Shown: piece by piece, positions 1 to 64,000 of the stretch | How the letters are laid out: each line of letters begins with the position of its first letter | How positions within the stretch are numbered: position 1 is the stretch's first letter | DNA from: Candidatus Peregrinibacteria bacterium | GTDB lineage: Bacteria; Patescibacteriota; Gracilibacteria; UBA1369; 2-02-FULL-48-14 | Assembly (NCBI GenBank): GCA_018658105.1 | Contig: JABHVW010000014.1 | Span: 1-64,000, forward strand | Direction: 5' to 3' | Length of the DNA: 64,000 nucleotides | Position numbers and translations under genes: made by a program | Notes under the pieces: generated by a model | Database searches by the model: none | What the model was told of the DNA's origin: nothing | The model's input: only the letters and a program-made list of their open reading frames with translations

Positions 1-519
1 ATTCTTGAAGAGTGGGGTGTTGATCCTGTTCGATACTTTTTGCTGAGGGAAATTCCAACTGGTGATGATGGTGATTTTTCTAAAGAGCGTTTTGCTGTTG
101 TTTATAAAGATGAGCTTCAAAATACGATTGGAAATTTAGTGAGACGAGTTGTTGCTATGACGATTAAGTATTTTGATGGAGTGACTCCAGAAGGAAATGA
201 TGACTTAAAGCAGCCAATTGCCGATGCTTGGAGTGGATATGAATCTAGCTTTGAAGATTTCAACATTAAGAAAGCGATAGAACATTGTTTAGATTTGGCT
301 CGAGTTGGGAATTCTTATGTTGATGATAATAAGCCTTGGGAGCTTGCAAAAACAGATATGGAGGCTTTAAAGCCTGTGTTAGCAAATCTGATCGCACTTT
401 GTACAAATGTTGGCTACATGCTTCAGGCAATAATTCCTGAGAGTGCAGAAAAAATACTCGAGCAAGTTACAGGTGAAACTGTGACATTGGGTGAGCAATT
501 ATTCCCTCATAAGGAGTAA
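1..519 (+). CDS. metG: methionyl-tRNA synthetase, C-terminal part (5' truncated by window edge)
   Basis: Frame is open from base 1 (ILEEWGVDPVRYFLLREIPTGDDGDFSKERF...), matching the class I MetRS C-terminal region and anticodon-binding helices. Confidence 0.87.
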   Translation: MLEEWGVDPVRYFLLREIPTGDDGDFSKERFAVVYKDELQNTIGNLVRRVVAMTIKYFDGVTPEGNDDLKQPIADAWSGYESSFEDFNIKKAIEHCLDLARVGNSYVDDNKPWELAKTDMEALKPVLANLIALCTNVGYMLQAIIPESAEKILEQVTGETVTLGEQLFPHKE

Positions 520-549
520 GAAGGCGCAAAATGGGCACTAAAGTGCCTG

Positions 550-903
550 TTATTCAAAGACGATAGCTTCGGCTAGGTCTGCAGCATCGATTCCGCTTTC
601 TGTGAGCAGGTCTCCGCAGTTAGTTTCGAGGGCTGTTCTTAGTTCAACTGAAACTTCGTTGAGTTCTTCAGTGTCTGCAATTGAGACTAAATAGTCATCG
701 ATTTTTGCATTGTCTTCGTAGCCGTATTTTTCCATTATTTCAGAAGTTTGTTCACCAATTTTTGTGAAATCTATGTTCTCGTCGAATAGTAGACATGATG
801 TTTCTGCCATTGCCATTGCGGCTCGTTTTGGTTCTGATTGAATTGTGCTGCATGCAGTAAATGCGATACTGCTTAGTAAGAAGATTGCTAGAAAATTTTT
901 CAT
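550..903 (-). CDS. small putative lipoprotein, unknown function
   Basis: 117 aa ORF with signal peptide and lipobox-like FTAC. Confidence 0.55.
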   Translation of the reverse strand: MKNFLAIFLLSSIAFTACSTIQSEPKRAAMAMAETSCLLFDENIDFTKIGEQTSEIMEKYGYEDNAKIDDYLVSIADTEELNEVSVELRTALETNCGDLLTESGIDAADLAEAIVFE

Positions 904-934
904 ATAATATTTAAAATAGTAGGCAGAGTATACG

Positions 935-1354
935 TTATGTTACAGATACATCCAAGCTTAGAACGACCTGTATGATTGCCTGTACAATTGCGTATGAAAA
1001 CAAGATTACAAAGAAACCGACTAATGCCCAAAATATGCCACGTTTACCTTTTTCGATTCGTTCATCTTTGCCAAAGGCGAGTATGTAATTTGAGCCTGCA
1101 ACCATAAGAAATGCTACGGTAACTACACCGGCCCAAATTAGAACTCGGCTAGCAATTCTACCTACAAAAAGTATTAGCGTCTTTGTTGCAGCTGTTTCTG
1201 GATTTGCATCGTCTGGAGCATCTGTAATTACATCGATTCCTGGAATGTTGCCAGGTCTGAGATTGTCATCTAGTTGTACGGCAGCAAATGCTTCGCCGGC
1301 TACTAGCCAGAAAAGTGCAGTTACTATGATTGTGAGAAGGATTTTTTTAATCAT
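935..1354 (-). CDS. small membrane protein, TrbC/VirB2 pilin-like
   Basis: Signal peptide plus two TM segments with a short basic loop (GKDERIEKGKRGIFWALVGFFVILFSYAIV); TAATG overlap with upstream ORF. Confidence 0.65.
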   Translation of the reverse strand: MIKKILLTIIVTALFWLVAGEAFAAVQLDDNLRPGNIPGIDVITDAPDDANPETAATKTLILFVGRIASRVLIWAGVVTVAFLMVAGSNYILAFGKDERIEKGKRGIFWALVGFFVILFSYAIVQAIIQVVLSLDVSVT

Positions 1355-2202
1355 TATTGTACGGTTTCAACGAATACATCATCTGAATCTGAAGTTGGAT
1401 CTTCATTTAGGTTTATTGTAGCAATACCGTAAATTATTGCGTATCCACCAGTTATTAGTGCGAGTGCCACAATCGAGTAAATGACGATATTTTTTGCCTT
1501 TGTGGTCATTTCTTCGTTTCCTCTACCGATGACAAGAAGAACACCGCCATACATCAGGGCTATGAAAACTAAAAATCCAATTAGGTAGAGCACATTAGTT
1601 ACAATGGCAGGAATGATTTCGCTGATGAGATCGCCTGATGGAAGTGAGACATCGTATTTTTCTATATCTTTACCGATGAGTTCAGATTCTTTTGGGAATA
1701 AGATGTTTTGGGCTTCTTCAACATCGACGGCGTGTGCGATTGGCATGAATGCTTCTTCTGAGGGGAGGGCCACTGCGCTGATGATTGCTACAATTGCATA
1801 TGAAAGCATGACAATTAGGAATCCTAAGATAGCGTAACGTAGATTGGTTTTTGCTTTGTTATATTTGTCTTCATTTCCGAATGCGGTGAGCATGGTGAAG
1901 GAAGCGATGATTATTCCAAGAAAAGCAGTGATTCCAAGTAGTCCAATTGCTTGGTTAAGTAGCCTTGGGACGGTGGTGTCGAAAAGGAAATTTCGAGTGT
2001 CTTCTCCTTGGCTCTCTTTTGTCGGTCCTGGCAGATAGCTTGGTTTTGGAATGATTAGTTTCGCTGGGACTTTATCTGCAGCCTCTTCGCCTTCTGCTCC
2101 TTCTTCTGCAACTTCAGCTGGGTGACTGTCTGCAAGTGCAGCAGGCGCAGCAATTAAGAATAGGGAGAAAGCGATTAGAAAACTTGTAAGTAGTTTTTTC
2201 AT
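1354..2202 (-). CDS. membrane protein with two VirB2/TrbC pilin-like two-TM modules
   Basis: Two repeats of TM - basic loop (NEDKYNKAKTNLRYAILGFLIVMLSYAIV; GNEEMTTKAKNIVIYSIVALALITGGYAIIYGI). Confidence 0.65.
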   Translation of the reverse strand: MKKLLTSFLIAFSLFLIAAPAALADSHPAEVAEEGAEGEEAADKVPAKLIIPKPSYLPGPTKESQGEDTRNFLFDTTVPRLLNQAIGLLGITAFLGIIIASFTMLTAFGNEDKYNKAKTNLRYAILGFLIVMLSYAIVAIISAVALPSEEAFMPIAHAVDVEEAQNILFPKESELIGKDIEKYDVSLPSGDLISEIIPAIVTNVLYLIGFLVFIALMYGGVLLVIGRGNEEMTTKAKNIVIYSIVALALITGGYAIIYGIATINLNEDPTSDSDDVFVETVQ

Positions 2203-2203
2203 A

Positions 2204-3124
2204 TTATGAGAAGAAAGTAGGATTGATTGTGTATAGAATGATGCCTGAGAAAAATAATAATATTAGGCCAACAAAGACTTTCATTATGCGGTCCTTCGCG
2301 GCTGTTATGTCGCCACTTACACCTGATACAGATATTTGAATTCCGCTAATGACTAAGGTTACAACAGATATAAGGCCGATTGTTCCTGCAGCCCAAATGT
2401 AAAGTTGTTTTACGTAAACTTTGATTATACCAACACCGGATTTACTTATTATCCATTGGCGTTTTTCGCAGAAGGGGGAAAATTCTTCACACAGATCTTT
2501 AGTAAGTGAATAAGTGGAACGTTTTTCTTTGCAAGATTGATATTCACCATCCTTTGTATTTACTATTAGACAGCAAATGCCTTTGTATACGTCTATGATT
2601 TGATTTCCCTCACCGTCATCTTCAATTGCTGGGCCAATGATTTCACTTATTTCAGTTACTACAGCCCCTGATGCGGTGCAGTCACCCTTTTCAAGGTATT
2701 CAGTTGTATTATTTGCTTCTCCGCATATGCTTTTTCCTTCATCTCTGTTTGCAGCCATTTTATTATCTCTCAATTCTAGTTTGTTCTCTGCTTCATCGGT
2801 TAGACCGCTTTCTTTGTAGGGTGTGAAATTGTTATTATAATCTTCATCAATTTCATCTCGTCTTGCTTCAAGTTCTTCATCCGTTAGTTCCTCTTCTGGA
2901 GGTGCTTCTTCACCTTCAGGTGCTTCTTCCGGAGCATCACCAAATTCAATTTCATCAGTATCTTCATCAGTGGTTATGAGTTCAAGTTTATTCTCAACAT
3001 ATCCAGGACATTTGTTGCTGTCATCCTTCCAAATATTTGGGTCGCTGAAATCGAAGGCGAAGCCAAGTGGTGCGAAAGCTATGCTTAAGTATGCGAAGAG
3101 TGTGAGTAGTGCGAATTTTTTCAT
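2204..3124 (-). CDS. secreted/membrane protein of T4SS-like operon, Cys-rich ectodomain with C-terminal two-TM pilin-like module
   Basis: Signal peptide, many Cys, C-terminal TM-loop-TM (SGDITAAKDRIMKVFVGLILLFFSGIILYTINPTFFS). Confidence 0.6.
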   Translation of the reverse strand: MKKFALLTLFAYLSIAFAPLGFAFDFSDPNIWKDDSNKCPGYVENKLELITTDEDTDEIEFGDAPEEAPEGEEAPPEEELTDEELEARRDEIDEDYNNNFTPYKESGLTDEAENKLELRDNKMAANRDEGKSICGEANNTTEYLEKGDCTASGAVVTEISEIIGPAIEDDGEGNQIIDVYKGICCLIVNTKDGEYQSCKEKRSTYSLTKDLCEEFSPFCEKRQWIISKSGVGIIKVYVKQLYIWAAGTIGLISVVTLVISGIQISVSGVSGDITAAKDRIMKVFVGLILLFFSGIILYTINPTFFS

Positions 3125-3609
3125 TAGTAGAAGAAGGCTAAGACTGCGGTGACAATGAAGTAGGCGAGTAGTGCAACGACTAGGCCAAGTACAGATTGGG
3201 CCATTATGCTTTTTCCTCGGTCAATTTGTGTTTCGTTACCACCTGAAACGATGAATATGAATCCACCGATCATTAGCATTACGAATGCAAATGTTCCTAC
3301 AAGTAAACTGAGAATATTTATTGCTCTTAAGAGTGCGGCACCTACAAGTGAGGTGTTATTTAATTCTGCTTTTTCTTTAAGATCATCTACTAAGTTGCTT
3401 TTGCCTGAGTCACCTTGATCTACGTCTAATATGTCTAATACATCGAAGCTTGATGAGCTTTTCTTCCTGTCTTCTTGAGTGACTTCATCGCCATCTGTTA
3501 CGACTGGTACATCTGGGTCGTCTGCAAAGGATAATGGTGCGTTTAAGAAACTGATGACGCAAAGTAGCAAGGTTGCAATCAATATAATTGGCTTCTTTGT
3601 GAGGCTCAT
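3124..3609 (-). CDS. TrbC/VirB2-like pilin membrane protein
   Basis: Start trimmed to MSLTKKP at 3609 (ATGA overlap with upstream ATPase stop); TM-GNETQIDRGKSIMAQSVLGLVVALLAYFIV. Confidence 0.65.
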   Translation of the reverse strand: MSLTKKPIILIATLLLCVISFLNAPLSFADDPDVPVVTDGDEVTQEDRKKSSSSFDVLDILDVDQGDSGKSNLVDDLKEKAELNNTSLVGAALLRAINILSLLVGTFAFVMLMIGGFIFIVSGGNETQIDRGKSIMAQSVLGLVVALLAYFIVTAVLAFFY

Positions 3610-5699
3610 TTTTTGGGTGTGGCTAGTTGAACGCCCTTTTGCAGAGGGCACTTGCGCTTATTGTAGCGTTTCTCTAGTTTAACTTCAACAAGTTGCTGTC
3701 GCCTGCAGTAGCGCTTTTGGCTGTATGTTTTGAGTTTTTCTGCCGAGGGAGGATGCATTGATTCTTGTATTTTTTCTACCTCAAGCCTGAAAAGTGGCTG
3801 TGCTTCATTGTTTTTCAGGAATTTTGCATATGCTTTGAATGGGGCAATTTCTGTTAAATCTTCTTCAATGAGGCCGAGTGTTGGTGCGAGAATTTTTGCA
3901 TCTGCGTAGCTTGTGCGAAATGCGAGGAGTGAGCCTGCATTGCCGAGTATGGCTGCTTGTACTTCGGGGGAGTGCTGCTCTAGGTATTGATTTGCTAATG
4001 TTAGTGCTAAGCCATATTTTCGTGATTCAGAAAGCATGGAGAGTAAGGTGTTTGTGCTGAAGTTTTGGCATTCATCTATGGTTAGGGCGAGGAATTTTCT
4101 TTTAGATGGTGCTAATTTTGCTCGGCGGAGTAGGCTGGATTGAATCATCGAAATAATTATCATTCCCAGCATGCGGCTTGCGTCTTCGCCAAGTTTGCCT
4201 TTTGAAAGTGAGATGAGAAGTATTTTGTCGTTTTCAATAATATTATCTAAGTTGATTTTGCTTTTGGGCTGGCCAAAGATGTTTCTTAAAATGGGTGATG
4301 TAAGAAGTGGGCCGACTTTATTGAGTATTGGTGCGATGTGTTCTTGGCGGCTGCGTTTATCTTGGTTTAAGAATTCTTCTATCCAGAAACGTTTTAATTC
4401 TAAATCTTTAATTTGGCTGATTATTATTTTGCAATAAATTGGGTTTGTGAGTAGACGTGGCAGATCGAGTAGAGTTGTATTTTTTGCGAGTAAAAGTGTG
4501 AGTATGGAGTTTCGTAAAATGTATTCAAGGCGCGGGCCCCAGCTGCCATTTGCAAGAGTTTTGAACATTTCTATAAGTGCAGATGCTTTAAGGCTGGGGT
4601 TTTCTTCTGGGTGGCATTCGATTGGGTTGAGTGCGAGTGGGAAGTTGGCTTCGCTAGGATCCAGGATAATTATGTCTTTGTGCCTGTTTGCTGATGTGCA
4701 GGCGAGGGCGTCTTCGATTAAGTCGCCGTGGGGATCGAGCAAAATTATCGAGCCTGATTTTTTCAGATCTTGCTTGTATAAGTGTAGTAATGCGCTGGAT
4801 TTGCCCATGCCGGTTTTGCCAAGTAGGTAGAGGTGTCTTTTGCGGTCTTCTTCGAGGATTTCGAGTGGGTTTGCAGGTTGGGGTATGAAATAACTGCTTT
4901 CAATTTGTAGATTTTGAGCACATTCTTTTGGATTGGGAAAAGATGCGAAACTTGCGAGTTCTTCAGCACTGAAAATGATTTTCTGTTGTTTTTTGCTGAA
5001 GGAAAGTTCGCCGAGATAGGGCAGGGTGAAACTTTGTATGAAGTTTTGAAAATTGTGTGAGCTGCTAATTTGCAGGTGGAAAAGTGGACGACTGAGTTTG
5101 TCTAGTGTTGCGCGCCGCGGGTCTTCGCGTTCGTGTTGAGATTCTGTGTGTTCATCGAGGTTTCGGTTTTGTGTGTGCAGTTTTGTTGCGGCGCGCCTCA
5201 GACATGGGCCGATTAATCGACGTAAACTCAGCTTGAACCATGCTTTGCTTTCCCATTGGTCGAAATGACGTTCAGTCTGGAACCATGGTTTTTTAGCTTT
5301 TTTGAGTGCATTCTTGCGGCGTTTTTCTGCAATTGGTATGAAAGTGATTTTTAGAAATGCATTTGGTACTTTGACCATTTCTTTTATTAATATGTTGGTT
5401 GGATAAATACGTTCTTTGTTTACGCGATCTTCAAATTGGCTGTGTCTTTTTATGGGGAGGAGGGGGCCTTTGTTTTGTTTGAGGAAGAAATTTGCTTTTG
5501 TATTATGTGTTTTTGTTTTTTCACATTTGCTGCCAGGGAAAAATTTACTTAAGTCATGACTAGATATTATCTTAATTTTACCTGCATCTTCTTTGAAGAT
5601 TATTTGCATAGCTTTGTGGCTTTTTTGCATTGTAGAAAGCCAATGTTCTAGCATGTGCGGGGAGTATTCTTGAGTTTTGCAAAGTTTGAGTAAGTACAT
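3606..5699 (-). CDS. T4SS coupling/VirD4-TraD-like or HerA-like ATPase
   Basis: Walker A LLGKTGMGKSSALLHLY, ILLDPHGDLIEDAL, Walker B LALTIDECQNF, sensor LANQYLEQ. Confidence 0.85.
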   Translation of the reverse strand: MYLLKLCKTQEYSPHMLEHWLSTMQKSHKAMQIIFKEDAGKIKIISSHDLSKFFPGSKCEKTKTHNTKANFFLKQNKGPLLPIKRHSQFEDRVNKERIYPTNILIKEMVKVPNAFLKITFIPIAEKRRKNALKKAKKPWFQTERHFDQWESKAWFKLSLRRLIGPCLRRAATKLHTQNRNLDEHTESQHEREDPRRATLDKLSRPLFHLQISSSHNFQNFIQSFTLPYLGELSFSKKQQKIIFSAEELASFASFPNPKECAQNLQIESSYFIPQPANPLEILEEDRKRHLYLLGKTGMGKSSALLHLYKQDLKKSGSIILLDPHGDLIEDALACTSANRHKDIIILDPSEANFPLALNPIECHPEENPSLKASALIEMFKTLANGSWGPRLEYILRNSILTLLLAKNTTLLDLPRLLTNPIYCKIIISQIKDLELKRFWIEEFLNQDKRSRQEHIAPILNKVGPLLTSPILRNIFGQPKSKINLDNIIENDKILLISLSKGKLGEDASRMLGMIIISMIQSSLLRRAKLAPSKRKFLALTIDECQNFSTNTLLSMLSESRKYGLALTLANQYLEQHSPEVQAAILGNAGSLLAFRTSYADAKILAPTLGLIEEDLTEIAPFKAYAKFLKNNEAQPLFRLEVEKIQESMHPPSAEKLKTYSQKRYCRRQQLVEVKLEKRYNKRKCPLQKGVQLATPKK

Positions 5700-5839
5700 A
5701 GGAATATATTGATTCTTTTCTGTCGTTTGTCACTTTTTAAATTTTTGGCTATCTGAAAAAACTAGTTTATGGGTATCAACAACGGGTTTTTGTTGTTAGC
5801 ATTGGCGAATTTTGTTATGGTCAAAGACCTCATAAAAAT

Positions 5840-6331
5840 ATGATTACAGCGAATTATCAGAGAGCACGAGAGACCGCAAAGAAGCTGCTAGAACAGTTTA
5901 GTATTCATGAGCCAATTATTAATGTGTTTGAAATTGCTGAGCGAATTGGTCTGAAACTTAGGTATTTTGTTCCTCATGATAATTTAGTTGAGGTGTCTGG
6001 TTTTTTGGATCCGCGCTCTAAAACGATTTTTGTTAATAGTGAAGATGCGCCTCAAAGGCAGATTTTTACTGTTGCGCATGAGTTGGGCCATTATGTTTTG
6101 CAACATCCAGCTGATGCTTATGGTGTTTTATTGCGCTTGGCCACGCCGATCGATAAAGATCCTTTGGAGCAGGAGGCGAATTGTTTTGCCGCAAGCTTGT
6201 TGGTGCCAGAGCATATGCTTAAGGAGATTGTGAAGAAATACCCTTCTTTGATGAAGGATCATAAAGCATTGGCACAATTTTTTGGAGTTTCCCCTGTAGT
6301 TATTAAATATAGATTCAGATGCAAGGATTAA
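5840..6331 (+). CDS. ImmA/IrrE family metallo-endopeptidase
   Basis: HEXXH in VAHELGHYVLQHP; EQEANCFAASLLVPE signature. Confidence 0.9.
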   Translation: MITANYQRARETAKKLLEQFSIHEPIINVFEIAERIGLKLRYFVPHDNLVEVSGFLDPRSKTIFVNSEDAPQRQIFTVAHELGHYVLQHPADAYGVLLRLATPIDKDPLEQEANCFAASLLVPEHMLKEIVKKYPSLMKDHKALAQFFGVSPVVIKYRFRCKD

Positions 6332-6696
6332 ATTTAACAAAAGAGAAGGAGCTGTTTGTAGATATGGCCGAAAGTGGGCCAGAGTCATTGCGAAATCATG
6401 TGGACACTCAGCGAATATTGGATAATTTGAATCATGAAAATCACTTGGCAGATATTGTTTCAAAAGAGCGTGAAAGTATTATACGAATGAGGAGGACTTG
6501 GTCTTCGTGGCTTTTGGTTTCGATAATGTTAATTGTTTTTTTTGATATTTTCTTGATTTTGGCGATTGGATTTTCATGGATGACTTTTCCCGAAGGTTAT
6601 TTTGTGCCGGTTTTTGTAAGTGAAAGTCTGCTTAAGATTTTTGGTCTAGCGGTGATTGTTGTTAAATTTCTTTTCAATGAGAATTCGATTAAATAA
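6319..6696 (+). CDS. small two-TM membrane protein overlapping the ImmA-like gene
   Basis: 125 aa, charged N-terminal half then two TM helices; 13 nt overlap with upstream ORF. Confidence 0.7.
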   Translation: MQGLNLTKEKELFVDMAESGPESLRNHVDTQRILDNLNHENHLADIVSKERESIIRMRRTWSSWLLVSIMLIVFFDIFLILAIGFSWMTFPEGYFVPVFVSESLLKIFGLAVIVVKFLFNENSIK

Positions 6697-7707
6697 TTAA
6701 TCGAAAAACTCTGTTTTAAGGGGTTTGGCGTTTTTGATTAATAGGCGTACTTCTTCGAGTACTTCGTAGGCTTCTTTAAGAGTTTCAATTTTTACCACGC
6801 GGGCTCGGTATTCGCTGGCACCCTCAAAACCTTTGAGGATTCCGGCGAAGTGTTTTCGCATTTCAAGCATTCCTCGGTGCTCACCTTTGCTTTCAACGTT
6901 GAGTTCGCAGTGACGAAAGATTGTTGGCAGTTTGTCTTCGAAACTTTGTGGTGGTGTGTATTTTTCTTTGTTGAACGCTGCGGCGATTTCGCGCATGAGC
7001 CAGGGATTGCCCATGGTTCCACGGCCGACCATTACTCCGTCTAGGTTGCCGATTTTTGCTAGTGCGTCTGCGGCTGATTTAATATCACCGTTTCCGATTA
7101 CAGGTATGTTTACGTGTTTTTTTACTTCATAAATTGGGTCCCAGTCGGCGACGCCTGTATACATTTGTTTTGCGGTGCGGCCGTGAATGCTCAGTAATTG
7201 TGCTCCGGCATTTTCCATGTCTTTGCAGAATTGAATGAACCACTCAAGCTCTAGGCCATTTATTCCGATTCTTGTTTTGACTGAAACTGGAAGGGAGGTT
7301 CCTTTGACTGTTGCTTCAACGAGTTCGGCTGCTAGTTTAGGATTTTTAAGTAGGGCGCTACCGTGATCGCTGGACACGACTTTTTTGGCAGGGCAGCCCA
7401 TGTTTAGGTCGATTGCGTCGACTCCCATAGCTTCTACGATTTTTGCAGCTTCTGTGAAATTCGCAGCGTTTTTCCCGAAAATTTGTGCGACTAGTGGGCG
7501 TTCTTCATCTGGATTGAAATCGAGTTGGCTGAGTGTATTTTTGCTTCCATATTTAATTCCATCTACGCTTGTGAACTCTGTAAAACAGATTGTGCGTGGT
7601 TCGATCCCCTTAATTAACTGGCGGTAGGCCGTGTCTGTGTAGCCAGACATTGGAGCCAGTGCGAGTATGGGACCTTTTGCCGCTTCTTCTTTCCAGGAGA
7701 ATGTCAT
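6697..7707 (-). CDS. dus: tRNA-dihydrouridine synthase
   Basis: LAPMSGYTDTAYR, NMGCPAKKV, SVKTRIG, SIHGRTAKQMYTG, GNGDI motifs. Confidence 0.93.
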   Translation of the reverse strand: MTFSWKEEAAKGPILALAPMSGYTDTAYRQLIKGIEPRTICFTEFTSVDGIKYGSKNTLSQLDFNPDEERPLVAQIFGKNAANFTEAAKIVEAMGVDAIDLNMGCPAKKVVSSDHGSALLKNPKLAAELVEATVKGTSLPVSVKTRIGINGLELEWFIQFCKDMENAGAQLLSIHGRTAKQMYTGVADWDPIYEVKKHVNIPVIGNGDIKSAADALAKIGNLDGVMVGRGTMGNPWLMREIAAAFNKEKYTPPQSFEDKLPTIFRHCELNVESKGEHRGMLEMRKHFAGILKGFEGASEYRARVVKIETLKEAYEVLEEVRLLIKNAKPLKTEFFD

Positions 7708-7823
7708 TTTTCAGATTAAGTGGCGGTATTTTGCCACTAAAGCGAGGTTTAGTAAAGAGTGCTCGTTGCTTGTTTGACGTAAGCTCTTAAATATGTTATT
7801 TCTAGGTCAAATAATATTTATAT

Positions 7824-8450
7824 ATGACAGGTATACGTAAAGCTCCAGATGAAGCTGCTTCTGTGCAGGGTACTATTATTGCTTTGGCTGCTTCTTTAGT
7901 GGAGCGCCTTGAAGATCCAGAAGGATTCCTTGCAGTATTGCGTACTGTAGCAGAAACTGGGACTGGTGTTGATCTAGATGACTTGAGAACGCTAATTGCT
8001 GATCTTGTTCGTTTGCGAACTGTAATTGAGAGCGATGAGGGTTATGTTTCTCCTTATGTTGAGGCGGTTTTAGCAACTCAAAGAGGTAGGCAAATTGAAG
8101 CGGCTAGAGAACGTTTCAGTGATTTTGAGGATTCTATAAGGAGATCTTTTAGTAGATCTTCTCATAGTAGGTACCTTTCTCAATATGAATTTAGTGGCAG
8201 GTATTATCGTGTTCATGATCTTAAAGATGAAGATTACGATCCAAATGCTATATGTACTTTGAACATTAATCTTATAGAAGTAGATGATGGAGTTAATTCT
8301 TATGGTAGAGCTCATACTAAACTTCATCTTAGTTTTGGTCTCGACGGAGTTATTGAGTATAAGTTTGAGGGGGCTGAAATAGATCCAGTTTTTAAGGAGA
8401 AGCTTCTTATTTTAGCTAAAGGTATTAGTTCAAGATTGAATTTGGAATAG
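7824..8450 (+). CDS. hypothetical protein
   Basis: 208 aa ORF with extended promoter-like upstream region; no recognised family. Confidence 0.65.
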   Translation: MTGIRKAPDEAASVQGTIIALAASLVERLEDPEGFLAVLRTVAETGTGVDLDDLRTLIADLVRLRTVIESDEGYVSPYVEAVLATQRGRQIEAARERFSDFEDSIRRSFSRSSHSRYLSQYEFSGRYYRVHDLKDEDYDPNAICTLNINLIEVDDGVNSYGRAHTKLHLSFGLDGVIEYKFEGAEIDPVFKEKLLILAKGISSRLNLE

Positions 8451-8453
8451 GTG

Positions 8454-8480
8454 CTTTGCATTTGCAAAGTGTTTTCCTTT
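8454..8480 (+). terminator. hairpin plus T-run after 7824..8450
   Basis: CTTTGCA-TT-TGCAAAG then TGTTTTCCTTTTT. Confidence 0.6.
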
Positions 8481-8508
8481 TTGGCTCATGGCTGTATATT
8501 ACAGCCGT

Positions 8509-8769
8509 ATGAATGAAATCAAATTATTACTGTTTGTTTCTAAGTCTTCTCTTTATTTTCAAGAGACGATTGATGAATTCCAAAAAGCGGTTGATGCTTT
8601 GGGGAAAGACTTAAAGCTTGAATATAAGCTAGTGGATGTGAATGATGATGCGGAAGAATTTGAGAAATTTAAAGTGCCGGCGATTCCGGCTTTGTATTTT
8701 GGCGAGGCAACTTTAATTGGGCAGATGAAATCTGCTGAAATTGTAGAATTTATTAATGTAAATAAATAA
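8509..8769 (+). CDS. thioredoxin-fold protein lacking CXXC (KaiB/thioredoxin-like)
   Basis: MNEIKLLLFVSKSSLYFQETIDEF...VPAIPALYFGEATLIGQ; start moved to 8509; TAATG coupling to the kinase. Confidence 0.65.
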   Translation: MNEIKLLLFVSKSSLYFQETIDEFQKAVDALGKDLKLEYKLVDVNDDAEEFEKFKVPAIPALYFGEATLIGQMKSAEIVEFINVNK

Positions 8770-10076
8770 TGGCATATTCAGAGGAGAATTTTTTGAAATT
8801 ACAGAGAGAGTATCATTATGTTGCTACGATTCAGATTTTGCTTGAGAAGATTTTTTCAAGTACTGAATTGAAAGAAGTGATGGAGGCCTTAATGGATTCG
8901 ATGCAGGTTTTGGCGCCGAGTAGTGCTTTTGCGTATGTGATTACAGATGAAGAGGTGCTGGCTTATAAAAATTTGGTTTATGTGTTTATTCCTGGAACTG
9001 TGAAATCTGTTGGTTTGCCATATTTGCGTGAATTGCCTAAAAGTATGAGAGTTTTTGTTGATTCACTTTCAGATGATTTGCAGGCGAAAGATGTTTTGGC
9101 GAAGCAATTGGAGGGGCATATGCATCCTTGTTTTGTGAGAGGTGGCTTTGATAAAAATCGTGAAAATCCGGCTGTACAGGTTGTGACTGCACCTTTGAGT
9201 ATTCATGAGGCAGATGGAAAGGAGCGGGTTTTGGGACTTTTTCAGGTGGCGTGGTTTGATGAAGATCATCAATTGGATGATACAATGATTCATCATGTGC
9301 ATGATGTTGCGAATTTGACGGCTCATAGTATTGAGAAAATTCAAACTATTCAGAGGCTTGAAGATGAAAAGCTAGAGGAGGCGATGAAGGCTAAATCTGA
9401 GTTTTTGTCATTTGCAGCTCATCAGTTGCGTACGCCGCTTGGTTCGATGAGATGGAATATGGAATCGCTAATGAATCGTGATGCAGATTTGACGCCTGAA
9501 ATGAAAGATGTTTTTAAGGAGAATTATGAGAGTATTAAGCGTTTGATTGATTTGGTGAATCATCTTTTGAATTTGGCTAGAACTGGCACGGGGTCTACAA
9601 AATCGAATGCTGAAGAAACAGATGTTGTTGAGGTGGTGCAGGAAGTACTTGAGGTTGAAAAGGAACAGTTTGATAAACGTAAATTACAGGTTGAATTTGA
9701 AGTTCAAGATGAAGGTTTACCGCCTGTAATGGTTGATAAAAAATCTTTTAGAGAATGTGTTCAAAATTTGATTTCTAATGCTACAAAATATAATGATGAG
9801 GGTGGAACTTTGACTGTGATAGTAGCAAAAGCTGATGAAAATGTGCGGATTAGCGTGAGTGATACCGGTCGTGGAATACCTCAAGAGGATCAGGTGAAAT
9901 TATTTTCTAAGTTTTATCGTGCAGCAAATGCATCGGATGATAATACCGATGGTACCGGGCTTGGGCTTTTTATGGTAAAGTCCTACGTGGAAGCTTGGAA
10001 AGGTAAAATCTGGTTCGAAAGTAAGGAGGGAACTGGGAGCACCTTTCACATTGAATTACCACTTTTAACCAAGTAA
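8769..10076 (+). CDS. sensor histidine kinase (N-terminal GAF-like domain, HisKA, HATPase)
   Basis: FAAHQLRTPLGSMRWN H-box, NLISNATKYN N-box, DTGRGIP, GTGLGLFMVK. Confidence 0.93.
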   Translation: MAYSEENFLKLQREYHYVATIQILLEKIFSSTELKEVMEALMDSMQVLAPSSAFAYVITDEEVLAYKNLVYVFIPGTVKSVGLPYLRELPKSMRVFVDSLSDDLQAKDVLAKQLEGHMHPCFVRGGFDKNRENPAVQVVTAPLSIHEADGKERVLGLFQVAWFDEDHQLDDTMIHHVHDVANLTAHSIEKIQTIQRLEDEKLEEAMKAKSEFLSFAAHQLRTPLGSMRWNMESLMNRDADLTPEMKDVFKENYESIKRLIDLVNHLLNLARTGTGSTKSNAEETDVVEVVQEVLEVEKEQFDKRKLQVEFEVQDEGLPPVMVDKKSFRECVQNLISNATKYNDEGGTLTVIVAKADENVRISVSDTGRGIPQEDQVKLFSKFYRAANASDDNTDGTGLGLFMVKSYVEAWKGKIWFESKEGTGSTFHIELPLLTK

Positions 10077-10078
10077 AT

Positions 10079-10447
10079 ATGTCAGATTTTTATTTAATTG
10101 TTGCTGAAGACGATCCGTTCTATAATAAGATTTATAAATCAGAATTGAAGCTGGCCGGAATTAACCATGTTGTGGTTGAGAATGGGGTGCAAGCAATTGA
10201 AGAGATTAAGAAGCAGAAGCCAACTTTGTTGCTTTTGGATTTAATCATGCCGGAAAAAGATGGTTTTGAAGTTCTTGAAGAGCTTCAAGCTATGGATGGA
10301 TATGAGGATATGTCTATAATTGTTATGTCTAATTTGGGGCAAGATGAAGATGTTGCACGAGCTAAGGAACTTGGTGCTAAGGATTATTTTGTAAAAGCAA
10401 ATATCTCTTTGCCTGAGTTGCTAGACAAAATTAGAAGCTATACGTAA
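10079..10447 (+). CDS. single-domain response regulator (REC)
   Basis: AEDDPFYNKIY, LLLLDLIMPEKDG, IVMSNLGQ, DYFVKAN. Confidence 0.93.
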   Translation: MSDFYLIVAEDDPFYNKIYKSELKLAGINHVVVENGVQAIEEIKKQKPTLLLLDLIMPEKDGFEVLEELQAMDGYEDMSIIVMSNLGQDEDVARAKELGAKDYFVKANISLPELLDKIRSYT

Positions 10448-11092
10448 TTATTGGCTTTTGCGTTTTGGGCTGGTCTTTTTGCTTTCTTCTATTAATGAAA
10501 CGTTACTTAGTTCGTAATTGCGGAAGTTTTCGCGTTCGTCGTCATCTGAGCTGATTGTCCAAGTGTAGTTTCCTATTTGTTCTTCGAGTAAAGCTGAGAG
10601 AACGTAAGCAGTTTGTCTGCCATTATCTGTGTCGTAAATTGCGTATGTGTAGCCAAAAAGCCCGTCTTTTCCATCTGATTCACCATGCATTGGGTCCATT
10701 GGTATTCCGCCAATGAAATTTTCTTCAACGAAAAGTTCTTCAATATTACTTGTAGCTGGATAAACTCCATTTTCTTCGTGGTATTTTTCTAGAGTTTCTG
10801 AAATTGTGTTTAGCATGCTTTTCCTTTCTTCATTGCGCTCAGTAAAAGCGCTGTCTGGGGCTTGTAGTTCCTGTTCTAGCTCTTGAAGGCTTGCTTGAAA
10901 AGTGTCTGAGTTGTTATTGCTTTTACGGCTTTGAATAACTGCTCCTCCTGCAACTGCAATAAGAAGTGCTGGCAATAAAATTGCAGCATAAACTTTTTTG
11001 TTTGATTTGGCTTTAGCACTTTTATCTTCTCCAAACATGTCTGGAATTTTTTGTATATTCAATCCGGTTTGTGGTCTTTGCTCTTCTGTCAT
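10448..11092 (-). CDS. TM-anchored protein with pseudopilin-like C-terminal domain
   Basis: Internal TM then RNEERKSMLNTISETLEKYHEENGVYP...YTYAIYDT...AYVLSALLE. Confidence 0.65.
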   Translation of the reverse strand: MTEEQRPQTGLNIQKIPDMFGEDKSAKAKSNKKVYAAILLPALLIAVAGGAVIQSRKSNNNSDTFQASLQELEQELQAPDSAFTERNEERKSMLNTISETLEKYHEENGVYPATSNIEELFVEENFIGGIPMDPMHGESDGKDGLFGYTYAIYDTDNGRQTAYVLSALLEEQIGNYTWTISSDDDERENFRNYELSNVSLIEESKKTSPKRKSQ

Positions 11093-11094
11093 TT

Positions 11095-11970
11095 TTATTG
11101 TTTAGGTTTAGATTTAGGGCCGTCTGCTTTTGTTTCAATTTCACTTTCATCTATTTCTGGAATTTCAATTTCTGTACCAAGCAATATTGTGTGTTCCAGG
11201 TTTATATCTCTGAAATCTGGGTGATTTTTTGTGTTTGCACCTCGTGCCCATGGGCTACCAAAACCTTTGCTGTCTTCAAATAGGGCAGAAAGAATAAATG
11301 CAGTATTATCGCCTTCGCTAGTGTCGTAGATTGCGTAAATGTAGCCATAAAGTTCGCCAGATTTGTCTAATGAGCCATGAAGAGGATCTTCGGATAACTT
11401 GTCTTTTAATGCAGATTCAACCTGTTTTACGCCTGGATATGCGCCATTTTCAACTTTGAAATCTTGAATTACCGCAGACATGTTTGTGAGCGTCTGCACG
11501 CGTTCTTCGTTTCTTTCGAGGTAGCTTGTATCTAATTCTTCAATTGGGTTTATGTTATCTTCGATTTTTTCTTCACGTTGTTTTTGGCTGAGTGCCCAGA
11601 TGATTCCACCACCAATTAAAACTACTAAGATTGCAGGGATTAGCATGGCAAGTAATAGTTTTCTTTTTTCGTGAGGCTTGAAATCTTCAATTTCAGCTTC
11701 GAATTCTTGAAGAGGGTCTAGCTCAGGTGCTTCTGGACTAGGCATAGGTGGCTCAGGCATAGATGGTTCAGGTGTAGGTGTAGGTTCAGGTGCTGGAGTG
11801 CTCTGACGGCGCTCTTCTGCTTGTTTCATAAGAGCTAAAGCACGTTGATTTCCTGGTTCAATTTCTAGGATTTCTCTTGTACCTTGAATAGCTTCATCGT
11901 ATTTGCCAGCGTTCACCCAAGATTGGATTTGATTTAGGGCTTGTGTAACGCTAATTTCACCATTATTCAT
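11095..11970 (-). CDS. TPR-like N-terminus, Pro-rich linker, TM and pseudopilin-like C-terminal domain
   Basis: GKYDEAIQGTREILEIEPGNQRALALMKQA; paralogous ectodomain to 10448..11092. Confidence 0.65.
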   Translation of the reverse strand: MNNGEISVTQALNQIQSWVNAGKYDEAIQGTREILEIEPGNQRALALMKQAEERRQSTPAPEPTPTPEPSMPEPPMPSPEAPELDPLQEFEAEIEDFKPHEKRKLLLAMLIPAILVVLIGGGIIWALSQKQREEKIEDNINPIEELDTSYLERNEERVQTLTNMSAVIQDFKVENGAYPGVKQVESALKDKLSEDPLHGSLDKSGELYGYIYAIYDTSEGDNTAFILSALFEDSKGFGSPWARGANTKNHPDFRDINLEHTILLGTEIEIPEIDESEIETKADGPKSKPKQ

Positions 11971-12027
11971 GTTTTCAGACTATCTTATTAGGGCAAAGCT
12001 TTCAATCTGATTTTACGCCTTTAGCCC

Positions 12028-12056
12028 TTCCAAAAAGACCCATTTTCTGCTATAAT
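12028..12056 (+). promoter_or_regulatory. pilB promoter
   Basis: TTCCAA-N17-TATAAT with TGC extended -10; ATG about 27 nt downstream. Confidence 0.65.
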
Positions 12057-12083
12057 TAACAGATTGAACAAACCTGTTAAATT

Positions 12084-13778
12084 ATGAAAGCACTTCGTGA
12101 CGAAGATCTAAAAAGAATATTGCTTGAAGGAGCATTCCTTGAGGAAACAAAATTGCTTGAAGCAGTAACTATTGCTAAGCAAACAAATAAAGATCTTGAG
12201 ACAGTGATTTTGGAGAAAGAATGGCTTACTGATCAGCATTTAGGGCAGATTATTGCGAATGAATTGAAAGTCTCTTTTGTGGATTTGGGTAATCAATCTC
12301 TTTCAGAGGAGATGCTTGGATTTTTCCCGGAAGCTTTTTCAATTGAAAATAATGTGATTGCCTTTAGAAAGGATGATGAGGGGGTGCATGTTGCCTTGCA
12401 TGAACCTCATAATGCGCATTTAACTCAGTTGATAGAGAAAAAAGTTGATGGGAAGGTGAATTTTCACTATGCGAGTCTGAATAATTTAAGTCAGGCTTTT
12501 CATCTGTTTAGGAAGAATTTAGATCAACAAATCACAAAGCTATCAGATGCTGCACTTGCGAAAAGTGATGGATCTAAAAATACTGAGCAAGATACAGAGG
12601 TAATTGAGATTGTGGATCTTTTGCTTGAGTATGCTTATACATCGAAGGCTTCGGATTTGCATTTTGAGCCTCAAGATTCAGATACAGTGGTGCGTTTTCG
12701 TGTTGATGGGGTGCTCAAAGACATGATCTTTTTGCCTAAATCTTTGCACGATAGAATAGTGACTCGTTTTAAGATTTTGAGTCATTTGAGAACAGACGAG
12801 CATTTTGCTGCTCAAGATGGGCACATGAATTATAAATTTGTAGATGAAAAAGTAGATATTCGTATTTCGATTTTGCCGACTACTTTTGGTGAGAAAATTG
12901 TACTTAGACTTTTGTCTGAGAAATCTCGTCAATTCAGTTTGGAAGAATTAGGTTTTGGATCTGGAGATTTTGAAACTTTGCACAAACAAGCAGATAAACC
13001 TTGGGGGATGATTTTGGTGACTGGGCCGACTGGTTCAGGTAAAACGACTAGTTTGTATGCGGTGATGAAAATTTTGAATCAACGTGATGTAAATATTTCT
13101 ACGATTGAAGATCCAGTTGAGTATTCGATTGCTGGTGTGAATCAAATTCAGGTTAATAAGAAAACTGAACTTGGATTTTCACAAGGGCTACGATCTATTG
13201 TGAGGCAGGATCCAGATATTATTATGGTGGGTGAAATTCGTGATGCTGAAACTGCAGATATTGCTATTAATGCTGCACTTACGGGTCATTTACTTTTGTC
13301 TACTTTGCATACGAATGATGCGGCGACTGCTTTGCCTCGTTTGATAGAAATGGATGTTGAGCCTTTTCTTGTGGCTTCGACTGTGAATGTGGTTTTGGCG
13401 CAGAGACTAGTACGTAAAATCTGTCTGAAATGTATTGGAAGTTATGAGGCGACGGTTGAAGAGCTTGAAGAAAATGGTCTTTTGGTTCCAGATAAAGTTA
13501 AAGAAAAGATTTTCAAAAATGGAGGTAAGGCACGTTTATATAAAGGCGCTGGATGTCCGGTTTGTCATGATACTGGTTATTCTGGTCGAACGGGTGTGTT
13601 TGAAGTTTTGATTGTAGATGCAGAGATTAAGAAAATGATTCTTGATCATCAGTCTTCTGATGTTATTCGCGATTACGCGGTAAGCCAGGGAATGACAACT
13701 ATGTTTGATGATGCTGTATCTAAAGTGTTGCAGGGTATGACAACAATTGAGGAAATTTTACGTGTAGTAAGAGACTAA
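12084..13778 (+). CDS. pilB: type IV pilus assembly ATPase PilB/GspE
   Basis: GPTGSGKTTSLYAVM, VGEIRDAETADIAINAALTGHLLLSTLHTNDA, Cys pairs of the zinc-binding region. Confidence 0.95.
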   Translation: MKALRDEDLKRILLEGAFLEETKLLEAVTIAKQTNKDLETVILEKEWLTDQHLGQIIANELKVSFVDLGNQSLSEEMLGFFPEAFSIENNVIAFRKDDEGVHVALHEPHNAHLTQLIEKKVDGKVNFHYASLNNLSQAFHLFRKNLDQQITKLSDAALAKSDGSKNTEQDTEVIEIVDLLLEYAYTSKASDLHFEPQDSDTVVRFRVDGVLKDMIFLPKSLHDRIVTRFKILSHLRTDEHFAAQDGHMNYKFVDEKVDIRISILPTTFGEKIVLRLLSEKSRQFSLEELGFGSGDFETLHKQADKPWGMILVTGPTGSGKTTSLYAVMKILNQRDVNISTIEDPVEYSIAGVNQIQVNKKTELGFSQGLRSIVRQDPDIIMVGEIRDAETADIAINAALTGHLLLSTLHTNDAATALPRLIEMDVEPFLVASTVNVVLAQRLVRKICLKCIGSYEATVEELEENGLLVPDKVKEKIFKNGGKARLYKGAGCPVCHDTGYSGRTGVFEVLIVDAEIKKMILDHQSSDVIRDYAVSQGMTTMFDDAVSKVLQGMTTIEEILRVVRD

Positions 13779-13779
13779 T

Positions 13780-14982
13780 ATGAAATTTAATTATTTAGCA
13801 CTAGACTCGGATAAGAAAGTTAAAAAAGGAACTATTGTTGCTAAATCTGACAAGGATGCGCTTGTTCAACTTGAGGCGAAATCTTTGGAAGTGATGACTT
13901 TGAAGAAAGCTAAATTTGGTGGTTCTGGAAAACAAATTGCATTTGGGCATTTGTCTAGAATGGACCTATTGATGTTTGTTAAACAGCTTTCAATAATGTT
14001 GAAAGCTGGTATTTCGATTTTTGAAGCCCTTGCTATGCTGAAAGATCAGGCGAAAGGTAAGTTGCAAAATTTGATAACAAAGGTGTTAGATGATGTTTCT
14101 GCTGGTACTTCACTAGCTGATGCTTTGGCTAAATATCCTAAAGACTTTCCTGATTTGATTGTTCAATTGATTGCCAGTGGTGAGCTTTCTGGAACTTTGG
14201 AAGATAATCTGGAATATATTTCAGTCTTTGTTCACAAAGATATCGATCTGCGTAAAAAAGTCCGTGGTGCAATGATGTATCCGGTTATAGTTTTTGTAGC
14301 TGTTCTTGGTTTGACTATGTCTATTGGGCTTTTCGTTCTTCCACAAATTTTACCTTTGTTTGAAAGTTTGAATGTTAAATTGCCTTGGTCTACAAAACTT
14401 TTATTGTGGACAGCTAATTTATTTCGAGCTTATGGAATATTGATTATTGCTGGAATGATTTTTGGTGGAATTTTTACACCGATATTTTTAGAACTACCAT
14501 TTATGCGTCCGATTACTCATAGAATATATGTACGTATGCCAGTTTTTGGAGTAATTGTACGACAATTATATTTAGCGAGATTTTTTAGGGTATTTGCCAC
14601 ATTAATGGATGCAGGTATTTCAATTGATAAATCTTTGCAGATTGCACATAATATTATTTATAACGTGGCATATAAAAAGGAAATTAAATATATGCAGCGC
14701 TCGGTGCTTCAGGGTGAGCCGATTTCTGAAGCTGCGAAAAATAATATGTTCTTGTTTCCAACTATGGTGACTCATATGATGCGTGTTGGTGAGCGTAGTG
14801 GTAAGCTCAGTAATTCTTTGAGTTATGTTGGGACTTATTATGAATCTGAAGTGGATGACAAGTTGAAAAATATAAGTACTCTTTTAGAACCGGTATTACT
14901 TGTGTTTATTGGTTTGGTTGTGGGTGGTGTCGCACTTTCGATTATCGGTCCAATTTATTCTCTATCAGGTGGAATTAGCTAA
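13780..14982 (+). CDS. pilC: type IV pilus inner membrane protein PilC/GspF
   Basis: Duplicated T2SSF domains; GISIFEALAMLKDQ, IDKSLQIA, VGERSGKLSNSL. Confidence 0.93.
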   Translation: MKFNYLALDSDKKVKKGTIVAKSDKDALVQLEAKSLEVMTLKKAKFGGSGKQIAFGHLSRMDLLMFVKQLSIMLKAGISIFEALAMLKDQAKGKLQNLITKVLDDVSAGTSLADALAKYPKDFPDLIVQLIASGELSGTLEDNLEYISVFVHKDIDLRKKVRGAMMYPVIVFVAVLGLTMSIGLFVLPQILPLFESLNVKLPWSTKLLLWTANLFRAYGILIIAGMIFGGIFTPIFLELPFMRPITHRIYVRMPVFGVIVRQLYLARFFRVFATLMDAGISIDKSLQIAHNIIYNVAYKKEIKYMQRSVLQGEPISEAAKNNMFLFPTMVTHMMRVGERSGKLSNSLSYVGTYYESEVDDKLKNISTLLEPVLLVFIGLVVGGVALSIIGPIYSLSGGIS

Positions 14983-14987
14983 TTATT

Positions 14988-15434
14988 ATGAAATACAAAG
15001 CTTTCTCATTTTTGGAGTTTACAATAGCGATTGCGGTGCTTTTGATAATTATTACTTATACAGTCCCGAAAATGGCGAACTATATGTTTAGTAATCAATT
15101 GGAGGTGGCAGGGGAAGGGGTGATTCATGTGCTTAGAAAAGCTCAGGCGCAATCTGCAACTCAAGTGAATGATGAAATTTGGCAGGTTGATTTTGATGAA
15201 GTTGCTGGGACTTATACATTTGGCTCTTCAGATGAGGCTACATACGACATTGTTTATACTTTGCCAGGGACTGTGAGCTTTACTGATGTGACTTTAACGG
15301 GTGCTGGTGATGTTGTGATTTTTGATCAGTTAACGGGTGCATCTGCGACGGATGGCACTATTGAACTGACTGGAAGTGACGGCAGCACTTATTCGATTTC
15401 TATAAACACAAAAGGGCATGTTGATAAAAGTTGA
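14988..15434 (+). CDS. prepilin-like protein (GspH/PilE type N-terminus)
   Basis: MKYKAFSFLEFTIAIAVLLIIITYTVPKM class III signal. Confidence 0.8.
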   Translation: MKYKAFSFLEFTIAIAVLLIIITYTVPKMANYMFSNQLEVAGEGVIHVLRKAQAQSATQVNDEIWQVDFDEVAGTYTFGSSDEATYDIVYTLPGTVSFTDVTLTGAGDVVIFDQLTGASATDGTIELTGSDGSTYSISINTKGHVDKS

Positions 15435-15599
15435 GAGCTTCTGACTAGATAATTCTTCTATTACAAAATGAAAAAATTGGCTGCAAAAAATTTACAGTTC
15501 GTCATCGTATCTTTTCGTGATACGACTTTCTCACTGATTCATTTCTTTCGCTCATTTTTTTCATCTTTCACTACGAATTCTTATCTAGTCAGAAGCTCT
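15434..15599. repeat. fold-back element (19 bp perfect inverted arms, 128 nt loop)
   Basis: AGAGCTTCTGACTAGATAA (15434-15452) vs TTATCTAGTCAGAAGCTCT (15581-15599). Confidence 0.85.
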
Positions 15600-18461
15600 A
15601 GCTCCGCTTTTTCTCTTTTGGAAATCATCCTTGCGGTTGCGATTTTTGGAATTTTTGGTGCAACTTTGCTAACTACTACAATAGGTGTTAGCTCAAGTAC
15701 AGAAAACAGTAATGATAGATTAGCTGCGAGATATTTAGTCCAGGAGGCGCAGGAAGCTTTGCGCTCCATGCGCGATTATGATTGGGATGAGATTGATTTA
15801 GATACATCTGGGACTTATGGCTTGGATACGGCTAGTGGGTTTTGGGAACTTGAAGCTGAGGGAACTAGCGATGTGGTTGGTAAATTCACAAGAACAGTTT
15901 CGCTGACAAAAAATAGTAGTGTTAGTTATGATGCGGAAATTACAGTTATATGGAATACAGTTGATGGAATTGCTCAAACTAAAACTGGAACTATAAGGCT
16001 AACGAATTGGAAGGCACTGTTCTTCTCGGTGGACTCACTGGCAGATTTTGATGAAGGTTTCTTTAATAGTATATTGAGCGTTGTTCCAGGTTCGGCGCAG
16101 TTTGATTCTGTTGTTGAAGAAATTTCTGGATGGAGTTCGCCAACTTCTACTTTTGAAAATATGAGCCAAGATATTTATGAAATATTTATTGATGATAACC
16201 TCCTTTATGTAGCTACTAGATCAACAGTTGCTGCTGCTGAGTTTTTTGTTTATGACATTAAAGATGTAACGGATGGTGGATTGCCTACTGATCCTTTGGA
16301 TTCTTTTGAAGTTGGTGCTCATGTTTATGATTTTGTTATTGATCAAGGGTATGCATATTTGGCCACTAGTGGTTGGGATGAACTTGTAGTCGTTGATGTT
16401 TCTGATTCTTTAAATTTAGTTGCTGCACCGGCTTCTCCTATAGGTTTGACTGGTGGGCGTGATGCGTATGCTGTAGATGTAAAAGACGATAAGCTCGTGA
16501 TTGTGCGTGATTCTCATGGAAGTACTGATGAGGTTTGGGTTTATGATATAGATGTGCCAGGAGTTACTTTAACTTTTGATGCTAGCTATAATTCGACTAG
16601 AGATGTGAATGATGTAGAAATTTATGATGGCTATGCCTATATGGCAACTGATGTTGATATTGCTGAACTAGTAATTTTGGATGTTGATACTGGTGCATTT
16701 ACATTTTTCCCTATCAGTGGAAATGCAAATGCAGAATCAGTATTTATTGATGAGGTGAATGAAATTCTATATTTAGGTAGAGAGCAAAGTGGAGGAGAGG
16801 ATGAGTTTTCTGCTTATGATATTTCAAGTCCAACTAGCCCAACTCTTGATGGCAGTTCTAATATTACGAAAAATGTTAATGATATTTATGTCTTTGATGG
16901 TCTTGCATATTTGGCTACTGATTTTGATGGTACTGAAGCACATGTTGTAGATTTATCTGACTTTTCCTTCGAAGTAATTACAAGTGTGTTGGGGACAGGG
17001 CGTGGGGAGGCAATTTACTATCAAGGTTCGCATATATATTTAGGTGGAACAGATAATTCATATGAGCTGCAGGCTTTAACAAGTGCAGCTGGCTCTGTAA
17101 GTGGATGGACTTTAGCCACTATTATTGATGGTGTGTCTTTGAATTTTAGTCAAGATATTTTTGCTATGGAGATTGATGGAGATTATGCCTACTTAGGTAG
17201 AGATAGACATAGGCGTGCATGTACTTCATCTAATGGTAGAGGGTGTGAATTCATTATAATAAATATTGCTGATCCTGAGGCTCCATTTATTGAAAGTGCA
17301 ATTGATCTGGATGGCGACGTAAATGATATTTATATAAATGGTGACTTTGCTTATGTTGCGACTGAATCAAATAGTAATGAACTTGAGGTGATTGATATTA
17401 GTGATAAAAGCAGTCCTAGTGTTTTCCCCTTAGGTGGATTTAACACAAATAGTAACGATGATGGTGAGGCAGTTTGGGGTAATGGTAGTGAGTTATATTT
17501 AGGGACTCAAGAAAATGGTGGGGCTTGTGACCTTGTTACTGGTGATGATTGTGAGTTTTATATTCTTGATATCGATGCTGATGAAGATACTCCACCTGTT
17601 ATTGCTGGTGTTGAAATAGATGAAGATGTTTGGACAATTGCTGCAAGTAGTACGCATGCTTTTGCTGGTGTGAATGTTAATGGGGCAGAAATCCAGGTTA
17701 TTGAGACTGCTACTCCTACTTTACTGACTCCACTTGGACATACTGGTAATGCTGATCCAAACGAGTTTTATTATGATGCTGCGAATGATAATTTACACAC
17801 AGTTTTTGATGATAATGATGTTGATGAAGATTATACTATTTATAGCGCCTCTGGTGCTACGTTAACTTATTTGGGAGGGCTTTCTACGGATGCAATTAAT
17901 TATTCGGTTGCTGTTGATAATACAAATGACGTAGCATTTCTGGCTGGAGATGAAAATGGTGAAGAATTGAAAATCATTGATATTTCTGACTTAAATTCAC
18001 CATCTGAAATTGCAAGTGTTGATTTGTTAGATGGTGCTAATGCGGTAGCGACAGATGATACTTATGTTTTTATTGGTAGTACGTATAATCCTCAAGAATT
18101 TCAGGTTGTAAAAGAGGGTGATGCACCAGTGCCGCCTTCATCTGAGTTTGTACAAAATGGGATTTATACAACTAAGGTTTTTGATTCTACTGGAACAGTG
18201 ACAACATGGGGTGTTTTGGAATGGGCAACTTCGGCTGGAATTGTGAAATTGCAGTCTCGCACGGCGTATACTTTGGAAGGTCTTGATTCGGCTGCCTGGG
18301 TTGGAGCTAGTGGAGTGGATTCTTTTTATACAACAAGTGGTGGAACTTTGGTTCTTGAAGGTGGTGCAGGTAAGCAATATTTACAGATTGCGGTTTACTT
18401 TGAAGGTGATGGTAGTGCGACACCTGTTTTAACTGATTTAACAATAGGTTATACTCCATAG
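15468..18461 (+). CDS. very large prepilin with beta-propeller-like (LVIVD-type) repeat ectodomain
   Basis: SAFSLLEIILAVAIFGIFGATLL pilin helix, then repeated AYLAT..(D)ELVVVDVSD / VNDIYVFDGLAYLATDFDG units. Confidence 0.8.
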   Translation: MKKLAAKNLQFVIVSFRDTTFSLIHFFRSFFSSFTTNSYLVRSSSSAFSLLEIILAVAIFGIFGATLLTTTIGVSSSTENSNDRLAARYLVQEAQEALRSMRDYDWDEIDLDTSGTYGLDTASGFWELEAEGTSDVVGKFTRTVSLTKNSSVSYDAEITVIWNTVDGIAQTKTGTIRLTNWKALFFSVDSLADFDEGFFNSILSVVPGSAQFDSVVEEISGWSSPTSTFENMSQDIYEIFIDDNLLYVATRSTVAAAEFFVYDIKDVTDGGLPTDPLDSFEVGAHVYDFVIDQGYAYLATSGWDELVVVDVSDSLNLVAAPASPIGLTGGRDAYAVDVKDDKLVIVRDSHGSTDEVWVYDIDVPGVTLTFDASYNSTRDVNDVEIYDGYAYMATDVDIAELVILDVDTGAFTFFPISGNANAESVFIDEVNEILYLGREQSGGEDEFSAYDISSPTSPTLDGSSNITKNVNDIYVFDGLAYLATDFDGTEAHVVDLSDFSFEVITSVLGTGRGEAIYYQGSHIYLGGTDNSYELQALTSAAGSVSGWTLATIIDGVSLNFSQDIFAMEIDGDYAYLGRDRHRRACTSSNGRGCEFIIINIADPEAPFIESAIDLDGDVNDIYINGDFAYVATESNSNELEVIDISDKSSPSVFPLGGFNTNSNDDGEAVWGNGSELYLGTQENGGACDLVTGDDCEFYILDIDADEDTPPVIAGVEIDEDVWTIAASSTHAFAGVNVNGAEIQVIETATPTLLTPLGHTGNADPNEFYYDAANDNLHTVFDDNDVDEDYTIYSASGATLTYLGGLSTDAINYSVAVDNTNDVAFLAGDENGEELKIIDISDLNSPSEIASVDLLDGANAVATDDTYVFIGSTYNPQEFQVVKEGDAPVPPSSEFVQNGIYTTKVFDSTGTVTTWGVLEWATSAGIVKLQSRTAYTLEGLDSAAWVGASGVDSFYTTSGGTLVLEGGAGKQYLQIAVYFEGDGSATPVLTDLTIGYTP

Positions 18462-18475
18462 GACTAACTTGTCTT

Positions 18476-18961
18476 ATGAGAGTTTTGCGCCAATCAGCTT
18501 TCACTTTAATCGAAGTGATTTTGTATGTGGCGATTGTTTCGATAATGGCTACAACAATAATGCTTTTTAGTATTCAAATAGTTCAAGTTCGAGGTGAGGC
18601 TCAGTTTGATAGGGAGGTTAATGAGAATTTACGATTTGCTATGGACTTAATTACTCGTGAGATTAGAGATGCATCTGCAGTAACTAGTGTGCCTTCTGGC
18701 TCTCATCCAGATTTGATTGGTTTGGATAGTGTGCTTTTAAATACAGACACAAAAACTTTGACTAGTGGGCGTGTGATTCGTTTTATTCAGTTTGATGGGA
18801 GTCAAATAACGAGTGATAAGGTGGATGTGACTAATTTTGTTTTGACTGATTTGCAACGTGATTCCGAGCCAGAGAATATTCAAATTATGATTACAGTTGA
18901 AGCTTTGGATGGATCTGCTAGTCTATCTTTGCAAAGTTCTGCTTCACTCCGCGAAAGATGA
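18476..18961 (+). CDS. prepilin (PilW/GspJ-like)
   Basis: MRVLRQSAFTLIEVILYVAIVSIMATTIMLF. Confidence 0.82.
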   Translation: MRVLRQSAFTLIEVILYVAIVSIMATTIMLFSIQIVQVRGEAQFDREVNENLRFAMDLITREIRDASAVTSVPSGSHPDLIGLDSVLLNTDTKTLTSGRVIRFIQFDGSQITSDKVDVTNFVLTDLQRDSEPENIQIMITVEALDGSASLSLQSSASLRER

Positions 18962-19356
18962 TGAAAAAACCTGCATTGACGGCTCTAACCATGGTGATTG
19001 CTGTAGGATCGATTGCTCTTTTGATTGTTGTTTTTGTTGTGGTTGCTGGTGTAGATTTGTTGCAGCAGGGGCTTTACGATACTGAGTATAGCGAAACCTT
19101 TTTGGGCGCAGATGCATGTAGTGAAAAGGCTCTTAGTAACTTGAATACTAATCATTCTTATGCTGGTGAGCTTGCATTGATAATTGGAGATATAAGTTGT
19201 GATATTGTGGTTGTGGTTGTAGATAGTGATACACGTACGATTCAGGTTACAGCAACTCAAGGGCTTGTTTATGTGAGTCGATTGGAGATTTCTGTGAGTA
19301 ATTTGAATAGTCCGCCGATTACTGTTACTAATTGGGAAGAGGTTTCATCATTTTAA
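18958..19356 (+). CDS. PilX/GspK-like minor pilin-associated protein
   Basis: MMKKPALTALTMVIAVGSIALLIVVFVVVAG; ATGA overlap with upstream prepilin. Confidence 0.6.
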   Translation: MMKKPALTALTMVIAVGSIALLIVVFVVVAGVDLLQQGLYDTEYSETFLGADACSEKALSNLNTNHSYAGELALIIGDISCDIVVVVVDSDTRTIQVTATQGLVYVSRLEISVSNLNSPPITVTNWEEVSSF

Positions 19357-19367
19357 TTAAGCCACAT

Positions 19368-20270
19368 ATGTTTGGATTGTTTGAAAAGCCGGTTGGAATT
19401 CATATTACTGCTAAAGAAGTAATATTGGTTCAGCAAAAGGGCAAGCATAAAGTGCCGCGTTTGCATAAGGTTTTGCGAGAGGCTGTTCCTGAGGGGGCTT
19501 TGACTGATGGGGTTTTAGCGAAAGGTGAGTTGCTTTTGCCTATTCTGCAAAAGATGCATGCAGCAATTGAATCTGCAGATGTTACTGTGGCGATTCCTGT
19601 TTCTAAGTGCTATACGGCATTTTTCCTTTTACCTGAAGGTGTTAAAAAACGCGATATTGGATCTTTGCTTGCTGAAAAAGCTAAGCCGCTTTTACCTGTT
19701 CCTCTAAGTGAATTGTCTTTTGAATATTCCATTTTGAAGGGGGTTAGGGAAGGCGAACAGTTTGTTTTTGTTGCTGGAGTTGAAAAAAAACTTTTGCATG
19801 AATATGAAAAATTATTTGAAAACGCGGGTTTTAAACCGAATTTTGCGGTTGATACCTTGGCACTTGCTAAAGCGATTCCTGTGAAAATGAGTAAGTATCC
19901 GGCCTTAATGTTTTTACATGCATTTTCAGATTCGGCTTTGATGAGTAGTGTTTTCCATGGTCGTGCTTTTGATGGAATTAGTTCAAAAACTTTAGACACT
20001 GATTTTGTGGATTCTTATCAGTCTTTTGTTCAGCAAATACAAGAAGGTCCAGAATATATTGTAGTTTCAGGAGACAGAAAAGCTTTAGATGGTTTGGCGA
20101 AAGTTAAATTTACAGGTGCAAATCCTATTTTTGTTTCAGCTGAATTTATGGTTTCTAAAGAAGGGGCTGTGCAAGCGTCTGATGATTTGATTATTGCTAC
20201 GGGTTTAGGACTACTTTATTCTGACTGCAAAAAAAATGATGGTATTTGTCTGCTAAATTTGGTAGATTAG
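19368..20270 (+). CDS. pilM: PilM-like actin-fold protein
   Basis: MFGLFEKPVGIHITAKEVILVQ...; ASKHA-like pattern, position in T4P cluster; start trimmed. Confidence 0.7.
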   Translation: MFGLFEKPVGIHITAKEVILVQQKGKHKVPRLHKVLREAVPEGALTDGVLAKGELLLPILQKMHAAIESADVTVAIPVSKCYTAFFLLPEGVKKRDIGSLLAEKAKPLLPVPLSELSFEYSILKGVREGEQFVFVAGVEKKLLHEYEKLFENAGFKPNFAVDTLALAKAIPVKMSKYPALMFLHAFSDSALMSSVFHGRAFDGISSKTLDTDFVDSYQSFVQQIQEGPEYIVVSGDRKALDGLAKVKFTGANPIFVSAEFMVSKEGAVQASDDLIIATGLGLLYSDCKKNDGICLLNLVD

Positions 20271-20298
20271 GATTATCCACCCCATTTAAATATTAAAC

Positions 20299-20817
20299 AT
20301 GAACAATATAAAAGAGAAGAAATCTGCTTTTACACTTATTGAATTAATTATTGTAATTGCGATTATTGCAATTTTGGCTGCAGCTATTTTTGTGGCTATT
20401 GATCCTGCTCGTCGTTTGCATGAAGCAAGAAATGCACGAAGAAGTAGTGATGTTGCAACTATTTTAGAGGCTGTTAAGAAACATCAAGTTGATAATGGAG
20501 GAGATCTTTATGCTTCTATATCTGCCTTGGGTGATAACCTTCCTCATCAGATTGGAACAAATGGTGCTTCTGGTTGTGGCCTTACTGCATGTAATGATGG
20601 TGTTACCCTTGAAGGGGATTGTCTGGATTTATCTGCTCTTCCTGCAAATTATATGGCAACTGTGCCGGATGATCCGCAAGCGGTGGCACCAGGTTCATTG
20701 ACTCGGTATTATCTAACTGTTGGTACTTTAAATGAGATCACAATTGGTTCTTGTGATGAAGAAGCAGAAGGCGCTGGTGGAACTGGTGCCGCACCTGTGA
20801 TTGAGCTTACACGTTAG
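20299..20817 (+). CDS. type IV prepilin
   Basis: KKSAFTLIELIIVIAIIAILAAAIFVAIDPARRLHEARNARR. Confidence 0.93.
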   Translation: MNNIKEKKSAFTLIELIIVIAIIAILAAAIFVAIDPARRLHEARNARRSSDVATILEAVKKHQVDNGGDLYASISALGDNLPHQIGTNGASGCGLTACNDGVTLEGDCLDLSALPANYMATVPDDPQAVAPGSLTRYYLTVGTLNEITIGSCDEEAEGAGGTGAAPVIELTR

Positions 20818-21377
20818 TAAGCTGAGTCTTCGTCGAAGTCACCTTGAATTTGTGGGATGATTGCTTCAATTGCTCCCCATTCTGAGTTGCTGTTTTTTGG
20901 CACTATTAAAGTTACTTCGTCACCTTGGTTTCCTTTGTAGTAAGTTACTGATGCAAGTATTACTTTGTAGGTTTTACCTTCGGCTACTACTTTGTAGTGA
21001 CCGTCTTCGTTGATTAATGTTCCTTTAAGGAAGTGTCTTGGAGCTGGAGCGATTTGTTTGTATAAAAAAGTTCCGTTTGACAGAATTGTTAGTTTAAGTC
21101 GATCGCCTTCAATGAGTTTAGATTTACTGGCGTAATTAGCTGGTACTGGGTAAGTTTTTTCGTTTGGACCTATCATTGCTTGTCCGTCGAAAATACCTTC
21201 TACAATTTGGGTTTCACCTGATTCGTATGCTTTTGTATCGCTTGTATCTAGATTGCTTATGCCAGCTTCTGCAGCTACGCCTGGGGCAATCTCTGCAAGT
21301 AGGCTGCGAGCAGCTTTGAGTGAAGCTTCTGCACTTTCGATCATGCGGAGAACTTTTGAGATTTCTTGATTTTTCAT
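20814..21377 (-). CDS. hypothetical protein
   Basis: ORF with N-terminal helix and beta-rich remainder; start trimmed to MKNQEISKVLRM. Confidence 0.65.
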   Translation of the reverse strand: MKNQEISKVLRMIESAEASLKAARSLLAEIAPGVAAEAGISNLDTSDTKAYESGETQIVEGIFDGQAMIGPNEKTYPVPANYASKSKLIEGDRLKLTILSNGTFLYKQIAPAPRHFLKGTLINEDGHYKVVAEGKTYKVILASVTYYKGNQGDEVTLIVPKNSNSEWGAIEAIIPQIQGDFDEDSAY

Positions 21378-21384
21378 ATTTGTT

Positions 21385-22344
21385 TTAGTTAGATTCTTCC
21401 TGTTCAGATAACTTATATATAACTTTTTCACCGTTTTGTCCAGAGATACGCAGGTCTATGTATTCGATTGGAGCATCGTATATATTTATTGTTGTCATGG
21501 CTTTTTTCAGTTTTGCTAGCTGTAAATCAATATCTTGGCTTATATCTATCCAGACGTAAAAGTGCCTTTCAGTGTAAAAATGTAGCTCACGTGCTCTTTT
21601 TAAATAATAAATTTCTAGTACTTGCATGTTGAATTTACCTTCGAAATCACTTTCGCTCTCAATTAATGTATTAAGTGTTTTTTGATTGATTATTTCTTTG
21701 TGAAGGCCAAGTTGGCTTTCTTCTGCTTCAGAAAGCTCTAGTTCTGTGCCTGTTACATCCATAACGACGGTCGGGAGATTCTCATTTGTTGTGCCAATTT
21801 GAGAAATCAAGCCAAGCTCATTTGCTATGTAAAACTGTTTGCTACCATCGTCGTGATTTATCTGAATATTGGCTGTGTCGTCAAAATTTTGAAGTTGTAC
21901 CTTTAGTGTGTGGAAGATTTTTCTGCTGATTTTTATACTTTTGAAGTGTGGGTATTTTTCTTCAAGAACTGTTTGATGTTCTTGTGTAGGAAAAAGTAGT
22001 AAGTTTTGCCCCATATAACCTTCTAGGTATTTAGTAATTTCATTCTGAGTTTCAATAGTGTCGAGTTTGCCATCTATATTTACTCCTTGTATTTCAAATG
22101 CTTTGGTGAAAAGGCTTAAATAGCCGAGACCAATAATTATCGCCAGGACTATGAGAGCTTTAAGTATAAAAAAAAGCTTTGTATATTTAGATGGTCTTTT
22201 GTTTCTTTTTGTTTTTCTTATGCCTCTTTTCTTGACTCTCATTGCTTGCCTGCCATTTGGATTTGCTCTGCTATAACTACGGAAATTACAGTCAAGGGTT
22301 CGTCCTTTTCCTTTTCTGCGTCTTCGAAAAAAAGGTATTTGCAT
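21385..22344 (-). CDS. ftsQ: FtsQ/DivIB-like cell-division protein (POTRA)
   Basis: Basic cytoplasmic tail, single TM, FEIQGVNIDG...PHFKSIKISRKIFHTLKVQLQ. Confidence 0.68.
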   Translation of the reverse strand: MQIPFFRRRRKGKGRTLDCNFRSYSRANPNGRQAMRVKKRGIRKTKRNKRPSKYTKLFFILKALIVLAIIIGLGYLSLFTKAFEIQGVNIDGKLDTIETQNEITKYLEGYMGQNLLLFPTQEHQTVLEEKYPHFKSIKISRKIFHTLKVQLQNFDDTANIQINHDDGSKQFYIANELGLISQIGTTNENLPTVVMDVTGTELELSEAEESQLGLHKEIINQKTLNTLIESESDFEGKFNMQVLEIYYLKRARELHFYTERHFYVWIDISQDIDLQLAKLKKAMTTINIYDAPIEYIDLRISGQNGEKVIYKLSEQEESN

Positions 22345-22377
22345 GTGTGGAGGTTAGCTCAAATACTTTAGCTCAGT

Positions 22378-22533
22378 TTAGTTTCCTTTCGCTAGTGCAT
22401 CTTTAAGTGCACTTTGACGATCTGCGCTTTTTGTTCGCCATTTCGCTTTGTTTGCACGTTTACTTTCACTCGATCTTGGTCGAGTTTCTTGATTGTGCTT
22501 TGTTCCGTGTCCTTTACTGTTTTTATTAGTCAT
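22378..22533 (-). CDS. small basic protein, 51 aa (not in ORF track)
   Basis: MTNKNSKGHGTKHNQETRPRSSESKRANKAKWRTKSADRQSALKDALAKGN, intact ATG to TAA. Confidence 0.5.
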   Translation of the reverse strand: MTNKNSKGHGTKHNQETRPRSSESKRANKAKWRTKSADRQSALKDALAKGN

Positions 22534-22566
22534 ATTTTTTTTGAAATCCCGCTGATTTTAGGGGTA

Positions 22567-22677
22567 TAAGTCTTTTTCGTCAAGCTATTCCTATTTAGCT
22601 TCTTCACTAGCGCTCCGGGCCGCTAAGCCAAGTCTTACTACCTTTAGAATCTAAATAGGAATAGTGAAAAAGACTTA
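22567..22677. repeat. fold-back element with GC-rich core
   Basis: TAAGTCTTTTTC..CTATTCCTATTTAG vs CTAAATAGGAATAG.GAAAAAGACTTA; loop holds GCGCTCCGGGCCGCTAAGCCAAGTC. Confidence 0.88.
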
Positions 22678-22690
22678 ATTTAGTTCTAAA

Positions 22691-23710
22691 TTATGCCAAA
22701 TATGCGATAGCGATGGAAACTACTAAACCGATGCTGGCTAGGGCGACGTCTTTCATTACGAGGCCTAATGTGCGGGCGTAGGGTTGTTTGTGACCGGATA
22801 GGCGTGAAAGTGCTACTTCACGACCTGCGAGCAGACCTAGAAAGACCCAAGTGGTACTCATTGGTAGGTTATTAATATTTTTGAAGAAAAGTAGTATGGT
22901 TCCAAACACGAAATTGATTATAGTTGCGGAACGTGGGTCGATTACATCTGTTTTTTCTTGAATGATCTCTTGAATACGTCCGCCACGCATATAGAGTAGT
23001 AGCCCCATTCCGAGGAAAAGTGTTGTAATTATTGCTATGAATTGCGTAGTTTCTATGGTGCGTGGTAGGAAAACGGTTATGTTTGCTGTGTCTTGCATTA
23101 GCCATGTGCTCCAAAGATATCCGGTTGCGAACCATTGAAGAACTCGCCATACTTTTTTGTTGTAATTGTCTTTGAAGAGAATGTTGTTCTTTTTAAGTTC
23201 TGCGACTACTGCCCAAATGATGAGTGCTGATATAAAAGCCAGAAAATAACCCATGAAGGTTTTTTCAAGCATGCTTGTTATTGTTTTTGCGTCAGTGAAA
23301 ACTGCAAGTAAAAGGAAAGTGGTACTCACCGGCATTTTCAGATGAGTGAGTAGTAGTAGGATGAGTGGGGCGCACAATTGCATTAATGAAAAACTGTCTA
23401 CTTCTGGGATTTTTGCTAAGCGTTCGTAGGCAATATCACCTTGGAGCCAGCCATAAGTAAAAACAGCAACTAGGATTCCACCGATGAAAAGCCAAAGTAC
23501 CCACCATGGTGTATTTTTGTTTGATGCTATGAAAGGGCCAAGGCTTTGTATACTGTCGTTTGCAATTGCGCTGTAACCAGCAAGACCGAAACCTATCCAC
23601 ATTGCAATGTGTGGTTGGTTTTGGAAAATAATAATCGCTGTTAAGAATATTGTTATCATTCCAAAGAAGCGGGAATTTTTCTTTATATATGCTACAACTT
23701 TTGTGATCAT
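22691..23710 (-). CDS. PiT-family inorganic phosphate/anion permease
   Basis: ANDSIQSLGPFIAS and MPVSTTFLLL / LPMSTTWVFLGLLAGREV duplicated signatures. Confidence 0.82.
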   Translation of the reverse strand: MITKVVAYIKKNSRFFGMITIFLTAIIIFQNQPHIAMWIGFGLAGYSAIANDSIQSLGPFIASNKNTPWWVLWLFIGGILVAVFTYGWLQGDIAYERLAKIPEVDSFSLMQLCAPLILLLLTHLKMPVSTTFLLLAVFTDAKTITSMLEKTFMGYFLAFISALIIWAVVAELKKNNILFKDNYNKKVWRVLQWFATGYLWSTWLMQDTANITVFLPRTIETTQFIAIITTLFLGMGLLLYMRGGRIQEIIQEKTDVIDPRSATIINFVFGTILLFFKNINNLPMSTTWVFLGLLAGREVALSRLSGHKQPYARTLGLVMKDVALASIGLVVSIAIAYLA

Positions 23711-23774
23711 TTATGTGGAGTTATTTTTTCGCATTTATCTTATGTGTTCAATTTGAAATAATAAAGAGGATTTT

Positions 23775-23805
23775 AAAAAGAGCCCGCGTGGAGTAGGGCT
23801 CTTTT
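23775..23805. terminator. intrinsic terminator downstream of nrdJ
   Basis: AAAAAGAGCCC-gcgtggagta-GGGCTCTTTT. Confidence 0.85.
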
Positions 23806-23823
23806 CTCGTTATGTAATTTGCT

Positions 23824-26800
23824 TTAGCTACATCCCATGCTTGATCCGCAATTTAGACATTTGTAGCAAGATGCATTTCGTACTGTGATGTGCCCACATT
23901 CTGTACATGCCGGTGCATCTCCCATCATTCCTTCTAGTTGTTTGTCTAGAATCGTGTTCTCTTGGTGAGTTTTTTCTTCGAGAATTGTGTCTTCTTGAGT
24001 TAGGGTCGCTTCGTTCATTATTGCTGCTTTGATTTTGCCTTCAGCATCACGTAATGAGAATTGTGTCTCCTCTGGTTTCACATGAACAAAATCTGTTCGT
24101 CCTAAGTATTCCATTCCTAGCACGCGGAATATGTAATCTGCAATTGATGTACATGTGCGAACGTTTGGATGGCTTGTTATTCCGCTTGGTTCAAATCGTG
24201 TGAATGTGAATGCGTTTACGAATTTCTCTAATGGAACTCCGTATTGTAATCCAACTGAGATTGAAACTGCGAAACAATTTAGAAGACTTCTGTATGATGC
24301 GCCTTCTTTGAATGAGTCGATGAATATTTCACCTAGTTTGCCGTCTTCGTATTCGCCTGTTCTAAGGTGAAGTTTTTGACCTGCAATACTTGCCTCTACT
24401 GTTATTCCGCTACGTTTTGCTGGAAGATCATGTTTTATTCCACGTTTCACACCATTTTCTTCTTCAAGATCGTCTGTTCCAAGAGTGTGTTTAGAATCTA
24501 GTGCTTGAGTTTGTTTGCTTCCATCTCTGTATAGAGCAACTGCTTTCACTCCTAATTTCCATGATTCCATGTAAATTTCGCGGATGTCTTCTACAGTTGA
24601 TTCGTTTGGAATGTTTACTGTTTTTGAAATAGCTCCAGATAGGAAAGGTTGAACGGCTGACATCATTTTAACGTGTCCCATTGGGGCGATGTATCTTTCA
24701 CCTTCTCCACATTTATTTGCGCAATCGAAGATTGAAAGGTGTTCCTCTTTGAGGTGAGGTGCACCTTCCATAGTTTGGCTACCTTCAATGTAGAGTTTTG
24801 CTGCTTTGATTTGTTCTGCACTTAGGCCTTTTGCCCGTAAAGTTTTTGTATCGATGTTAGTTGTCCATTCATCTAGAGTTTTTGCTCTTTCGATATGTTG
24901 TTTTGCTTCGTCGATTTGTTTTTCTGTGAATCCAAGTTTCATTAAGTCACCTGGGTTGATGTGTGGAGCGTATTCGATGCTGCCGTGCCCGACAACGTAA
25001 TTCATGATTTCTTCGATTTGTTCTGTAGAATAACCGATTCGTTTTAGGGTCATTGAAATGGATTTGTTGATGATTTTTATGTAACCGCCACCATCAAGTT
25101 TTTTCCATTTTACAAGTGAGAATTCTGGTTCTACACCTGTTGTATCGCAGTCCATTAGTAGGCCAATTGTTCCAGTTGGTGCGAGTACGGTTGCTTGTGC
25201 ATTTCTGTATCCATTCTTTTGGCCGAGTTCAACCATTTGGTCTGCATCTTCGCATGCTGCTTTATATAGGTACTCTGGGCAAAGCTTTTTGTTGATATTG
25301 TGCGTTGCTTCTTGGTGCATTTCCATTACTTTCATCATGTCTTTTTTGTTCTTTTCATAACCTGCAAAAGTTCCAATTACTCCTGCCATTTCTGCTGATG
25401 CGCTGTAAGCGTGGCAGTGCAGAATTGATGTTAGAGCTGCTGCGATTGATCGGCCTTCATCACTGTCGTAAGCGTGTCCCATGATCATTAGAAGTGTTCC
25501 GAGGTTTGCATAACCTAGGCCAAGAGGGCGGTAGTCATGACTGTTTTGTGCGATTTCTTCAGTTGGGTAAGAAGAAAGATCTACGAGGATTTCTTGAGCA
25601 ATGAAGAAGATTCGTGCTGCATGTCTGTAGCCTTCTATATCAAAGGAGCCGTCTTCTTTAAGGAATTTCATTAGGTTTAGAGAAGCTAGGTTACATGCAC
25701 TATTATCTAGGAACATGTATTCGCTACATGGATTTGAACCGTTGATTCTGTCTGTTGATGGGCAAGTGTGCCATTCGTTGATTGTGCTATCGAATTGTAA
25801 ACCTGGATCTGCACATTTCCATGCTGCACGACAGATTTCATTGAACATTTCTTGAGCGTCGAATTCTTCACAGTTCTCGCCGTTTACACGTTTTTTAGTC
25901 CAGAATTTTTCATCTTTTTCTACCGCATGCATGAATTCATCAGTCACTCGGACAGAATTGTTTGAGTTTTGACCTGAAACGATTCGGTAAACTCCGTCGT
26001 TGTCGCGCCAGTCATCGCTGAAACCTGCTTTGATAAGTGCTAGAGCATGTTCTTCTGATTTAACTTTCCAGTTTACGAAATCTAGAATTTCAGGGTGATC
26101 GATGTCTAGTGTTACCATTTTTGCAGCACGTCGAGTTGTTCCACCAGATTTGATTGCTCCTGCTCCGCGATCGAGAACTTCTAAGAAACTCATAAGGCCA
26201 GATGATGTTCCACCACCTGAAAGTTTTTCACGGTTTGAACGAATTGCAGAGAAATTTGAACCTGTTCCTGAGCCGTATTTGAATAGTTTCGCTTCGTTTT
26301 TAGCTAGTTCGAAAATACCCATTAGTGAGTCATCTACTCTTTGAATGAAGCAGGCGCTACATTGAGGACGAGTGTATGCGTTGTCGATTTCTAGAATTTG
26401 GTGTTTTTCAAAATCCCATGCGTAGTTTCCTTTGTCTCCCTTTACGTCATACATGTGGTAAAGCCCACAATTGAACCAAACAGGTGAGTTGAATGCGCCA
26501 CGTTGAGTAATTGTAAGGTATTTAAGTTCTTCTTCGAAGGTGTCTGCTTCATCTTTGTTTGAGAAGTAACCATTTTTTTCACCGAAAGTTCTGATGTTGC
26601 TCGCAACTCTGTGCATTACTTGTTTTGCGCTTACTTCGTGGCCGGTTTCAGGTACTCCTCTTTTACGGAAATATTTTTGAGCGATAATGTCAGTTGCTAG
26701 TTGTGACCATGTTTTTGGGATTTCAATGTCTTTCATTTCGAAAACAACAGTTCCATCTGGCTCTGTAATACGTGAAGTTCTTTTTTCAAATTCCACCATG

Positions 26801-26943
26801 TCATAAGCTTTTACTCCCTTTTGCGTGAAACGACGTTTCATTTTTAAACCCTTGCTAGTTTTAATTAGTCTTGGTTGTTTAATTTGATTTTCTGATTTTT
26901 GAGTTTCAGTAGTTGGTTCTGGGAGTGTGATTGCTTGTGCCAT
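23824..26943 (-). CDS. nrdJ: adenosylcobalamin-dependent (class II) ribonucleotide reductase
   Basis: [74 protein letters not shown]-terminal CxxC tail. ATG at 26943 preferred over GTG at 26988. Confidence 0.93.
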
Positions 26944-27051
26944 TTTTTGGAGGAGGTTAGGAGGAATGGAGGGGGAGAAAAAAGCCACACTATTAAGTGC
27001 GATTTCTTTACGAACTGTGGCCGTACTGATTGTGGGGCTTCGGCCGCTTAA

Positions 27052-27067
27052 ACACTATATGTGGTGT
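27052..27067. promoter_or_regulatory. NrdR-box-like operator upstream of nrdJ
   Basis: ACACTATATGTGGTGT, close to the NrdR consensus acaCwAtATaTwGtgt. Confidence 0.7.
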
Positions 27068-27087
27068 TTTGTGACCTTGTGTAACCC

Positions 27088-27116
27088 AAGATATCCCAAT
27101 ATTTAGGATTGGTCAA
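27088..27116 (-). promoter_or_regulatory. candidate nrdJ promoter
   Basis: Minus strand TTGACC-N17-TATCTT. Confidence 0.55.
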
Positions 27117-27139
27117 AGCAATGTTACAAGAAATCAATT

Positions 27140-27230
27140 GACGAAGATTATTTAGTCTGTCTTCGTCGGATCGGCGGCCTCGGGAGCGCTTCGCTTCCCG
27201 CCCCGGCTTCCTCAGAAAGGCTAAATAATC
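27140..27230. repeat. GC-rich fold-back element with two competing inverted repeats
   Basis: GATTATTTAG/CTAAATAATC (27146-27155/27221-27230) and GACGAAG/CTTCGTC (27140-27146/27161-27167); inner GGGAGCG..CGCTTCCC. Confidence 0.75.
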
Positions 27231-27348
27231 AGAGATAATTCTGAGTCATACTTGCGGATATTATTTAAAAACAGAATCAATAAAATAGTGACTGGGGGCT
27301 TCAATCCTGATTTTTATTTACTTTGTCAAATTGAATGTAAATAAGTGT

Positions 27349-27945
27349 TTAGCAGCAGCCGCCGGTGCCGCAGCCGCCAGCGCCTTTGCCTGTACCACAG
27401 CCGCATGAGCCGGAGTCGCAGCCACCTGATGAGCCGTTGAATTTTGGATTTGTAATTTTGAAGCCGCTTCCTATTTGAGTTTCTAGAAAATCTATGTCTG
27501 CTCCCATTAGGTTCTTTGTTGATTCTGGATTTGTAAAAACTTTTACACCGTGGAATTCGAAAACCTTATCGTCATCTTTTGGTTTTTCTTCGAAGTCCAT
27601 TGCGTAGGCTGGCTCCATATCGTTGTTGTCTTTTGCCGTGATTCGCAGGGCAAATCCTTCTTTCTTTTCTTCTTTTGAGAATTCCTGGATTTTTTTTGCT
27701 GCTCTTTCGCTTACATAAATTCCATCTGCTGGAGCTTTTGCTTTTGCAGCTGCTAAATCATTGATCTTACTTATTAGCTCATCTGCAACTTCTTCGCCAA
27801 GACCGTGAGACATCGCTCCGGCTTTAATAGGCTCGTATGCGTTGACGCTGCAGCTTGTACAGTGAAGACCATAGTCTTCCATGATCTGTGCAGATTCTGG
27901 GTAGCGACTAAGAATTTCTCCTATAAGTGTTTCGTCTTTTATCAT
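27349..27945 (-). CDS. DUF1858-like domain fused to HesB/IscA-like Fe-S biogenesis domain with Gly/Cys-rich tail
   Basis: MIKDETLIGEILSRYPESAQIMEDYGLHCTSCSVNAYEPI + VSERAAKKIQEF...VFTNPESTKNLMGADIDF + GGCDSGSCGCGTGKGAGGCGTGGCC. Confidence 0.82.
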   Translation of the reverse strand: MIKDETLIGEILSRYPESAQIMEDYGLHCTSCSVNAYEPIKAGAMSHGLGEEVADELISKINDLAAAKAKAPADGIYVSERAAKKIQEFSKEEKKEGFALRITAKDNNDMEPAYAMDFEEKPKDDDKVFEFHGVKVFTNPESTKNLMGADIDFLETQIGSGFKITNPKFNGSSGGCDSGSCGCGTGKGAGGCGTGGCC

Positions 27946-27955
27946 TTGCCCTTGG

Positions 27956-28057
27956 TTATTGGGCGCCTAAAACTAACACAAGTGGAGCGATTACTGCAAC
28001 AAGCAGGCCCATGATTGCAATAACAGCAACGGCTTTAGCTAAGTAGTTTTTTTTCAT
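27956..28057 (-). CDS. 33 aa single-TM microprotein (not in ORF track)
   Basis: MKKNYLAKAVAVIAIMGLLVAVIAPLVLVLGAQ; start codon overlaps upstream stop (TAATG). Confidence 0.5.
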   Translation of the reverse strand: MKKNYLAKAVAVIAIMGLLVAVIAPLVLVLGAQ

Positions 28058-28431
28058 TATAGAAGTACTTGAGTGTCTAAGTATACAAGTCCAAGTGCAA
28101 TAAGAAGGCCAAGGAAGCCAAATACTGGGAATTGTTCAGCTGAAAAATGTTTTAGTTTCTTTTGCACAAGATTTGGAAAGAGAAGCATAACTGAACCTTT
28201 AACTGCGATAATCACACCAAGCCAAGGAAGAAGGTGATCCCAGCTCCATGCTAAATTTAGACCAGTTTCGCTTAGGATTGCTAGCGCGAGTAAAAGATAG
28301 AACATAGAAAAAGTTACACGTAGGCCGCTATCTGAAACGATGTTCTTGAAAGCTTTGTGTGCTTCTTTTGGATTTAGCACTAGATACAAATATAGTGGCG
28401 CAAGGAATAATGCGAGTAGTGTAAGTGACAT
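28057..28431 (-). CDS. four-TM membrane protein
   Basis: 124 aa hydrophobic ORF. Confidence 0.7.
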   Translation of the reverse strand: MSLTLLALFLAPLYLYLVLNPKEAHKAFKNIVSDSGLRVTFSMFYLLLALAILSETGLNLAWSWDHLLPWLGVIIAVKGSVMLLFPNLVQKKLKHFSAEQFPVFGFLGLLIALGLVYLDTQVLL

Positions 28432-28455
28432 GTTTATGTGGAGGTTAGTATTACT

Positions 28456-29682
28456 TTAGGATTTTACCTTGAAACTCGTGATGAATACAAGCCATGCAAC
28501 GAAAATGATTGCTGCGGCTGTTAAAGTAGGAACACTAGGGCCGGCGATTACGATGAAACCTGAAATAATTGGTGTGATTCCTTCTGCAAGTGCGCGCAGA
28601 GATTGAGTGATGCCTAGGACTTCACCTTGTTTTTCTGGGCTGCTGAGCTTGGAAATTACAGTTGTTACATTTGGGAATGTGAGGCCTTCAAAGCTGGCAA
28701 CTAGCGCTTGGCTGAAAAATAGCCAGCCTACATGTTCTGGTACGACCAGTAAAACTAGCGAGAGTGACAGTAGAAATGGCGCGAATCGTAGTGTTGTTTC
28801 TGATTTGAAATAATTTGCTGCTACCCTTGCAATTACGCCGTGACCGAGTGCGATCCATATTCCTATGTATCCGTAAAAGAGGCCTAGTTCTGAGTTTGAA
28901 AATGCGTACTTTTGTATGAGGTATACAGGGAAAAAGTGTGTGAAAAATGTGAAGCCGAGTGCATGCAAAAAAGTTACCAAGAACATTATTCTTAGTTTTT
29001 TGTATTTGAAAGCTTTTTTAATATTTTCGAATCCACTAAGTAAACTGATTTTTGTTTTTTTGCTTTCTTTGAGTGTTTCTTTGAATTCAAGTTCAAGAAG
29101 TATTAGATTAAGCGCTCCAAGGAAGGCCATAATGAAGAATGGCAGGGCAGGGCTAAACCATGAAATTACGCTTGAATCAGAGAATATTCCGCCAATGAAT
29201 GGGCCGATAACAAATCCCACACCGAATGCTGCGCCAATTAGGCCAAAGTTTTTTGCTTTGTCTTTATCTGTTGGGCTTAAGTCTGCGATTGCTGAGTTTG
29301 CTACTGCGATGTTACCACCTGTAAAGCCATCTAAAATTCGGCTGAAGAAAAGAAGCCATAGCTGGTTTGTAATAATTCCAAGTGCAAAAAGCAAGTAACC
29401 AATTAGAGTTCCAAATAGGGAAAACTTTAAGACTGGCTTTCTGCCGTAACGGTCTGAGAGATTTCCTAAAATTGGTGCACCAATAAATTGTGCTAGTGGA
29501 TATGCTCCAATTAAAACTCCAAGGCTTATGGTACGCATACTTTCTGACCATGCTGCTGGAATGATTACATTACTTTCAAGAAATAGTGGTGCAAGCACTG
29601 GAATTGCGATTCCAACACCCAGTAAATCTAAGAAAACTACGAAGAAAAGTATTGATAAACCGGTTTTTTTCTTGATATTCAT
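28456..29682 (-). CDS. MFS transporter (TetA-like)
   Basis: GAYPLAQFIGAPILGNLSDRYGRKPVL, GFTGGNIAVANSAIADL. Confidence 0.9.
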   Translation of the reverse strand: MNIKKKTGLSILFFVVFLDLLGVGIAIPVLAPLFLESNVIIPAAWSESMRTISLGVLIGAYPLAQFIGAPILGNLSDRYGRKPVLKFSLFGTLIGYLLFALGIITNQLWLLFFSRILDGFTGGNIAVANSAIADLSPTDKDKAKNFGLIGAAFGVGFVIGPFIGGIFSDSSVISWFSPALPFFIMAFLGALNLILLELEFKETLKESKKTKISLLSGFENIKKAFKYKKLRIMFLVTFLHALGFTFFTHFFPVYLIQKYAFSNSELGLFYGYIGIWIALGHGVIARVAANYFKSETTLRFAPFLLSLSLVLLVVPEHVGWLFFSQALVASFEGLTFPNVTTVISKLSSPEKQGEVLGITQSLRALAEGITPIISGFIVIAGPSVPTLTAAAIIFVAWLVFITSFKVKS

Positions 29683-29719
29683 TCAATTCTGTTACAAAGT
29701 GTTCCTGCGCATATTACGT

Positions 29720-30373
29720 ATGACTAGAAAAAAGCTCAAGCATTTTGCAGATATGAAAGAATGGTCCAATGTTTTGGAGCCTGCTTTGGGCGGTGCCGAA
29801 TTGGAAGAAGCTGTTAATCGTAAAGGCTCATGGGGGGATCGAGTGGTTTTGGAGCTTGGTTGTGGTCGTGGGGATTACTCGCTTGCTCTGGCAGAGAATT
29901 TTCATGATGCATCGGTTGTTGGTATAGATATTAAGGGTGCTCGTATGTGGCATGGTGCGAATGCTGCGAAAGAGATGGGTCTTGAGAATGTATTTTTTCT
30001 TAGGGCTCGAATTGAAGATTTGGCAGATTATTTTGAAGAGGGTGAGGTTGATGAAATTTGGGTAACTTTTCCTGATCCGCACCCTAGAAAGGGGAAGGCG
30101 AAAAAAAGACTTACTTCGCCGAGGTTTTTGGGTATTTATAAGTATCTTTTGAAAAATGGTGGGATTGTTCATTTTAAGACGGATGATTTAACTTTGTTTG
30201 ATTACAGTGTGGAGACTGCTCTTGCTGAAGCTTGGAATATTAAAGATGAGCAGAGGGATATTTATAAGAGTGATGGGAATGAGTTTTACAGAAATTTTCA
30301 AACACAATATGAGAGGCGTTTTATTGGTGAAGATAAGCCGATTTATTATTTGGCTATGCTCTGCTCGACTTAA
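29720..30373 (+). CDS. trmB: tRNA (guanine-N7-)-methyltransferase
   Basis: VVLELGCGRGDYSLALAE, VVGIDIKGARMW, WVTFPDPHPRKGKAKKRLTSPRFL, FKTDD. Confidence 0.9.
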   Translation: MTRKKLKHFADMKEWSNVLEPALGGAELEEAVNRKGSWGDRVVLELGCGRGDYSLALAENFHDASVVGIDIKGARMWHGANAAKEMGLENVFFLRARIEDLADYFEEGEVDEIWVTFPDPHPRKGKAKKRLTSPRFLGIYKYLLKNGGIVHFKTDDLTLFDYSVETALAEAWNIKDEQRDIYKSDGNEFYRNFQTQYERRFIGEDKPIYYLAMLCST

Positions 30374-30383
30374 CGAGCAGAGC
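30358..30383 (+). terminator. hairpin enclosing the trmB stop codon
   Basis: GCTCTGCTCG-ACTTAA-CGAGCAGAGC, perfect 10 bp stem. Confidence 0.5.
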
Positions 30384-30474
30384 GTATTCAGTGTGTTGAG
30401 TTTGCACTCAGCTTTCTGATCACATTTTTTGGTATTTTCTCCTTTTTAGGGAAACTTGCCGTTCATGTGCATCG

Positions 30475-31218
30475 TCAGTGTGTGGTCACCAAGGTGGGCT
30501 CGGAGCTGTTCCACCAGTTTTCATTGGCTGTGAGAATCCAGCTTAGGGTCTTGCTGGATCCGTCGAGACTACGGCTAGTGCTTGCGAGCCAGAGATCTTC
30601 CTGGGGAAGTTCCTGAACTTGCATTGGGTAGCGTTCGACCTCGTAGCTGTCTTCGTGAAGTAGTTCGAGGTATGCAGAGGGTTCATCTTGTGAGCGAAGC
30701 GTGTATTCCCAGGTGTAGTTTTGGCAGCCTGGGTTGCTTGGTGCGACATTGCTGTTTATGATGAGGGCTTCTCGGCCCTGACCATGTTGCACGTCGAACA
30801 CTTGAATTTCGGATTGACTGCTGCCCTCTAGATTGCCAATTTCCAGGAAGTAGCCGAGGACTCCGTGACTGGACAGATTCTCGTTGTGCCAGAGTAGCCA
30901 GGGGCTTTCTTTGCTGAGGGTGCGCATGTGAATGCGTTCCTCGTTCAGGTTGATGATTACAGATGGTTCTTCGGCACTTTCTACGATTGCGACGAAGAGA
31001 AGTGAGCTTCCGCTGGAAGCATTATTCTCCGGACGTGCGCTGAAATGATTGAGCTCGAGATAGATGTCATCATCCTGAAATGCGAGTTCTTGAAGCTTTT
31101 CGATTTGGTCTCCTGTATCGGAGTTTAGCTTGAAGTTCACATCGTTAGGGTCGATCCACCAGCTTGGCGCGCAGGCCGTGCTGAAGATGACGAACAAGAT
31201 GCTGCGGTGGAATTGCAT
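30475..31218 (-). CDS. secreted/lipoprotein-like hypothetical with atypical composition
   Basis: 247 aa, N-terminal signal with TACAPS; visibly higher GC than neighbours; AGAGGA Shine-Dalgarno-like sequence upstream of ATG. Confidence 0.65.
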   Translation of the reverse strand: MQFHRSILFVIFSTACAPSWWIDPNDVNFKLNSDTGDQIEKLQELAFQDDDIYLELNHFSARPENNASSGSSLLFVAIVESAEEPSVIINLNEERIHMRTLSKESPWLLWHNENLSSHGVLGYFLEIGNLEGSSQSEIQVFDVQHGQGREALIINSNVAPSNPGCQNYTWEYTLRSQDEPSAYLELLHEDSYEVERYPMQVQELPQEDLWLASTSRSLDGSSKTLSWILTANENWWNSSEPTLVTTH

Positions 31219-31323
31219 GAATTTCCTCTTGGTGAGTGTGAAAGGACGAGTACAGGCATTATATTTCTTCTGAACTGAAAAAAAGCTGAATTTTTGTATG
31301 TAAAAAGAAATTTTACAGATTTT

Positions 31324-32577
31324 CTACTTTAATATTTTTCTGATTTTTAACATACCGGCACTTACCATTATGATTTCACCTGTTAATGCGGCTAGAAGTA
31401 TTAAGAAAAGTCGAACTTCTTGAGTTTCGGGAGTGAGTGATGTGATGAATAATATGCTTGCAGCTGCGAGTGCTAGAAACTCCCATTTTAAAAACCACAT
31501 GTCTTTTTCAAGGCCGAAAAGTGTAATTAAAACTAAGTCGTATAGGTAAGAAACTGCGGCTATTGTGAGTAAAAGTGGAAGCATGAACCACAATGTTGGG
31601 CTGATGAAGTCTGAGCTTGAAACCAAGCTTAGAAGGTAGGGGCCGAGTAGGGAGCCGCTGATGATTGCAAGTGCGCCGAGAGCAATTAAACCAAGTCTAG
31701 TTTTTTTGTAAATTTCTTTGGCATGTTTGAAGTGTTTTTCTTTTAGAGATTGTTTAAAAATTGGCAGAACTGAATACATTAGAAATGTTGAAAGAATCGC
31801 GATTGTTGCAACGGCGCTTAGGGCAAGATTGTATCGACCGTAGTCAGTTTCTGTGAGTGCTTTTGCGGCAAAAAAGCTCGGCATAAAGCGGTAATATGCA
31901 TTGTTGATTATATTTATAATTCCAAAGGGAATAGAGGTGATGAATAGTGATTTGATTAATATGCTGCTAAGTTTGAATTTAAATTTAATGCGATGTCTTA
32001 CGAAAAGCATGCTGATAATTAGGCTGATGATGGCTGCACTTAGTGGTGCCAAGAAGAAAAGTGGAGTGCTGCTTGTTTGTGAAACTAATAAGAAAATGAT
32101 TCCGAGTTCTATGATTCGTCCGAGGGTTATTGCAAAAACTGAGCGGCCCATAAGGTAATTTGCTTGCAGGGTTGCGGTTGCGATGCTGGTGAGATTGTCG
32201 AAAAGAAGTGAGCAGGCGAAGAAAAGTAAGCCGAGAGTGAAGGTGCTGTCGAGGGCGAATTGAGAGTAGGCGAGGCCTGCGACTAAGAAGAAAAATATTG
32301 TTATGAATCTTAAGAACAAGGCGTTTATGAAAAGTTTACCGTCATCAGGATTTGTAGACATTTTACGTACAGTGTTTCCGAAAATCCCTAAGTTTGCAGT
32401 TGTTGATAAAAATAGTGCGAATTCTGCAATTTTACCGTAAAGGCCGTATTCTTCTGGGCCGAGAGCATTTGTTACAAGTTTAATGCTGATTATGCCGATT
32501 GCAATCTGAAGTATTTTGCCAAAATACTGAATGAAAGTGGACCATAGAATTTTGTTTTGTAGGGCACGTGTAATCAT
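31324..32577 (-). CDS. polysaccharide flippase (Wzx/MATE-like)
   Basis: Multi-TM; IKLVTNALGPEEYGLYGKIAEFALFLSTTANLGI. Confidence 0.85.
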   Translation of the reverse strand: MITRALQNKILWSTFIQYFGKILQIAIGIISIKLVTNALGPEEYGLYGKIAEFALFLSTTANLGIFGNTVRKMSTNPDDGKLFINALFLRFITIFFFLVAGLAYSQFALDSTFTLGLLFFACSLLFDNLTSIATATLQANYLMGRSVFAITLGRIIELGIIFLLVSQTSSTPLFFLAPLSAAIISLIISMLFVRHRIKFKFKLSSILIKSLFITSIPFGIINIINNAYYRFMPSFFAAKALTETDYGRYNLALSAVATIAILSTFLMYSVLPIFKQSLKEKHFKHAKEIYKKTRLGLIALGALAIISGSLLGPYLLSLVSSSDFISPTLWFMLPLLLTIAAVSYLYDLVLITLFGLEKDMWFLKWEFLALAAASILFITSLTPETQEVRLFLILLAALTGEIIMVSAGMLKIRKILK

Positions 32578-32648
32578 ATTTTTTATTGTTTTAGAATGCG
32601 CTCCGGGCCGCTAGGCCGAGTCATACCTTCTAAAACAATAAAAAATAT
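32576..32648. repeat. fold-back element with 21 bp perfect arms and GC-rich core
   Basis: ATATTTTTTATTGTTTTAGAA / TTCTAAAACAATAAAAAATAT around TGCGCTCCGGGCCGCTAGGCCGAGTCATACC. Confidence 0.92.
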
Positions 32649-32678
32649 TTAAGTAGAATGTAATGGCTGTGTTTCGGC

Positions 32679-33383
32679 TTAGTGGTGTACTTCGATTATT
32701 TTGGCTTCTCCAAGAAGAATATCCTCGTCATGCCAGTCGTGAAGAGCTTTGTTAATTGTATCCCAGCTATAAACATAGTCTTCGCCATTTTTTGTGCCGA
32801 CGTCGTGAGTAACAATTTGCATTTTATTTGCATCGTAACCTTTAATTACCAGCATATGGTAAGTAGGTCCGCCATTTTTGAAGTTTGGATTTTTAAGTAA
32901 TTTACCCGCAAAAGGTGCAACAATTAAATTGCCTTTTGATAGAATATTTTGAATATCTGCAAAAGTTGGATTTTGATGGATTGTACTTTCAAGTTCGAAA
33001 TTAATTTTGAGCATCTCTGCGGTTTGATCAACAGATGTGTGTTCGTAGTCGCCAAAATAGTCGACTTCCCAGTCTACTAATTTTAAAAGTTCATCGTTAT
33101 AGGTTTCGAGGTCCAAATTCCAATTATTGTATGAGTTGGCAACAAGTAAGATGCTTGCTTCTTCGCATGCTTCTTGCCATGGATAGTCCCAATTTGCATG
33201 GGGAGCTTGAGTATAAAAGGGAAGGTCGAGGTTGAGAGTTTTGGGAATTCCGCCATCTGTTATTTGGCTAATTGTCGGTGCAGGTGGGCCTTCAAGTTGT
33301 TTTTTGTTATACGCTTTTTTTGCGCCATAAACAGTGCCAGCTAAAATAACTGTGATTATTGCTATAATTGCTAATTTATTCAT
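32679..33383 (-). CDS. C39-like cysteine peptidase family protein
   Basis: LDLPFYTQAPHANWDYPWQEACEEASILL...GPTYHMLVIKGYD. Confidence 0.8.
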   Translation of the reverse strand: MNKLAIIAIITVILAGTVYGAKKAYNKKQLEGPPAPTISQITDGGIPKTLNLDLPFYTQAPHANWDYPWQEACEEASILLVANSYNNWNLDLETYNDELLKLVDWEVDYFGDYEHTSVDQTAEMLKINFELESTIHQNPTFADIQNILSKGNLIVAPFAGKLLKNPNFKNGGPTYHMLVIKGYDANKMQIVTHDVGTKNGEDYVYSWDTINKALHDWHDEDILLGEAKIIEVHH

Positions 33384-33829
33384 ACTTCTTGATTTGGAAG
33401 GCTAATGAATACACCAGAGACTTTCCATTCTTTGTTTTCTTTATTTAGAGTAATTTCCATGTTCCATTTGCCCCCTTCAACATCAATAAGTGTTGTATTG
33501 AAAGTTGTAATTGGAATTCCTTGTTCTCTACTTTTGAGTTTACTATCAATTAAGTATGAATCAATTATTCCTTTCCCTTTGAATATGTCAAAATTTTGCA
33601 AATATTGAATGAATGTGATTTTGTCTGCATTTAACTTCATTAATTCTGAAGTGCTGTCGTATGCGTTTGGCAGCTGAAATTCGACTAGATTATCTAGGAA
33701 TGCTTCAGTGGCATTGATTTGATCGACATGAGGTATATATGCACCGTAATAAATGCTAATTGCAGAGATGATAATTATTGCAAGAGTTGTTGCAATCCAG
33801 ATTTTAAATTTATGAGTTATTTTTTTCAT
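33380..33829 (-). CDS. membrane-anchored hypothetical protein
   Basis: N-terminal TM, 149 aa; 4 nt overlap with downstream peptidase gene. Confidence 0.65.
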   Translation of the reverse strand: MKKITHKFKIWIATTLAIIIISAISIYYGAYIPHVDQINATEAFLDNLVEFQLPNAYDSTSELMKLNADKITFIQYLQNFDIFKGKGIIDSYLIDSKLKSREQGIPITTFNTTLIDVEGGKWNMEITLNKENKEWKVSGVFISLPNQEV

Positions 33830-33857
33830 ATACAGAAAATATCATAAGCTGGCAGCT

Positions 33858-33886
33858 TTGCAAAATGTTTAGATTTATGCTATAAT
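33858..33886 (+). promoter_or_regulatory. promoter of 33909..36176
   Basis: TTGCAA-N17-TATAAT with TGC extended -10. Confidence 0.75.
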
Positions 33887-33908
33887 AGTATGATTTAATC
33901 ACACAAAA

Positions 33909-36176
33909 ATGACTGATAGAGGGCAACGTTTAGATAATTTCTTTGCTGATGAGTCGAAATCTGCTGTAAATGCGCAGGAGGATCGTATGGAGGCATTGGA
34001 TCACGCTGTTACTGATTTGAGTTGGAATGATGCATGGGGTGTAGATAAGAAGTTTGATTTTAAGGTTGAGAAAGGTGCAAGTTTTAGTTCGTCTTTTTCT
34101 GAAACAGTATTTAAAAAAGGCTTTGGTGATCTTTCAAAAGATCAGCAATCTTTCATAAATAATGTTGTTTTAAAAATGGAGAAAGCTTATGGGATTAATG
34201 CATACAAAATTCAGGCTGGAACTCAGTTTGATTGCGATTTTTCTACTATGAAATTTACTTATAAATTTGGAGATAAAGCATTTACAGGTGATTTAAATGT
34301 ACCAATGTATCTTACTAGAAATAGAGAGGCGATTACTCAATTCAAGGCTGATCTTGGAGAGGAACTAATGACAGCAGAAGCGCGTTCTCTTATTGGGGGC
34401 AATGTGACTTCTTTTGAAGAAGCGGTTGGTAAACTTGGCCATGTACGTGCATTAACAGATGTATTGCAAAGGCTTGGTGTGGGAATTTCTATGGATGATA
34501 GAGTTGCAGCATTTAAAGAATGGAACTGGGAAGGGGAATTTATTCCAAATGTTAATGAAGAGATTGAGAGTTATTTTAAAGATTATAAGGGTTTAACTGG
34601 AGACTCTTTAGTCCAAGCAATTACTGCAAATAAAATTGATGCAGATAATATTGATGGGACTTATAAAAATAAGGGTACTGAAGCACAGAATGAGGCAATT
34701 ATTGAGGTTATTAAAAATTCAATTTTGAATTCTAGACCTGTTGAGCCATTGCCGGAACCAGAACTAGAGGCTTCTGAGGAAGTTGAGCCGGTTGAGGGAG
34801 ATCCTGAAACTGAAGTTGAAGCTACTGAAGAAGATGTTGCAGAAACATATGATTTTGATTCTGTTCAATATGGTATTGGTGTTTCTTGGTTACAACTTTC
34901 AAGTGTATTAAGAGGAGAAAATGCAAAATTAAATAGAAATTTAATTGGTACTGATGTGTTTGATAATATGACTTTGCGTACATCTAATTTTAAAGCAGTA
35001 GCTGAAGATCCAAATTATAGTGGTGAGCTTGTTTTGGAAGATGTTGATGGTAATAGCATTACTTTAACAGTTGTTCCAAATAGTAAACCCATGAATGCGG
35101 ATGAAGCAGTTCATATTAATTATAATGATTTTTCTCATGTAAAGGTTTCATATGAAGGTAGTGATATTCAAGATTTTGATAATCCAATGGGTGCATTATC
35201 ACATTTATATGCGGAACTTTATGTGAAGGCTAACCATGCAGATAAAGGTATTCCTGATGAATTAAGATCTAATCTTGCATATACAATTAGCAATAGCGAT
35301 TTACTTGCAATTAATACTGCAATTACTGCAATTGAAAACTATGTTCCTGAAGAGATTGTTGAAGAAATTGATGAGGCTCGAGCTGTTAATGACGCAGTAG
35401 AAGAGGCTATTGTTTTGGCTCAGGAGAAAAAGACTATTGCTGCAATTAATGCTGTTGAAGTGAATTCTGAAGATATTGAAGCTTTGACTAAAGTTGTGAA
35501 TATATTTACTGATGACATTGCTGAAGCTGCAAAAGATCCTGAATGGAATTTGAGTGCAAAGGTTTTGGTGGAAATGAATGCAAAATTGGTTGAACTTCAT
35601 ACAGCGTTGAATCAAACGACTTTAACTGAAATTGCACGTAAACCCTTTGTTGATAAGGTTTTAGAGGCAATTGTACTTGCACAGCCAACCTTGTCTTTAA
35701 TTGATAGGGAAGATGGTTATGTTGCTTATAAAGTCAATAAATCTAGGTTTGATTTGATGAATGAGAGAGGGAAACTGCAGATATTATGGACACGAAACTT
35801 CAAAGTTGCGTTTGAGAATTCTGTTTTTAGAAATAGTTGGTATAAGGATGTTAAATATGAGATAGAAGGCGGTGGTGTCAGTATTTTTAAAACTGGCGTT
35901 AAACCTGCTATATTTGTAAATTTGAAATACAAAGGTGAGAAACGTCGTATAAGGGTTGTTTTACATGAAAATGCCAAAATTAATGATCAAAATCTTTCTA
36001 TTAGTGGGAGTGATAATATGAACACTTATCTTATTGATGGAGTTGCAAATAGAAATTTTGATTCTATAAATTCAGCTGTCTATTATGTTTTGGAGGATTT
36101 AACTGGTGTTTCTATTAAGGAGTCGAATAGACGTGTAAAAGAATCAATGGAGGCAGCATCAACAGATGCGGAATAG
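33909..36176 (+). CDS. large cytosolic hypothetical protein
   Basis: 755 aa ORF with no signal or TM; consensus-like promoter upstream. Confidence 0.75.
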   Translation: MTDRGQRLDNFFADESKSAVNAQEDRMEALDHAVTDLSWNDAWGVDKKFDFKVEKGASFSSSFSETVFKKGFGDLSKDQQSFINNVVLKMEKAYGINAYKIQAGTQFDCDFSTMKFTYKFGDKAFTGDLNVPMYLTRNREAITQFKADLGEELMTAEARSLIGGNVTSFEEAVGKLGHVRALTDVLQRLGVGISMDDRVAAFKEWNWEGEFIPNVNEEIESYFKDYKGLTGDSLVQAITANKIDADNIDGTYKNKGTEAQNEAIIEVIKNSILNSRPVEPLPEPELEASEEVEPVEGDPETEVEATEEDVAETYDFDSVQYGIGVSWLQLSSVLRGENAKLNRNLIGTDVFDNMTLRTSNFKAVAEDPNYSGELVLEDVDGNSITLTVVPNSKPMNADEAVHINYNDFSHVKVSYEGSDIQDFDNPMGALSHLYAELYVKANHADKGIPDELRSNLAYTISNSDLLAINTAITAIENYVPEEIVEEIDEARAVNDAVEEAIVLAQEKKTIAAINAVEVNSEDIEALTKVVNIFTDDIAEAAKDPEWNLSAKVLVEMNAKLVELHTALNQTTLTEIARKPFVDKVLEAIVLAQPTLSLIDREDGYVAYKVNKSRFDLMNERGKLQILWTRNFKVAFENSVFRNSWYKDVKYEIEGGGVSIFKTGVKPAIFVNLKYKGEKRRIRVVLHENAKINDQNLSISGSDNMNTYLIDGVANRNFDSINSAVYYVLEDLTGVSIKESNRRVKESMEAASTDAE

Positions 36177-36244
36177 TTTGTAGCCTAGGCTTCTTGCCGG
36201 TCTGCTTTAAACGTGATTTACTTTTTGTACCTTCACAATATTTT

Positions 36245-36958
36245 ATGGAATTTTTAATACCTTCGTTTTTAGCTGGCTTGTTAACTGTTTTGGCGCCGTG
36301 TGTAATTGCGCTTTTACCAGTAATTTTAGGTGGTAATTTGGGGCAGAAAGATCCTTGGCGACCTTTGATAATTGCTTCTTCACTTGGAGTTTCGGTTTTG
36401 GTGTTTACTTTGTTATTGAAAGCGACGACTGTATTGATTGGTATACCGCGAGAATTTTGGACTTATGTTTCGGGTGCTTTGGTTTTGGTATTTGGTTTAA
36501 CAATGATGTTTCCATCTGCGTGGTCTAATTTGGCCTATAAACTGGGGCTTTATAAAAGCGAAAAACTTTTGGAGAAAAGTGGTCATAAGAAAGGGAAGTG
36601 GGGTGCGGTTTTGCTTGGAGCTTCACTTGGGCCGGTGTTTACAACTTGTTCGCCGACTTATGCGATTATTTTAGCTGTGGTATTGCCCGCTAACTTTTTC
36701 GTTGGTTTACTGAATTTGATTGCATATGCGCTTGGTTTGGTTTTGTTACTTTTGTTGATTGGCTATGGTGGTCAGAAAGTTTCATCTAAGTTTAGATTTG
36801 CGGTAAATCCGAATGGATGGTTTAAGCGTGGGCTTGGAGTTTTGCTTGTTTTGACGGGGCTTATGATTGTGACAGGTTTTGATAAAACTCTTGAAGGCTG
36901 GGTTTTAGATGCAGGTTATTTGGGACCGATTCAAATAGAACAAAATTTATTGGAATAG
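36245..36958 (+). CDS. CcdA/DsbD-like cytochrome c biogenesis transmembrane protein
   Basis: LIPSFLAGLLTVLAPCVIALLPVILGG, LGPVFTTCSPTYAIILAV. Confidence 0.82.
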   Translation: MEFLIPSFLAGLLTVLAPCVIALLPVILGGNLGQKDPWRPLIIASSLGVSVLVFTLLLKATTVLIGIPREFWTYVSGALVLVFGLTMMFPSAWSNLAYKLGLYKSEKLLEKSGHKKGKWGAVLLGASLGPVFTTCSPTYAIILAVVLPANFFVGLLNLIAYALGLVLLLLLIGYGGQKVSSKFRFAVNPNGWFKRGLGVLLVLTGLMIVTGFDKTLEGWVLDAGYLGPIQIEQNLLE

Positions 36959-37010
36959 TTTTTTCTCTCTTCCTTATAGTGTAAAGTAGGTGGGATTTAA
37001 CTCCTACGCT

Positions 37011-37955
37011 ATGTCTAAAGTTTGTACCATTCCTGCTTTTAGTTCTGATTTCAAAGTTTCTGTAATTGGATGTGGGAATGTTGGAGCTGCTGCGGCTTAT
37101 GCAATGCTTATTGATGGCACGCCGGCTGAGGTGGTTTTGGTGGATAGGAAGATTGAAAAGGCTCAGGCTCTTGCTCTGGATTTTGAACATTCAATGGCTT
37201 TTTATGACAACACGAAAGTAACGGCAAGTGATGATTATGCGGCATGTGCCGATTCTAGTATTATTGTGATTACGGCTGGGGCAAGGCAGAAAGAAGGGGA
37301 GACAAGGCTAGATTTGGTGGCAAAGAATAAGGCGATTTTTGCGGAGATTATTCCTGCACTTGCTAAAGCGGCGCCGAATTCAATTTTGGTGATTGTTTCT
37401 AATCCGGTAGATGTGCTGACTTATGAGGCTGTTAAACTTTCTGGCTTTCCTGAAAATAGAGTTTTTGGAACAGGGACTATGCTCGATACTGCGCGTTTTA
37501 AATTCCACCTATCTGAGAAGCTTTGTATGAGCCCACATAGTGTGAATGCATTTATTTTGGGTGAGCATGGCGATACATCTTTTCCGGCTTTGAGTAGTGC
37601 AAACGTTGCTGGGGTGCCCTTACTTGAAATGGAGCACATGTGTGAAGGTGATGCAGAGACTTGTTATTCAGATACACGAAATGCGGCTTACGATATTATT
37701 AAAGGAATGGGTTATACCTGCTATTCAATTGGAATTGTGATTCGAGAAATTATGTCTCATATTTATCATCATTCAAAAGTGGTTCTGCCTCTATCGGTTG
37801 TTTTGCATGACTATTATGGCCATAGCGATGTGGCTTTGAGCGTGCCTTGTATTTTGGATAGTACTGGGGTTGCAGAGCAAATAAAATTGCCCCTGAACCA
37901 GAAGGAACAGGAGCAACTTTCTAAGTCTGTTGAGACTTTGAAGTCTTATTTGTAG
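37011..37955 (+). CDS. ldh: L-lactate dehydrogenase
   Basis: VIGCGNVGAAAAYAML, GARQKEGETRLDLV (Gln at substrate-specificity position), VSNPVDVLTY, GEHGDTSFPALS. Confidence 0.88.
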   Translation: MSKVCTIPAFSSDFKVSVIGCGNVGAAAAYAMLIDGTPAEVVLVDRKIEKAQALALDFEHSMAFYDNTKVTASDDYAACADSSIIVITAGARQKEGETRLDLVAKNKAIFAEIIPALAKAAPNSILVIVSNPVDVLTYEAVKLSGFPENRVFGTGTMLDTARFKFHLSEKLCMSPHSVNAFILGEHGDTSFPALSSANVAGVPLLEMEHMCEGDAETCYSDTRNAAYDIIKGMGYTCYSIGIVIREIMSHIYHHSKVVLPLSVVLHDYYGHSDVALSVPCILDSTGVAEQIKLPLNQKEQEQLSKSVETLKSYL

Positions 37956-39328
37956 AAACTGCTATATGCATTGTTAACCATTTCAGCAGCTTCGGCACGA
38001 GTTAACATGTTTGCTGGTCCGAAAGTGTTGTCTGTGTAACCTCTTACGATTCCATAGTCGTATGCAGTTCTAACATATGGTGAATACCATGAGTAACTTT
38101 GTACATCTGCAAATGGAGTTGTTGTTCCAGTCGTATTGATATCTGCAGCACGAACTATCATTGCTACGGCTTCTGCACGATTGATACGTGCATTTGGGTA
38201 GAAGTAGTAATCGTAGCTGATGATGTCTAGTTCATAAGCGGCTAGAATGTATTCGTAGTACCAGCTTGAAGAGCTAACATCTCGGTATGGTTCGTCTTCA
38301 TCGTCGTAGTCATCAATGTCGATGTCTGCGTTTAGAAGAACCATTTTTAGGAATTCAGCACGAGTTATATCGTCGTTTGGATTGTAGTAGTAACGGCTGT
38401 CACCATCTACAACGTCACGACAATATAGGCTGTTGATTGCGAACTCTGCCCAGTGAAGGTAAGTGTCGCGGAAATCTACGTCACAGTCACCAGATAGGTA
38501 AACGTCGTCGTTTCTATCACGATCACGGCGATCATCATCATCATCATCGTTGCTTCCTTCGTCTTCTAATTCTACGCTGTATGAAAGTCGGCTTGAGCTA
38601 AGGCTTCCAACGCTGAAGCTAATTTCTTCGTAACGGTGGTCATCAATTTCAATTGTATATTTTGTATCTGAAGCTTCGGCTTGAAGGGCGAATTCATATT
38701 CACCATCACCAAGGTCACGGAAGCCATAGATTTTGTTATCTGAACCATTGCTAACGTCGAAATCATTCTTTGCTAGAGTTGTAACTTCATCGTTATCTTC
38801 ATCTTCGATAATAAGGCGAAGATTGTAAGTACGAGTTGAGATTTGATCAACTTCAGGTGAGTCGTCTACGTCGCTTTCAGGTTTAACACGTAACCAGTAA
38901 GCGCTAGTTCCTTCAACAAGATTAGCTTCCCAGTCTGAAGGGATGTTGAACTCAATAGTGAAGAATTCGTCGTCTGATTCTGTAGTTGTGTTTAGGTCGT
39001 CCCATGAATTTCCATCATAGTATTCCCATTCGTTTCCTGAATCGTAATCGTCTGCATCAGAAGGGATTTCAAGAAAAACTCTGTCGAATTTAGCTTTCAT
39101 TCCGATGTATGCGTATTGATCGTCTTCGTCATGATCTGGGAAGATTTCAAAATCGTCGCCATCGTTTGACTCAGCTTCGTTTGATTCGTTGTGAGTATTG
39201 TCGCCAATTGTATAAACATAGTCGACATTTGCGTTAGCATCGTCGATTACATCAAGTGCAAGGGCAGTAACAGGCATTAGACCTACTGAGAAAATTGTTA
39301 GCAGCAATGTGCTTAGTAAACGTTTCAT
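37946..39328 (-). CDS. SLH-domain surface protein
   Basis: Signal peptide and three SLH repeats (DDITRAEFLKM, ARINRAEAVAM, NMLTRAEAAEM); Asp-rich linker. Confidence 0.85.
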   Translation of the reverse strand: MKRLLSTLLLTIFSVGLMPVTALALDVIDDANANVDYVYTIGDNTHNESNEAESNDGDDFEIFPDHDEDDQYAYIGMKAKFDRVFLEIPSDADDYDSGNEWEYYDGNSWDDLNTTTESDDEFFTIEFNIPSDWEANLVEGTSAYWLRVKPESDVDDSPEVDQISTRTYNLRLIIEDEDNDEVTTLAKNDFDVSNGSDNKIYGFRDLGDGEYEFALQAEASDTKYTIEIDDHRYEEISFSVGSLSSSRLSYSVELEDEGSNDDDDDDRRDRDRNDDVYLSGDCDVDFRDTYLHWAEFAINSLYCRDVVDGDSRYYYNPNDDITRAEFLKMVLLNADIDIDDYDDEDEPYRDVSSSSWYYEYILAAYELDIISYDYYFYPNARINRAEAVAMIVRAADINTTGTTTPFADVQSYSWYSPYVRTAYDYGIVRGYTDNTFGPANMLTRAEAAEMVNNAYSSFYK

Positions 39329-39375
39329 GTTTAACAGGTTATTAGCTGCGACTATACCCCCGTTTATCGAATTTG

Positions 39376-40245
39376 TCAATGCTTCTTAGCCTTTAATTTT
39401 GGAAGGCCGTATTTGAGGAACATTGCAAGTAAAATTATAGTTCCAATTAGAAGGAATATATTATTTAAAACGATGACTACTACTAATAGTATTGCCCATA
39501 TAATTGCTGCTGCAAGTGCCATAATTGCGTAAACTATACCTTTGAGGCTTGTATCTATAAAGCCACCGAAGAATGGTATTGCCCGGAATGCTCCTAAGAT
39601 TGGTGCTGCGAATTGTGAGCTAAGAGCTAAGAATCCGAATATCATTAATATAAGGGAGAAAAACCTCATTGCCCATTTTAGGCCTTTGTCGCGTACTTGT
39701 AGTTCGAGAAGGCTCTGTTCGTAATTTTTCGTTGAAATAATTGTTTTTCCGCTTTGAGTTGCAAGCATGTCATCTGCTAAAGGAAGGTATGTGTAAGTGA
39801 TTCTTTCGGCTTCATTTTCAGTTGCTACTGTTTCTTCTCCAATGAAAAAGCTCTTTTCATTTGGGTAAACTGTTTCACCATTTATTTCGAAAGTGCTGAA
39901 TGCTTTATCTTCTTTTGTGAATTCCCATTTTTTATCTTCAACTCTGTAACATTTTTCACAATTTTCGCTGCTTGTACATCTGTCTTCAACTTGTTCAATT
40001 ATAAATCTTTCTGGCTCTAAATCTCCACAAATGATTAATTCACCTTCTGTAAAAGTTTCTTCAACGCTTTTTATGTATACACATTCGCCGTCGCCTTCTG
40101 GGCATGTGAGGGGATCTGTTGCTGTTGTTTGCCCTTGAACAATAGTTGCTTTTTCAAATTGGCCTGCTAAATCTTGTGATTCACCTTGCCACATTGTGAT
40201 TGGTGAAAGAAACAATATAAGGAAGAGTCCGATTAAAAATTTCAT
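39376..40245 (-). CDS. TMEM43-like membrane protein
   Basis: N-terminal TM, large ectodomain, C-terminal KWAMRFFSLILMIFGFLALSSQFAAPILGAFRAIPFFGGFI and further TMs. Confidence 0.62.
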   Translation of the reverse strand: MKFLIGLFLILFLSPITMWQGESQDLAGQFEKATIVQGQTTATDPLTCPEGDGECVYIKSVEETFTEGELIICGDLEPERFIIEQVEDRCTSSENCEKCYRVEDKKWEFTKEDKAFSTFEINGETVYPNEKSFFIGEETVATENEAERITYTYLPLADDMLATQSGKTIISTKNYEQSLLELQVRDKGLKWAMRFFSLILMIFGFLALSSQFAAPILGAFRAIPFFGGFIDTSLKGIVYAIMALAAAIIWAILLVVVIVLNNIFLLIGTIILLAMFLKYGLPKLKAKKH

Positions 40246-40376
40246 GTGTGGTGGGTTAATATAATTTGAGCTTAATATGCTTTCTTGTAAACTGCAAGTA
40301 TGTCTATGCACAAAGTGCAATGATGAATGGTTTTCGTGGTGAGGTGACAAGGATGAGAGAAGATTCGGGGCTTATA

Positions 40377-40757
40377 TTAAGCTTCGGTAAGCTCTTTTAC
40401 GTGATCTATAATTTCATCTAATCTGTGTGCGGCTTTTAACATATACTTGTTTGCTCCGAGTGAAAGCATATTTTGTACTTTTGAATCACTTGCAGAGTTA
40501 CTTACAACAATTACTGGGATTGATTTAGTGTTTATGTTGGATTTAACTTGGGTTAAAAATCCTAATCCGTTTAGGTCACCTTTTAGGTAATAATCTAGCC
40601 AAATTAAGTTTGGTAAATCTGTGTTTTTTGATAAATGTTCTATGGCTTCATCTCCATTTGAAAAGATTACGGTTTTCATACCGGCAGCTTTTAGTTTTTC
40701 TGAAATTGCTTTTTGAAGTACTTCTTCGTCTTCTATTAGTAATATTGTTTTAGTCAT
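40377..40757 (-). CDS. response regulator receiver protein
   Basis: LLIEDEEVLQKAI, LIWLDYYLKGDLNG, VIVVSNS, KYMLKAAH. Confidence 0.9.
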   Translation of the reverse strand: MTKTILLIEDEEVLQKAISEKLKAAGMKTVIFSNGDEAIEHLSKNTDLPNLIWLDYYLKGDLNGLGFLTQVKSNINTKSIPVIVVSNSASDSKVQNMLSLGANKYMLKAAHRLDEIIDHVKELTEA

Positions 40758-40762
40758 ATGTT

Positions 40763-42799
40763 TTATGAAATTGTTACGTCACCAGATTTCTTTTGCATAC
40801 CTGCTTTAAGGAGAGTAAAAATAAATTTTGAACCTTTGCCTTCTGCACTTTCTATATTGATTTCACCTTCTGATGATTCAATGATTGTTTTAACTAGGTA
40901 TAGTCCTAGACCTGTTCCCTCTGCATCATGTTCAAGTATATTATCGGAACGGAAGAATTTTTGAAAGATACTTGGTAAATCTGCTTTTGGAATGCCGTAA
41001 CCGTTATCTGCCACTTCGCAAATAATATTTGTTTCATCTTGAGTGATTCTAATGGTGATTTCTCCACTTTTAGGGGTATATTTGTTAGCATTTGTAATTA
41101 AGTTTTTGAAAACTTCCCCAATCAGATTTGGGTCAATATTAATATCTTTTATTGCTTCATCAATTTCAATATTACATTTTTGTTTTTTTGCGCTGATTGC
41201 TTGTCTGATCTCCTTTAAGATTTTATCTACCAAATCTTTTAGATTTGTTGGCTTAGGTTCTACCATTATTCGGCCTGATTCAATTCTGGCAATATTAAGG
41301 AGAGAATTTACTAGGCTGATCATCCTCTCGTTTGAGGTGTTTATATCTGTTAGTAGTTCTCTTTGTTTATCATTTAATTCGCCAGCATCATTGTTTAAGA
41401 GCATTTCTGCAAGCCATTTCATAGCTGATAATGGTGTACGTAATTGATGTGATGCTAATGATATAAATTCTGTTTTCATTCGATCAATGCTCTTTTCTTT
41501 TGAAATGTCTCGTTCTATTCCTACGAAAAATTTTACCTCTGAATTACTGTCTAATACAGGTGCAATACTTAATTGGGCGTCATATTTTGAGCCATCTTTT
41601 CTTTTATTTTGTAGTTCACATTGATAAGGTTTTTTTTCGTCACTAATTATTTTCCACATATTTTCATAAAACTCACTGCTCATTAGACCGCCCCAAAGTT
41701 TGCCGGCTTTTGTACCGACTGCTTCTTCAATTGAGTATCCAGTAATTTGTTCTAAAGTTTTATTTGCATATACAATAACTCCTTTTTCATCTGTAATTAT
41801 TATTTGATCGGAGGCACTATCTACAGCTAATTTATATTTGTTTAAATCTTCTGCCAGTCGATCACTTTTTGCTTTTTCAAGCTCAACATCATCAAGAATA
41901 TTCAAAATGGCAATTTGCTGAGTCTCTAATTTGTCTTTCTGTAGCTTCATATCCATTGTTTGCTCACTTACTTTGCCTTCAATTTCAGTTCTTGATTCTT
42001 TGATTGCAGTTCCCATTTGAACAAATGTTTTTGCTAACTCGCCAATTTCATCATTTCGGTTAATCTTTAAGTTTAGGTCGAAATCACCTCTACTAAAGTT
42101 TTTTGAGGCTTGTTTTAACTTACGTATTGGGCTGGCAATTGCAGTTGATAGGGAAATTGCAATAATAAAACTAATAAAAGTGAATAAAGATATCATCGAT
42201 AAAATATAAAAAAGCACTTGAGATGTTTTTTCTTCAGTAGCTTTTGCTAATGATTGTATTTTTGTTATTGCATTTTGAGAATTGTCAATTATGTTGTTTA
42301 CTTCTGAAAATTGATTAATACCACTTGAATATATTAATTTTTGTTCAATGTATTCGGAACTATCTAAAATTTTTATTGCTTCAGTTAGCAAGCCTTGATC
42401 AGCTAATTCTATTGCTTCTTCTTCCATTGTTACTAATGTAAGATTTGATGTATTTATGTTTTCGAAAATTGCACCAATTTCTTCTGGATTTCTATTTATT
42501 GCTTCTTTTATTGTGCTATCTAATGCAGGTTCAGTTTCGAGATATCTTTGTTTCCAAATAATGTCTCCAGTAAGTGCATAATTACGTGCTGATTGAGTTA
42601 ATATTTCGTCGTAGTATCTTATAAGATTAGCTTCGAAATCTAATTGATTGGATTCATTTAAGACTTCAATTGCTTCGGGAATTTCGTTGGAAATTGACTC
42701 TGCGATTGATTTGATCTGTAAAAATACAGTCCCAACTAGAAATACAGATAAAATAATCTGAATCCCAAACGCACTTAAAATTTTCACAAAAATTTTCAT
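40763..42799 (-). CDS. membrane sensor histidine kinase (HAMP, PAS, HisKA, HATPase)
   Basis: Two TMs, HAMP-like ASPIRKLKQASKNFSRGDF, PAS, SLASHQLRTPLSAMKW, GTGLGLYLVKTI. Confidence 0.93.
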   Translation of the reverse strand: MKIFVKILSAFGIQIILSVFLVGTVFLQIKSIAESISNEIPEAIEVLNESNQLDFEANLIRYYDEILTQSARNYALTGDIIWKQRYLETEPALDSTIKEAINRNPEEIGAIFENINTSNLTLVTMEEEAIELADQGLLTEAIKILDSSEYIEQKLIYSSGINQFSEVNNIIDNSQNAITKIQSLAKATEEKTSQVLFYILSMISLFTFISFIIAISLSTAIASPIRKLKQASKNFSRGDFDLNLKINRNDEIGELAKTFVQMGTAIKESRTEIEGKVSEQTMDMKLQKDKLETQQIAILNILDDVELEKAKSDRLAEDLNKYKLAVDSASDQIIITDEKGVIVYANKTLEQITGYSIEEAVGTKAGKLWGGLMSSEFYENMWKIISDEKKPYQCELQNKRKDGSKYDAQLSIAPVLDSNSEVKFFVGIERDISKEKSIDRMKTEFISLASHQLRTPLSAMKWLAEMLLNNDAGELNDKQRELLTDINTSNERMISLVNSLLNIARIESGRIMVEPKPTNLKDLVDKILKEIRQAISAKKQKCNIEIDEAIKDINIDPNLIGEVFKNLITNANKYTPKSGEITIRITQDETNIICEVADNGYGIPKADLPSIFQKFFRSDNILEHDAEGTGLGLYLVKTIIESSEGEINIESAEGKGSKFIFTLLKAGMQKKSGDVTIS

Positions 42800-43054
42800 G
42801 CCGACCTATATTTATTTACGTGATTTTACCTGTTGATTATATGTTAAAGTTTCAGAAAGGTGAAATGTTAATTAGTAAGTTCCTACATTGAATGTAGTTG
42901 GTGTTATTCTTGCAAATAAGAGTGAAGAAGAAGAGTTATATGATGCTTATGATTTATATGTGAATATATACTGCGTAATATTAAATATGCGACTTGAAGA
43001 TATTTTTGATAAAGTTGCAATGTTTCTAGGCTTAACATCTAAACACTTTATAAA

Positions 43055-43420
43055 ATGGGTAAAATATTGATTGCAGAAGACGATAAATTTCTAGGTCAAA
43101 TTTATGAAGTTAAATTGACTAAGGAGGGATATGAAATTATTCGTGCAGTGAATGGAGAAGAGGCTGTTGCAAAGGCATTGTCTGAAAAACCGAGTTTAAT
43201 CTTATTAGATTTGGTAATGCCTAAGAAGGATGGTTTTGCTGTATTAACAGAAATTAAAGCAAATCCAGAAACGCAAAATATTCCTGTTATTATTATGTCT
43301 AATCTTGGTCAAGAATCTGATAAAAAGAAAGGTTTAGAGCTGGGTGCAGTTGATTATTTGGTAAAAGCTAATCTTTCAATTGAAGATATGATGCTTAAGA
43401 TAAAGACTCACATGCAGTAA
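43055..43420 (+). CDS. single-domain response regulator
   Basis: IAEDDKFLGQIYEV, LILLDLVMPKKDG, IMSNLGQ, YLVKAN. Confidence 0.93.
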   Translation: MGKILIAEDDKFLGQIYEVKLTKEGYEIIRAVNGEEAVAKALSEKPSLILLDLVMPKKDGFAVLTEIKANPETQNIPVIIMSNLGQESDKKKGLELGAVDYLVKANLSIEDMMLKIKTHMQ

Positions 43421-44155
43421 TTAGCTTCTGTATTTTTCGGCGAAATTTTTAAGGATTTTCCTTGGGTTAGGAATGTCGAATTTTTTTGCATCGTCAATTA
43501 TCTTTTTTGCATCTTCAGCAGGAAAGTAGCCTTTGTGTTTATAAATGTTCACTCTATTTTCTATGCCTTCAACATCTAGTTCAGGGTGAAATTGGCTAGC
43601 GTAAACATTGTTTTTTACTCTGATTATATGTATAGGGCATTTTTCAGAGCTAGCTAATAAGGTGGCACCTTTAGGTAGATTTTGGCATGATTCTTTATGA
43701 CCGCTAAAAGCAATAAATGATTTTGGTAGATTTTTTAAAAGTGGGTCGTTTTGTCCATCTTCATTTAATGTAATTTCTATAGCTTCAACACTTTCTGAAT
43801 AACGGCCTGTGGCCACTTCGCCACCCATGGCTTTTGTGAGAGTGCAAAGCCCTGTGCAGGCACCAAAGTATGGAAAATCTTTTTCAATGATTTCTTTTTG
43901 TAAGTCATTTAGTTGTGGTTCGAACTTTTGTTCTGCAGGTGTTTTTTTATCTGTTGGATCGCTGACCATGAGAGGCCCTCCACCAACAATCACTCCAGAA
44001 TAATCTTGCAAATTTAGCTCTGGGATCCCATTTTGTTCCATTCTAATTCTGACTACTTCATTTTTGGTTAAACCTGAGTATTTTAAAATTGATTGAAACT
44101 CGTGATCAGCTGCTTCATCAACTGTGCGAAGTTGTAAAATTAGGAATGGTTTCAT
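43421..44155 (-). CDS. class I glutamine amidotransferase
   Basis: FGACTGLCTLTKAMGG nucleophile elbow, SQFHPELDVEG. Confidence 0.83.
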   Translation of the reverse strand: MKPFLILQLRTVDEAADHEFQSILKYSGLTKNEVVRIRMEQNGIPELNLQDYSGVIVGGGPLMVSDPTDKKTPAEQKFEPQLNDLQKEIIEKDFPYFGACTGLCTLTKAMGGEVATGRYSESVEAIEITLNEDGQNDPLLKNLPKSFIAFSGHKESCQNLPKGATLLASSEKCPIHIIRVKNNVYASQFHPELDVEGIENRVNIYKHKGYFPAEDAKKIIDDAKKFDIPNPRKILKNFAEKYRS

Positions 44156-44248
44156 AATTGTCCTATTGAATAGGTGTCTAATGTTACCATATTTGTTTTG
44201 TTATACAAATTGATGTATTTTTTTGTGGATTATATCCACTTTAATAAT

Positions 44249-46048
44249 ATGAAAAAAACTCTAATTCTTTTGTGCTTAAGTTCTATTTTGCTTGCGGCTT
44301 GTTCTGCGAAAGTTGTGAAAAATATGGATGTAGATAATTTGAAAGAGAAGGTAGAAAGCCATCTTTCTGATCAGGATTTTTCACCTATCTTAGAGGATTT
44401 AACTGTAGATGAAAGATCTCCGTCGGTTGTAGAAAATACAGATGGTACTAAAACTCACAAAGTAATTGTGAAGCAAAATGGGGCGTTTTTACCTAGTAAA
44501 CTTGAGATTGAAAAAGGTGATACTGTTGAGTGGGATTTCTTTCATAGAACAGATGCAATTGCTTCGGTTTCTGAGCCTGGGGTTTGTGATTCATATGAAG
44601 AGTATAACGATGATGAGGCTTTTGTAGGGCCTATGCCAAGGTTAGTTTCTGGAGTTTTTATTACAGGGAGTCATGAAGAAGGTTTGATTGAGGAAAATGC
44701 TAATGATGCAGATGCATTTTGTCCCCATGATAAGGTGAATGTAAAAACGGGTGATTTACATATTTGTAAAATTGGAGATAAGCATGAAACTATGGCGCAA
44801 ACATGGCAGAATTCTGATTTAACAGGTGTTTATATTAGAATTGATTGGCATGAGGTTCATAAGGCTCCTGGTGTTTTTGATTGGACTATTTTAGATAGAG
44901 AGGTTGAAAGAGCTGTGGAGAGTGGAAAAGTTTATAGTTTATCTCTTCGGTCTGGTAAGCATGGAGAGCCAGATTGGATTTCTGATGAATCGGTTGTAGG
45001 TGCTGCGAATGTAGTTAAGGAATATCATTTTGTTGATGGTGGCGATAGTTTAGAGCCTGGGCAATGTGGTTCGCAACTATATTTGGCTAGTCCTACCGAT
45101 CCAAATTATCAGAAATATTACTTTGAAGTTTTGGAGGCTGCAGCTGATCATCTGAAAGAGAAAAATGCTTGGTATAGAAATTTGGCATACATAAAGCCAA
45201 GTGGAGCTAATATGTTTACTCATGAAAATCGTGTACCTAAGCGTTGTGAGCCGGGCTGTTTGTGTAATCCAGAAGTTTGGGTTGAGGCTGGTTATACACC
45301 TTCTGGAATATACGACTTCTATAGCAAACAAACTGAGCTTTTGGCGGAAGCGTTTCCTGAAAAAGATATGAGTTATATGTTGATTCAAGGTGGTTTTCCT
45401 AAAGTTGGAGAAAATGGTGAATATGAAGGTCAAGATGGTGTAGATGAAGATGATTTGCCGAGGGGGGTTGAACAAACTGAAAAAATAATTAAGCAAGGTA
45501 TTGAGGAGCATGGCACTCGATTTGTTGTGCAGCACAATGGTTTGCGAGAAAAGCCGCAAGATGGATTTAATTATAATACTGCGGCATGTCCAAATGAGGG
45601 GCAGCATCCAATTAAGAAGCCTTATGGTGCGGTTGGTTCTGGTTGCCCGAATCAGTGGGCGCTCAAAGCCGGTGCGGCTGGAAATCCTACGGCGTTTCAG
45701 ACTTTAAATTTGAAGGGGATTGAAAGTTTGGAAGAGTTGCAGTCGACATTTCAGAATTTCTGGGATAATTCGGATGGTATTTTCTTAGAAATATATGAGG
45801 AACTTCTTTGGAAAGTTGCAAAAAATAATGGTGTGATGGATGAGCTGAGCGGAAAAACTTTATCTGATTGGATTGAAGCCATGCATCAACGTCGTTTAGA
45901 TGATTGGAAAGATGTGGCTGGTGATCCTTTTCCGATGTCTTTTAGCCATACATTTGATGATGTGGAGGAAGGGGCAAAAATAAATTATGTGAATCCAACT
46001 AAATGTGGTGATTATGGTGACTATTATGGCACTGTTCAGATTCAATAA
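44249..46048 (+). CDS. lipoprotein with cupredoxin-like N-domain and glycoside-hydrolase-like TIM-barrel domain
   Basis: Lipobox LLAAC; GAFLPSKLEIEKGDTVEWDF; TGVYIRIDWHEVHKAPGVFDWTILDREVERAVESGKVYSLSLR. Confidence 0.65.
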   Translation: MKKTLILLCLSSILLAACSAKVVKNMDVDNLKEKVESHLSDQDFSPILEDLTVDERSPSVVENTDGTKTHKVIVKQNGAFLPSKLEIEKGDTVEWDFFHRTDAIASVSEPGVCDSYEEYNDDEAFVGPMPRLVSGVFITGSHEEGLIEENANDADAFCPHDKVNVKTGDLHICKIGDKHETMAQTWQNSDLTGVYIRIDWHEVHKAPGVFDWTILDREVERAVESGKVYSLSLRSGKHGEPDWISDESVVGAANVVKEYHFVDGGDSLEPGQCGSQLYLASPTDPNYQKYYFEVLEAAADHLKEKNAWYRNLAYIKPSGANMFTHENRVPKRCEPGCLCNPEVWVEAGYTPSGIYDFYSKQTELLAEAFPEKDMSYMLIQGGFPKVGENGEYEGQDGVDEDDLPRGVEQTEKIIKQGIEEHGTRFVVQHNGLREKPQDGFNYNTAACPNEGQHPIKKPYGAVGSGCPNQWALKAGAAGNPTAFQTLNLKGIESLEELQSTFQNFWDNSDGIFLEIYEELLWKVAKNNGVMDELSGKTLSDWIEAMHQRRLDDWKDVAGDPFPMSFSHTFDDVEEGAKINYVNPTKCGDYGDYYGTVQIQ

Positions 46049-46057
46049 TTATTTCTT

Positions 46058-47296
46058 GTGAAGAAAATTTTTCCAATATTGCCGCTTCACTTTGTGAATG
46101 TACTGGGTTTCTCGCTTTTGATTCCTGTATTGCCGAGTGTTATTGCAGAATATTCAGGGGTGAATCAGGGGCTTTTATATGGGCTTTTGCTTTCTTCATA
46201 TTCTTTTATGCAATTTATTGCGGCGCCTTATTTGGGTAAATTAAGCGATAGATATGGGAGGCGTTTGCTTTTGATTTTGAGCCAAATTGGAACTTTGCTT
46301 TCGTGGATTATTTTTGCTTCGGCGTATTTCTTGCCGGATGATTTGCAGGTGTGGAATATGTCTGTGGCGCTTTTGGTGATTTTGTTTGCAAGAATATTTG
46401 ATGGTTTAACGGGTGGAAATGTTTCGGTTGCACATGCTTGGGTTTCTGACAGGACAAATAAATCGGAGAAGACGAAGGCCTTTGGAATTGTTGGTGCGGT
46501 TTATGGATTTGGATTTTTGTTGGGTCCTGCGCTTGGTGGTTTTTCTGTGGCCACGCCAATTGCATATTTAGGTACCGCAATTTTGGCGATTATTATTTCT
46601 TTGGTAACTCTTGTTGTAATTTGTGTAGGTTTGCCGGAGTCTTTGCCGAAAGCAAAACGTAAAGTGAGTGAACGAATGGAGCTTTGGCAGCATTTGAACT
46701 TTTTTGCGAAATTTCGATTGTTTAGAGAGAATAAAAAGATTCGTCCACTTTTGTCTTCGCGCGTGGTTTTTGCACTTGTTTATGTGGCGGTTACAACTTC
46801 GATGATTTTGCTTTTTCAAAATCACTATTTATTGATACCGATTGAACTTGGTTTTGTAATTAGTGTGGTTGGATTGTTTTCAATAGTGAATCAAGCATTT
46901 ATTGTGCCTTTCGTTGAGCGAAAAATTGGTTTGGTTAAAACTTTTTATGTGGGGCTATTGCTGACTGCCGTATCTCTTTTGATTTTGCCTTTATTGCCTT
47001 GGGGCTTGGGGAATGTCTTTTGGGGTTGGCCTTTTTGGCTATTTTTGATTAATTCCTTCCCGTTCAATTTGGGGCTTTCAATGGTAATTACTAGTTTTAA
47101 AGCTTTGATTACTACTAGCACACATGAGTCTGCACAAGGGGAGGCGACAGGCTTGGATGAATCGATTACATCATTTGGTCATGGGGTGGCGCCGCTTTTT
47201 GCGGGGCTTTTATATGATCAATTTTCTTTTTGGATTTTTGGTGCATACGGTGCAATTTTAATTGTACTTTTTGCTAAGTGTATTAAGTTTAAATGA
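46058..47296 (+). CDS. MFS transporter (GTG start)
   Basis: FIAAPYLGKLSDRYGRRLLLI, FDGLTGGNVSVAHAWVSD. Confidence 0.88.
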   Translation: MKKIFPILPLHFVNVLGFSLLIPVLPSVIAEYSGVNQGLLYGLLLSSYSFMQFIAAPYLGKLSDRYGRRLLLILSQIGTLLSWIIFASAYFLPDDLQVWNMSVALLVILFARIFDGLTGGNVSVAHAWVSDRTNKSEKTKAFGIVGAVYGFGFLLGPALGGFSVATPIAYLGTAILAIIISLVTLVVICVGLPESLPKAKRKVSERMELWQHLNFFAKFRLFRENKKIRPLLSSRVVFALVYVAVTTSMILLFQNHYLLIPIELGFVISVVGLFSIVNQAFIVPFVERKIGLVKTFYVGLLLTAVSLLILPLLPWGLGNVFWGWPFWLFLINSFPFNLGLSMVITSFKALITTSTHESAQGEATGLDESITSFGHGVAPLFAGLLYDQFSFWIFGAYGAILIVLFAKCIKFK

Positions 47297-47310
47297 GCAG
47301 CTCAAGGTGC

Positions 47311-47339
47311 TTGATAAGATAGTGCAAATGTGGTATAAT
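47311..47339 (+). promoter_or_regulatory. promoter of 47375..47758
   Basis: TTGATA-N17-TATAAT with TGG extended -10. Confidence 0.78.
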
Positions 47340-47374
47340 AATATAATGTATTTATTTCTTAACCCACTGAATAC

Positions 47375-47758
47375 ATGAATGAAACTACTTTACTTTTGGC
47401 CCAATTGATGGGGCCTGTACTCCTAGTTATGGGGCTTTCTGGCCTTGTAAATAAGGGTATGTATATGGATTGGCGTAAACAGTTAACAGGTAAAAACATG
47501 CACCTAGTTTTTATGGGTATTGTTGAATTTGTTGCTGGTATAGCTGTTGTTCTTACTCATAATCTTTGGGGAAATTTCACAGAGATTTTAGTTACTTTAA
47601 TGGGTTGGGGTATGCTGTTTGAAGGTTTACTTCTTCTTATTGCAACTGATGCTTATGGAAAAACTGCAGGTAAATTTATGATGCCTTCGTTGATTAAATT
47701 AGCTTCAATTCTTGGTGTACTTCTTGGTGGTTACCTTGTTTGGGTAGCTTATCTTTAG
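47375..47758 (+). CDS. four-TM membrane protein
   Basis: 127 aa hydrophobic ORF with near-consensus promoter and strong downstream terminator. Confidence 0.75.
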   Translation: MNETTLLLAQLMGPVLLVMGLSGLVNKGMYMDWRKQLTGKNMHLVFMGIVEFVAGIAVVLTHNLWGNFTEILVTLMGWGMLFEGLLLLIATDAYGKTAGKFMMPSLIKLASILGVLLGGYLVWVAYL

Positions 47759-47774
47759 TTCATAATTTTAAAAC

Positions 47775-47805
47775 AAAAAGAGCGACCGAGAGGTCGCTCT
47801 TTTTT
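47775..47805. terminator. bidirectional intrinsic terminator between convergent genes
   Basis: AAAAAGAGCGACC-GAGA-GGTCGCTCTTTTT. Confidence 0.9.
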
Positions 47806-49009
47806 ATAATATGCTTTTATCAATCAGTACTCGTTTAAAACCTATCCCAATTATGCGGGCTAGTATGTTTTGAATGTATGGAAATTTGAAAAGAATCTTA
47901 ACTGGTAGTGGAATACTTTTTTCGTGAAGTGTTGGGCTTAATATTTTACTTTGTGCAAAGGATTGAAAATGTTGAATAAGCTGGGTTGGAAGTTTGCGAC
48001 TTCTTTGTACTTTGGCTAGGTCACGAGTTGTGAGTGTACCGTTTTTAATAGCTTTAGATAGTAAGTTTGCTGTTGTGACGGCATCTTTGACTGCGTAATT
48101 TATACCAACACCACCGACTGGTGACATTACGTGTGCTGCATCACCGATGAGTAAAAGTCCATCTCGGTACCAGCGTTTTACTAAGCTGGATTCAACATTA
48201 AGTAAGCTTACGTTCTTCCAGCCTTTGATTAGATTGATTCGGTCTTTGAAGTTTGGTGCAAGGCTTAGGAATTCTTTTTTGAATTTTGGAAAACCTTCTT
48301 CTTTGAGTTCGCTGTATTCGCCTTTTGCAATAATGTAGCCGAGTTGCCAATGTTCTTCTCTTTCTAAAACAACTAACATGCTGCCTTTGCCGAGCTTTCC
48401 GCCTGAAGATAGATTTTTGTCATTTTTATTTTTGGGTAATTTAAACCAAAGCACATCCATTGGTACTGATTTGCTTTTGGATTTAAAATCGCCTTCTTTG
48501 CGCATTTTGGAGAATCGTCCATCGGCGCCAATAATGAGGTCTGCTTTTACAGTTAGCCATTTTCCTTTTTGAAGACATTTTACTCCAACAACTTTCTCGC
48601 CTTTTTTTATGAGTTCTTGTGCATTGGTTTGCATTAAAAGTGTGAAACTTGGGAATTTCTTTGCTTTATCTGTAAGGTATTTTAGTAAATCTTTTTGATG
48701 TAAAAGTGTAACGTAGTTGAATTTTGACTTAAGGCTAGATATGTTTACGAGCTTTTGTTTGTTGATCTGGAAAAGATCGACTTTTGTATGTGGGAATTTC
48801 ATTAAGCCTTTTACAAGGTCTAGTTGATCTAAGACTTCCATGGTGGATGGGTGGACTGTGTCTCCTCGGAAGTTGCGATCAAAATCTTTTTCGGTTTCGA
48901 GCAGTAGAGTTTTTATTCCTTGCATTGCAAGCAGATATGCAAGAATAACTCCGGCGGGTCCGGCTCCAACTATGCATACGGTTGTTTGGATGGCGTTTGT
49001 TTTTTTCAG
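47804..49009 (-). CDS. FAD-dependent monooxygenase/oxidoreductase, probable CTG start
   Basis: ORF-track start (48925) lacks the Rossmann motif; in-frame upstream sequence encodes KKTNAIQTTVCIVGAGPAGVILAYLLAMQG; LLIGDAAHVMSPVGGVGINYAVKDA. Confidence 0.8.
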   Translation of the reverse strand: MKKTNAIQTTVCIVGAGPAGVILAYLLAMQGIKTLLLETEKDFDRNFRGDTVHPSTMEVLDQLDLVKGLMKFPHTKVDLFQINKQKLVNISSLKSKFNYVTLLHQKDLLKYLTDKAKKFPSFTLLMQTNAQELIKKGEKVVGVKCLQKGKWLTVKADLIIGADGRFSKMRKEGDFKSKSKSVPMDVLWFKLPKNKNDKNLSSGGKLGKGSMLVVLEREEHWQLGYIIAKGEYSELKEEGFPKFKKEFLSLAPNFKDRINLIKGWKNVSLLNVESSLVKRWYRDGLLLIGDAAHVMSPVGGVGINYAVKDAVTTANLLSKAIKNGTLTTRDLAKVQRSRKLPTQLIQHFQSFAQSKILSPTLHEKSIPLPVKILFKFPYIQNILARIIGIGFKRVLIDKSIL

Positions 49010-49029
49010 ATTATTTATTAGCTTTTTGT

Positions 49030-49059
49030 ATTATATATTGATTGTTTGATTTGTGTAAA
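49030..49059 (-). promoter_or_regulatory. promoter of FAD oxidoreductase 47804..49009
   Basis: Minus strand TTTACA-N18-TATAAT, about 21 nt upstream of the CTG at 49009. Confidence 0.65.
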
Positions 49060-49115
49060 ATTTGCTATTGCTGAATTTGACAAATTATGACTATATTAGT
49101 TGGCTAATTTTTCCT

Positions 49116-50594
49116 ATGAGAAAACCTAAAGTTAGAATATTTAATGTCGGTGATGTTTGGGACAACAGGGTGACTGATGCTGCTTCTTTGAAAGTTATAG
49201 GGCCAGTTGCTGGGCGTGGTGTTGCTCGACCTTTAGATGTGACTGGAAGAGTTGTTATTCCTGAAACGAATAATCGTGATCATTTAGATCATGTTGCTCA
49301 GTTTTTATTTCCAGGTAATTTAGCTGCTCAAATAGCATTTGTTGGTGAAAGGGTACGACGAGTAACTCTACCTGTTGGTGATACAGCCACTGCAGATTAT
49401 AAGGCAGTTTTAGGTAGAGGTACATATGAAGGTTTTGAGTTGGATCCATATGTAGATAAAGAAAGTGCTGCTGAATTGGCTGAACATATTGGAGCTTATT
49501 ATGATTTTGAAAATCGTTGTAATCCAATTGTTTATGCATTAAAAGATAAGTGGCAATTCCAGGAGTTTTTGCTTAGGGCAGGTGTAAATCATGTGCCATA
49601 TTCTAGAGTTGGAGGTCGTGAGCAAGATGAGCATTTAGATAGATGTAAAGATGTTGTTGCTGTTATTGAAGATGTGATTCAAGAATCTGGAAGAAATAAA
49701 TTGATGATTAGGCAGACAGTTGCGGGCGGTGGGATTGGTAATGCTGTTGTAGAAAAAAAGCCAGCTGGTAACTATATTGTGAAAGTTGAAGGTTGTGATG
49801 AAGGTAAAGACATTGGAATAAATTTACTCAACTGGTTAGTTGAAACTTTTAATCCTAAGACAAATGAGGCTGGAATTCTTGTTGCGCCTTATTATTCAGG
49901 TACATCAATTTCTTCTACTATTGAAATTAGAGGTGGTAGGGCAACTATTCCTTATGTTGCGAAGGAAATGTTGAATGAGGCTGGAACAGGTTTTCAAGGT
50001 GCAATTATTGATCCTGATGATTTGGATGCTGGAATTGTTGAAAAAGCTGAATTCGTTTTGATGAAAATGGCAAATGAGTTGATAGATCAAGGAGTTGATA
50101 GTGTTGATGTTCAGGTTGATATGCGTTACGCAAGAGATACGGATGAGGTTTATCCTGTTGAGAGTAATGCTATGAGACGTACTGCAACAAAAGATATGGC
50201 AGATATTGTTGCGGGTGCGGTTCATGAGGGTCATGCAAAGGGTTTTGCAGGGGTTGATCATTTGAGGGTTTCACCTGTGATTGCTGATAGGCTTGCTAAA
50301 CCTGGTGCATTTCCTCATGTCCTTAAGAGAACTTTGAATGTAAGTAGGGCGTTGGTTGAGCAGGCGTTGGGAGTGGATAGAGCTAGGGCCATTTTAAATG
50401 GTAGTGATGGTGTAGATTTGAACGATTTTGCGGTTTCGCCAATTGCTCCTCATGAGTTGAATGGTACTAGGATGGGGTTGATTATTAGTCAAAGCCCTAT
50501 GAGAGTGGTTCAAAATCCAGCTAATTTAGGTGTTGTTGTGCAAATGACTGTTGGTGAGAGATTTGAAGTTGCTAAAGTGGCGTTTGCAGCATAG
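49116..50594 (+). CDS. ATP-grasp-like protein of unknown function
   Basis: LMIRQTVAGGGIGNAVV, VAPYYSGTSISSTIEI, YPVESNAMRRTATKD. Confidence 0.6.
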   Translation: MRKPKVRIFNVGDVWDNRVTDAASLKVIGPVAGRGVARPLDVTGRVVIPETNNRDHLDHVAQFLFPGNLAAQIAFVGERVRRVTLPVGDTATADYKAVLGRGTYEGFELDPYVDKESAAELAEHIGAYYDFENRCNPIVYALKDKWQFQEFLLRAGVNHVPYSRVGGREQDEHLDRCKDVVAVIEDVIQESGRNKLMIRQTVAGGGIGNAVVEKKPAGNYIVKVEGCDEGKDIGINLLNWLVETFNPKTNEAGILVAPYYSGTSISSTIEIRGGRATIPYVAKEMLNEAGTGFQGAIIDPDDLDAGIVEKAEFVLMKMANELIDQGVDSVDVQVDMRYARDTDEVYPVESNAMRRTATKDMADIVAGAVHEGHAKGFAGVDHLRVSPVIADRLAKPGAFPHVLKRTLNVSRALVEQALGVDRARAILNGSDGVDLNDFAVSPIAPHELNGTRMGLIISQSPMRVVQNPANLGVVVQMTVGERFEVAKVAFAA

Positions 50595-50604
50595 GGTTCT
50601 ATAG

Positions 50605-51846
50605 ATGAAAAAAATTGCAATTATTGGTGGGGGTGCGGCTGGCTTGATGGCTGCGGCTAGAATTATGGAATTGTCTTCTTCGCATGAAATTTTTTTGATT
50701 GAGCGAAATAAGATTTTGGGTAAAAAAGTGATTATTTCAGGTGGTGGTAGATGTAATTTGACGACGGGTTTAGATGACTTGAAAGAAATTTTGAAGAAAT
50801 ATCCGCGTGGGCCGCGTTTTTTAAGAACTGCAATGTATGCTTTTCCACCTGTGAAAATGCGTGAATGGATGCAAGACCATGGGGTTCCTATAAAAATTGA
50901 AGAAGATATGAGAGTTTTTCCTAAATCGGATAATGGAATGCATGTTGTGCGAGCTTTTGAGACTTTTTTGAAAAAATCTGGTGTGCAAATTTTATTTGAG
51001 ACTGCATTGGAATCTGTGAAAAAAGAAGGTGATAAGTTTGTTTTGAGTTTCGATGGGCGCGAGAATTTACTAGTAGATAAACTGATCTTGGCTCCTGGTG
51101 GACAAGCGTATAGGCATACTGGTTCAAAAGGTGATGGCTATAGTTTTGCAGAATCTTTGGGGCATAATATTACTGCGCTTGGGCCGAGCTTGAATGCTTT
51201 TGTACTTGCTGAAAAATGGATTGCTGAGCTTTCGGGCTTATCTTTTAAAAATGTAGCTTTGTCATTTCGTGGCAAAGAGAAATTTACTTTTACTGGGCCA
51301 ATAATGCTTACGCACAAAGGAATAACGGGTCCGGCGGTTTTTGCGCTTTCGGCATATTCTTCGTATGAAAAATTTGATGTAAATAAACCTGCAAAGCTTT
51401 TTGTGGATTTTTTCCCGGAGAAAAATCATGAGGAATTGCAGGGGGAATTTTCGAAAGAATTGGATGCGAATTTAAAGAAAAGTTTTAATAATATTTTAAG
51501 TCGTTTTGTTCCACGTTCTTTTGCAGAAATTATTTGCAAACAGCTTTCTGTTGATCCAAAAAAAATTAGTGTTGAATTAAGTAAAAAGGATTTGAATAAA
51601 GTTATTGATGCTTTGAAAAATATGTCTTTTACAATTATTGGGCGAAGTGCAGGGGATGAATTTGTTACTGCTGGTGGGGTGGATCTTTCTGAAGTGAGTG
51701 CAAAGACTATGGAATCTAAAATTTGTTCTGGCTTGTATTTTGCAGGTGAAATTTTAGATTATGATGGTTTTACAGGAGGCTTTAATTTGCAGGCGGCGTG
51801 GGCAAGTGGTCGTTTGGCTGGTGAAAATGCTGCGACTGTTCCTTGA
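50605..51846 (+). CDS. HI0933-like NAD(P)/FAD-dependent oxidoreductase
   Basis: IIGGGAAGLMAAARI, LGKKVIISGGGRCNLT, ILDYDGFTGGFNLQAAWASGRLAG. Confidence 0.92.
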   Translation: MKKIAIIGGGAAGLMAAARIMELSSSHEIFLIERNKILGKKVIISGGGRCNLTTGLDDLKEILKKYPRGPRFLRTAMYAFPPVKMREWMQDHGVPIKIEEDMRVFPKSDNGMHVVRAFETFLKKSGVQILFETALESVKKEGDKFVLSFDGRENLLVDKLILAPGGQAYRHTGSKGDGYSFAESLGHNITALGPSLNAFVLAEKWIAELSGLSFKNVALSFRGKEKFTFTGPIMLTHKGITGPAVFALSAYSSYEKFDVNKPAKLFVDFFPEKNHEELQGEFSKELDANLKKSFNNILSRFVPRSFAEIICKQLSVDPKKISVELSKKDLNKVIDALKNMSFTIIGRSAGDEFVTAGGVDLSEVSAKTMESKICSGLYFAGEILDYDGFTGGFNLQAAWASGRLAGENAATVP

Positions 51847-51878
51847 TCTTTTGAGGAATTGGGCTTAACCTTTTATTA

Positions 51879-52601
51879 ATGGAAAATTCAATTTTAACAC
51901 CGTTAATCTATTCGGCTATTGCAGGTTCTGCAACTTTGCTTGGATTTGCATTAACACTGTATGCGAAGGGATGGGTTAAAAAATATTCTTATGCGATTGT
52001 GAGTTTGGCAGCTGGTGTGCTTTTAGGAACTGCTTTCTTTCATTTATTACCAGAAGCGAGTGAAATGCTAGGTGAAGATGTATTTTTGTGGCTCTTGGTT
52101 GGGTTTGTGGCATTCTTTTTGATTGAAGCTTTGATTGGATTTCATGCTTGTAGAGAAGGGGAGGAACATTGTCATGCTCATGTTTTGGGTCCTGTGGCTG
52201 GGGCTGGTTTGTTTTTTCATTCTCTTTTGGATGGAGTTACAATTGCAGTTAGTCATGAAATTGATCCACGACTTGGTTTAATGACGGCAATAGCTGTTTT
52301 TGTTCATGAGTTACCTGAAGGAATATTTACTTTCTCTATTTTGAAACATGGTAAAATGGAATTTGCTAAGGCAAAAAAAATGACAGTTGCTGTCGCTCTT
52401 GCAACACCGTTTGGAACTTTAATAACATTATTGTTTGCTCCGGAACTTTCTGAGCATGTCTTAGGAATTTTATTGGGTGTTGCTGCCGGTTCATTTTTAT
52501 ATATATCAGCTTCAGATTTGGTACCTGAAAGTCATAAATCTCGATCTATTAAAATTAGTTTGTTTTTAGTTCTGGGTCTACTGATAGTTTACTTTTTATA
52601 G
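51879..52601 (+). CDS. ZIP-family metal transporter
   Basis: FHSLLDGVTIAVSH, AVFVHELPEGIFTFSIL. Confidence 0.92.
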   Translation: MENSILTPLIYSAIAGSATLLGFALTLYAKGWVKKYSYAIVSLAAGVLLGTAFFHLLPEASEMLGEDVFLWLLVGFVAFFLIEALIGFHACREGEEHCHAHVLGPVAGAGLFFHSLLDGVTIAVSHEIDPRLGLMTAIAVFVHELPEGIFTFSILKHGKMEFAKAKKMTVAVALATPFGTLITLLFAPELSEHVLGILLGVAAGSFLYISASDLVPESHKSRSIKISLFLVLGLLIVYFL

Positions 52602-52619
52602 TTTCTAATCCACCACGCC

Positions 52620-53501
52620 ATGCCAGATATTGAATTTCTTAAGAAAATCCGGACATTTTTGCAACAGAATCATTTAATGGTTATGGCTACTTCGTCTAAA
52701 GTGGGGCAGCCTCATGCGAGCACTATGTTATATGCTTTGGATGAGTCTTTTAATTTGTATTTTTCCACTCGAGTAAATACTCAGAAATATAAAAATTTAT
52801 CTGAAAATCCTAATGTTGGAATTGTAATTGGTTTGAAAGATGAGTTGAATATCCATATTCATGGTGAAGTACAAGTTATTCAAGATTCTCAAGAAATTGA
52901 TAAAGCTTTAGAAGTTTTGGCGAAATCTGCAGTTGATATTGGTGACTTTTGGCCACCGATTATTCAAATTAAAGGTAGTGATTATGCGATTTTCAAATTG
53001 ATTCCTAATTGGGTTCGCGCACTGGATGCAAGCAGCAAGAAAGTAAATGTAGATGATTCTTTGTTATCTATGGTTGATTTGTCAGATTTGGCTAAATTAC
53101 CCAAGAAAGAGGAGGGTGCAAAATCAGGTGAATTGAGTGGTAAGACTGTTTTAGTTGCCGAAGATGATCAATTCATTAAGAAAATGACGAAAATGCAATT
53201 GCAAAAATTGAATTTGAATGTGCTTGAAGTTGCAGATGGGGAGTCAACGGTTAAAGTTATGAGAGAGAAAAAACCTGATCTTTTGCTTTTGGATATTGGA
53301 TTGCCTTTGAAGGATGGTTTTGAGGTTCTGGATGAGTTGGCTGCTGATGCTGCTTTAGCTCAAATTCCTGTAATTATTCTTTCAAAATTAGGGCAAGATG
53401 GCGATAAAGAAAGGGCTTTGCAGAAGGGGGCAAAATATTATTTTAGTAAGTTTGATGTAGATGGCCCAAAAATCGTTGAGATGATAAATAAGTTTTTATA
53501 A
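52620..53501 (+). CDS. PNPOx-like FMN-binding split-barrel domain fused to response regulator receiver
   Basis: LMVMATSSKVGQPHASTMLYALDESFNLYFSTRVNTQKYKNLSENPNVGIVI + VLVAEDDQFIKKMTK...LLLLDIGLPLKDGFEVL. Confidence 0.87.
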   Translation: MPDIEFLKKIRTFLQQNHLMVMATSSKVGQPHASTMLYALDESFNLYFSTRVNTQKYKNLSENPNVGIVIGLKDELNIHIHGEVQVIQDSQEIDKALEVLAKSAVDIGDFWPPIIQIKGSDYAIFKLIPNWVRALDASSKKVNVDDSLLSMVDLSDLAKLPKKEEGAKSGELSGKTVLVAEDDQFIKKMTKMQLQKLNLNVLEVADGESTVKVMREKKPDLLLLDIGLPLKDGFEVLDELAADAALAQIPVIILSKLGQDGDKERALQKGAKYYFSKFDVDGPKIVEMINKFL

Positions 53502-53510
53502 ATTATTTTT

Positions 53511-54434
53511 ATGTTTGAATTGATTTTAGTTATTGCACCACTATTTATAATTATTTTTGGAAGTGCTTTTTTAGTTAAATTTGGTATTGCAGATGTTAAA
53601 TGGCAAGAAGAGTTGAATGCTTACGCTTTGAAAATTGGATTTCCAGCACTTTTATTTTCTGCTTTGGCAGGCATGGAATTTTCAATTATGGAAGAATGGG
53701 ATTTGCTTTTGGCGAATTCAATATTTTTATTGATGAGTTTTGTTTTGGCATATGTAATTGGCAAACTTTTGAAGCTGAAGAAGAAAATGTTTATGACGCT
53801 ATTTATATGTTTGGGTTTTGGAAATGCGGCTTATTTGGGAATACCTGCCTTGGTTCAATCTTATGGGGATTCGGTATTAGGAGAAGCTAGTTTAGTTGTG
53901 GCAGTTTATTTGTTATTCATATTTACAATAGGAATTGGATGTTTGGAAATTTGGAATAAGAAAAATAAAGATGCGGTTTTACATAAAATTCTGTTTAGAT
54001 TGGTTAAAAATCCTTTGTTGCTTGCAGTAGTTTTTGGTTTGGTTTTTTCATATTTAAACCTTGAGTTGCCATCTGCCTTGCAACAAGCAATTGATATGTT
54101 GGCGGCTTCTGTAACACCGATTGTACTTGTTGTGATCGGTTTATTTTTGGGGCATACGAAATTTGGAAAGTTGAAAGATTGGCTGCCAAGCGGGATTTTC
54201 ACTCTTATGACTTTGATGGTTTTACCTGCTATTTTTTATTTTGTTGTTAAAGCTATGCAGCTAGATACTGGAGATTTTTCAGTTTCAATTGTTGATGCAG
54301 CTATGCCTCTTGCAATTACTCCTTTTGCTTTGGTTGAAGAGTATAATTTAGATAAATCTTTTATTGCTCGTTCAATTGTTTTAAGTACAATTTTGTCTGT
54401 GCTGACGATTCCATTTTGGATATTTGTAGTTTAA
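53511..54434 (+). CDS. AEC-family (auxin efflux carrier-like) transporter
   Basis: Ten-TM pattern; LGFGNAAYLGIPALVQSYG, PLAITPFALVEEYNLD. Confidence 0.8.
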   Translation: MFELILVIAPLFIIIFGSAFLVKFGIADVKWQEELNAYALKIGFPALLFSALAGMEFSIMEEWDLLLANSIFLLMSFVLAYVIGKLLKLKKKMFMTLFICLGFGNAAYLGIPALVQSYGDSVLGEASLVVAVYLLFIFTIGIGCLEIWNKKNKDAVLHKILFRLVKNPLLLAVVFGLVFSYLNLELPSALQQAIDMLAASVTPIVLVVIGLFLGHTKFGKLKDWLPSGIFTLMTLMVLPAIFYFVVKAMQLDTGDFSVSIVDAAMPLAITPFALVEEYNLDKSFIARSIVLSTILSVLTIPFWIFVV

Positions 54435-54436
54435 TT

Positions 54437-54730
54437 CTACTGAAGCGTAATATTCACTTCGATATTTTTGTTTAATTCGAGGTTTTCTTTTTTACGGATA
54501 TCTTTTTTGATTGGTAGGACGTATGTACCTTCTTTTGTTGGAAAAATGCTTGTTTTCCAAGTGGTTTTGCCGATTGTTACGGCTACTGGAATAGAACCGA
54601 AACCTTTGCGCGGGCCTTCATGAAAGCCTTTTATCTTTTTTGATAAATTTAAAGGCACAGTTATAAAATGCCAGGCTCCTTTGCCTTGCCATAACCACAT
54701 TTTAGATTTGAATGTGAATGTTGGTTCCAT
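54437..54730 (-). CDS. DUF1905-like protein
   Basis: KMWLWQGKGAWHFITVPLNLSKKIK...GFGSIPVAVTIGKTTWKTSIFPTKEGTYVLPIKKDIR. Confidence 0.75.
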   Translation of the reverse strand: MEPTFTFKSKMWLWQGKGAWHFITVPLNLSKKIKGFHEGPRKGFGSIPVAVTIGKTTWKTSIFPTKEGTYVLPIKKDIRKKENLELNKNIEVNITLQ

Positions 54731-54734
54731 AGAT

Positions 54735-54920
54735 TTATGCTGCGTCGAAACGTACTTTGTTTTCGACCATCCATTTTTGTTTGTCTTCGTCAGTTTTGCT
54801 TGAGTCGTTCATTACGTCGGCGTGGTCTTTCATGTAATGAGGCATAAGTGCTTTCATCCAATCTTCAAAAGTTTCGCCTTGGGCGGTGTGGTCGCATAGA
54901 TCGCATTTGAGTGTTGTCAT
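54735..54920 (-). CDS. DUF1059-like small zinc-binding-type protein
   Basis: LKCDLCDHTAQGETFEDWMKALMPHYMKDHADVM. Confidence 0.55.
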   Translation of the reverse strand: MTTLKCDLCDHTAQGETFEDWMKALMPHYMKDHADVMNDSSKTDEDKQKWMVENKVRFDAA

Positions 54921-54945
54921 TTTTAGGTGTTGTTAAGTTGATTTA

Positions 54946-55587
54946 CTATACATCAAAATAGTCGAGTATTTCACTAACATTATTTATTTGCTTGTCTGCA
55001 TTTGAAAAATCGTTAGTGCTGGAAAGTTCAGTTGGACATGCGAAACAGGTGAGGCCGGCTGCTTTTGCGGCAGTGACTCCTCGTTCGGTGTCTTCGATTA
55101 CTAAGCATTCTTCTTTTTTGAAGCCGCTTTGCTCCCATGCTTTTAAATATGGTTCGGGGTTAGGTTTGTCTTTAATTACATCGTCGTTACAGATTGTGAA
55201 ATCGAAATATTTTTTTAAATCGGAGGCTTTCATAATTGTTTCGAAATGATCGCGATGGCTACTTGTTACAACTCCCATTGGGATTTTGCCGCGCAGCTTT
55301 TCTAAAGTAGGAATTACATGATCTATAACGGGGGAATCAATTTGTAAGAGATGCATATAAATTTCATTTCTTTTATTGCGAAGTGCTTGAACTTCAGTTT
55401 CATTGAGGCCTTTTTCGAATGCTAAATCAAATGCACTTAAACCTTTTTTTAATTGCACATTTATATACCAGTCTCTGGTCAAATCTATGCCTATGGTGGC
55501 TAAAACTTGTTGAGTTGCTTTGAAATATAGTGGTTCGGTGTTTACGAGAGTGCCATCGTTATCCCAGAAAATTGTTTTGAATTTCAT
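54946..55587 (-). CDS. HAD-superfamily hydrolase (beta-phosphoglucomutase-like)
   Basis: FWDNDGTLVNTEPLYF, GVVTSSHRDHFE, VIEDTERGVTAAKAAGL. Confidence 0.9.
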   Translation of the reverse strand: MKFKTIFWDNDGTLVNTEPLYFKATQQVLATIGIDLTRDWYINVQLKKGLSAFDLAFEKGLNETEVQALRNKRNEIYMHLLQIDSPVIDHVIPTLEKLRGKIPMGVVTSSHRDHFETIMKASDLKKYFDFTICNDDVIKDKPNPEPYLKAWEQSGFKKEECLVIEDTERGVTAAKAAGLTCFACPTELSSTNDFSNADKQINNVSEILDYFDV

Positions 55588-55659
55588 GGAGAGATTTTAA
55601 CAGTTTCTTTGAGATTTGACATTTGAATTGTATCTTTAGAACCTATAGTATGTGTCTTT

Positions 55660-56709
55660 ATGAATAAACATTCTTGTCATAGCGGCGGTGAAAAAAAGAA
55701 AAGATTTGATTGGATTCTTTGGTCCACTGTATTTATTTTGGTGATTTCTTATTTTGGATGGCTGTTTTTTTCTGTAGATTTTGCTGAAGTAAAATATTTG
55801 AGCGTTTTTTCTGAGAGTACTTTTGATCTATTGAATCGAATGGCGTGGGGTATGTTGCTTGGTATATTTTTTGTAGGTCTTTTAGATAGAATCCCTCGAG
55901 ATTTAATTGCATTTGTGATGGGTAGGGGTGGTAGTTTTTCGGGAATATTCCGCGCTGCTTTGGCTGGGATTATGCTTGATTTATGTTCGCATGGAATTTT
56001 GCTTGTGGGTATGAAGTTATATCAGCGGGGTTTGAGCCTTGGGCAAACCATGGCTTTTTTGATTGCTAGCCCTTGGAATTCACTTTCTTTGACTTTGATT
56101 TTATGGGCATTAGTAGGTTTAAAATGGACTTTGGCATTTTTGCTTCTATCTTTTCTTATGGCTGTTGTATCTGGATTGATTTTTGATCAACTTGTGAAGC
56201 GAGGTGTGTTGCCAAAAAATCCAAATACTATTGAGTTAGCGAAAGATTTTTCTGTTAAAAAAGAATTAATGAAAGGTTTGAAATTATCACATTTGAATCC
56301 TAAAAATATTGTTTCAATACTTTGGACTGGTTTAAAGGGTTCACGGATGATTTTACGATGGATATTTTTTGGTACAATTTTGGCAGCTGCAATTCGTACT
56401 TTTGTTCCGCCTGAAAGTTTTGAAACACTTTTTGGTCCAACAATAGGTGGGCTTGGTTTGACTTTGCTTGTTGCAACAATTCTTGAAGTTTGCAGCGAGG
56501 GTTCAACTCCGGTTGCAGCAGATATTTTGACTAGAGCAGGTGCGCCTGGCAATGCTTTTGCATTTTTGATGACGGGTGTGTCGACTGACTACACTGAAAT
56601 TCTGGCAATTAAAGAAACGACGGGCAGGTGGAAAACTGCTTTCTTTTTACCTTTGGTTACATTGCCTCAGGTGATTCTCATGGCGATTATTATGAACCTG
56701 TATGCTTGA
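55660..56709 (+). CDS. permease, DUF318/COG0701 (ArsP-like)
   Basis: ALAGIMLDLCSHGILLVGMKLYQRGLSLGQTMAFLIASPWNSLSLT; EVCSEGSTPVAADIL. Confidence 0.82.
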   Translation: MNKHSCHSGGEKKKRFDWILWSTVFILVISYFGWLFFSVDFAEVKYLSVFSESTFDLLNRMAWGMLLGIFFVGLLDRIPRDLIAFVMGRGGSFSGIFRAALAGIMLDLCSHGILLVGMKLYQRGLSLGQTMAFLIASPWNSLSLTLILWALVGLKWTLAFLLLSFLMAVVSGLIFDQLVKRGVLPKNPNTIELAKDFSVKKELMKGLKLSHLNPKNIVSILWTGLKGSRMILRWIFFGTILAAAIRTFVPPESFETLFGPTIGGLGLTLLVATILEVCSEGSTPVAADILTRAGAPGNAFAFLMTGVSTDYTEILAIKETTGRWKTAFFLPLVTLPQVILMAIIMNLYA

Positions 56710-56756
56710 CAAAACTCAAGAATTGTGCGAAGCTACTCTCTAATAACTAATAATAA

Positions 56757-57308
56757 ATGGTCCTTAGAGTAGCAATTCAAAGTTTGAAAACTTGCTTAAC
56801 TGATGAAGTAGATAAAGTCTTAGTTTCACTAGATGATGATTCAGAGACTGAACCTGTTAATACTGCTGCACTTGATGAAGTGCTAGCTGATTTACGGGCT
56901 CGAATTAGTACAGTTAATTCAGCTAGGGAGAGGGTGGCACAAATGAATAGCGGACTATCTTTAAGTTCTAAATGTATGGAAAAGGTTAATGCTTTTCGAT
57001 CTGCTTTTGGTGATTTTCAAAATTATCTTGAGGATGGGGATTTAAAAGAGCTTTGTGGTGTTAGTGATGAGAGCCATTCTGTACGTGTTGATCTTGCTAT
57101 TCCTAAGTCTTTGATAAATTCTGATGAGATCTTAAGCTTGAAGATTGATGTTGTGGGTGGTTTTGATCATAATTCTGTTATGGATTTAACTCTACGATTG
57201 AATCAGGCTACTGATCAAGTTGAATATAGTTGGAATAAAAGGGCTGAGAGGGATCTTGAAGATTATGTGGTGAATGGAATAGTTGATCGCGTGTTTAACT
57301 GTCAATGA
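56757..57308 (+). CDS. hypothetical protein
   Basis: 183 aa ORF; possible distant paralog of 7824..8450. Confidence 0.6.
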   Translation: MVLRVAIQSLKTCLTDEVDKVLVSLDDDSETEPVNTAALDEVLADLRARISTVNSARERVAQMNSGLSLSSKCMEKVNAFRSAFGDFQNYLEDGDLKELCGVSDESHSVRVDLAIPKSLINSDEILSLKIDVVGGFDHNSVMDLTLRLNQATDQVEYSWNKRAERDLEDYVVNGIVDRVFNCQ

Positions 57309-57328
57309 TAATAGGTTATAGTGCGCGC

Positions 57329-58555
57329 ATGAACGATAATTCACATGATAGTTTTTATGGGCTTGGCATTGCGCCTGGTTTGCTTAAGCGTCTTGATGCG
57401 CTTAAATTTGTGACGCCAACACCGATTCAATATAAGGCTATTCCTATTGGGATAAGTGGCGATGATATGATTGGGATTGCGCAAACTGGTACTGGTAAGA
57501 CTTTGGCTTTTTCGATACCGATGCTTCAGAGAATTTCTGCATTGAAATGTCAGGGTTTGGTTATTTGCCCTACTCGTGAGCTGGCTTTGCAGGTGGATGA
57601 AACTTTGCAAAAGGTTGGAGGGCCTGTTGGTCTGAAAACGGTTGTGATTATTGGTGGAACGAATATTGGGCCTCAGATTAAAAAATTGAAGGCGAAACCG
57701 AATGTGATTATTGCGACTCCGGGAAGGTTGATTGATCATTTGCAGCAAAGGACTTTTTCTCTGAAAAATATTGGAATTTTGGTTTTGGATGAAGCAGATA
57801 GAATGTTAGATATGGGTTTTGAACCACAGATTAAAAAAATTATGGCTGATTTGCCTAGCAAAAGGCAGACTATGCTTTTTTCTGCGACTATGCCTGCGAA
57901 AATCTCTCAGATTGCTCGCAAGTATATGGCTAAGCCTCTTCGTGTTGAGGTTGCGCCTGCTGGCTCAACTACTGAGCAGGTTGAGCAAGAGCTATTTATT
58001 GTTCCAAAGCCTCAGAAAATGGCGCTGCTTAATCAGTTGCTTTCAGAATATAAAGGTACGGTGCTTGTGTTTAGTCGAACAAAACATGGTGCAAAAAAGA
58101 TTTGTAGAGTTGTGAATAAAATTGGGCATTCCGCTGCTGAGATACATTCGAATCGTTCTTTAAATCAGCGTAAGGCTGCGCTTGAGGGCTTTAAGTCTGG
58201 TCGTTTTCGAGTATTGGTTGCAACAGATATTGCGGCGCGTGGAATTGATGTTTCTGAAATTGAATTGGTGATTAACTTTGATCTTCCGGATAACTCAGAA
58301 GATTATGTGCATAGAATTGGGCGAACTGGGCGTGCGTCTCATTCTGGTAAGGCGATTTCATTTGCCTGCCCTGAACAGAGAAAAGATGTGAAAGCCATTG
58401 AAAGGCTCATCAAGCTTCAGCTGCCAGTTTTGCCTCTGCCGGATCTTCCAAAGACACCTACTATATCTGCTAAATCTCTTAAAAGAGGGAAGCCACGGAG
58501 TAAGGCTGAGACCCTTCGTCAAAGGAGAGAATATAAAAGAAGAGGGAGGCGGTAG
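57329..58555 (+). CDS. DEAD-box RNA helicase (RhlE-like)
   Basis: GIAQTGTGKTLAF, PTRELALQ, VLDEADRMLDMGF, LFSATMP, ATDIAARGIDV, HRIGRTGRA. Confidence 0.95.
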   Translation: MNDNSHDSFYGLGIAPGLLKRLDALKFVTPTPIQYKAIPIGISGDDMIGIAQTGTGKTLAFSIPMLQRISALKCQGLVICPTRELALQVDETLQKVGGPVGLKTVVIIGGTNIGPQIKKLKAKPNVIIATPGRLIDHLQQRTFSLKNIGILVLDEADRMLDMGFEPQIKKIMADLPSKRQTMLFSATMPAKISQIARKYMAKPLRVEVAPAGSTTEQVEQELFIVPKPQKMALLNQLLSEYKGTVLVFSRTKHGAKKICRVVNKIGHSAAEIHSNRSLNQRKAALEGFKSGRFRVLVATDIAARGIDVSEIELVINFDLPDNSEDYVHRIGRTGRASHSGKAISFACPEQRKDVKAIERLIKLQLPVLPLPDLPKTPTISAKSLKRGKPRSKAETLRQRREYKRRGRR

Positions 58556-58596
58556 ATTTGTTTTGCGAATTTAATAGTGTTTTTTTGTGGTATAGC

Positions 58597-58633
58597 AAAA
58601 AACCAACCATTCCTTTTGGGTCTGGTTGGTTTT
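58597..58633. terminator. bidirectional terminator between helicase and cold-shock genes
   Basis: AAAACCAACCA...TGGTTGGTTTT. Confidence 0.8.
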
Positions 58634-58648
58634 GAATTGAAGTGATAA

Positions 58649-58927
58649 TTAAGCTTCGTCAGTTGCTTCAGGAGCAGCTTCTTCCATTGCAGGAGCAGCT
58701 TCTTCCATTGCAGGAGCAGCTTCTTCAGGAGCAGATCCTGAATCAAGTTTTACGTTAACAGCTTTAGGCCCTTTGTCAGAGTCAGCAGTGTCAAAAGTAA
58801 CAGAGTCACCTTCTTTTAGACCGTCGAAATTTTCACATTCGTTTGAATGGAAGAAATAGTCTGTTCCACCATCTACTGTAATAAAACCGAACTTTCTTTC
58901 GTCTAACTTTTTGATTATACCTTTCAT
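58649..58927 (-). CDS. cold-shock-domain protein with Ala/Glu-rich C-terminal tail
   Basis: GIIKKLDERKFGFITVDGGTDYFFHSNECENFDGLKEGDSVTFD + repeated EEAAPAM. Confidence 0.88.
   Translation of the reverse strand: MKGIIKKLDERKFGFITVDGGTDYFFHSNECENFDGLKEGDSVTFDTADSDKGPKAVNVKLDSGSAPEEAAPAMEEAAPAMEEAAPEATDEA
58670..58726. repeat. 21-nt in-frame tandem repeat in cold-shock gene tail
   Basis: AGGAGCAGCTTCTTCCATTGC x2 plus a partial third copy. Confidence 0.9.
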
Positions 58928-59093
58928 ATTGATAAGGTTAAGAAATATTTTCTTCTAAGCATTATTGAATTATACCTATTAGGCCTATACGTTAGCTCTT
59001 TACGGGGTATTTGTCTATTATCTCGTGCTTTTATTTGTTTTTATAGTTGTTTCTGGGTGAGTTTGGATCATCTATATCTAATTCTTTGAGCTC

Positions 59094-59122
59094 TTGCCAA
59101 TTTATTTGTTAAAAGGTATAAT
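59094..59122 (+). promoter_or_regulatory. orphan promoter converging on the NYN gene
   Basis: TTGCCA-N17-TATAAT with no + strand ORF downstream. Confidence 0.5.
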
Positions 59123-59165
59123 CGTGCTGTAATCACCACAAAGAGCGCCCTTTAAGTTTCTGTCC

Positions 59166-59675
59166 TTATTGGGTTCTTTTTTTGTATGAAAGTTTTTTCT
59201 TGAGATCACTGACGAAGGCAAGAAATTCAGAGGGAAATCGTTTTAATAGAGCTGAGTAGCTTTTTTGATCTGGAACAAGTAATTTTTTTAGTTTCTTCTC
59301 TTGGATAAGATATTTTACAAGACAATGAAAATCTCCATCACCTGTAATAATTACTGCTTTTTCATAATGTGGATATTCGATCATTGTTTGTAAGACTAGT
59401 TCAGCATCACAATTCCCTTTGATCTTACCGGTTTTGTATGTGAGTGTGGGTTTGAAAATACAGATAAACCCTGAGTCTTGTAGGGCTTTGTATAAGTCTC
59501 CGTTTCCGTCGATGTAGCCAATAAAAAGAAATGCTTTTGTTATGCCATATTTTTCTTTGAGATATCTGCGGAATTTCCTGAAATCTAGTTTCCAGCCCAG
59601 GTTTTTGATGCTCAAATTGAGATTCTGACTGTCAATAAAAGCGTAGTTGTTTTCTTTGTTCTTCATCGTGACCAT
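59166..59675 (-). CDS. NYN/PIN-like domain protein (LabA/DUF88-type)
   Basis: YAFIDSQNLNLSIK...KGNCDAELVLQTM...AVIITGDGDFHCLVKYL. Confidence 0.85.
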   Translation of the reverse strand: MVTMKNKENNYAFIDSQNLNLSIKNLGWKLDFRKFRRYLKEKYGITKAFLFIGYIDGNGDLYKALQDSGFICIFKPTLTYKTGKIKGNCDAELVLQTMIEYPHYEKAVIITGDGDFHCLVKYLIQEKKLKKLLVPDQKSYSALLKRFPSEFLAFVSDLKKKLSYKKRTQ

Positions 59676-59821
59676 CCTAGCAGGAATGGGAAATTTTGGA
59701 TATTGTAGAATGGCTTCTCGTAATCATTGATCTCTTAGTAAACTTCTTCTTTGATTTTTTCTAGGTTTTAAAGGTCACTAAGATTCCAAAGCAGAACGAA
59801 CTTTAGTACGCTCTGCCTCAA

Positions 59822-60337
59822 CTAGTGAGTCTTGGTCTGAGGGATATTCGTAAGGAAAATGAATAGCATTTGGTATGAGTCCTTGTTAGTCCATCCATTT
59901 CTTGCCATATCTAATATATGATTGAAAGCGTGTTCTGGAGAATGAGAAGCTAGATAATCTAGGCTTTGCATTATTTCAATTGCTTTTTGGCTGTCTGGGT
60001 TCAATATGGTGCATAAATCTTTGTATGCAAGATATAATTTATTTGATTGTCCTGATGCACGCTCGTTTTTCGCAATATATTTCAGAAGTTGTCTTAAGGT
60101 CTCAGTGCCTCTAGGAGCAATATCTTCTGAATGTTCAGCTATAAGGAATAGTACATGCTTATCTAAATTTGCTCCTTGAATAATATCTTTTGCTTCTTGT
60201 AATGCATTATGATCTGCTACTTTTTGAAGGGCATTAAAGAAAATAGCTACAAGATGACGTGAGTTACTTGGTGTCCATTCAGCTTTACAAATATCTTCAT
60301 CTGCTACGTTAGGTTCTGTAGGTCTAGCTAATGCCAT
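59822..60337 (-). CDS. hypothetical helical protein
   Basis: 171 aa ORF with no recognised motif. Confidence 0.55.
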   Translation of the reverse strand: MALARPTEPNVADEDICKAEWTPSNSRHLVAIFFNALQKVADHNALQEAKDIIQGANLDKHVLFLIAEHSEDIAPRGTETLRQLLKYIAKNERASGQSNKLYLAYKDLCTILNPDSQKAIEIMQSLDYLASHSPEHAFNHILDMARNGWTNKDSYQMLFIFLTNIPQTKTH

Positions 60338-60433
60338 AATTATGTTGGTTGGTTGAAATAAGATCGTATTATAATGGGTGTTAGAAAAAAACTAAAGAAT
60401 AAAATGTGAATTATTTCATTCGATTTACTATGC

Positions 60434-60463
60434 TTGAGATGGAGTTCTGCTTGGGTGTATAAT
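60434..60463 (+). promoter_or_regulatory. promoter of 60493..61722
   Basis: TTGAGA-N18-TATAAT. Confidence 0.7.
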
Positions 60464-60492
60464 CTGATTGAATTATTAATAAATCCTCACAA

Positions 60493-61722
60493 ATGAATAA
60501 ATTAGGAAAACTTTTTATTGCTTCTGCTCTTTTTGCTATTATTTCAGTACCGCTTTTTGCTGGTGCTGCTTCTGCAGTTTTCTTTGAGGCGGGAGAAGAG
60601 TTGTTTTTGTCAGTTCCTTTTGATGATGATCTTTATGCTGCTGGTTGCCCTGTAATTATTGATGAAAATATTGAAGGAGATGCCAGTGTTGCTGGTTGTA
60701 TTGTTACGATTTCTGCTGATATCAGTCAGGATTTAAATGTTGGGGCTGGTGTTATTACTATTGATGGAACTGTTGGGGATGATTTGCGAGCTGGGGGTGG
60801 TGAGGTGACAATTAACTCGATTGTTGGGGATGATCTTTTTGTAGGTGGTGGAACGGTTAATATTTCTAGATCAGCAGTGATTAAAGGGGATTTGATAATT
60901 GGTGGAGGAAGGGTGAATATGAATGGAACTGTGGAAGGTGATTTGAAAATGGGTTCTGGTATGGTGATTGTTGATGGTCCAGTTCTTGGTGAAGCAACTG
61001 TTTATGGTGGGTCGGTGATGCTTAATAGTGTTTTTGGAGGGAATAGTGTGATTGCAGCTGACGAGATTGTGTTTGGATCAAGTGCTCAATTAGGTGGAGA
61101 TTTAAATTATTGGACGAAAGATGGGGAGCTTGATTTAACAGAGGTTTCAATAGCTGGTACTGCGACTTTTGATCCTGAATTGTCTACAGCAAAATATACA
61201 GATCAATTTGATTTTGATGAGGCTGAGCTAGGTGGCATTTTTGCAAGTATTGCATTTGGCTTTATGATGTTTCACTTTTTATCAGCTGCTTTGATTATTT
61301 TGCTTCTTTCACTTTCTACTAAGAAGTTCTTTAAAAAGGCTGCTATGGAATTGGAGAAAGAATTTTCGAAATCTTTGCTAGCAGGTTTTCTTTATTTTGT
61401 TTTTGTTCCAATTGTTGCTCTTTTAGTGATGGTTACAGTAATTGGTATTCCTTTGGGGCTTATTACTTTGCTGCTTTATGCGATTACTGTGTACCTGGCA
61501 AGTATTGTTAGCTCAATTGTTCTGGCTCATTGGGTGGTGCTTCATTGGAAGCTTAAATGGAGCAAGGTGGCTCACTTTTTCTTGAGTCTTTTGATTTATG
61601 TTTTATTAACATTAATTTGTTTAATTCCAATTGTTGGCTGGATAACTAAAATTGTGATTGTGTTTGCTGCCTTTGGTGCGCACTTGCTACATAAATTTAA
61701 GCTTTGGAAGCAGGTGGCTTAG
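60493..61722 (+). CDS. secreted bactofilin-like beta-helix with C-terminal membrane domain
   Basis: Signal peptide; repeated G-x-V-x-x-D-L/G-G-G-x-V-x-I (TVGDDLRAGGGEVTINSIVGDDLFVGGGTVNI), then 4 TMs. Confidence 0.78.
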   Translation: MNKLGKLFIASALFAIISVPLFAGAASAVFFEAGEELFLSVPFDDDLYAAGCPVIIDENIEGDASVAGCIVTISADISQDLNVGAGVITIDGTVGDDLRAGGGEVTINSIVGDDLFVGGGTVNISRSAVIKGDLIIGGGRVNMNGTVEGDLKMGSGMVIVDGPVLGEATVYGGSVMLNSVFGGNSVIAADEIVFGSSAQLGGDLNYWTKDGELDLTEVSIAGTATFDPELSTAKYTDQFDFDEAELGGIFASIAFGFMMFHFLSAALIILLLSLSTKKFFKKAAMELEKEFSKSLLAGFLYFVFVPIVALLVMVTVIGIPLGLITLLLYAITVYLASIVSSIVLAHWVVLHWKLKWSKVAHFFLSLLIYVLLTLICLIPIVGWITKIVIVFAAFGAHLLHKFKLWKQVA

Positions 61723-61801
61723 CTCGTAGTTAGTGGTTTGTGAACAGCTTGCATAGGTGTTGCAAAAGTGTTACACTTGATATGTATTTAATTTCTAATT
61801 T

Positions 61802-62023
61802 ATGGCTACCTCAAAAAAACGAATAATGGTTAGTTTACCCGATGATGTAGATGCAGCACTTGTGCATTTGGCTGATAGGGATGGAGTTCCGACTGCAACG
61901 AAAGCAGCTTATCTTATCAAACTTGCTATTGAAGTGGATGAAGATACAGTTTGGGATGAAATTGCTTCTAAACGTGACAATAAAAATACTAAATTTGTAT
62001 CCCATGATGAAGCATGGGCATGA
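61802..62023 (+). CDS. RHH/CopG- or RelB-like antitoxin
   Basis: KKRIMVSLPDDVDAALVHLADRDGVPTATKAAYLIKLAIE; overlaps RelE-like toxin. Confidence 0.83.
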   Translation: MATSKKRIMVSLPDDVDAALVHLADRDGVPTATKAAYLIKLAIEVDEDTVWDEIASKRDNKNTKFVSHDEAWA

Positions 62024-62298
62024 CATTTGTAATTCAGTATGCAGAAGAAGTGGTAAAGGAAGATATACCTAAATTGTCTTCTGATGTTAAAAAACGTATT
62101 AGAGTTGCAATTGAAAAGAAACTTACTACTGAACCTGAGAAATTTGGAAAACCTTTAAGAAAATCTCTAAAAGGATATAGAAAATTGAGAGTAGGGAATT
62201 ACAGAGTGATTTTTAGGATTGAGAAAAAACTAATAAAGATTTTTGCCATTGGGCACAGGTCAGTGATTTATGGGGATGCGCAGAAACGGTTGAATTGA
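62020..62298 (+). CDS. RelE/ParE-family toxin
   Basis: KFGKPLRKSLKGYRKLRVGNYRVIFRIEKKLIKIFAIGHRSVIY; ATGA overlap with antitoxin stop. Confidence 0.9.
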   Translation: MTFVIQYAEEVVKEDIPKLSSDVKKRIRVAIEKKLTTEPEKFGKPLRKSLKGYRKLRVGNYRVIFRIEKKLIKIFAIGHRSVIYGDAQKRLN

Positions 62299-62299
62299 G

Positions 62300-62320
62300 T
62301 TGGCTCCTCAAGTTGGACGC
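62300..62320. repeat. short direct repeat, copy 1
   Basis: TTGGCTCCTCAAGTTGGACGC. Confidence 0.75.
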
Positions 62321-62520
62321 ACGCTCTGCGTACTATTTCATCCGACTCACTTCGTCGTACGGGCTCTACCTGCTCAATCAGTCGCTAAGCTCCCTATTCG
62401 CAGCTAGGTCTAGCACACTTTCTCTCTTCGGTCGTCGTTCATCGCATGCTCTAGCAATTAGAACTAGTATTTTATGCCACTGCGTGATATAATGAATGCA
62501 GAATTACTTATTTTCTTATT

Positions 62521-62751
62521 ATGAATAAAGTTTTGCAATCAACTAGTCGTGGGCAGGTTACTCTTCCAAAAAACTGGAGAGATCAATTTGATACAAATTA
62601 TTTTGAAGCTAATTTTGATGGGGAAGTTTTGACTTTGAAACCTCTTAAACAAGGTAAATCTTTTAAGGGTACAGTTGAATCTTCTTGGAAGGAATATAAA
62701 AATGGTGAATATGTGGCAAGTGATGCGTTAATGGAGGAGTATGGATTATAA
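62521..62751 (+). CDS. AbrB/MazE-like antitoxin
   Basis: VLQSTSRGQVTLPKNWRDQFDTNYFEANFDGEVLTLKPL. Confidence 0.83.
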   Translation: MNKVLQSTSRGQVTLPKNWRDQFDTNYFEANFDGEVLTLKPLKQGKSFKGTVESSWKEYKNGEYVASDALMEEYGL

Positions 62752-63022
62752 AGTGGTTTATACTAAGTTATCTCAAAAAGATTTAAGGGGTTTGGATCGA
62801 TCTGTTGTTCAAAGGATATTGAAAAAGGTAGATGAGTTTTCTCAACTTGATGAGCCTTTGGTAAAAGCGAAGAAGCTCAAAGGTTTTGAAATAGATACAT
62901 ACAGATTTAGGGTGGGGAATTATCGAGTGGTTTTTCGTTTAGACCCTAAAAGTCAAAAGTTGGTAATACTTGTTGTTTTGAGAGTAGCTCATCGTAAAGA
63001 TATCTATGACAAGAACGTTTAA
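62741..63022 (+). CDS. RelE-family toxin
   Basis: KAKKLKGFEIDTYRFRVGNYRVVFRLDPKSQKLVILVVLRVAHRKDIY. Confidence 0.9.
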   Translation: MDYKVVYTKLSQKDLRGLDRSVVQRILKKVDEFSQLDEPLVKAKKLKGFEIDTYRFRVGNYRVVFRLDPKSQKLVILVVLRVAHRKDIYDKNV

Positions 63023-63092
63023 TTGGCTCCCCGTAGTCAGTGGTTTGCACCGCACCGGGCTTTGCCCTCCCGGCATAAACGAACTTGTTGTA

Positions 63093-63641
63093 TTACATTT
63101 GAAGCCTCAAAACTAGACTGCTTAGTGCAGCTATTGTCAGTGCAGTACCTGCGATTGAATCAGATTTGATGAATGAGGAATTACTTTTTTTTGATCCGTA
63201 AATTATTAATAGCCCGAATACGCTTACTGTTATTAACCCAATGATGTGCAAAGAGATATTTTGACTTATTCCAATTAATATCCAAAATATAATTGCAGTT
63301 TCTATGCTTGAAAATATTAGGTGAGTCCAACCAGCAAAGTTGAGTTTTTTTGTTTTCTTCCCAAAGAGGTGGCCTGTCTGACCAATGTTATTCCTTGACC
63401 AAAAAAAATGCATTCCAGTGTTTGCAAGAATGCTGACGGCGATTACTAGGAAAATGATTGGGGTGACTACTACTGCATAGAGAAAAATGCTGTTTATGAT
63501 CAAAAATATCCAGTCGCCTTTGTAGCAAGTCCAGTGATTTTTAAATTCATGGAGGAGGTTTTGTCTTTTTGATGACTTATATTGAAAATACCAACTGAGA
63601 AGTGGTAGTGAGGTTAGTATGATACTTAGAGTGAGGGTCAT
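63093..63641 (-). CDS. multi-TM membrane protein, unknown function
   Basis: 182 aa hydrophobic ORF. Confidence 0.7.
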   Translation of the reverse strand: MTLTLSIILTSLPLLSWYFQYKSSKRQNLLHEFKNHWTCYKGDWIFLIINSIFLYAVVVTPIIFLVIAVSILANTGMHFFWSRNNIGQTGHLFGKKTKKLNFAGWTHLIFSSIETAIIFWILIGISQNISLHIIGLITVSVFGLLIIYGSKKSNSSFIKSDSIAGTALTIAALSSLVLRLQM

Positions 63642-63681
63642 GATGGAAGTATAGCAGTTGTTTCTAACAGGCTAAAAGTTC

Positions 63682-63707
63682 GCATCCAGTCTGGGTGGAT
63701 GCTTTTT
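63682..63707 (+). terminator. terminator-like hairpin
   Basis: GCATCCA-gtctggg-TGGATGC-TTTTT; no obvious + strand gene ends here. Confidence 0.5.
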
Positions 63708-63744
63708 GAAGGGTGCTGCTAACCTGCTAAATTGCCGAAAATGT

Positions 63745-63765
63745 TTGGCTCCCCAAGTTGGACGC
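63745..63765. repeat. short direct repeat, copy 2
   Basis: TTGGCTCCCCAAGTTGGACGC, one mismatch from the copy at 62300. Confidence 0.75.
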
Positions 63766-63840
63766 AATTAGAACCGCACTGATAGTTGAAGCGGTCTAGT
63801 TCTTTTAGAAGAAGCGAAATAGATAATGTACTATGGGTTC

Positions 63841-64000
63841 ATGACTTCACAAGGTATAACCAAAGCTCAGTTACAATCTAATATTTGGAAGTTTTACCTC
63901 TTTCATCCTATTGGGGTAGCGATTGGCATGGCGATTCCTGTCATTGTCTTGTTTTGGCAAGATAATGGGCTAAGCCTCACTCAAGTGATGATTCTTCAGT
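63841..64000 (+). CDS. MFS transporter N-terminus (3' truncated by window edge)
   Basis: MTSQGITKAQLQSNIWKFYLFHPIGVAIGMAIPVIVLFWQDNGLSLTQVMILQ; open to end of window. Confidence 0.65.
   Translation, partial: MTSQGITKAQLQSNIWKFYLFHPIGVAIGMAIPVIVLFWQDNGLSLTQVMILQ

What the first reader, a model, noticed from the sequence alone, without database searches (positions are those of the whole stretch)
22567..22677. Second fold-back sharing the same GC core but with different arms
Two perfect arm blocks (14 bp and 12 bp) with a 6-vs-1 nt internal bulge surround a 52-nt loop holding GCGCTCCGGGCCGCTAAGCCAAGTCTTAC. Two of the core differences from 32576-32648 are A/G transitions. It lies 14 nt past the PiT permease stop codon, so a terminator role is possible, but intrinsic terminators do not carry conserved 25-nt loops.
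Basis: partly seen in the sequence, partly recalled or inferred. Interest (0 to 1): 0.75.

Follow-up and report, generated by a model that had tools for sequence, protein, structure and literature searches.

The report
Palindromic repeat element, sometimes inside genes
The fold-back is one of about a dozen copies, in this small-genome bacterium, of a previously unnamed short palindromic DNA element that also occurs in other ultra-small (CPR) bacteria and in Bifidobacterium, where it is repeatedly gained after genes and, in the CPR bacteria, even in frame inside essential proteins.

Summary
It is not a local curiosity. The core recurs about a dozen times in this 1.12-Mb genome and in at least 112 places in a reference collection, in Saccharibacteria, other CPR bacteria and Bifidobacterium, up to about 38 copies per genome. 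It was not found in viral contigs, phages or plasmids. The core is conserved in sequence; the arms are conserved almost only in pairing. Copies are gained at sites empty in relatives, favour gene ends, form tail-to-tail pairs, and in CPR genomes sit in frame inside GatA, ValRS, LigA, Tgt, TsaD, MiaA and others. Best explanation: a new family of REP/RPE-type palindromic mobile element. RAYT transposase, reverse transcriptase, large serine recombinase and integron integrase were each missing from at least some carriers, so the mover is unknown. Arms seem to be rewritten by copying one stem onto the other, in CPR perhaps partly from target DNA; this is inferred. Intrinsic terminator is not supported as the defining role.

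The parts
22567..22677 (-). Palindromic element, copy 1; the folding strand is judged to be the minus strand (R)
   Evidence: strand
22567..22578 (.). Outer arm, left (12 bp), pairs with 22666-22677
22585..22598 (.). Inner arm, left (14 bp), pairs with 22651-22664; 6-nt bulge at 22579-22584
22610..22638 (-). Conserved apical core; on the minus strand GTAAGACTTGGCTTAGCGGCCCGGAGCGC
22618..22629 (-). Apical stem GGCC-loop-(A)GCC; one position varies as GGCC/GGCC or GGGC/GCCC in relatives; the C.A mismatch here is a G.T wobble on the minus strand
22651..22664 (.). Inner arm, right; 1-nt bulge at 22665
22666..22677 (.). Outer arm, right
32576..32648 (-). Copy 2 of the same family: arms 32576-32596 / 32628-32648 (21 bp perfect), core 32598-32626
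22691..23710 (-). Neighbouring gene, phosphate transporter (PHO4/PiT); its stop is 14 nt from the element

Best explanation
It is a copy of a dispersed, non-coding palindromic mobile element of the REP/RPE type. Inferred: the R strand acts as a folded single-stranded intermediate (ssDNA or an own RNA) recognised through the core, and new copies integrate where they do little harm (after stop codons, surface loops of proteins). Inferred, weaker: stems are kept perfect by selection for the fold and/or by template switching that copies one arm onto the other, so that only the body (core plus inner arm) keeps its sequence.
For: Copies: about a dozen distinct sites plus two tandem arrays in the own genome; at least 112 stretches in reference genomes; 1-38 per carrier genome. 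Patchy: 6 of 380 sampled genomes of the window's phylum, 51 of 151 in the family of B. callitrichos. Covariation: 52 CPR copies, 85.7% of cells paired, 320 two-sided changes against 106 in shuffles, falling sharply at other registers. Gain: most Bifidobacterium orthologues of one carrier site have far shorter spacers, some 14-30 bp; empty sites read directly at L053/L038 and L165/L051. In-frame insertions. Pairs: 8 of 10 neighbours inverted with the core strands facing each other, none the other way; same in whole-genome coordinates.
Against: No cognate enzyme: Y1 transposase, reverse transcriptase and large serine recombinase are each missing from some carriers, including Bifidobacterium genomes with several copies. 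Orthologous copies stay in place between species while arms change, which looks like maintained function as much as selfish spread. No identical young copies at two different loci were seen, so current movement is not shown. Most copies examined come from draft or metagenome assemblies.
Confidence: 0.7

Rival explanations
1. A functional 3'-end element: bidirectional transcription terminator or mRNA stabiliser with a protein-bound apical loop.
For: Tight spacing after stop codons of genes read along the core strand (most at 26-60 nt; 61 such left neighbours against 32). CPR copies often have A-run and T-run arms. Orthologous copies persist.
Against: The strand that folds better is antisense to those genes and the bias does not follow gene direction. 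Copies sit inside coding genes. Bifidobacterium copies have no T-run. No terminator pattern at this copy. Most orthologous sites have no element.
Confidence: 0.14
2. Folded single-strand recombination site of attC type, moved by a tyrosine recombinase with the bottom strand active.
For: Gene followed by site with the bottom strand folding; pairing conserved, sequence not; in Bifidobacterium a conserved CTMCGTT-like motif at the foot of a stem of about 29 bp. Generic tyrosine recombinases are found in 16 of 17 genomes tested.
Against: No genome reaches the integron-integrase cut-off. Copies are dispersed singles or pairs behind housekeeping genes, not cassette arrays. The conserved part is the apex, not the foot. 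Insertions inside proteins are not cassettes.
Confidence: 0.06
3. A family of small structured RNAs with own promoters, multiplied by duplication.
For: Covariation and the wobble bias fit an RNA of the R strand.
Against: No Rfam match. In-frame copies inside essential genes. Tail-to-tail pairs and patchy distribution fit mobile DNA better.
Confidence: 0.08

Closest known systems
Rickettsia palindromic elements (RPE), and Wolbachia coding palindromes
   Same: About 100-150 bp palindromes, several families, in intergenic DNA and in frame inside conserved proteins, no transposase known (PMC10969869, PMC2229807)
   Different: Other organisms; no sequence relation found here (not compared with RPE models); here a fixed apical core with stems rewritten by paired changes, whereas RPE copies were reported to lose repeat identity with time (PMC6649704)
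GTAG REP elements / BIMEs moved by RAYT
   Same: Short palindromes after genes and sometimes inside genes, inverted dimers; the second Bifidobacterium core begins GTAGG followed by a GGCC hairpin
   Different: Tag is not constant (GTAA, GTAT, CTAA, GTAG) and is not a free end but lies inside a long stem; RAYT absent from the window's genome and all six Bifidobacterium carriers tested
CGTC REP elements
   Same: Dispersed inverted dimers without a dedicated transposase (PMC3733652)
   Different: No CGTC tag at the foot of the stem; unit is much longer
Coding palindromes of Nematomorpha mitochondria
   Same: Near-perfect palindromes inside coding genes; template switching proposed as the maintenance process (PMC6649704)
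   Different: No conserved apical core or dispersed family there

Membership tests
RPE-type coding palindromic element | Palindrome of about 100-150 bp in many copies | tested here: met
RPE-type coding palindromic element | In-frame insertion within conserved protein genes | tested here: met
   (CPR copies; the window copies are intergenic)
RPE-type coding palindromic element | Sequence homology to a described RPE family | not tested
   Rickettsial elements were not fetched for comparison
GTAG REP moved by RAYT | Unpaired terminal GTAG tag | tested here: not met
   tag varies and sits at the base of a longer stem
GTAG REP moved by RAYT | RAYT (Y1_Tnp, PF01797) in the genome | tested here: not met
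   absent in the own genome and in six Bifidobacterium carriers
Integron attC | Integron integrase in carrier genomes | tested here: not met
   none over the cut-off
Integron attC | Fold of one strand conserved, sequence variable | tested here: met
   same for many other hairpins
Intrinsic terminator | GC stem followed by a T-run on the transcribed strand | tested here: not met
   for this copy; for Bifidobacterium copies
Classical MITE | Conserved terminal inverted repeats and target duplication matching an autonomous element | tested here: inconclusive
   stems are not conserved in sequence; no partner element found; no clear target duplication seen
Known Rfam RNA | Match to a curated family | tested here: not met

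The most novel reading that the evidence does not exclude
Only the body (core plus inner arms) is the inherited mobile unit. At each new site in CPR genomes the outer stem is made on the spot as an inverted copy of the flanking target DNA, by snap-back or template-switch synthesis, so the element builds its own palindrome from the host gene it enters. This would be a mode of insertion not described for REP, RPE or MITE elements.
Probability: 0.27. Interest if true: 0.8.

Novelty: new variant of a known kind. Interest (0 to 1): 0.6.

Why it matters
Palindromic elements inside protein genes were known from Rickettsia and some other bacteria as an oddity. Finding a family with a fixed core in CPR bacteria, in frame in core enzymes such as ValRS, LigA, GatA and TsaD, and the same core in Bifidobacterium, makes the origin of such insertions testable in a culturable genus. 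It also raises the question of how the element crossed between bacteria this distant. The maintained pairing with free sequence makes it a natural test of whether template switching or selection keeps palindromes perfect. It adds extra segments to CPR proteins that annotation would otherwise leave unexplained.

Tried and rejected
RAYT-mobilised REP (Y1_Tnp absent in many carriers). Reverse-transcribed element (RT absent in the own genome and most Bifidobacterium carriers). Large serine recombinase, found by gene-content comparison of the own genome, one carrier and most of a non-carrier, but absent in all six Bifidobacterium carriers tested. Integron attC (no integrase over the cut-off). Known RNA family. 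Phage or plasmid origin (viral contigs 0; phages 0 and plasmids only weak partial matches). A shared neighbouring gene (none). Published sequence match (none relevant). Arms as copies of target DNA in Bifidobacterium: at two empty sites neither arm is native and the arms keep a weak family consensus. First covariance model R1 was off by one register and was replaced by R2.

Full report
Observation. The fold-back at 22567-22677 is present exactly as described. The core GCGCTCCGGGCCGCTAAGCCAAGTCTTAC (22610-22638) matches 32598-32626 with three differences. Two matches with up to 3 mismatches against none in 100 shuffles, and 5 long-hairpin bins against 0-1 in each of 20 shuffles, exclude chance.

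Copies in the genome. Pattern and covariance searches find about a dozen distinct sites on both strands plus two tandem arrays (period 60 at C11:79743, period 62 at C1:219008). The copies read in full are intergenic, mostly next to gene ends, and their arms differ.

Copies elsewhere. There were none in viral contigs, none in phages and only weak partial matches in plasmids. With model R2, 20 carrier genomes hold 1 to 38 copies. Distribution is patchy: 6 of 380 sampled genomes of the window's phylum and 51 of 151 in the family of B. callitrichos. No Rfam family matches.

Anatomy. The apical core is close to invariant (in part because the scan pattern required it) and contains a 4-bp stem, GGCC/GGCC, that changes to GGGC/GCCC in 17 of 52 copies. 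Around it lies a long stem whose sequence is almost free but whose pairing is kept: 16 of 16 pairs show two-sided changes, 85.7% of cells are paired, and the score collapses when the register is slid. In Bifidobacterium the stem is about 29 bp and ends at a fairly constant motif (left CCG, right CTMCGTT-like). A second core type, GACCGTAGGCTTGGCCGAACGGCCTTGAGTGTGTC, occurs in several Bifidobacterium loci.

Which strand folds. A.C is G.T on the complement, so the complement (R) is the strand whose fold matters, and it folds better in 139 of 157 copies. The bias is the same whether neighbouring genes run with or against R, so the fold is not simply part of the neighbours' mRNA. The window copy fits: its one apical C.A mismatch is a G.T wobble on R. 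Relatedness among copies makes the p-value optimistic.

Insertion. At one Bifidobacterium locus most orthologues have much shorter spacers, some only 14-30 bp, while carriers have roughly 150-240 bp (computed from match coordinates). Empty sites were read directly at L053 against L038 and L165 against L051. Orthologous copies keep their place while arms change, sometimes with clear paired changes (L072/L135, L038/L053), sometimes beyond recognition (L100/L137). In one orthologous pair the arms agree but the core is inverted (L205/L212). Neighbouring copies are inverted with the core strands facing each other in 8 of 10 cases and never the other way; the coordinates give many more pairs of that kind.

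Inside genes. In CPR genomes, Saccharibacteria above all, many copies lie in frame within conserved proteins: Tgt, ValRS, GatA, LigA, CysS, TsaD, MiaA, PrmC, an aminotransferase and a glycosyltransferase, confirmed against homologues without the insert and against solved-structure sequences for GatA, ValRS and LigA. The core is read in several frames (KTWPSGPER, TLRAALAKS, ALRGASPSL, RSGPLGQVL). A second carrier genome read nearly in full (G065) also has in-frame copies, one in TsaD.

Origin of the arms (inferred). In Bifidobacterium the arms keep a weak common consensus and are not native at empty sites, so they belong to the element and diverge by paired change. In the two CPR groups the outer arms keep little or no common sequence, and in some genes the hairpin is longer than the net insertion (by my count LigA about 91 nt against 60-69, TsaD about 85 against 51), so native flank takes part; in TsaD of L083 the left arm encodes conserved residues. 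In ValRS there is little such overlap. Copying one arm onto the other by template switching explains this, but selection for the fold does too, and the data do not decide.

Mechanism and place among known systems. The sum of features (short palindrome, dispersed, gained, after genes and inside genes, inverted pairs, no coding capacity) is that of REP and RPE elements (PMC3733652, PMC10969869, PMC2229807). Defining features of RAYT-moved GTAG REPs are not met: the tag varies and is internal, and Y1 transposase is missing from the own genome and six Bifidobacterium carriers. Reverse transcriptase, large serine recombinase and integron integrase also fail as common movers. I therefore file it as a new family of the REP/RPE kind with an unknown mover, not as a member of a named family. 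RPE sequences themselves were not compared.

Limits. The gene-content comparison used an incomplete non-carrier genome (about 70%). ORF calls were simple. Most CPR copies are from metagenome assemblies.

Noticed in passing
L017:340-560 and L018:295-560 (own genome C11:79743-79960, C1:219008-219230): Two tandem arrays of core plus right arm (period 60 and 62 bp), the left arm present only once, each ending in a partial core.
   Followed up: partly
L067:6155-6189, L116:6267-6303, L053:4342-4380, L077:290-330: Second core subfamily GACCGTAGGCTTGGCCGAACGGCCTTGAGTGTGTC in Bifidobacterium, often paired with the first type in inverted orientation.
   Followed up: partly
L205 and L212, around position 1521: Orthologous elements with the same arms but the core inverted, suggesting flipping between the arms.
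   Followed up: no
L021:360-425 (own genome C11:84560-84625): A GC-rich stretch GGTGCTCCGGGCCCCGCCAAGGCGGGCAAGTTGCTTGGCC close to a copy, resembling a different or decayed core.
   Followed up: no
window 15434-15452 / 15581-15599: A separate perfect 19-bp inverted repeat 128 nt apart, without the GC core.
   Followed up: no
L186, L115 (PrmC); L099, L044 (Tgt, CysS): Other, unrelated-looking insertions occupy the same protein loops in relatives, as if these loops collect insertions repeatedly.
   Followed up: no
own genome G000 C4:100-900: Tyrosine recombinase gene that scores highest against the integron integrase model (below cut-off) and carries an internal TAA.
   Followed up: no

Follow-up and report, generated by a model that had tools for sequence, protein, structure and literature searches.

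Two hairpins in the window, the 64,000-nt stretch of DNA analysed here, carry the same GC-rich tip on stems of unrelated sequence, and they are probably copies of a small non-coding core, mobile or repeatedly copied, that makes its stem from the adjacent DNA. The first hairpin consists of a left arm (32576..32596), a 27-nt core termed K on the minus strand (32599..32625, TATGACTCGGCCTAGCGGCCCGGAGCG) and a right arm (32628..32648) that is the perfect reverse complement of the left one. The arms, 21 nt each, are AT-rich, 100% complementary and private to the locus, and they enclose a GC-rich tip of 31 nt. Among perfect inverted repeats with loops of up to 60 nt it is the longest in the window, and 20 simulations of the window by a first-order Markov model yielded none above 14 bp. 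Folded as RNA, the hairpin is much more stable than its dinucleotide shuffles on both strands (z of -7.3 and -6.7), and it is matched by the covariance model at 32585-32639 of the minus strand with 68.5 bits. The second copy spans 22567-22679 and comprises a left arm (22567..22603), with an inner helix at 22585-22603 and an outer helix starting at about 22567, the core K on the minus strand (22611..22637) and a right arm (22646..22679). Its 19-bp inner arms (22585-22603 and 22646-22664) are 95% complementary and are extended by the outer helix, and the covariance model matches 22598-22651 of the minus strand with 49.8 bits. The window thus contains exactly two occurrences of the common core, with zero expected, and neither the pattern search nor the covariance model finds a third copy. 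No empty orthologue is alignable to the two window copies.

The 32.6-kb hairpin occupies the 101-nt gap between two minus-strand genes that flank the element without belonging to it, a C39-like peptidase gene (PF13529, 32679..33383), whose end lies 30 nt from the hairpin, and a flippase-like gene (Polysacc_synt, PF01943, 31324..32577). The start codon of the flippase gene reads CAT at 32575-32577 and two of its bases are overlapped by the left arm. An earlier note on this DNA had placed the beginning of an arm at this start codon, and had described perfect 21-bp arms around a GC-rich core nearly matched in an element at 22.6 kb with unrelated arms; the overlap, the full complementarity around the 31-nt tip and the comparison of arms all bear this out. 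In a minus-strand transcript of 32576-32648 the 3' arm extends to the flippase AUG, and the start of translation could be masked by the hairpin.

The conserved core, TAAGACTYGGSYWAGCGSCCYGGAGCG on the minus strand, is built from two short helices, CUY/GAG and GGCC/GGCC, a 4-nt loop and a 2-nt CG bulge, while an asymmetric internal loop adjoins the arms. Pairing of the whole hairpin is retained in 86.7% of the cells of an alignment of 52 copies, against 63.5% after shuffling and 31-53% if one side is shifted along the other. In the inner helix GGCC/GGCC becomes GGGC/GCCC, both sides changing together, and the single-sided changes convert C-G to U-G on the core-sense (minus) strand. Scans against Rfam of the region in the window and of 18 related loci give no match on the core at the gathering score. 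At two loci (L131:1286 and L179, minus strand 1265) a palindromic insert of 30-odd nt (CCCCACACCTA...TAGGTGTGGGG) splits the core between GAC and TTGG.

Covarying arms, together with U-G/C-G and GC/CG exchanges of the inner helix on one strand, would also be displayed by functional RNA hairpins under selection, such as 3'-end or attenuator structures with a protein-bound apex, whose stems drift by compensatory change and come to look private. The position of many intergenic copies just past a stop codon, and of the window copy in an operon gap, fits such a role. This explanation is nevertheless unlikely, as in-frame copies lie mid-way through essential genes, the distribution is patchy even inside a family, the core and one arm are jointly missing from empty orthologues, and perfect stems of at least 40 bp surpass the needs of a terminator.

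The reading in which each core makes its own stem is carried by the arms. Inverted arms flank 114 of the 119 copies for which both flanks are available, scoring above the 99th percentile of a null built by pairing the left flank of one copy with the right flank of another; copies without arms are rare. Distal arms of different copies within one genome display mean scores of 4.7-6.3, which is background (5.4 between genomes), whereas the two arms of a single copy score 15-36 in multi-copy genomes. In genome G457 most copies examined have private perfect or near-perfect arms with scores of 37-56, and the stems, which include perfect ones of 40-56 bp, are mutually unrelated. Two exceptions are observed. 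Ten copies in G462 have in common a larger hairpin, about 80 nt long, outside which each has a private inverted repeat of about 10-16 bp; in some lineages the travelling unit may thus exceed 27 nt, with the outermost stem still private. In the L114/L125 subfamily of one genome the arms are common throughout, so that spread of the entire hairpin is possible as well. The earlier note had proposed a conserved loop on private arms, and had asked whether the core occurs only twice, is usually armless or has arms that align between copies; the proposal holds, since the core has 11 loci in the source genome and at least 117 stretches elsewhere, nearly all copies are armed, and arms do not align between copies, the G462 inner stems and L114/L125 excepted.

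The same two exceptions, and three in-gene copies of near whole-hairpin length, are what an ordinary palindromic repeat family of the Rickettsia or REP kind would leave if it were inserted whole and its stems diverged yet were kept paired. We consider this less probable again than selected RNA hairpins: the fresh-looking stems of G457 are long, perfect or nearly so and unrelated, which slow divergence cannot produce, and one arm is native in LigA, TsaD, IscS and RarA.

About 12 copies lie in frame inside conserved genes (TsaD, LigA, GatB, ArgRS, ValRS, IscS, RarA, MiaA, PrmC and TlyA), and empty and filled sites can therefore be compared. The LigA gene was compared within a single genus of Saccharibacteria. 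Its empty orthologues, L356 and L360, have a short loop that leads into [IV]PSE[VI]EVRGE, with 81 nt between fixed motifs. The orthologue filled with a K core (L350) is longer by 57 nt, and those whose core belongs to a second family (L353, L357, L358 and L361) by 60-63 nt. The arm that follows the core in L357, GGTATTCCTTCTGAAGTTGA, is native sequence, present as AGAATTCCTTCTGAAGTTGA in the empty L356, while the arm before the core, TCAACTTCAGAAGAATACC, is an inverted copy of the arm after it. Across 11 filled LigA copies the distal arm after the core agrees with the empty sites at 13-18 of 24 positions in seven and at 7-12 in four, and the arm before the core never at more than 9 of 24. The empty orthologues are non-palindromic at the site, and one arm and the core are absent from them together. 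In TsaD (L145/L282 and L099) the native arm is the one before the core: it codes for the conserved LREE.EK.F helix, and the protein gains about 17 residues. The same pattern is found at the protein level in IscS and RarA, where about 16-17 residues follow a native helix. The comparisons in LigA, TsaD, IscS and RarA thus indicate that the insertion equals the core plus one inverted arm; the native arm appears on either side of the core, so the use of strands is not fixed. They lend support, in related genomes, to the suggestion of the earlier note that the arms are an inverted duplication of local sequence, and the comparison with empty orthologous sites that it proposed yields, for LigA, a net gain of the core and one arm.

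Not every gene gives the same picture. The insertions in TsaD L095, TlyA L130 and PrmC L110 look nearer to whole hairpins, at sites that are loops of variable length, and the comparison of empty and filled sites is ambiguous in GatB. Parts of both arms look native in GatB L380 and LigA L350, which would be expected if the core targeted the apex of pre-existing palindromes or cruciforms with both arms native, a scheme that accounts for private arms without any copying. It is improbable, because the LigA empty orthologues lack both a palindrome at that position and one of the arms, and perfect stems of 40-56 bp are not expected to exist beforehand when simulations produce 14 bp or less per window. 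In species of one genus the same TsaD and LigA surface loops hold different hairpin insertions (L185-L214, L282-L311 and L350-L379), which makes these genes hot spots. Additional GC-rich cores, such as GCCCGTCGTCACGGGC in L309/L099, occupy the same loops.

The second core family, CACTCRAGGCCGTTCGGCCRAGCTTA, follows the same plan as K (CTC, a 2-nt bulge, a GGCC hairpin, RAG and CTTA) and is present in 14 of the 41 genomes of the Saccharibacteria genus of the LigA sites, to which G466 belongs. Its loci in that genus (L305, L282 and L410-L439) have private, inverted arms; arms scoring at least 12 are found in 29 of 30 copies examined, although the null for this figure is contaminated by self-pairs. 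Among copies in other genomes, L128 alone stood out for a second core within 150 nt. Order-wide matches to the pattern GCGCACTAGGCCACTATG resemble tRNA genes and were rejected as an element.

The two arms of a copy change in concert between species. In LigA, ATACC/GGTAT of L357 is replaced by CAGCC/GGCTG in L358, and similarly both arms of TsaD have changed together between L099 and L145. The LigA stems of L352, L353, L357 and L358 have a small deletion and insertion of the copied arm in common, and since the core of L352 is a different one, this is suggestive of replacement of the core within an inherited stem at this one site. At another locus, L174, the right flank is identical to that of L072/L177 while the left flank is different, with the switch at the core; this is due either to recombination between copies or to misassembly. 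Such a joint, in genomes that are mostly metagenome assemblies, is what chimeric fold-back reads would generate, but it is highly improbable that the hairpins at large are artefacts of assembly or amplification, given the same core in dozens of independent assemblies, the maintained reading frames of essential genes and the covariation of arms between species.

The 11 core loci of the source genome include two tandem arrays. In other genomes a scan of 85,488 species genomes gives at least 117 stretches with the core; among the matches listed, 80 titles correspond to 50 assemblies, nearly all Patescibacteria or unnamed bacteria, with carrier groups that include Saccharibacteria, Kaiserbacteria, Adlerbacteria, Jorgensenbacteria and Nomurabacteria. 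Four loci are titled Bifidobacteriaceae, and these titles are thought to be wrong because the three with measured GC content (L114, L121 and L125) are at 30-36%. All but one of 27 carrier genomes counted contain at least two copies, with a maximum of 35 (up to 2 mismatches). Of 384 genomes sampled from the phylum at least 6 score with the covariance model, a lower bound since no more than 14 candidates were scored per genome, and a search of viral contigs found no core. A distribution that is patchy while the copy number is high suggests that the core is mobile.

The orientation of the core follows base composition. The GC skew of the K-sense strand is negative at 83 of 114 loci and predicts orientation better than gene direction does (30 against 14 of the discordant loci), loci of one genome being non-independent. 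The contig of the window agrees with this rule, its plus strand being G-rich where measured and every copy K-minus. Orientation that tracks GC skew points to an insertion that would be coupled to replication or to single-stranded DNA. A single-stranded copy of the folded core may attach through one of its ends to a target that is itself nicked or single-stranded, probably at the fork of replication. Kept beside the junction by the fold of the core, the free 3' end would then be extended by a polymerase that copies about 15-60 nt of the adjacent target strand, and joining of the product across the nick would complete the insertion. What the filled and empty sites show is a core with one new arm, an inverted copy of the native flank, and hence apparently an inverted rather than a direct target-site duplication. 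The later matching of arms between species may reflect repeated fold-back correction or selection on the hairpin, and the core may be swapped for another inside an inherited stem. The basis of this insertion model is comparative throughout, and the copying mechanism itself we infer from sequence.

Fold-back synthesis has precedents. At yeast DNA breaks it yields short inverted templated insertions as a repair outcome, which are likewise inverted copies of local DNA but contain no conserved inserted core and form no dispersed family (PMC11724301). In Nematomorpha mitochondria inverted repeats lie within coding genes, their arms change in concert and template switching was proposed; in contrast to the elements described here, both arms encode conserved protein, and the passages of that report drawn on here mention no conserved core (PMC6649704). 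The Y1 transposase (PF01797) is absent from five genomes (G000, G001, G195, G241 and G304) and was rejected as the mobiliser, since the source genome lacks it despite 11 loci. The reverse transcriptase (PF00078) is similarly absent from G000, G001 and G005, and an element borne by such an enzyme (retron, group II intron or DGR) was rejected because the source genome has none; no mobilising enzyme was found.

Conserved ends and a direct duplication of the target are the usual marks of a mobile element, and both are what repeat finders seek. Ends made from the target, with the tip alone in common, are thus easily missed by standard searches. REP elements have conserved stems and require Y1 enzymes; REP/REPIN with RAYT are also small, dispersed, strand-polar hairpins for which single-strand insertion is plausible, but the stems described here are private and the source genome is without a Y1 transposase. 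The attC sites of integrons are recombination sites folded from a single strand with partly private stems, of which the base is conserved and the tip variable, the reverse of the present hairpins with their conserved tip and variable stem. Rickettsia palindromic elements (RPE), like those of Wolbachia, resemble the present hairpins in being short, non-coding, multi-copy and patchy, intergenic as well as in frame in conserved genes, and they measure 105-146 bp with the terminal inverted repeats counted as part of the element (PMC2229807). In-frame insertion in conserved protein genes is present here too; a stem sequence common between copies is absent outside the G462 inner stem and L114/L125, and the apical core alone is common to copies on stems that would be private copies of the target. 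MITEs (Correia/NEMIS, RUP and ERIC) are likewise non-autonomous, short and hairpin-forming, but have conserved terminal inverted repeats, not found here, and direct target duplications (PMC2229807), where the LigA sites display an inverted copy of the flank. RPE, REP and MITE each disagree with the element in one or more of the features tested, and it is therefore assigned to none of these classes.

Private stems copied upside-down from neighbouring DNA suggest an undescribed insertion route for mobile DNA; the open PMC papers searched contain no description of such elements in CPR bacteria, and an earlier report elsewhere is possible. The chances are about even that these hairpins form a phylum-wide class of non-autonomous mobile elements with an inverted, not direct, target-site duplication made by one-ended joining and fold-back copying, several interchangeable core families and self-correcting stems. 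If the mechanism holds, a new insertion outcome is added, and it would be directly testable in cultured Saccharibacteria should these carry the core. A route for host proteins to acquire new loops is also illustrated by the copies that lie in frame in TsaD, LigA and GatB.

A third hairpin of the window, intergenic at 27146-27230, has 17-nt AT-rich arms (88%) and a GC-rich tip of 51 nt of unrelated sequence (TTCGTCGGATCGGCGGCC...). It may represent a further core family of this type; the tip has no match in the other sequence examined. The two tandem arrays, L005 (G000 C11:79743-79944) and L010 (G000 C1:219008-219211), have units of 60 and 62 bp, each of which consists of the core, one arm and about 10-12 nt, with the last core degenerate or partial. 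The arrays are most simply explained by unequal exchange or tandem duplication between neighbouring cores, which is preferred to a CRISPR-like reading because all units of one array are near-identical and display no differing spacers.
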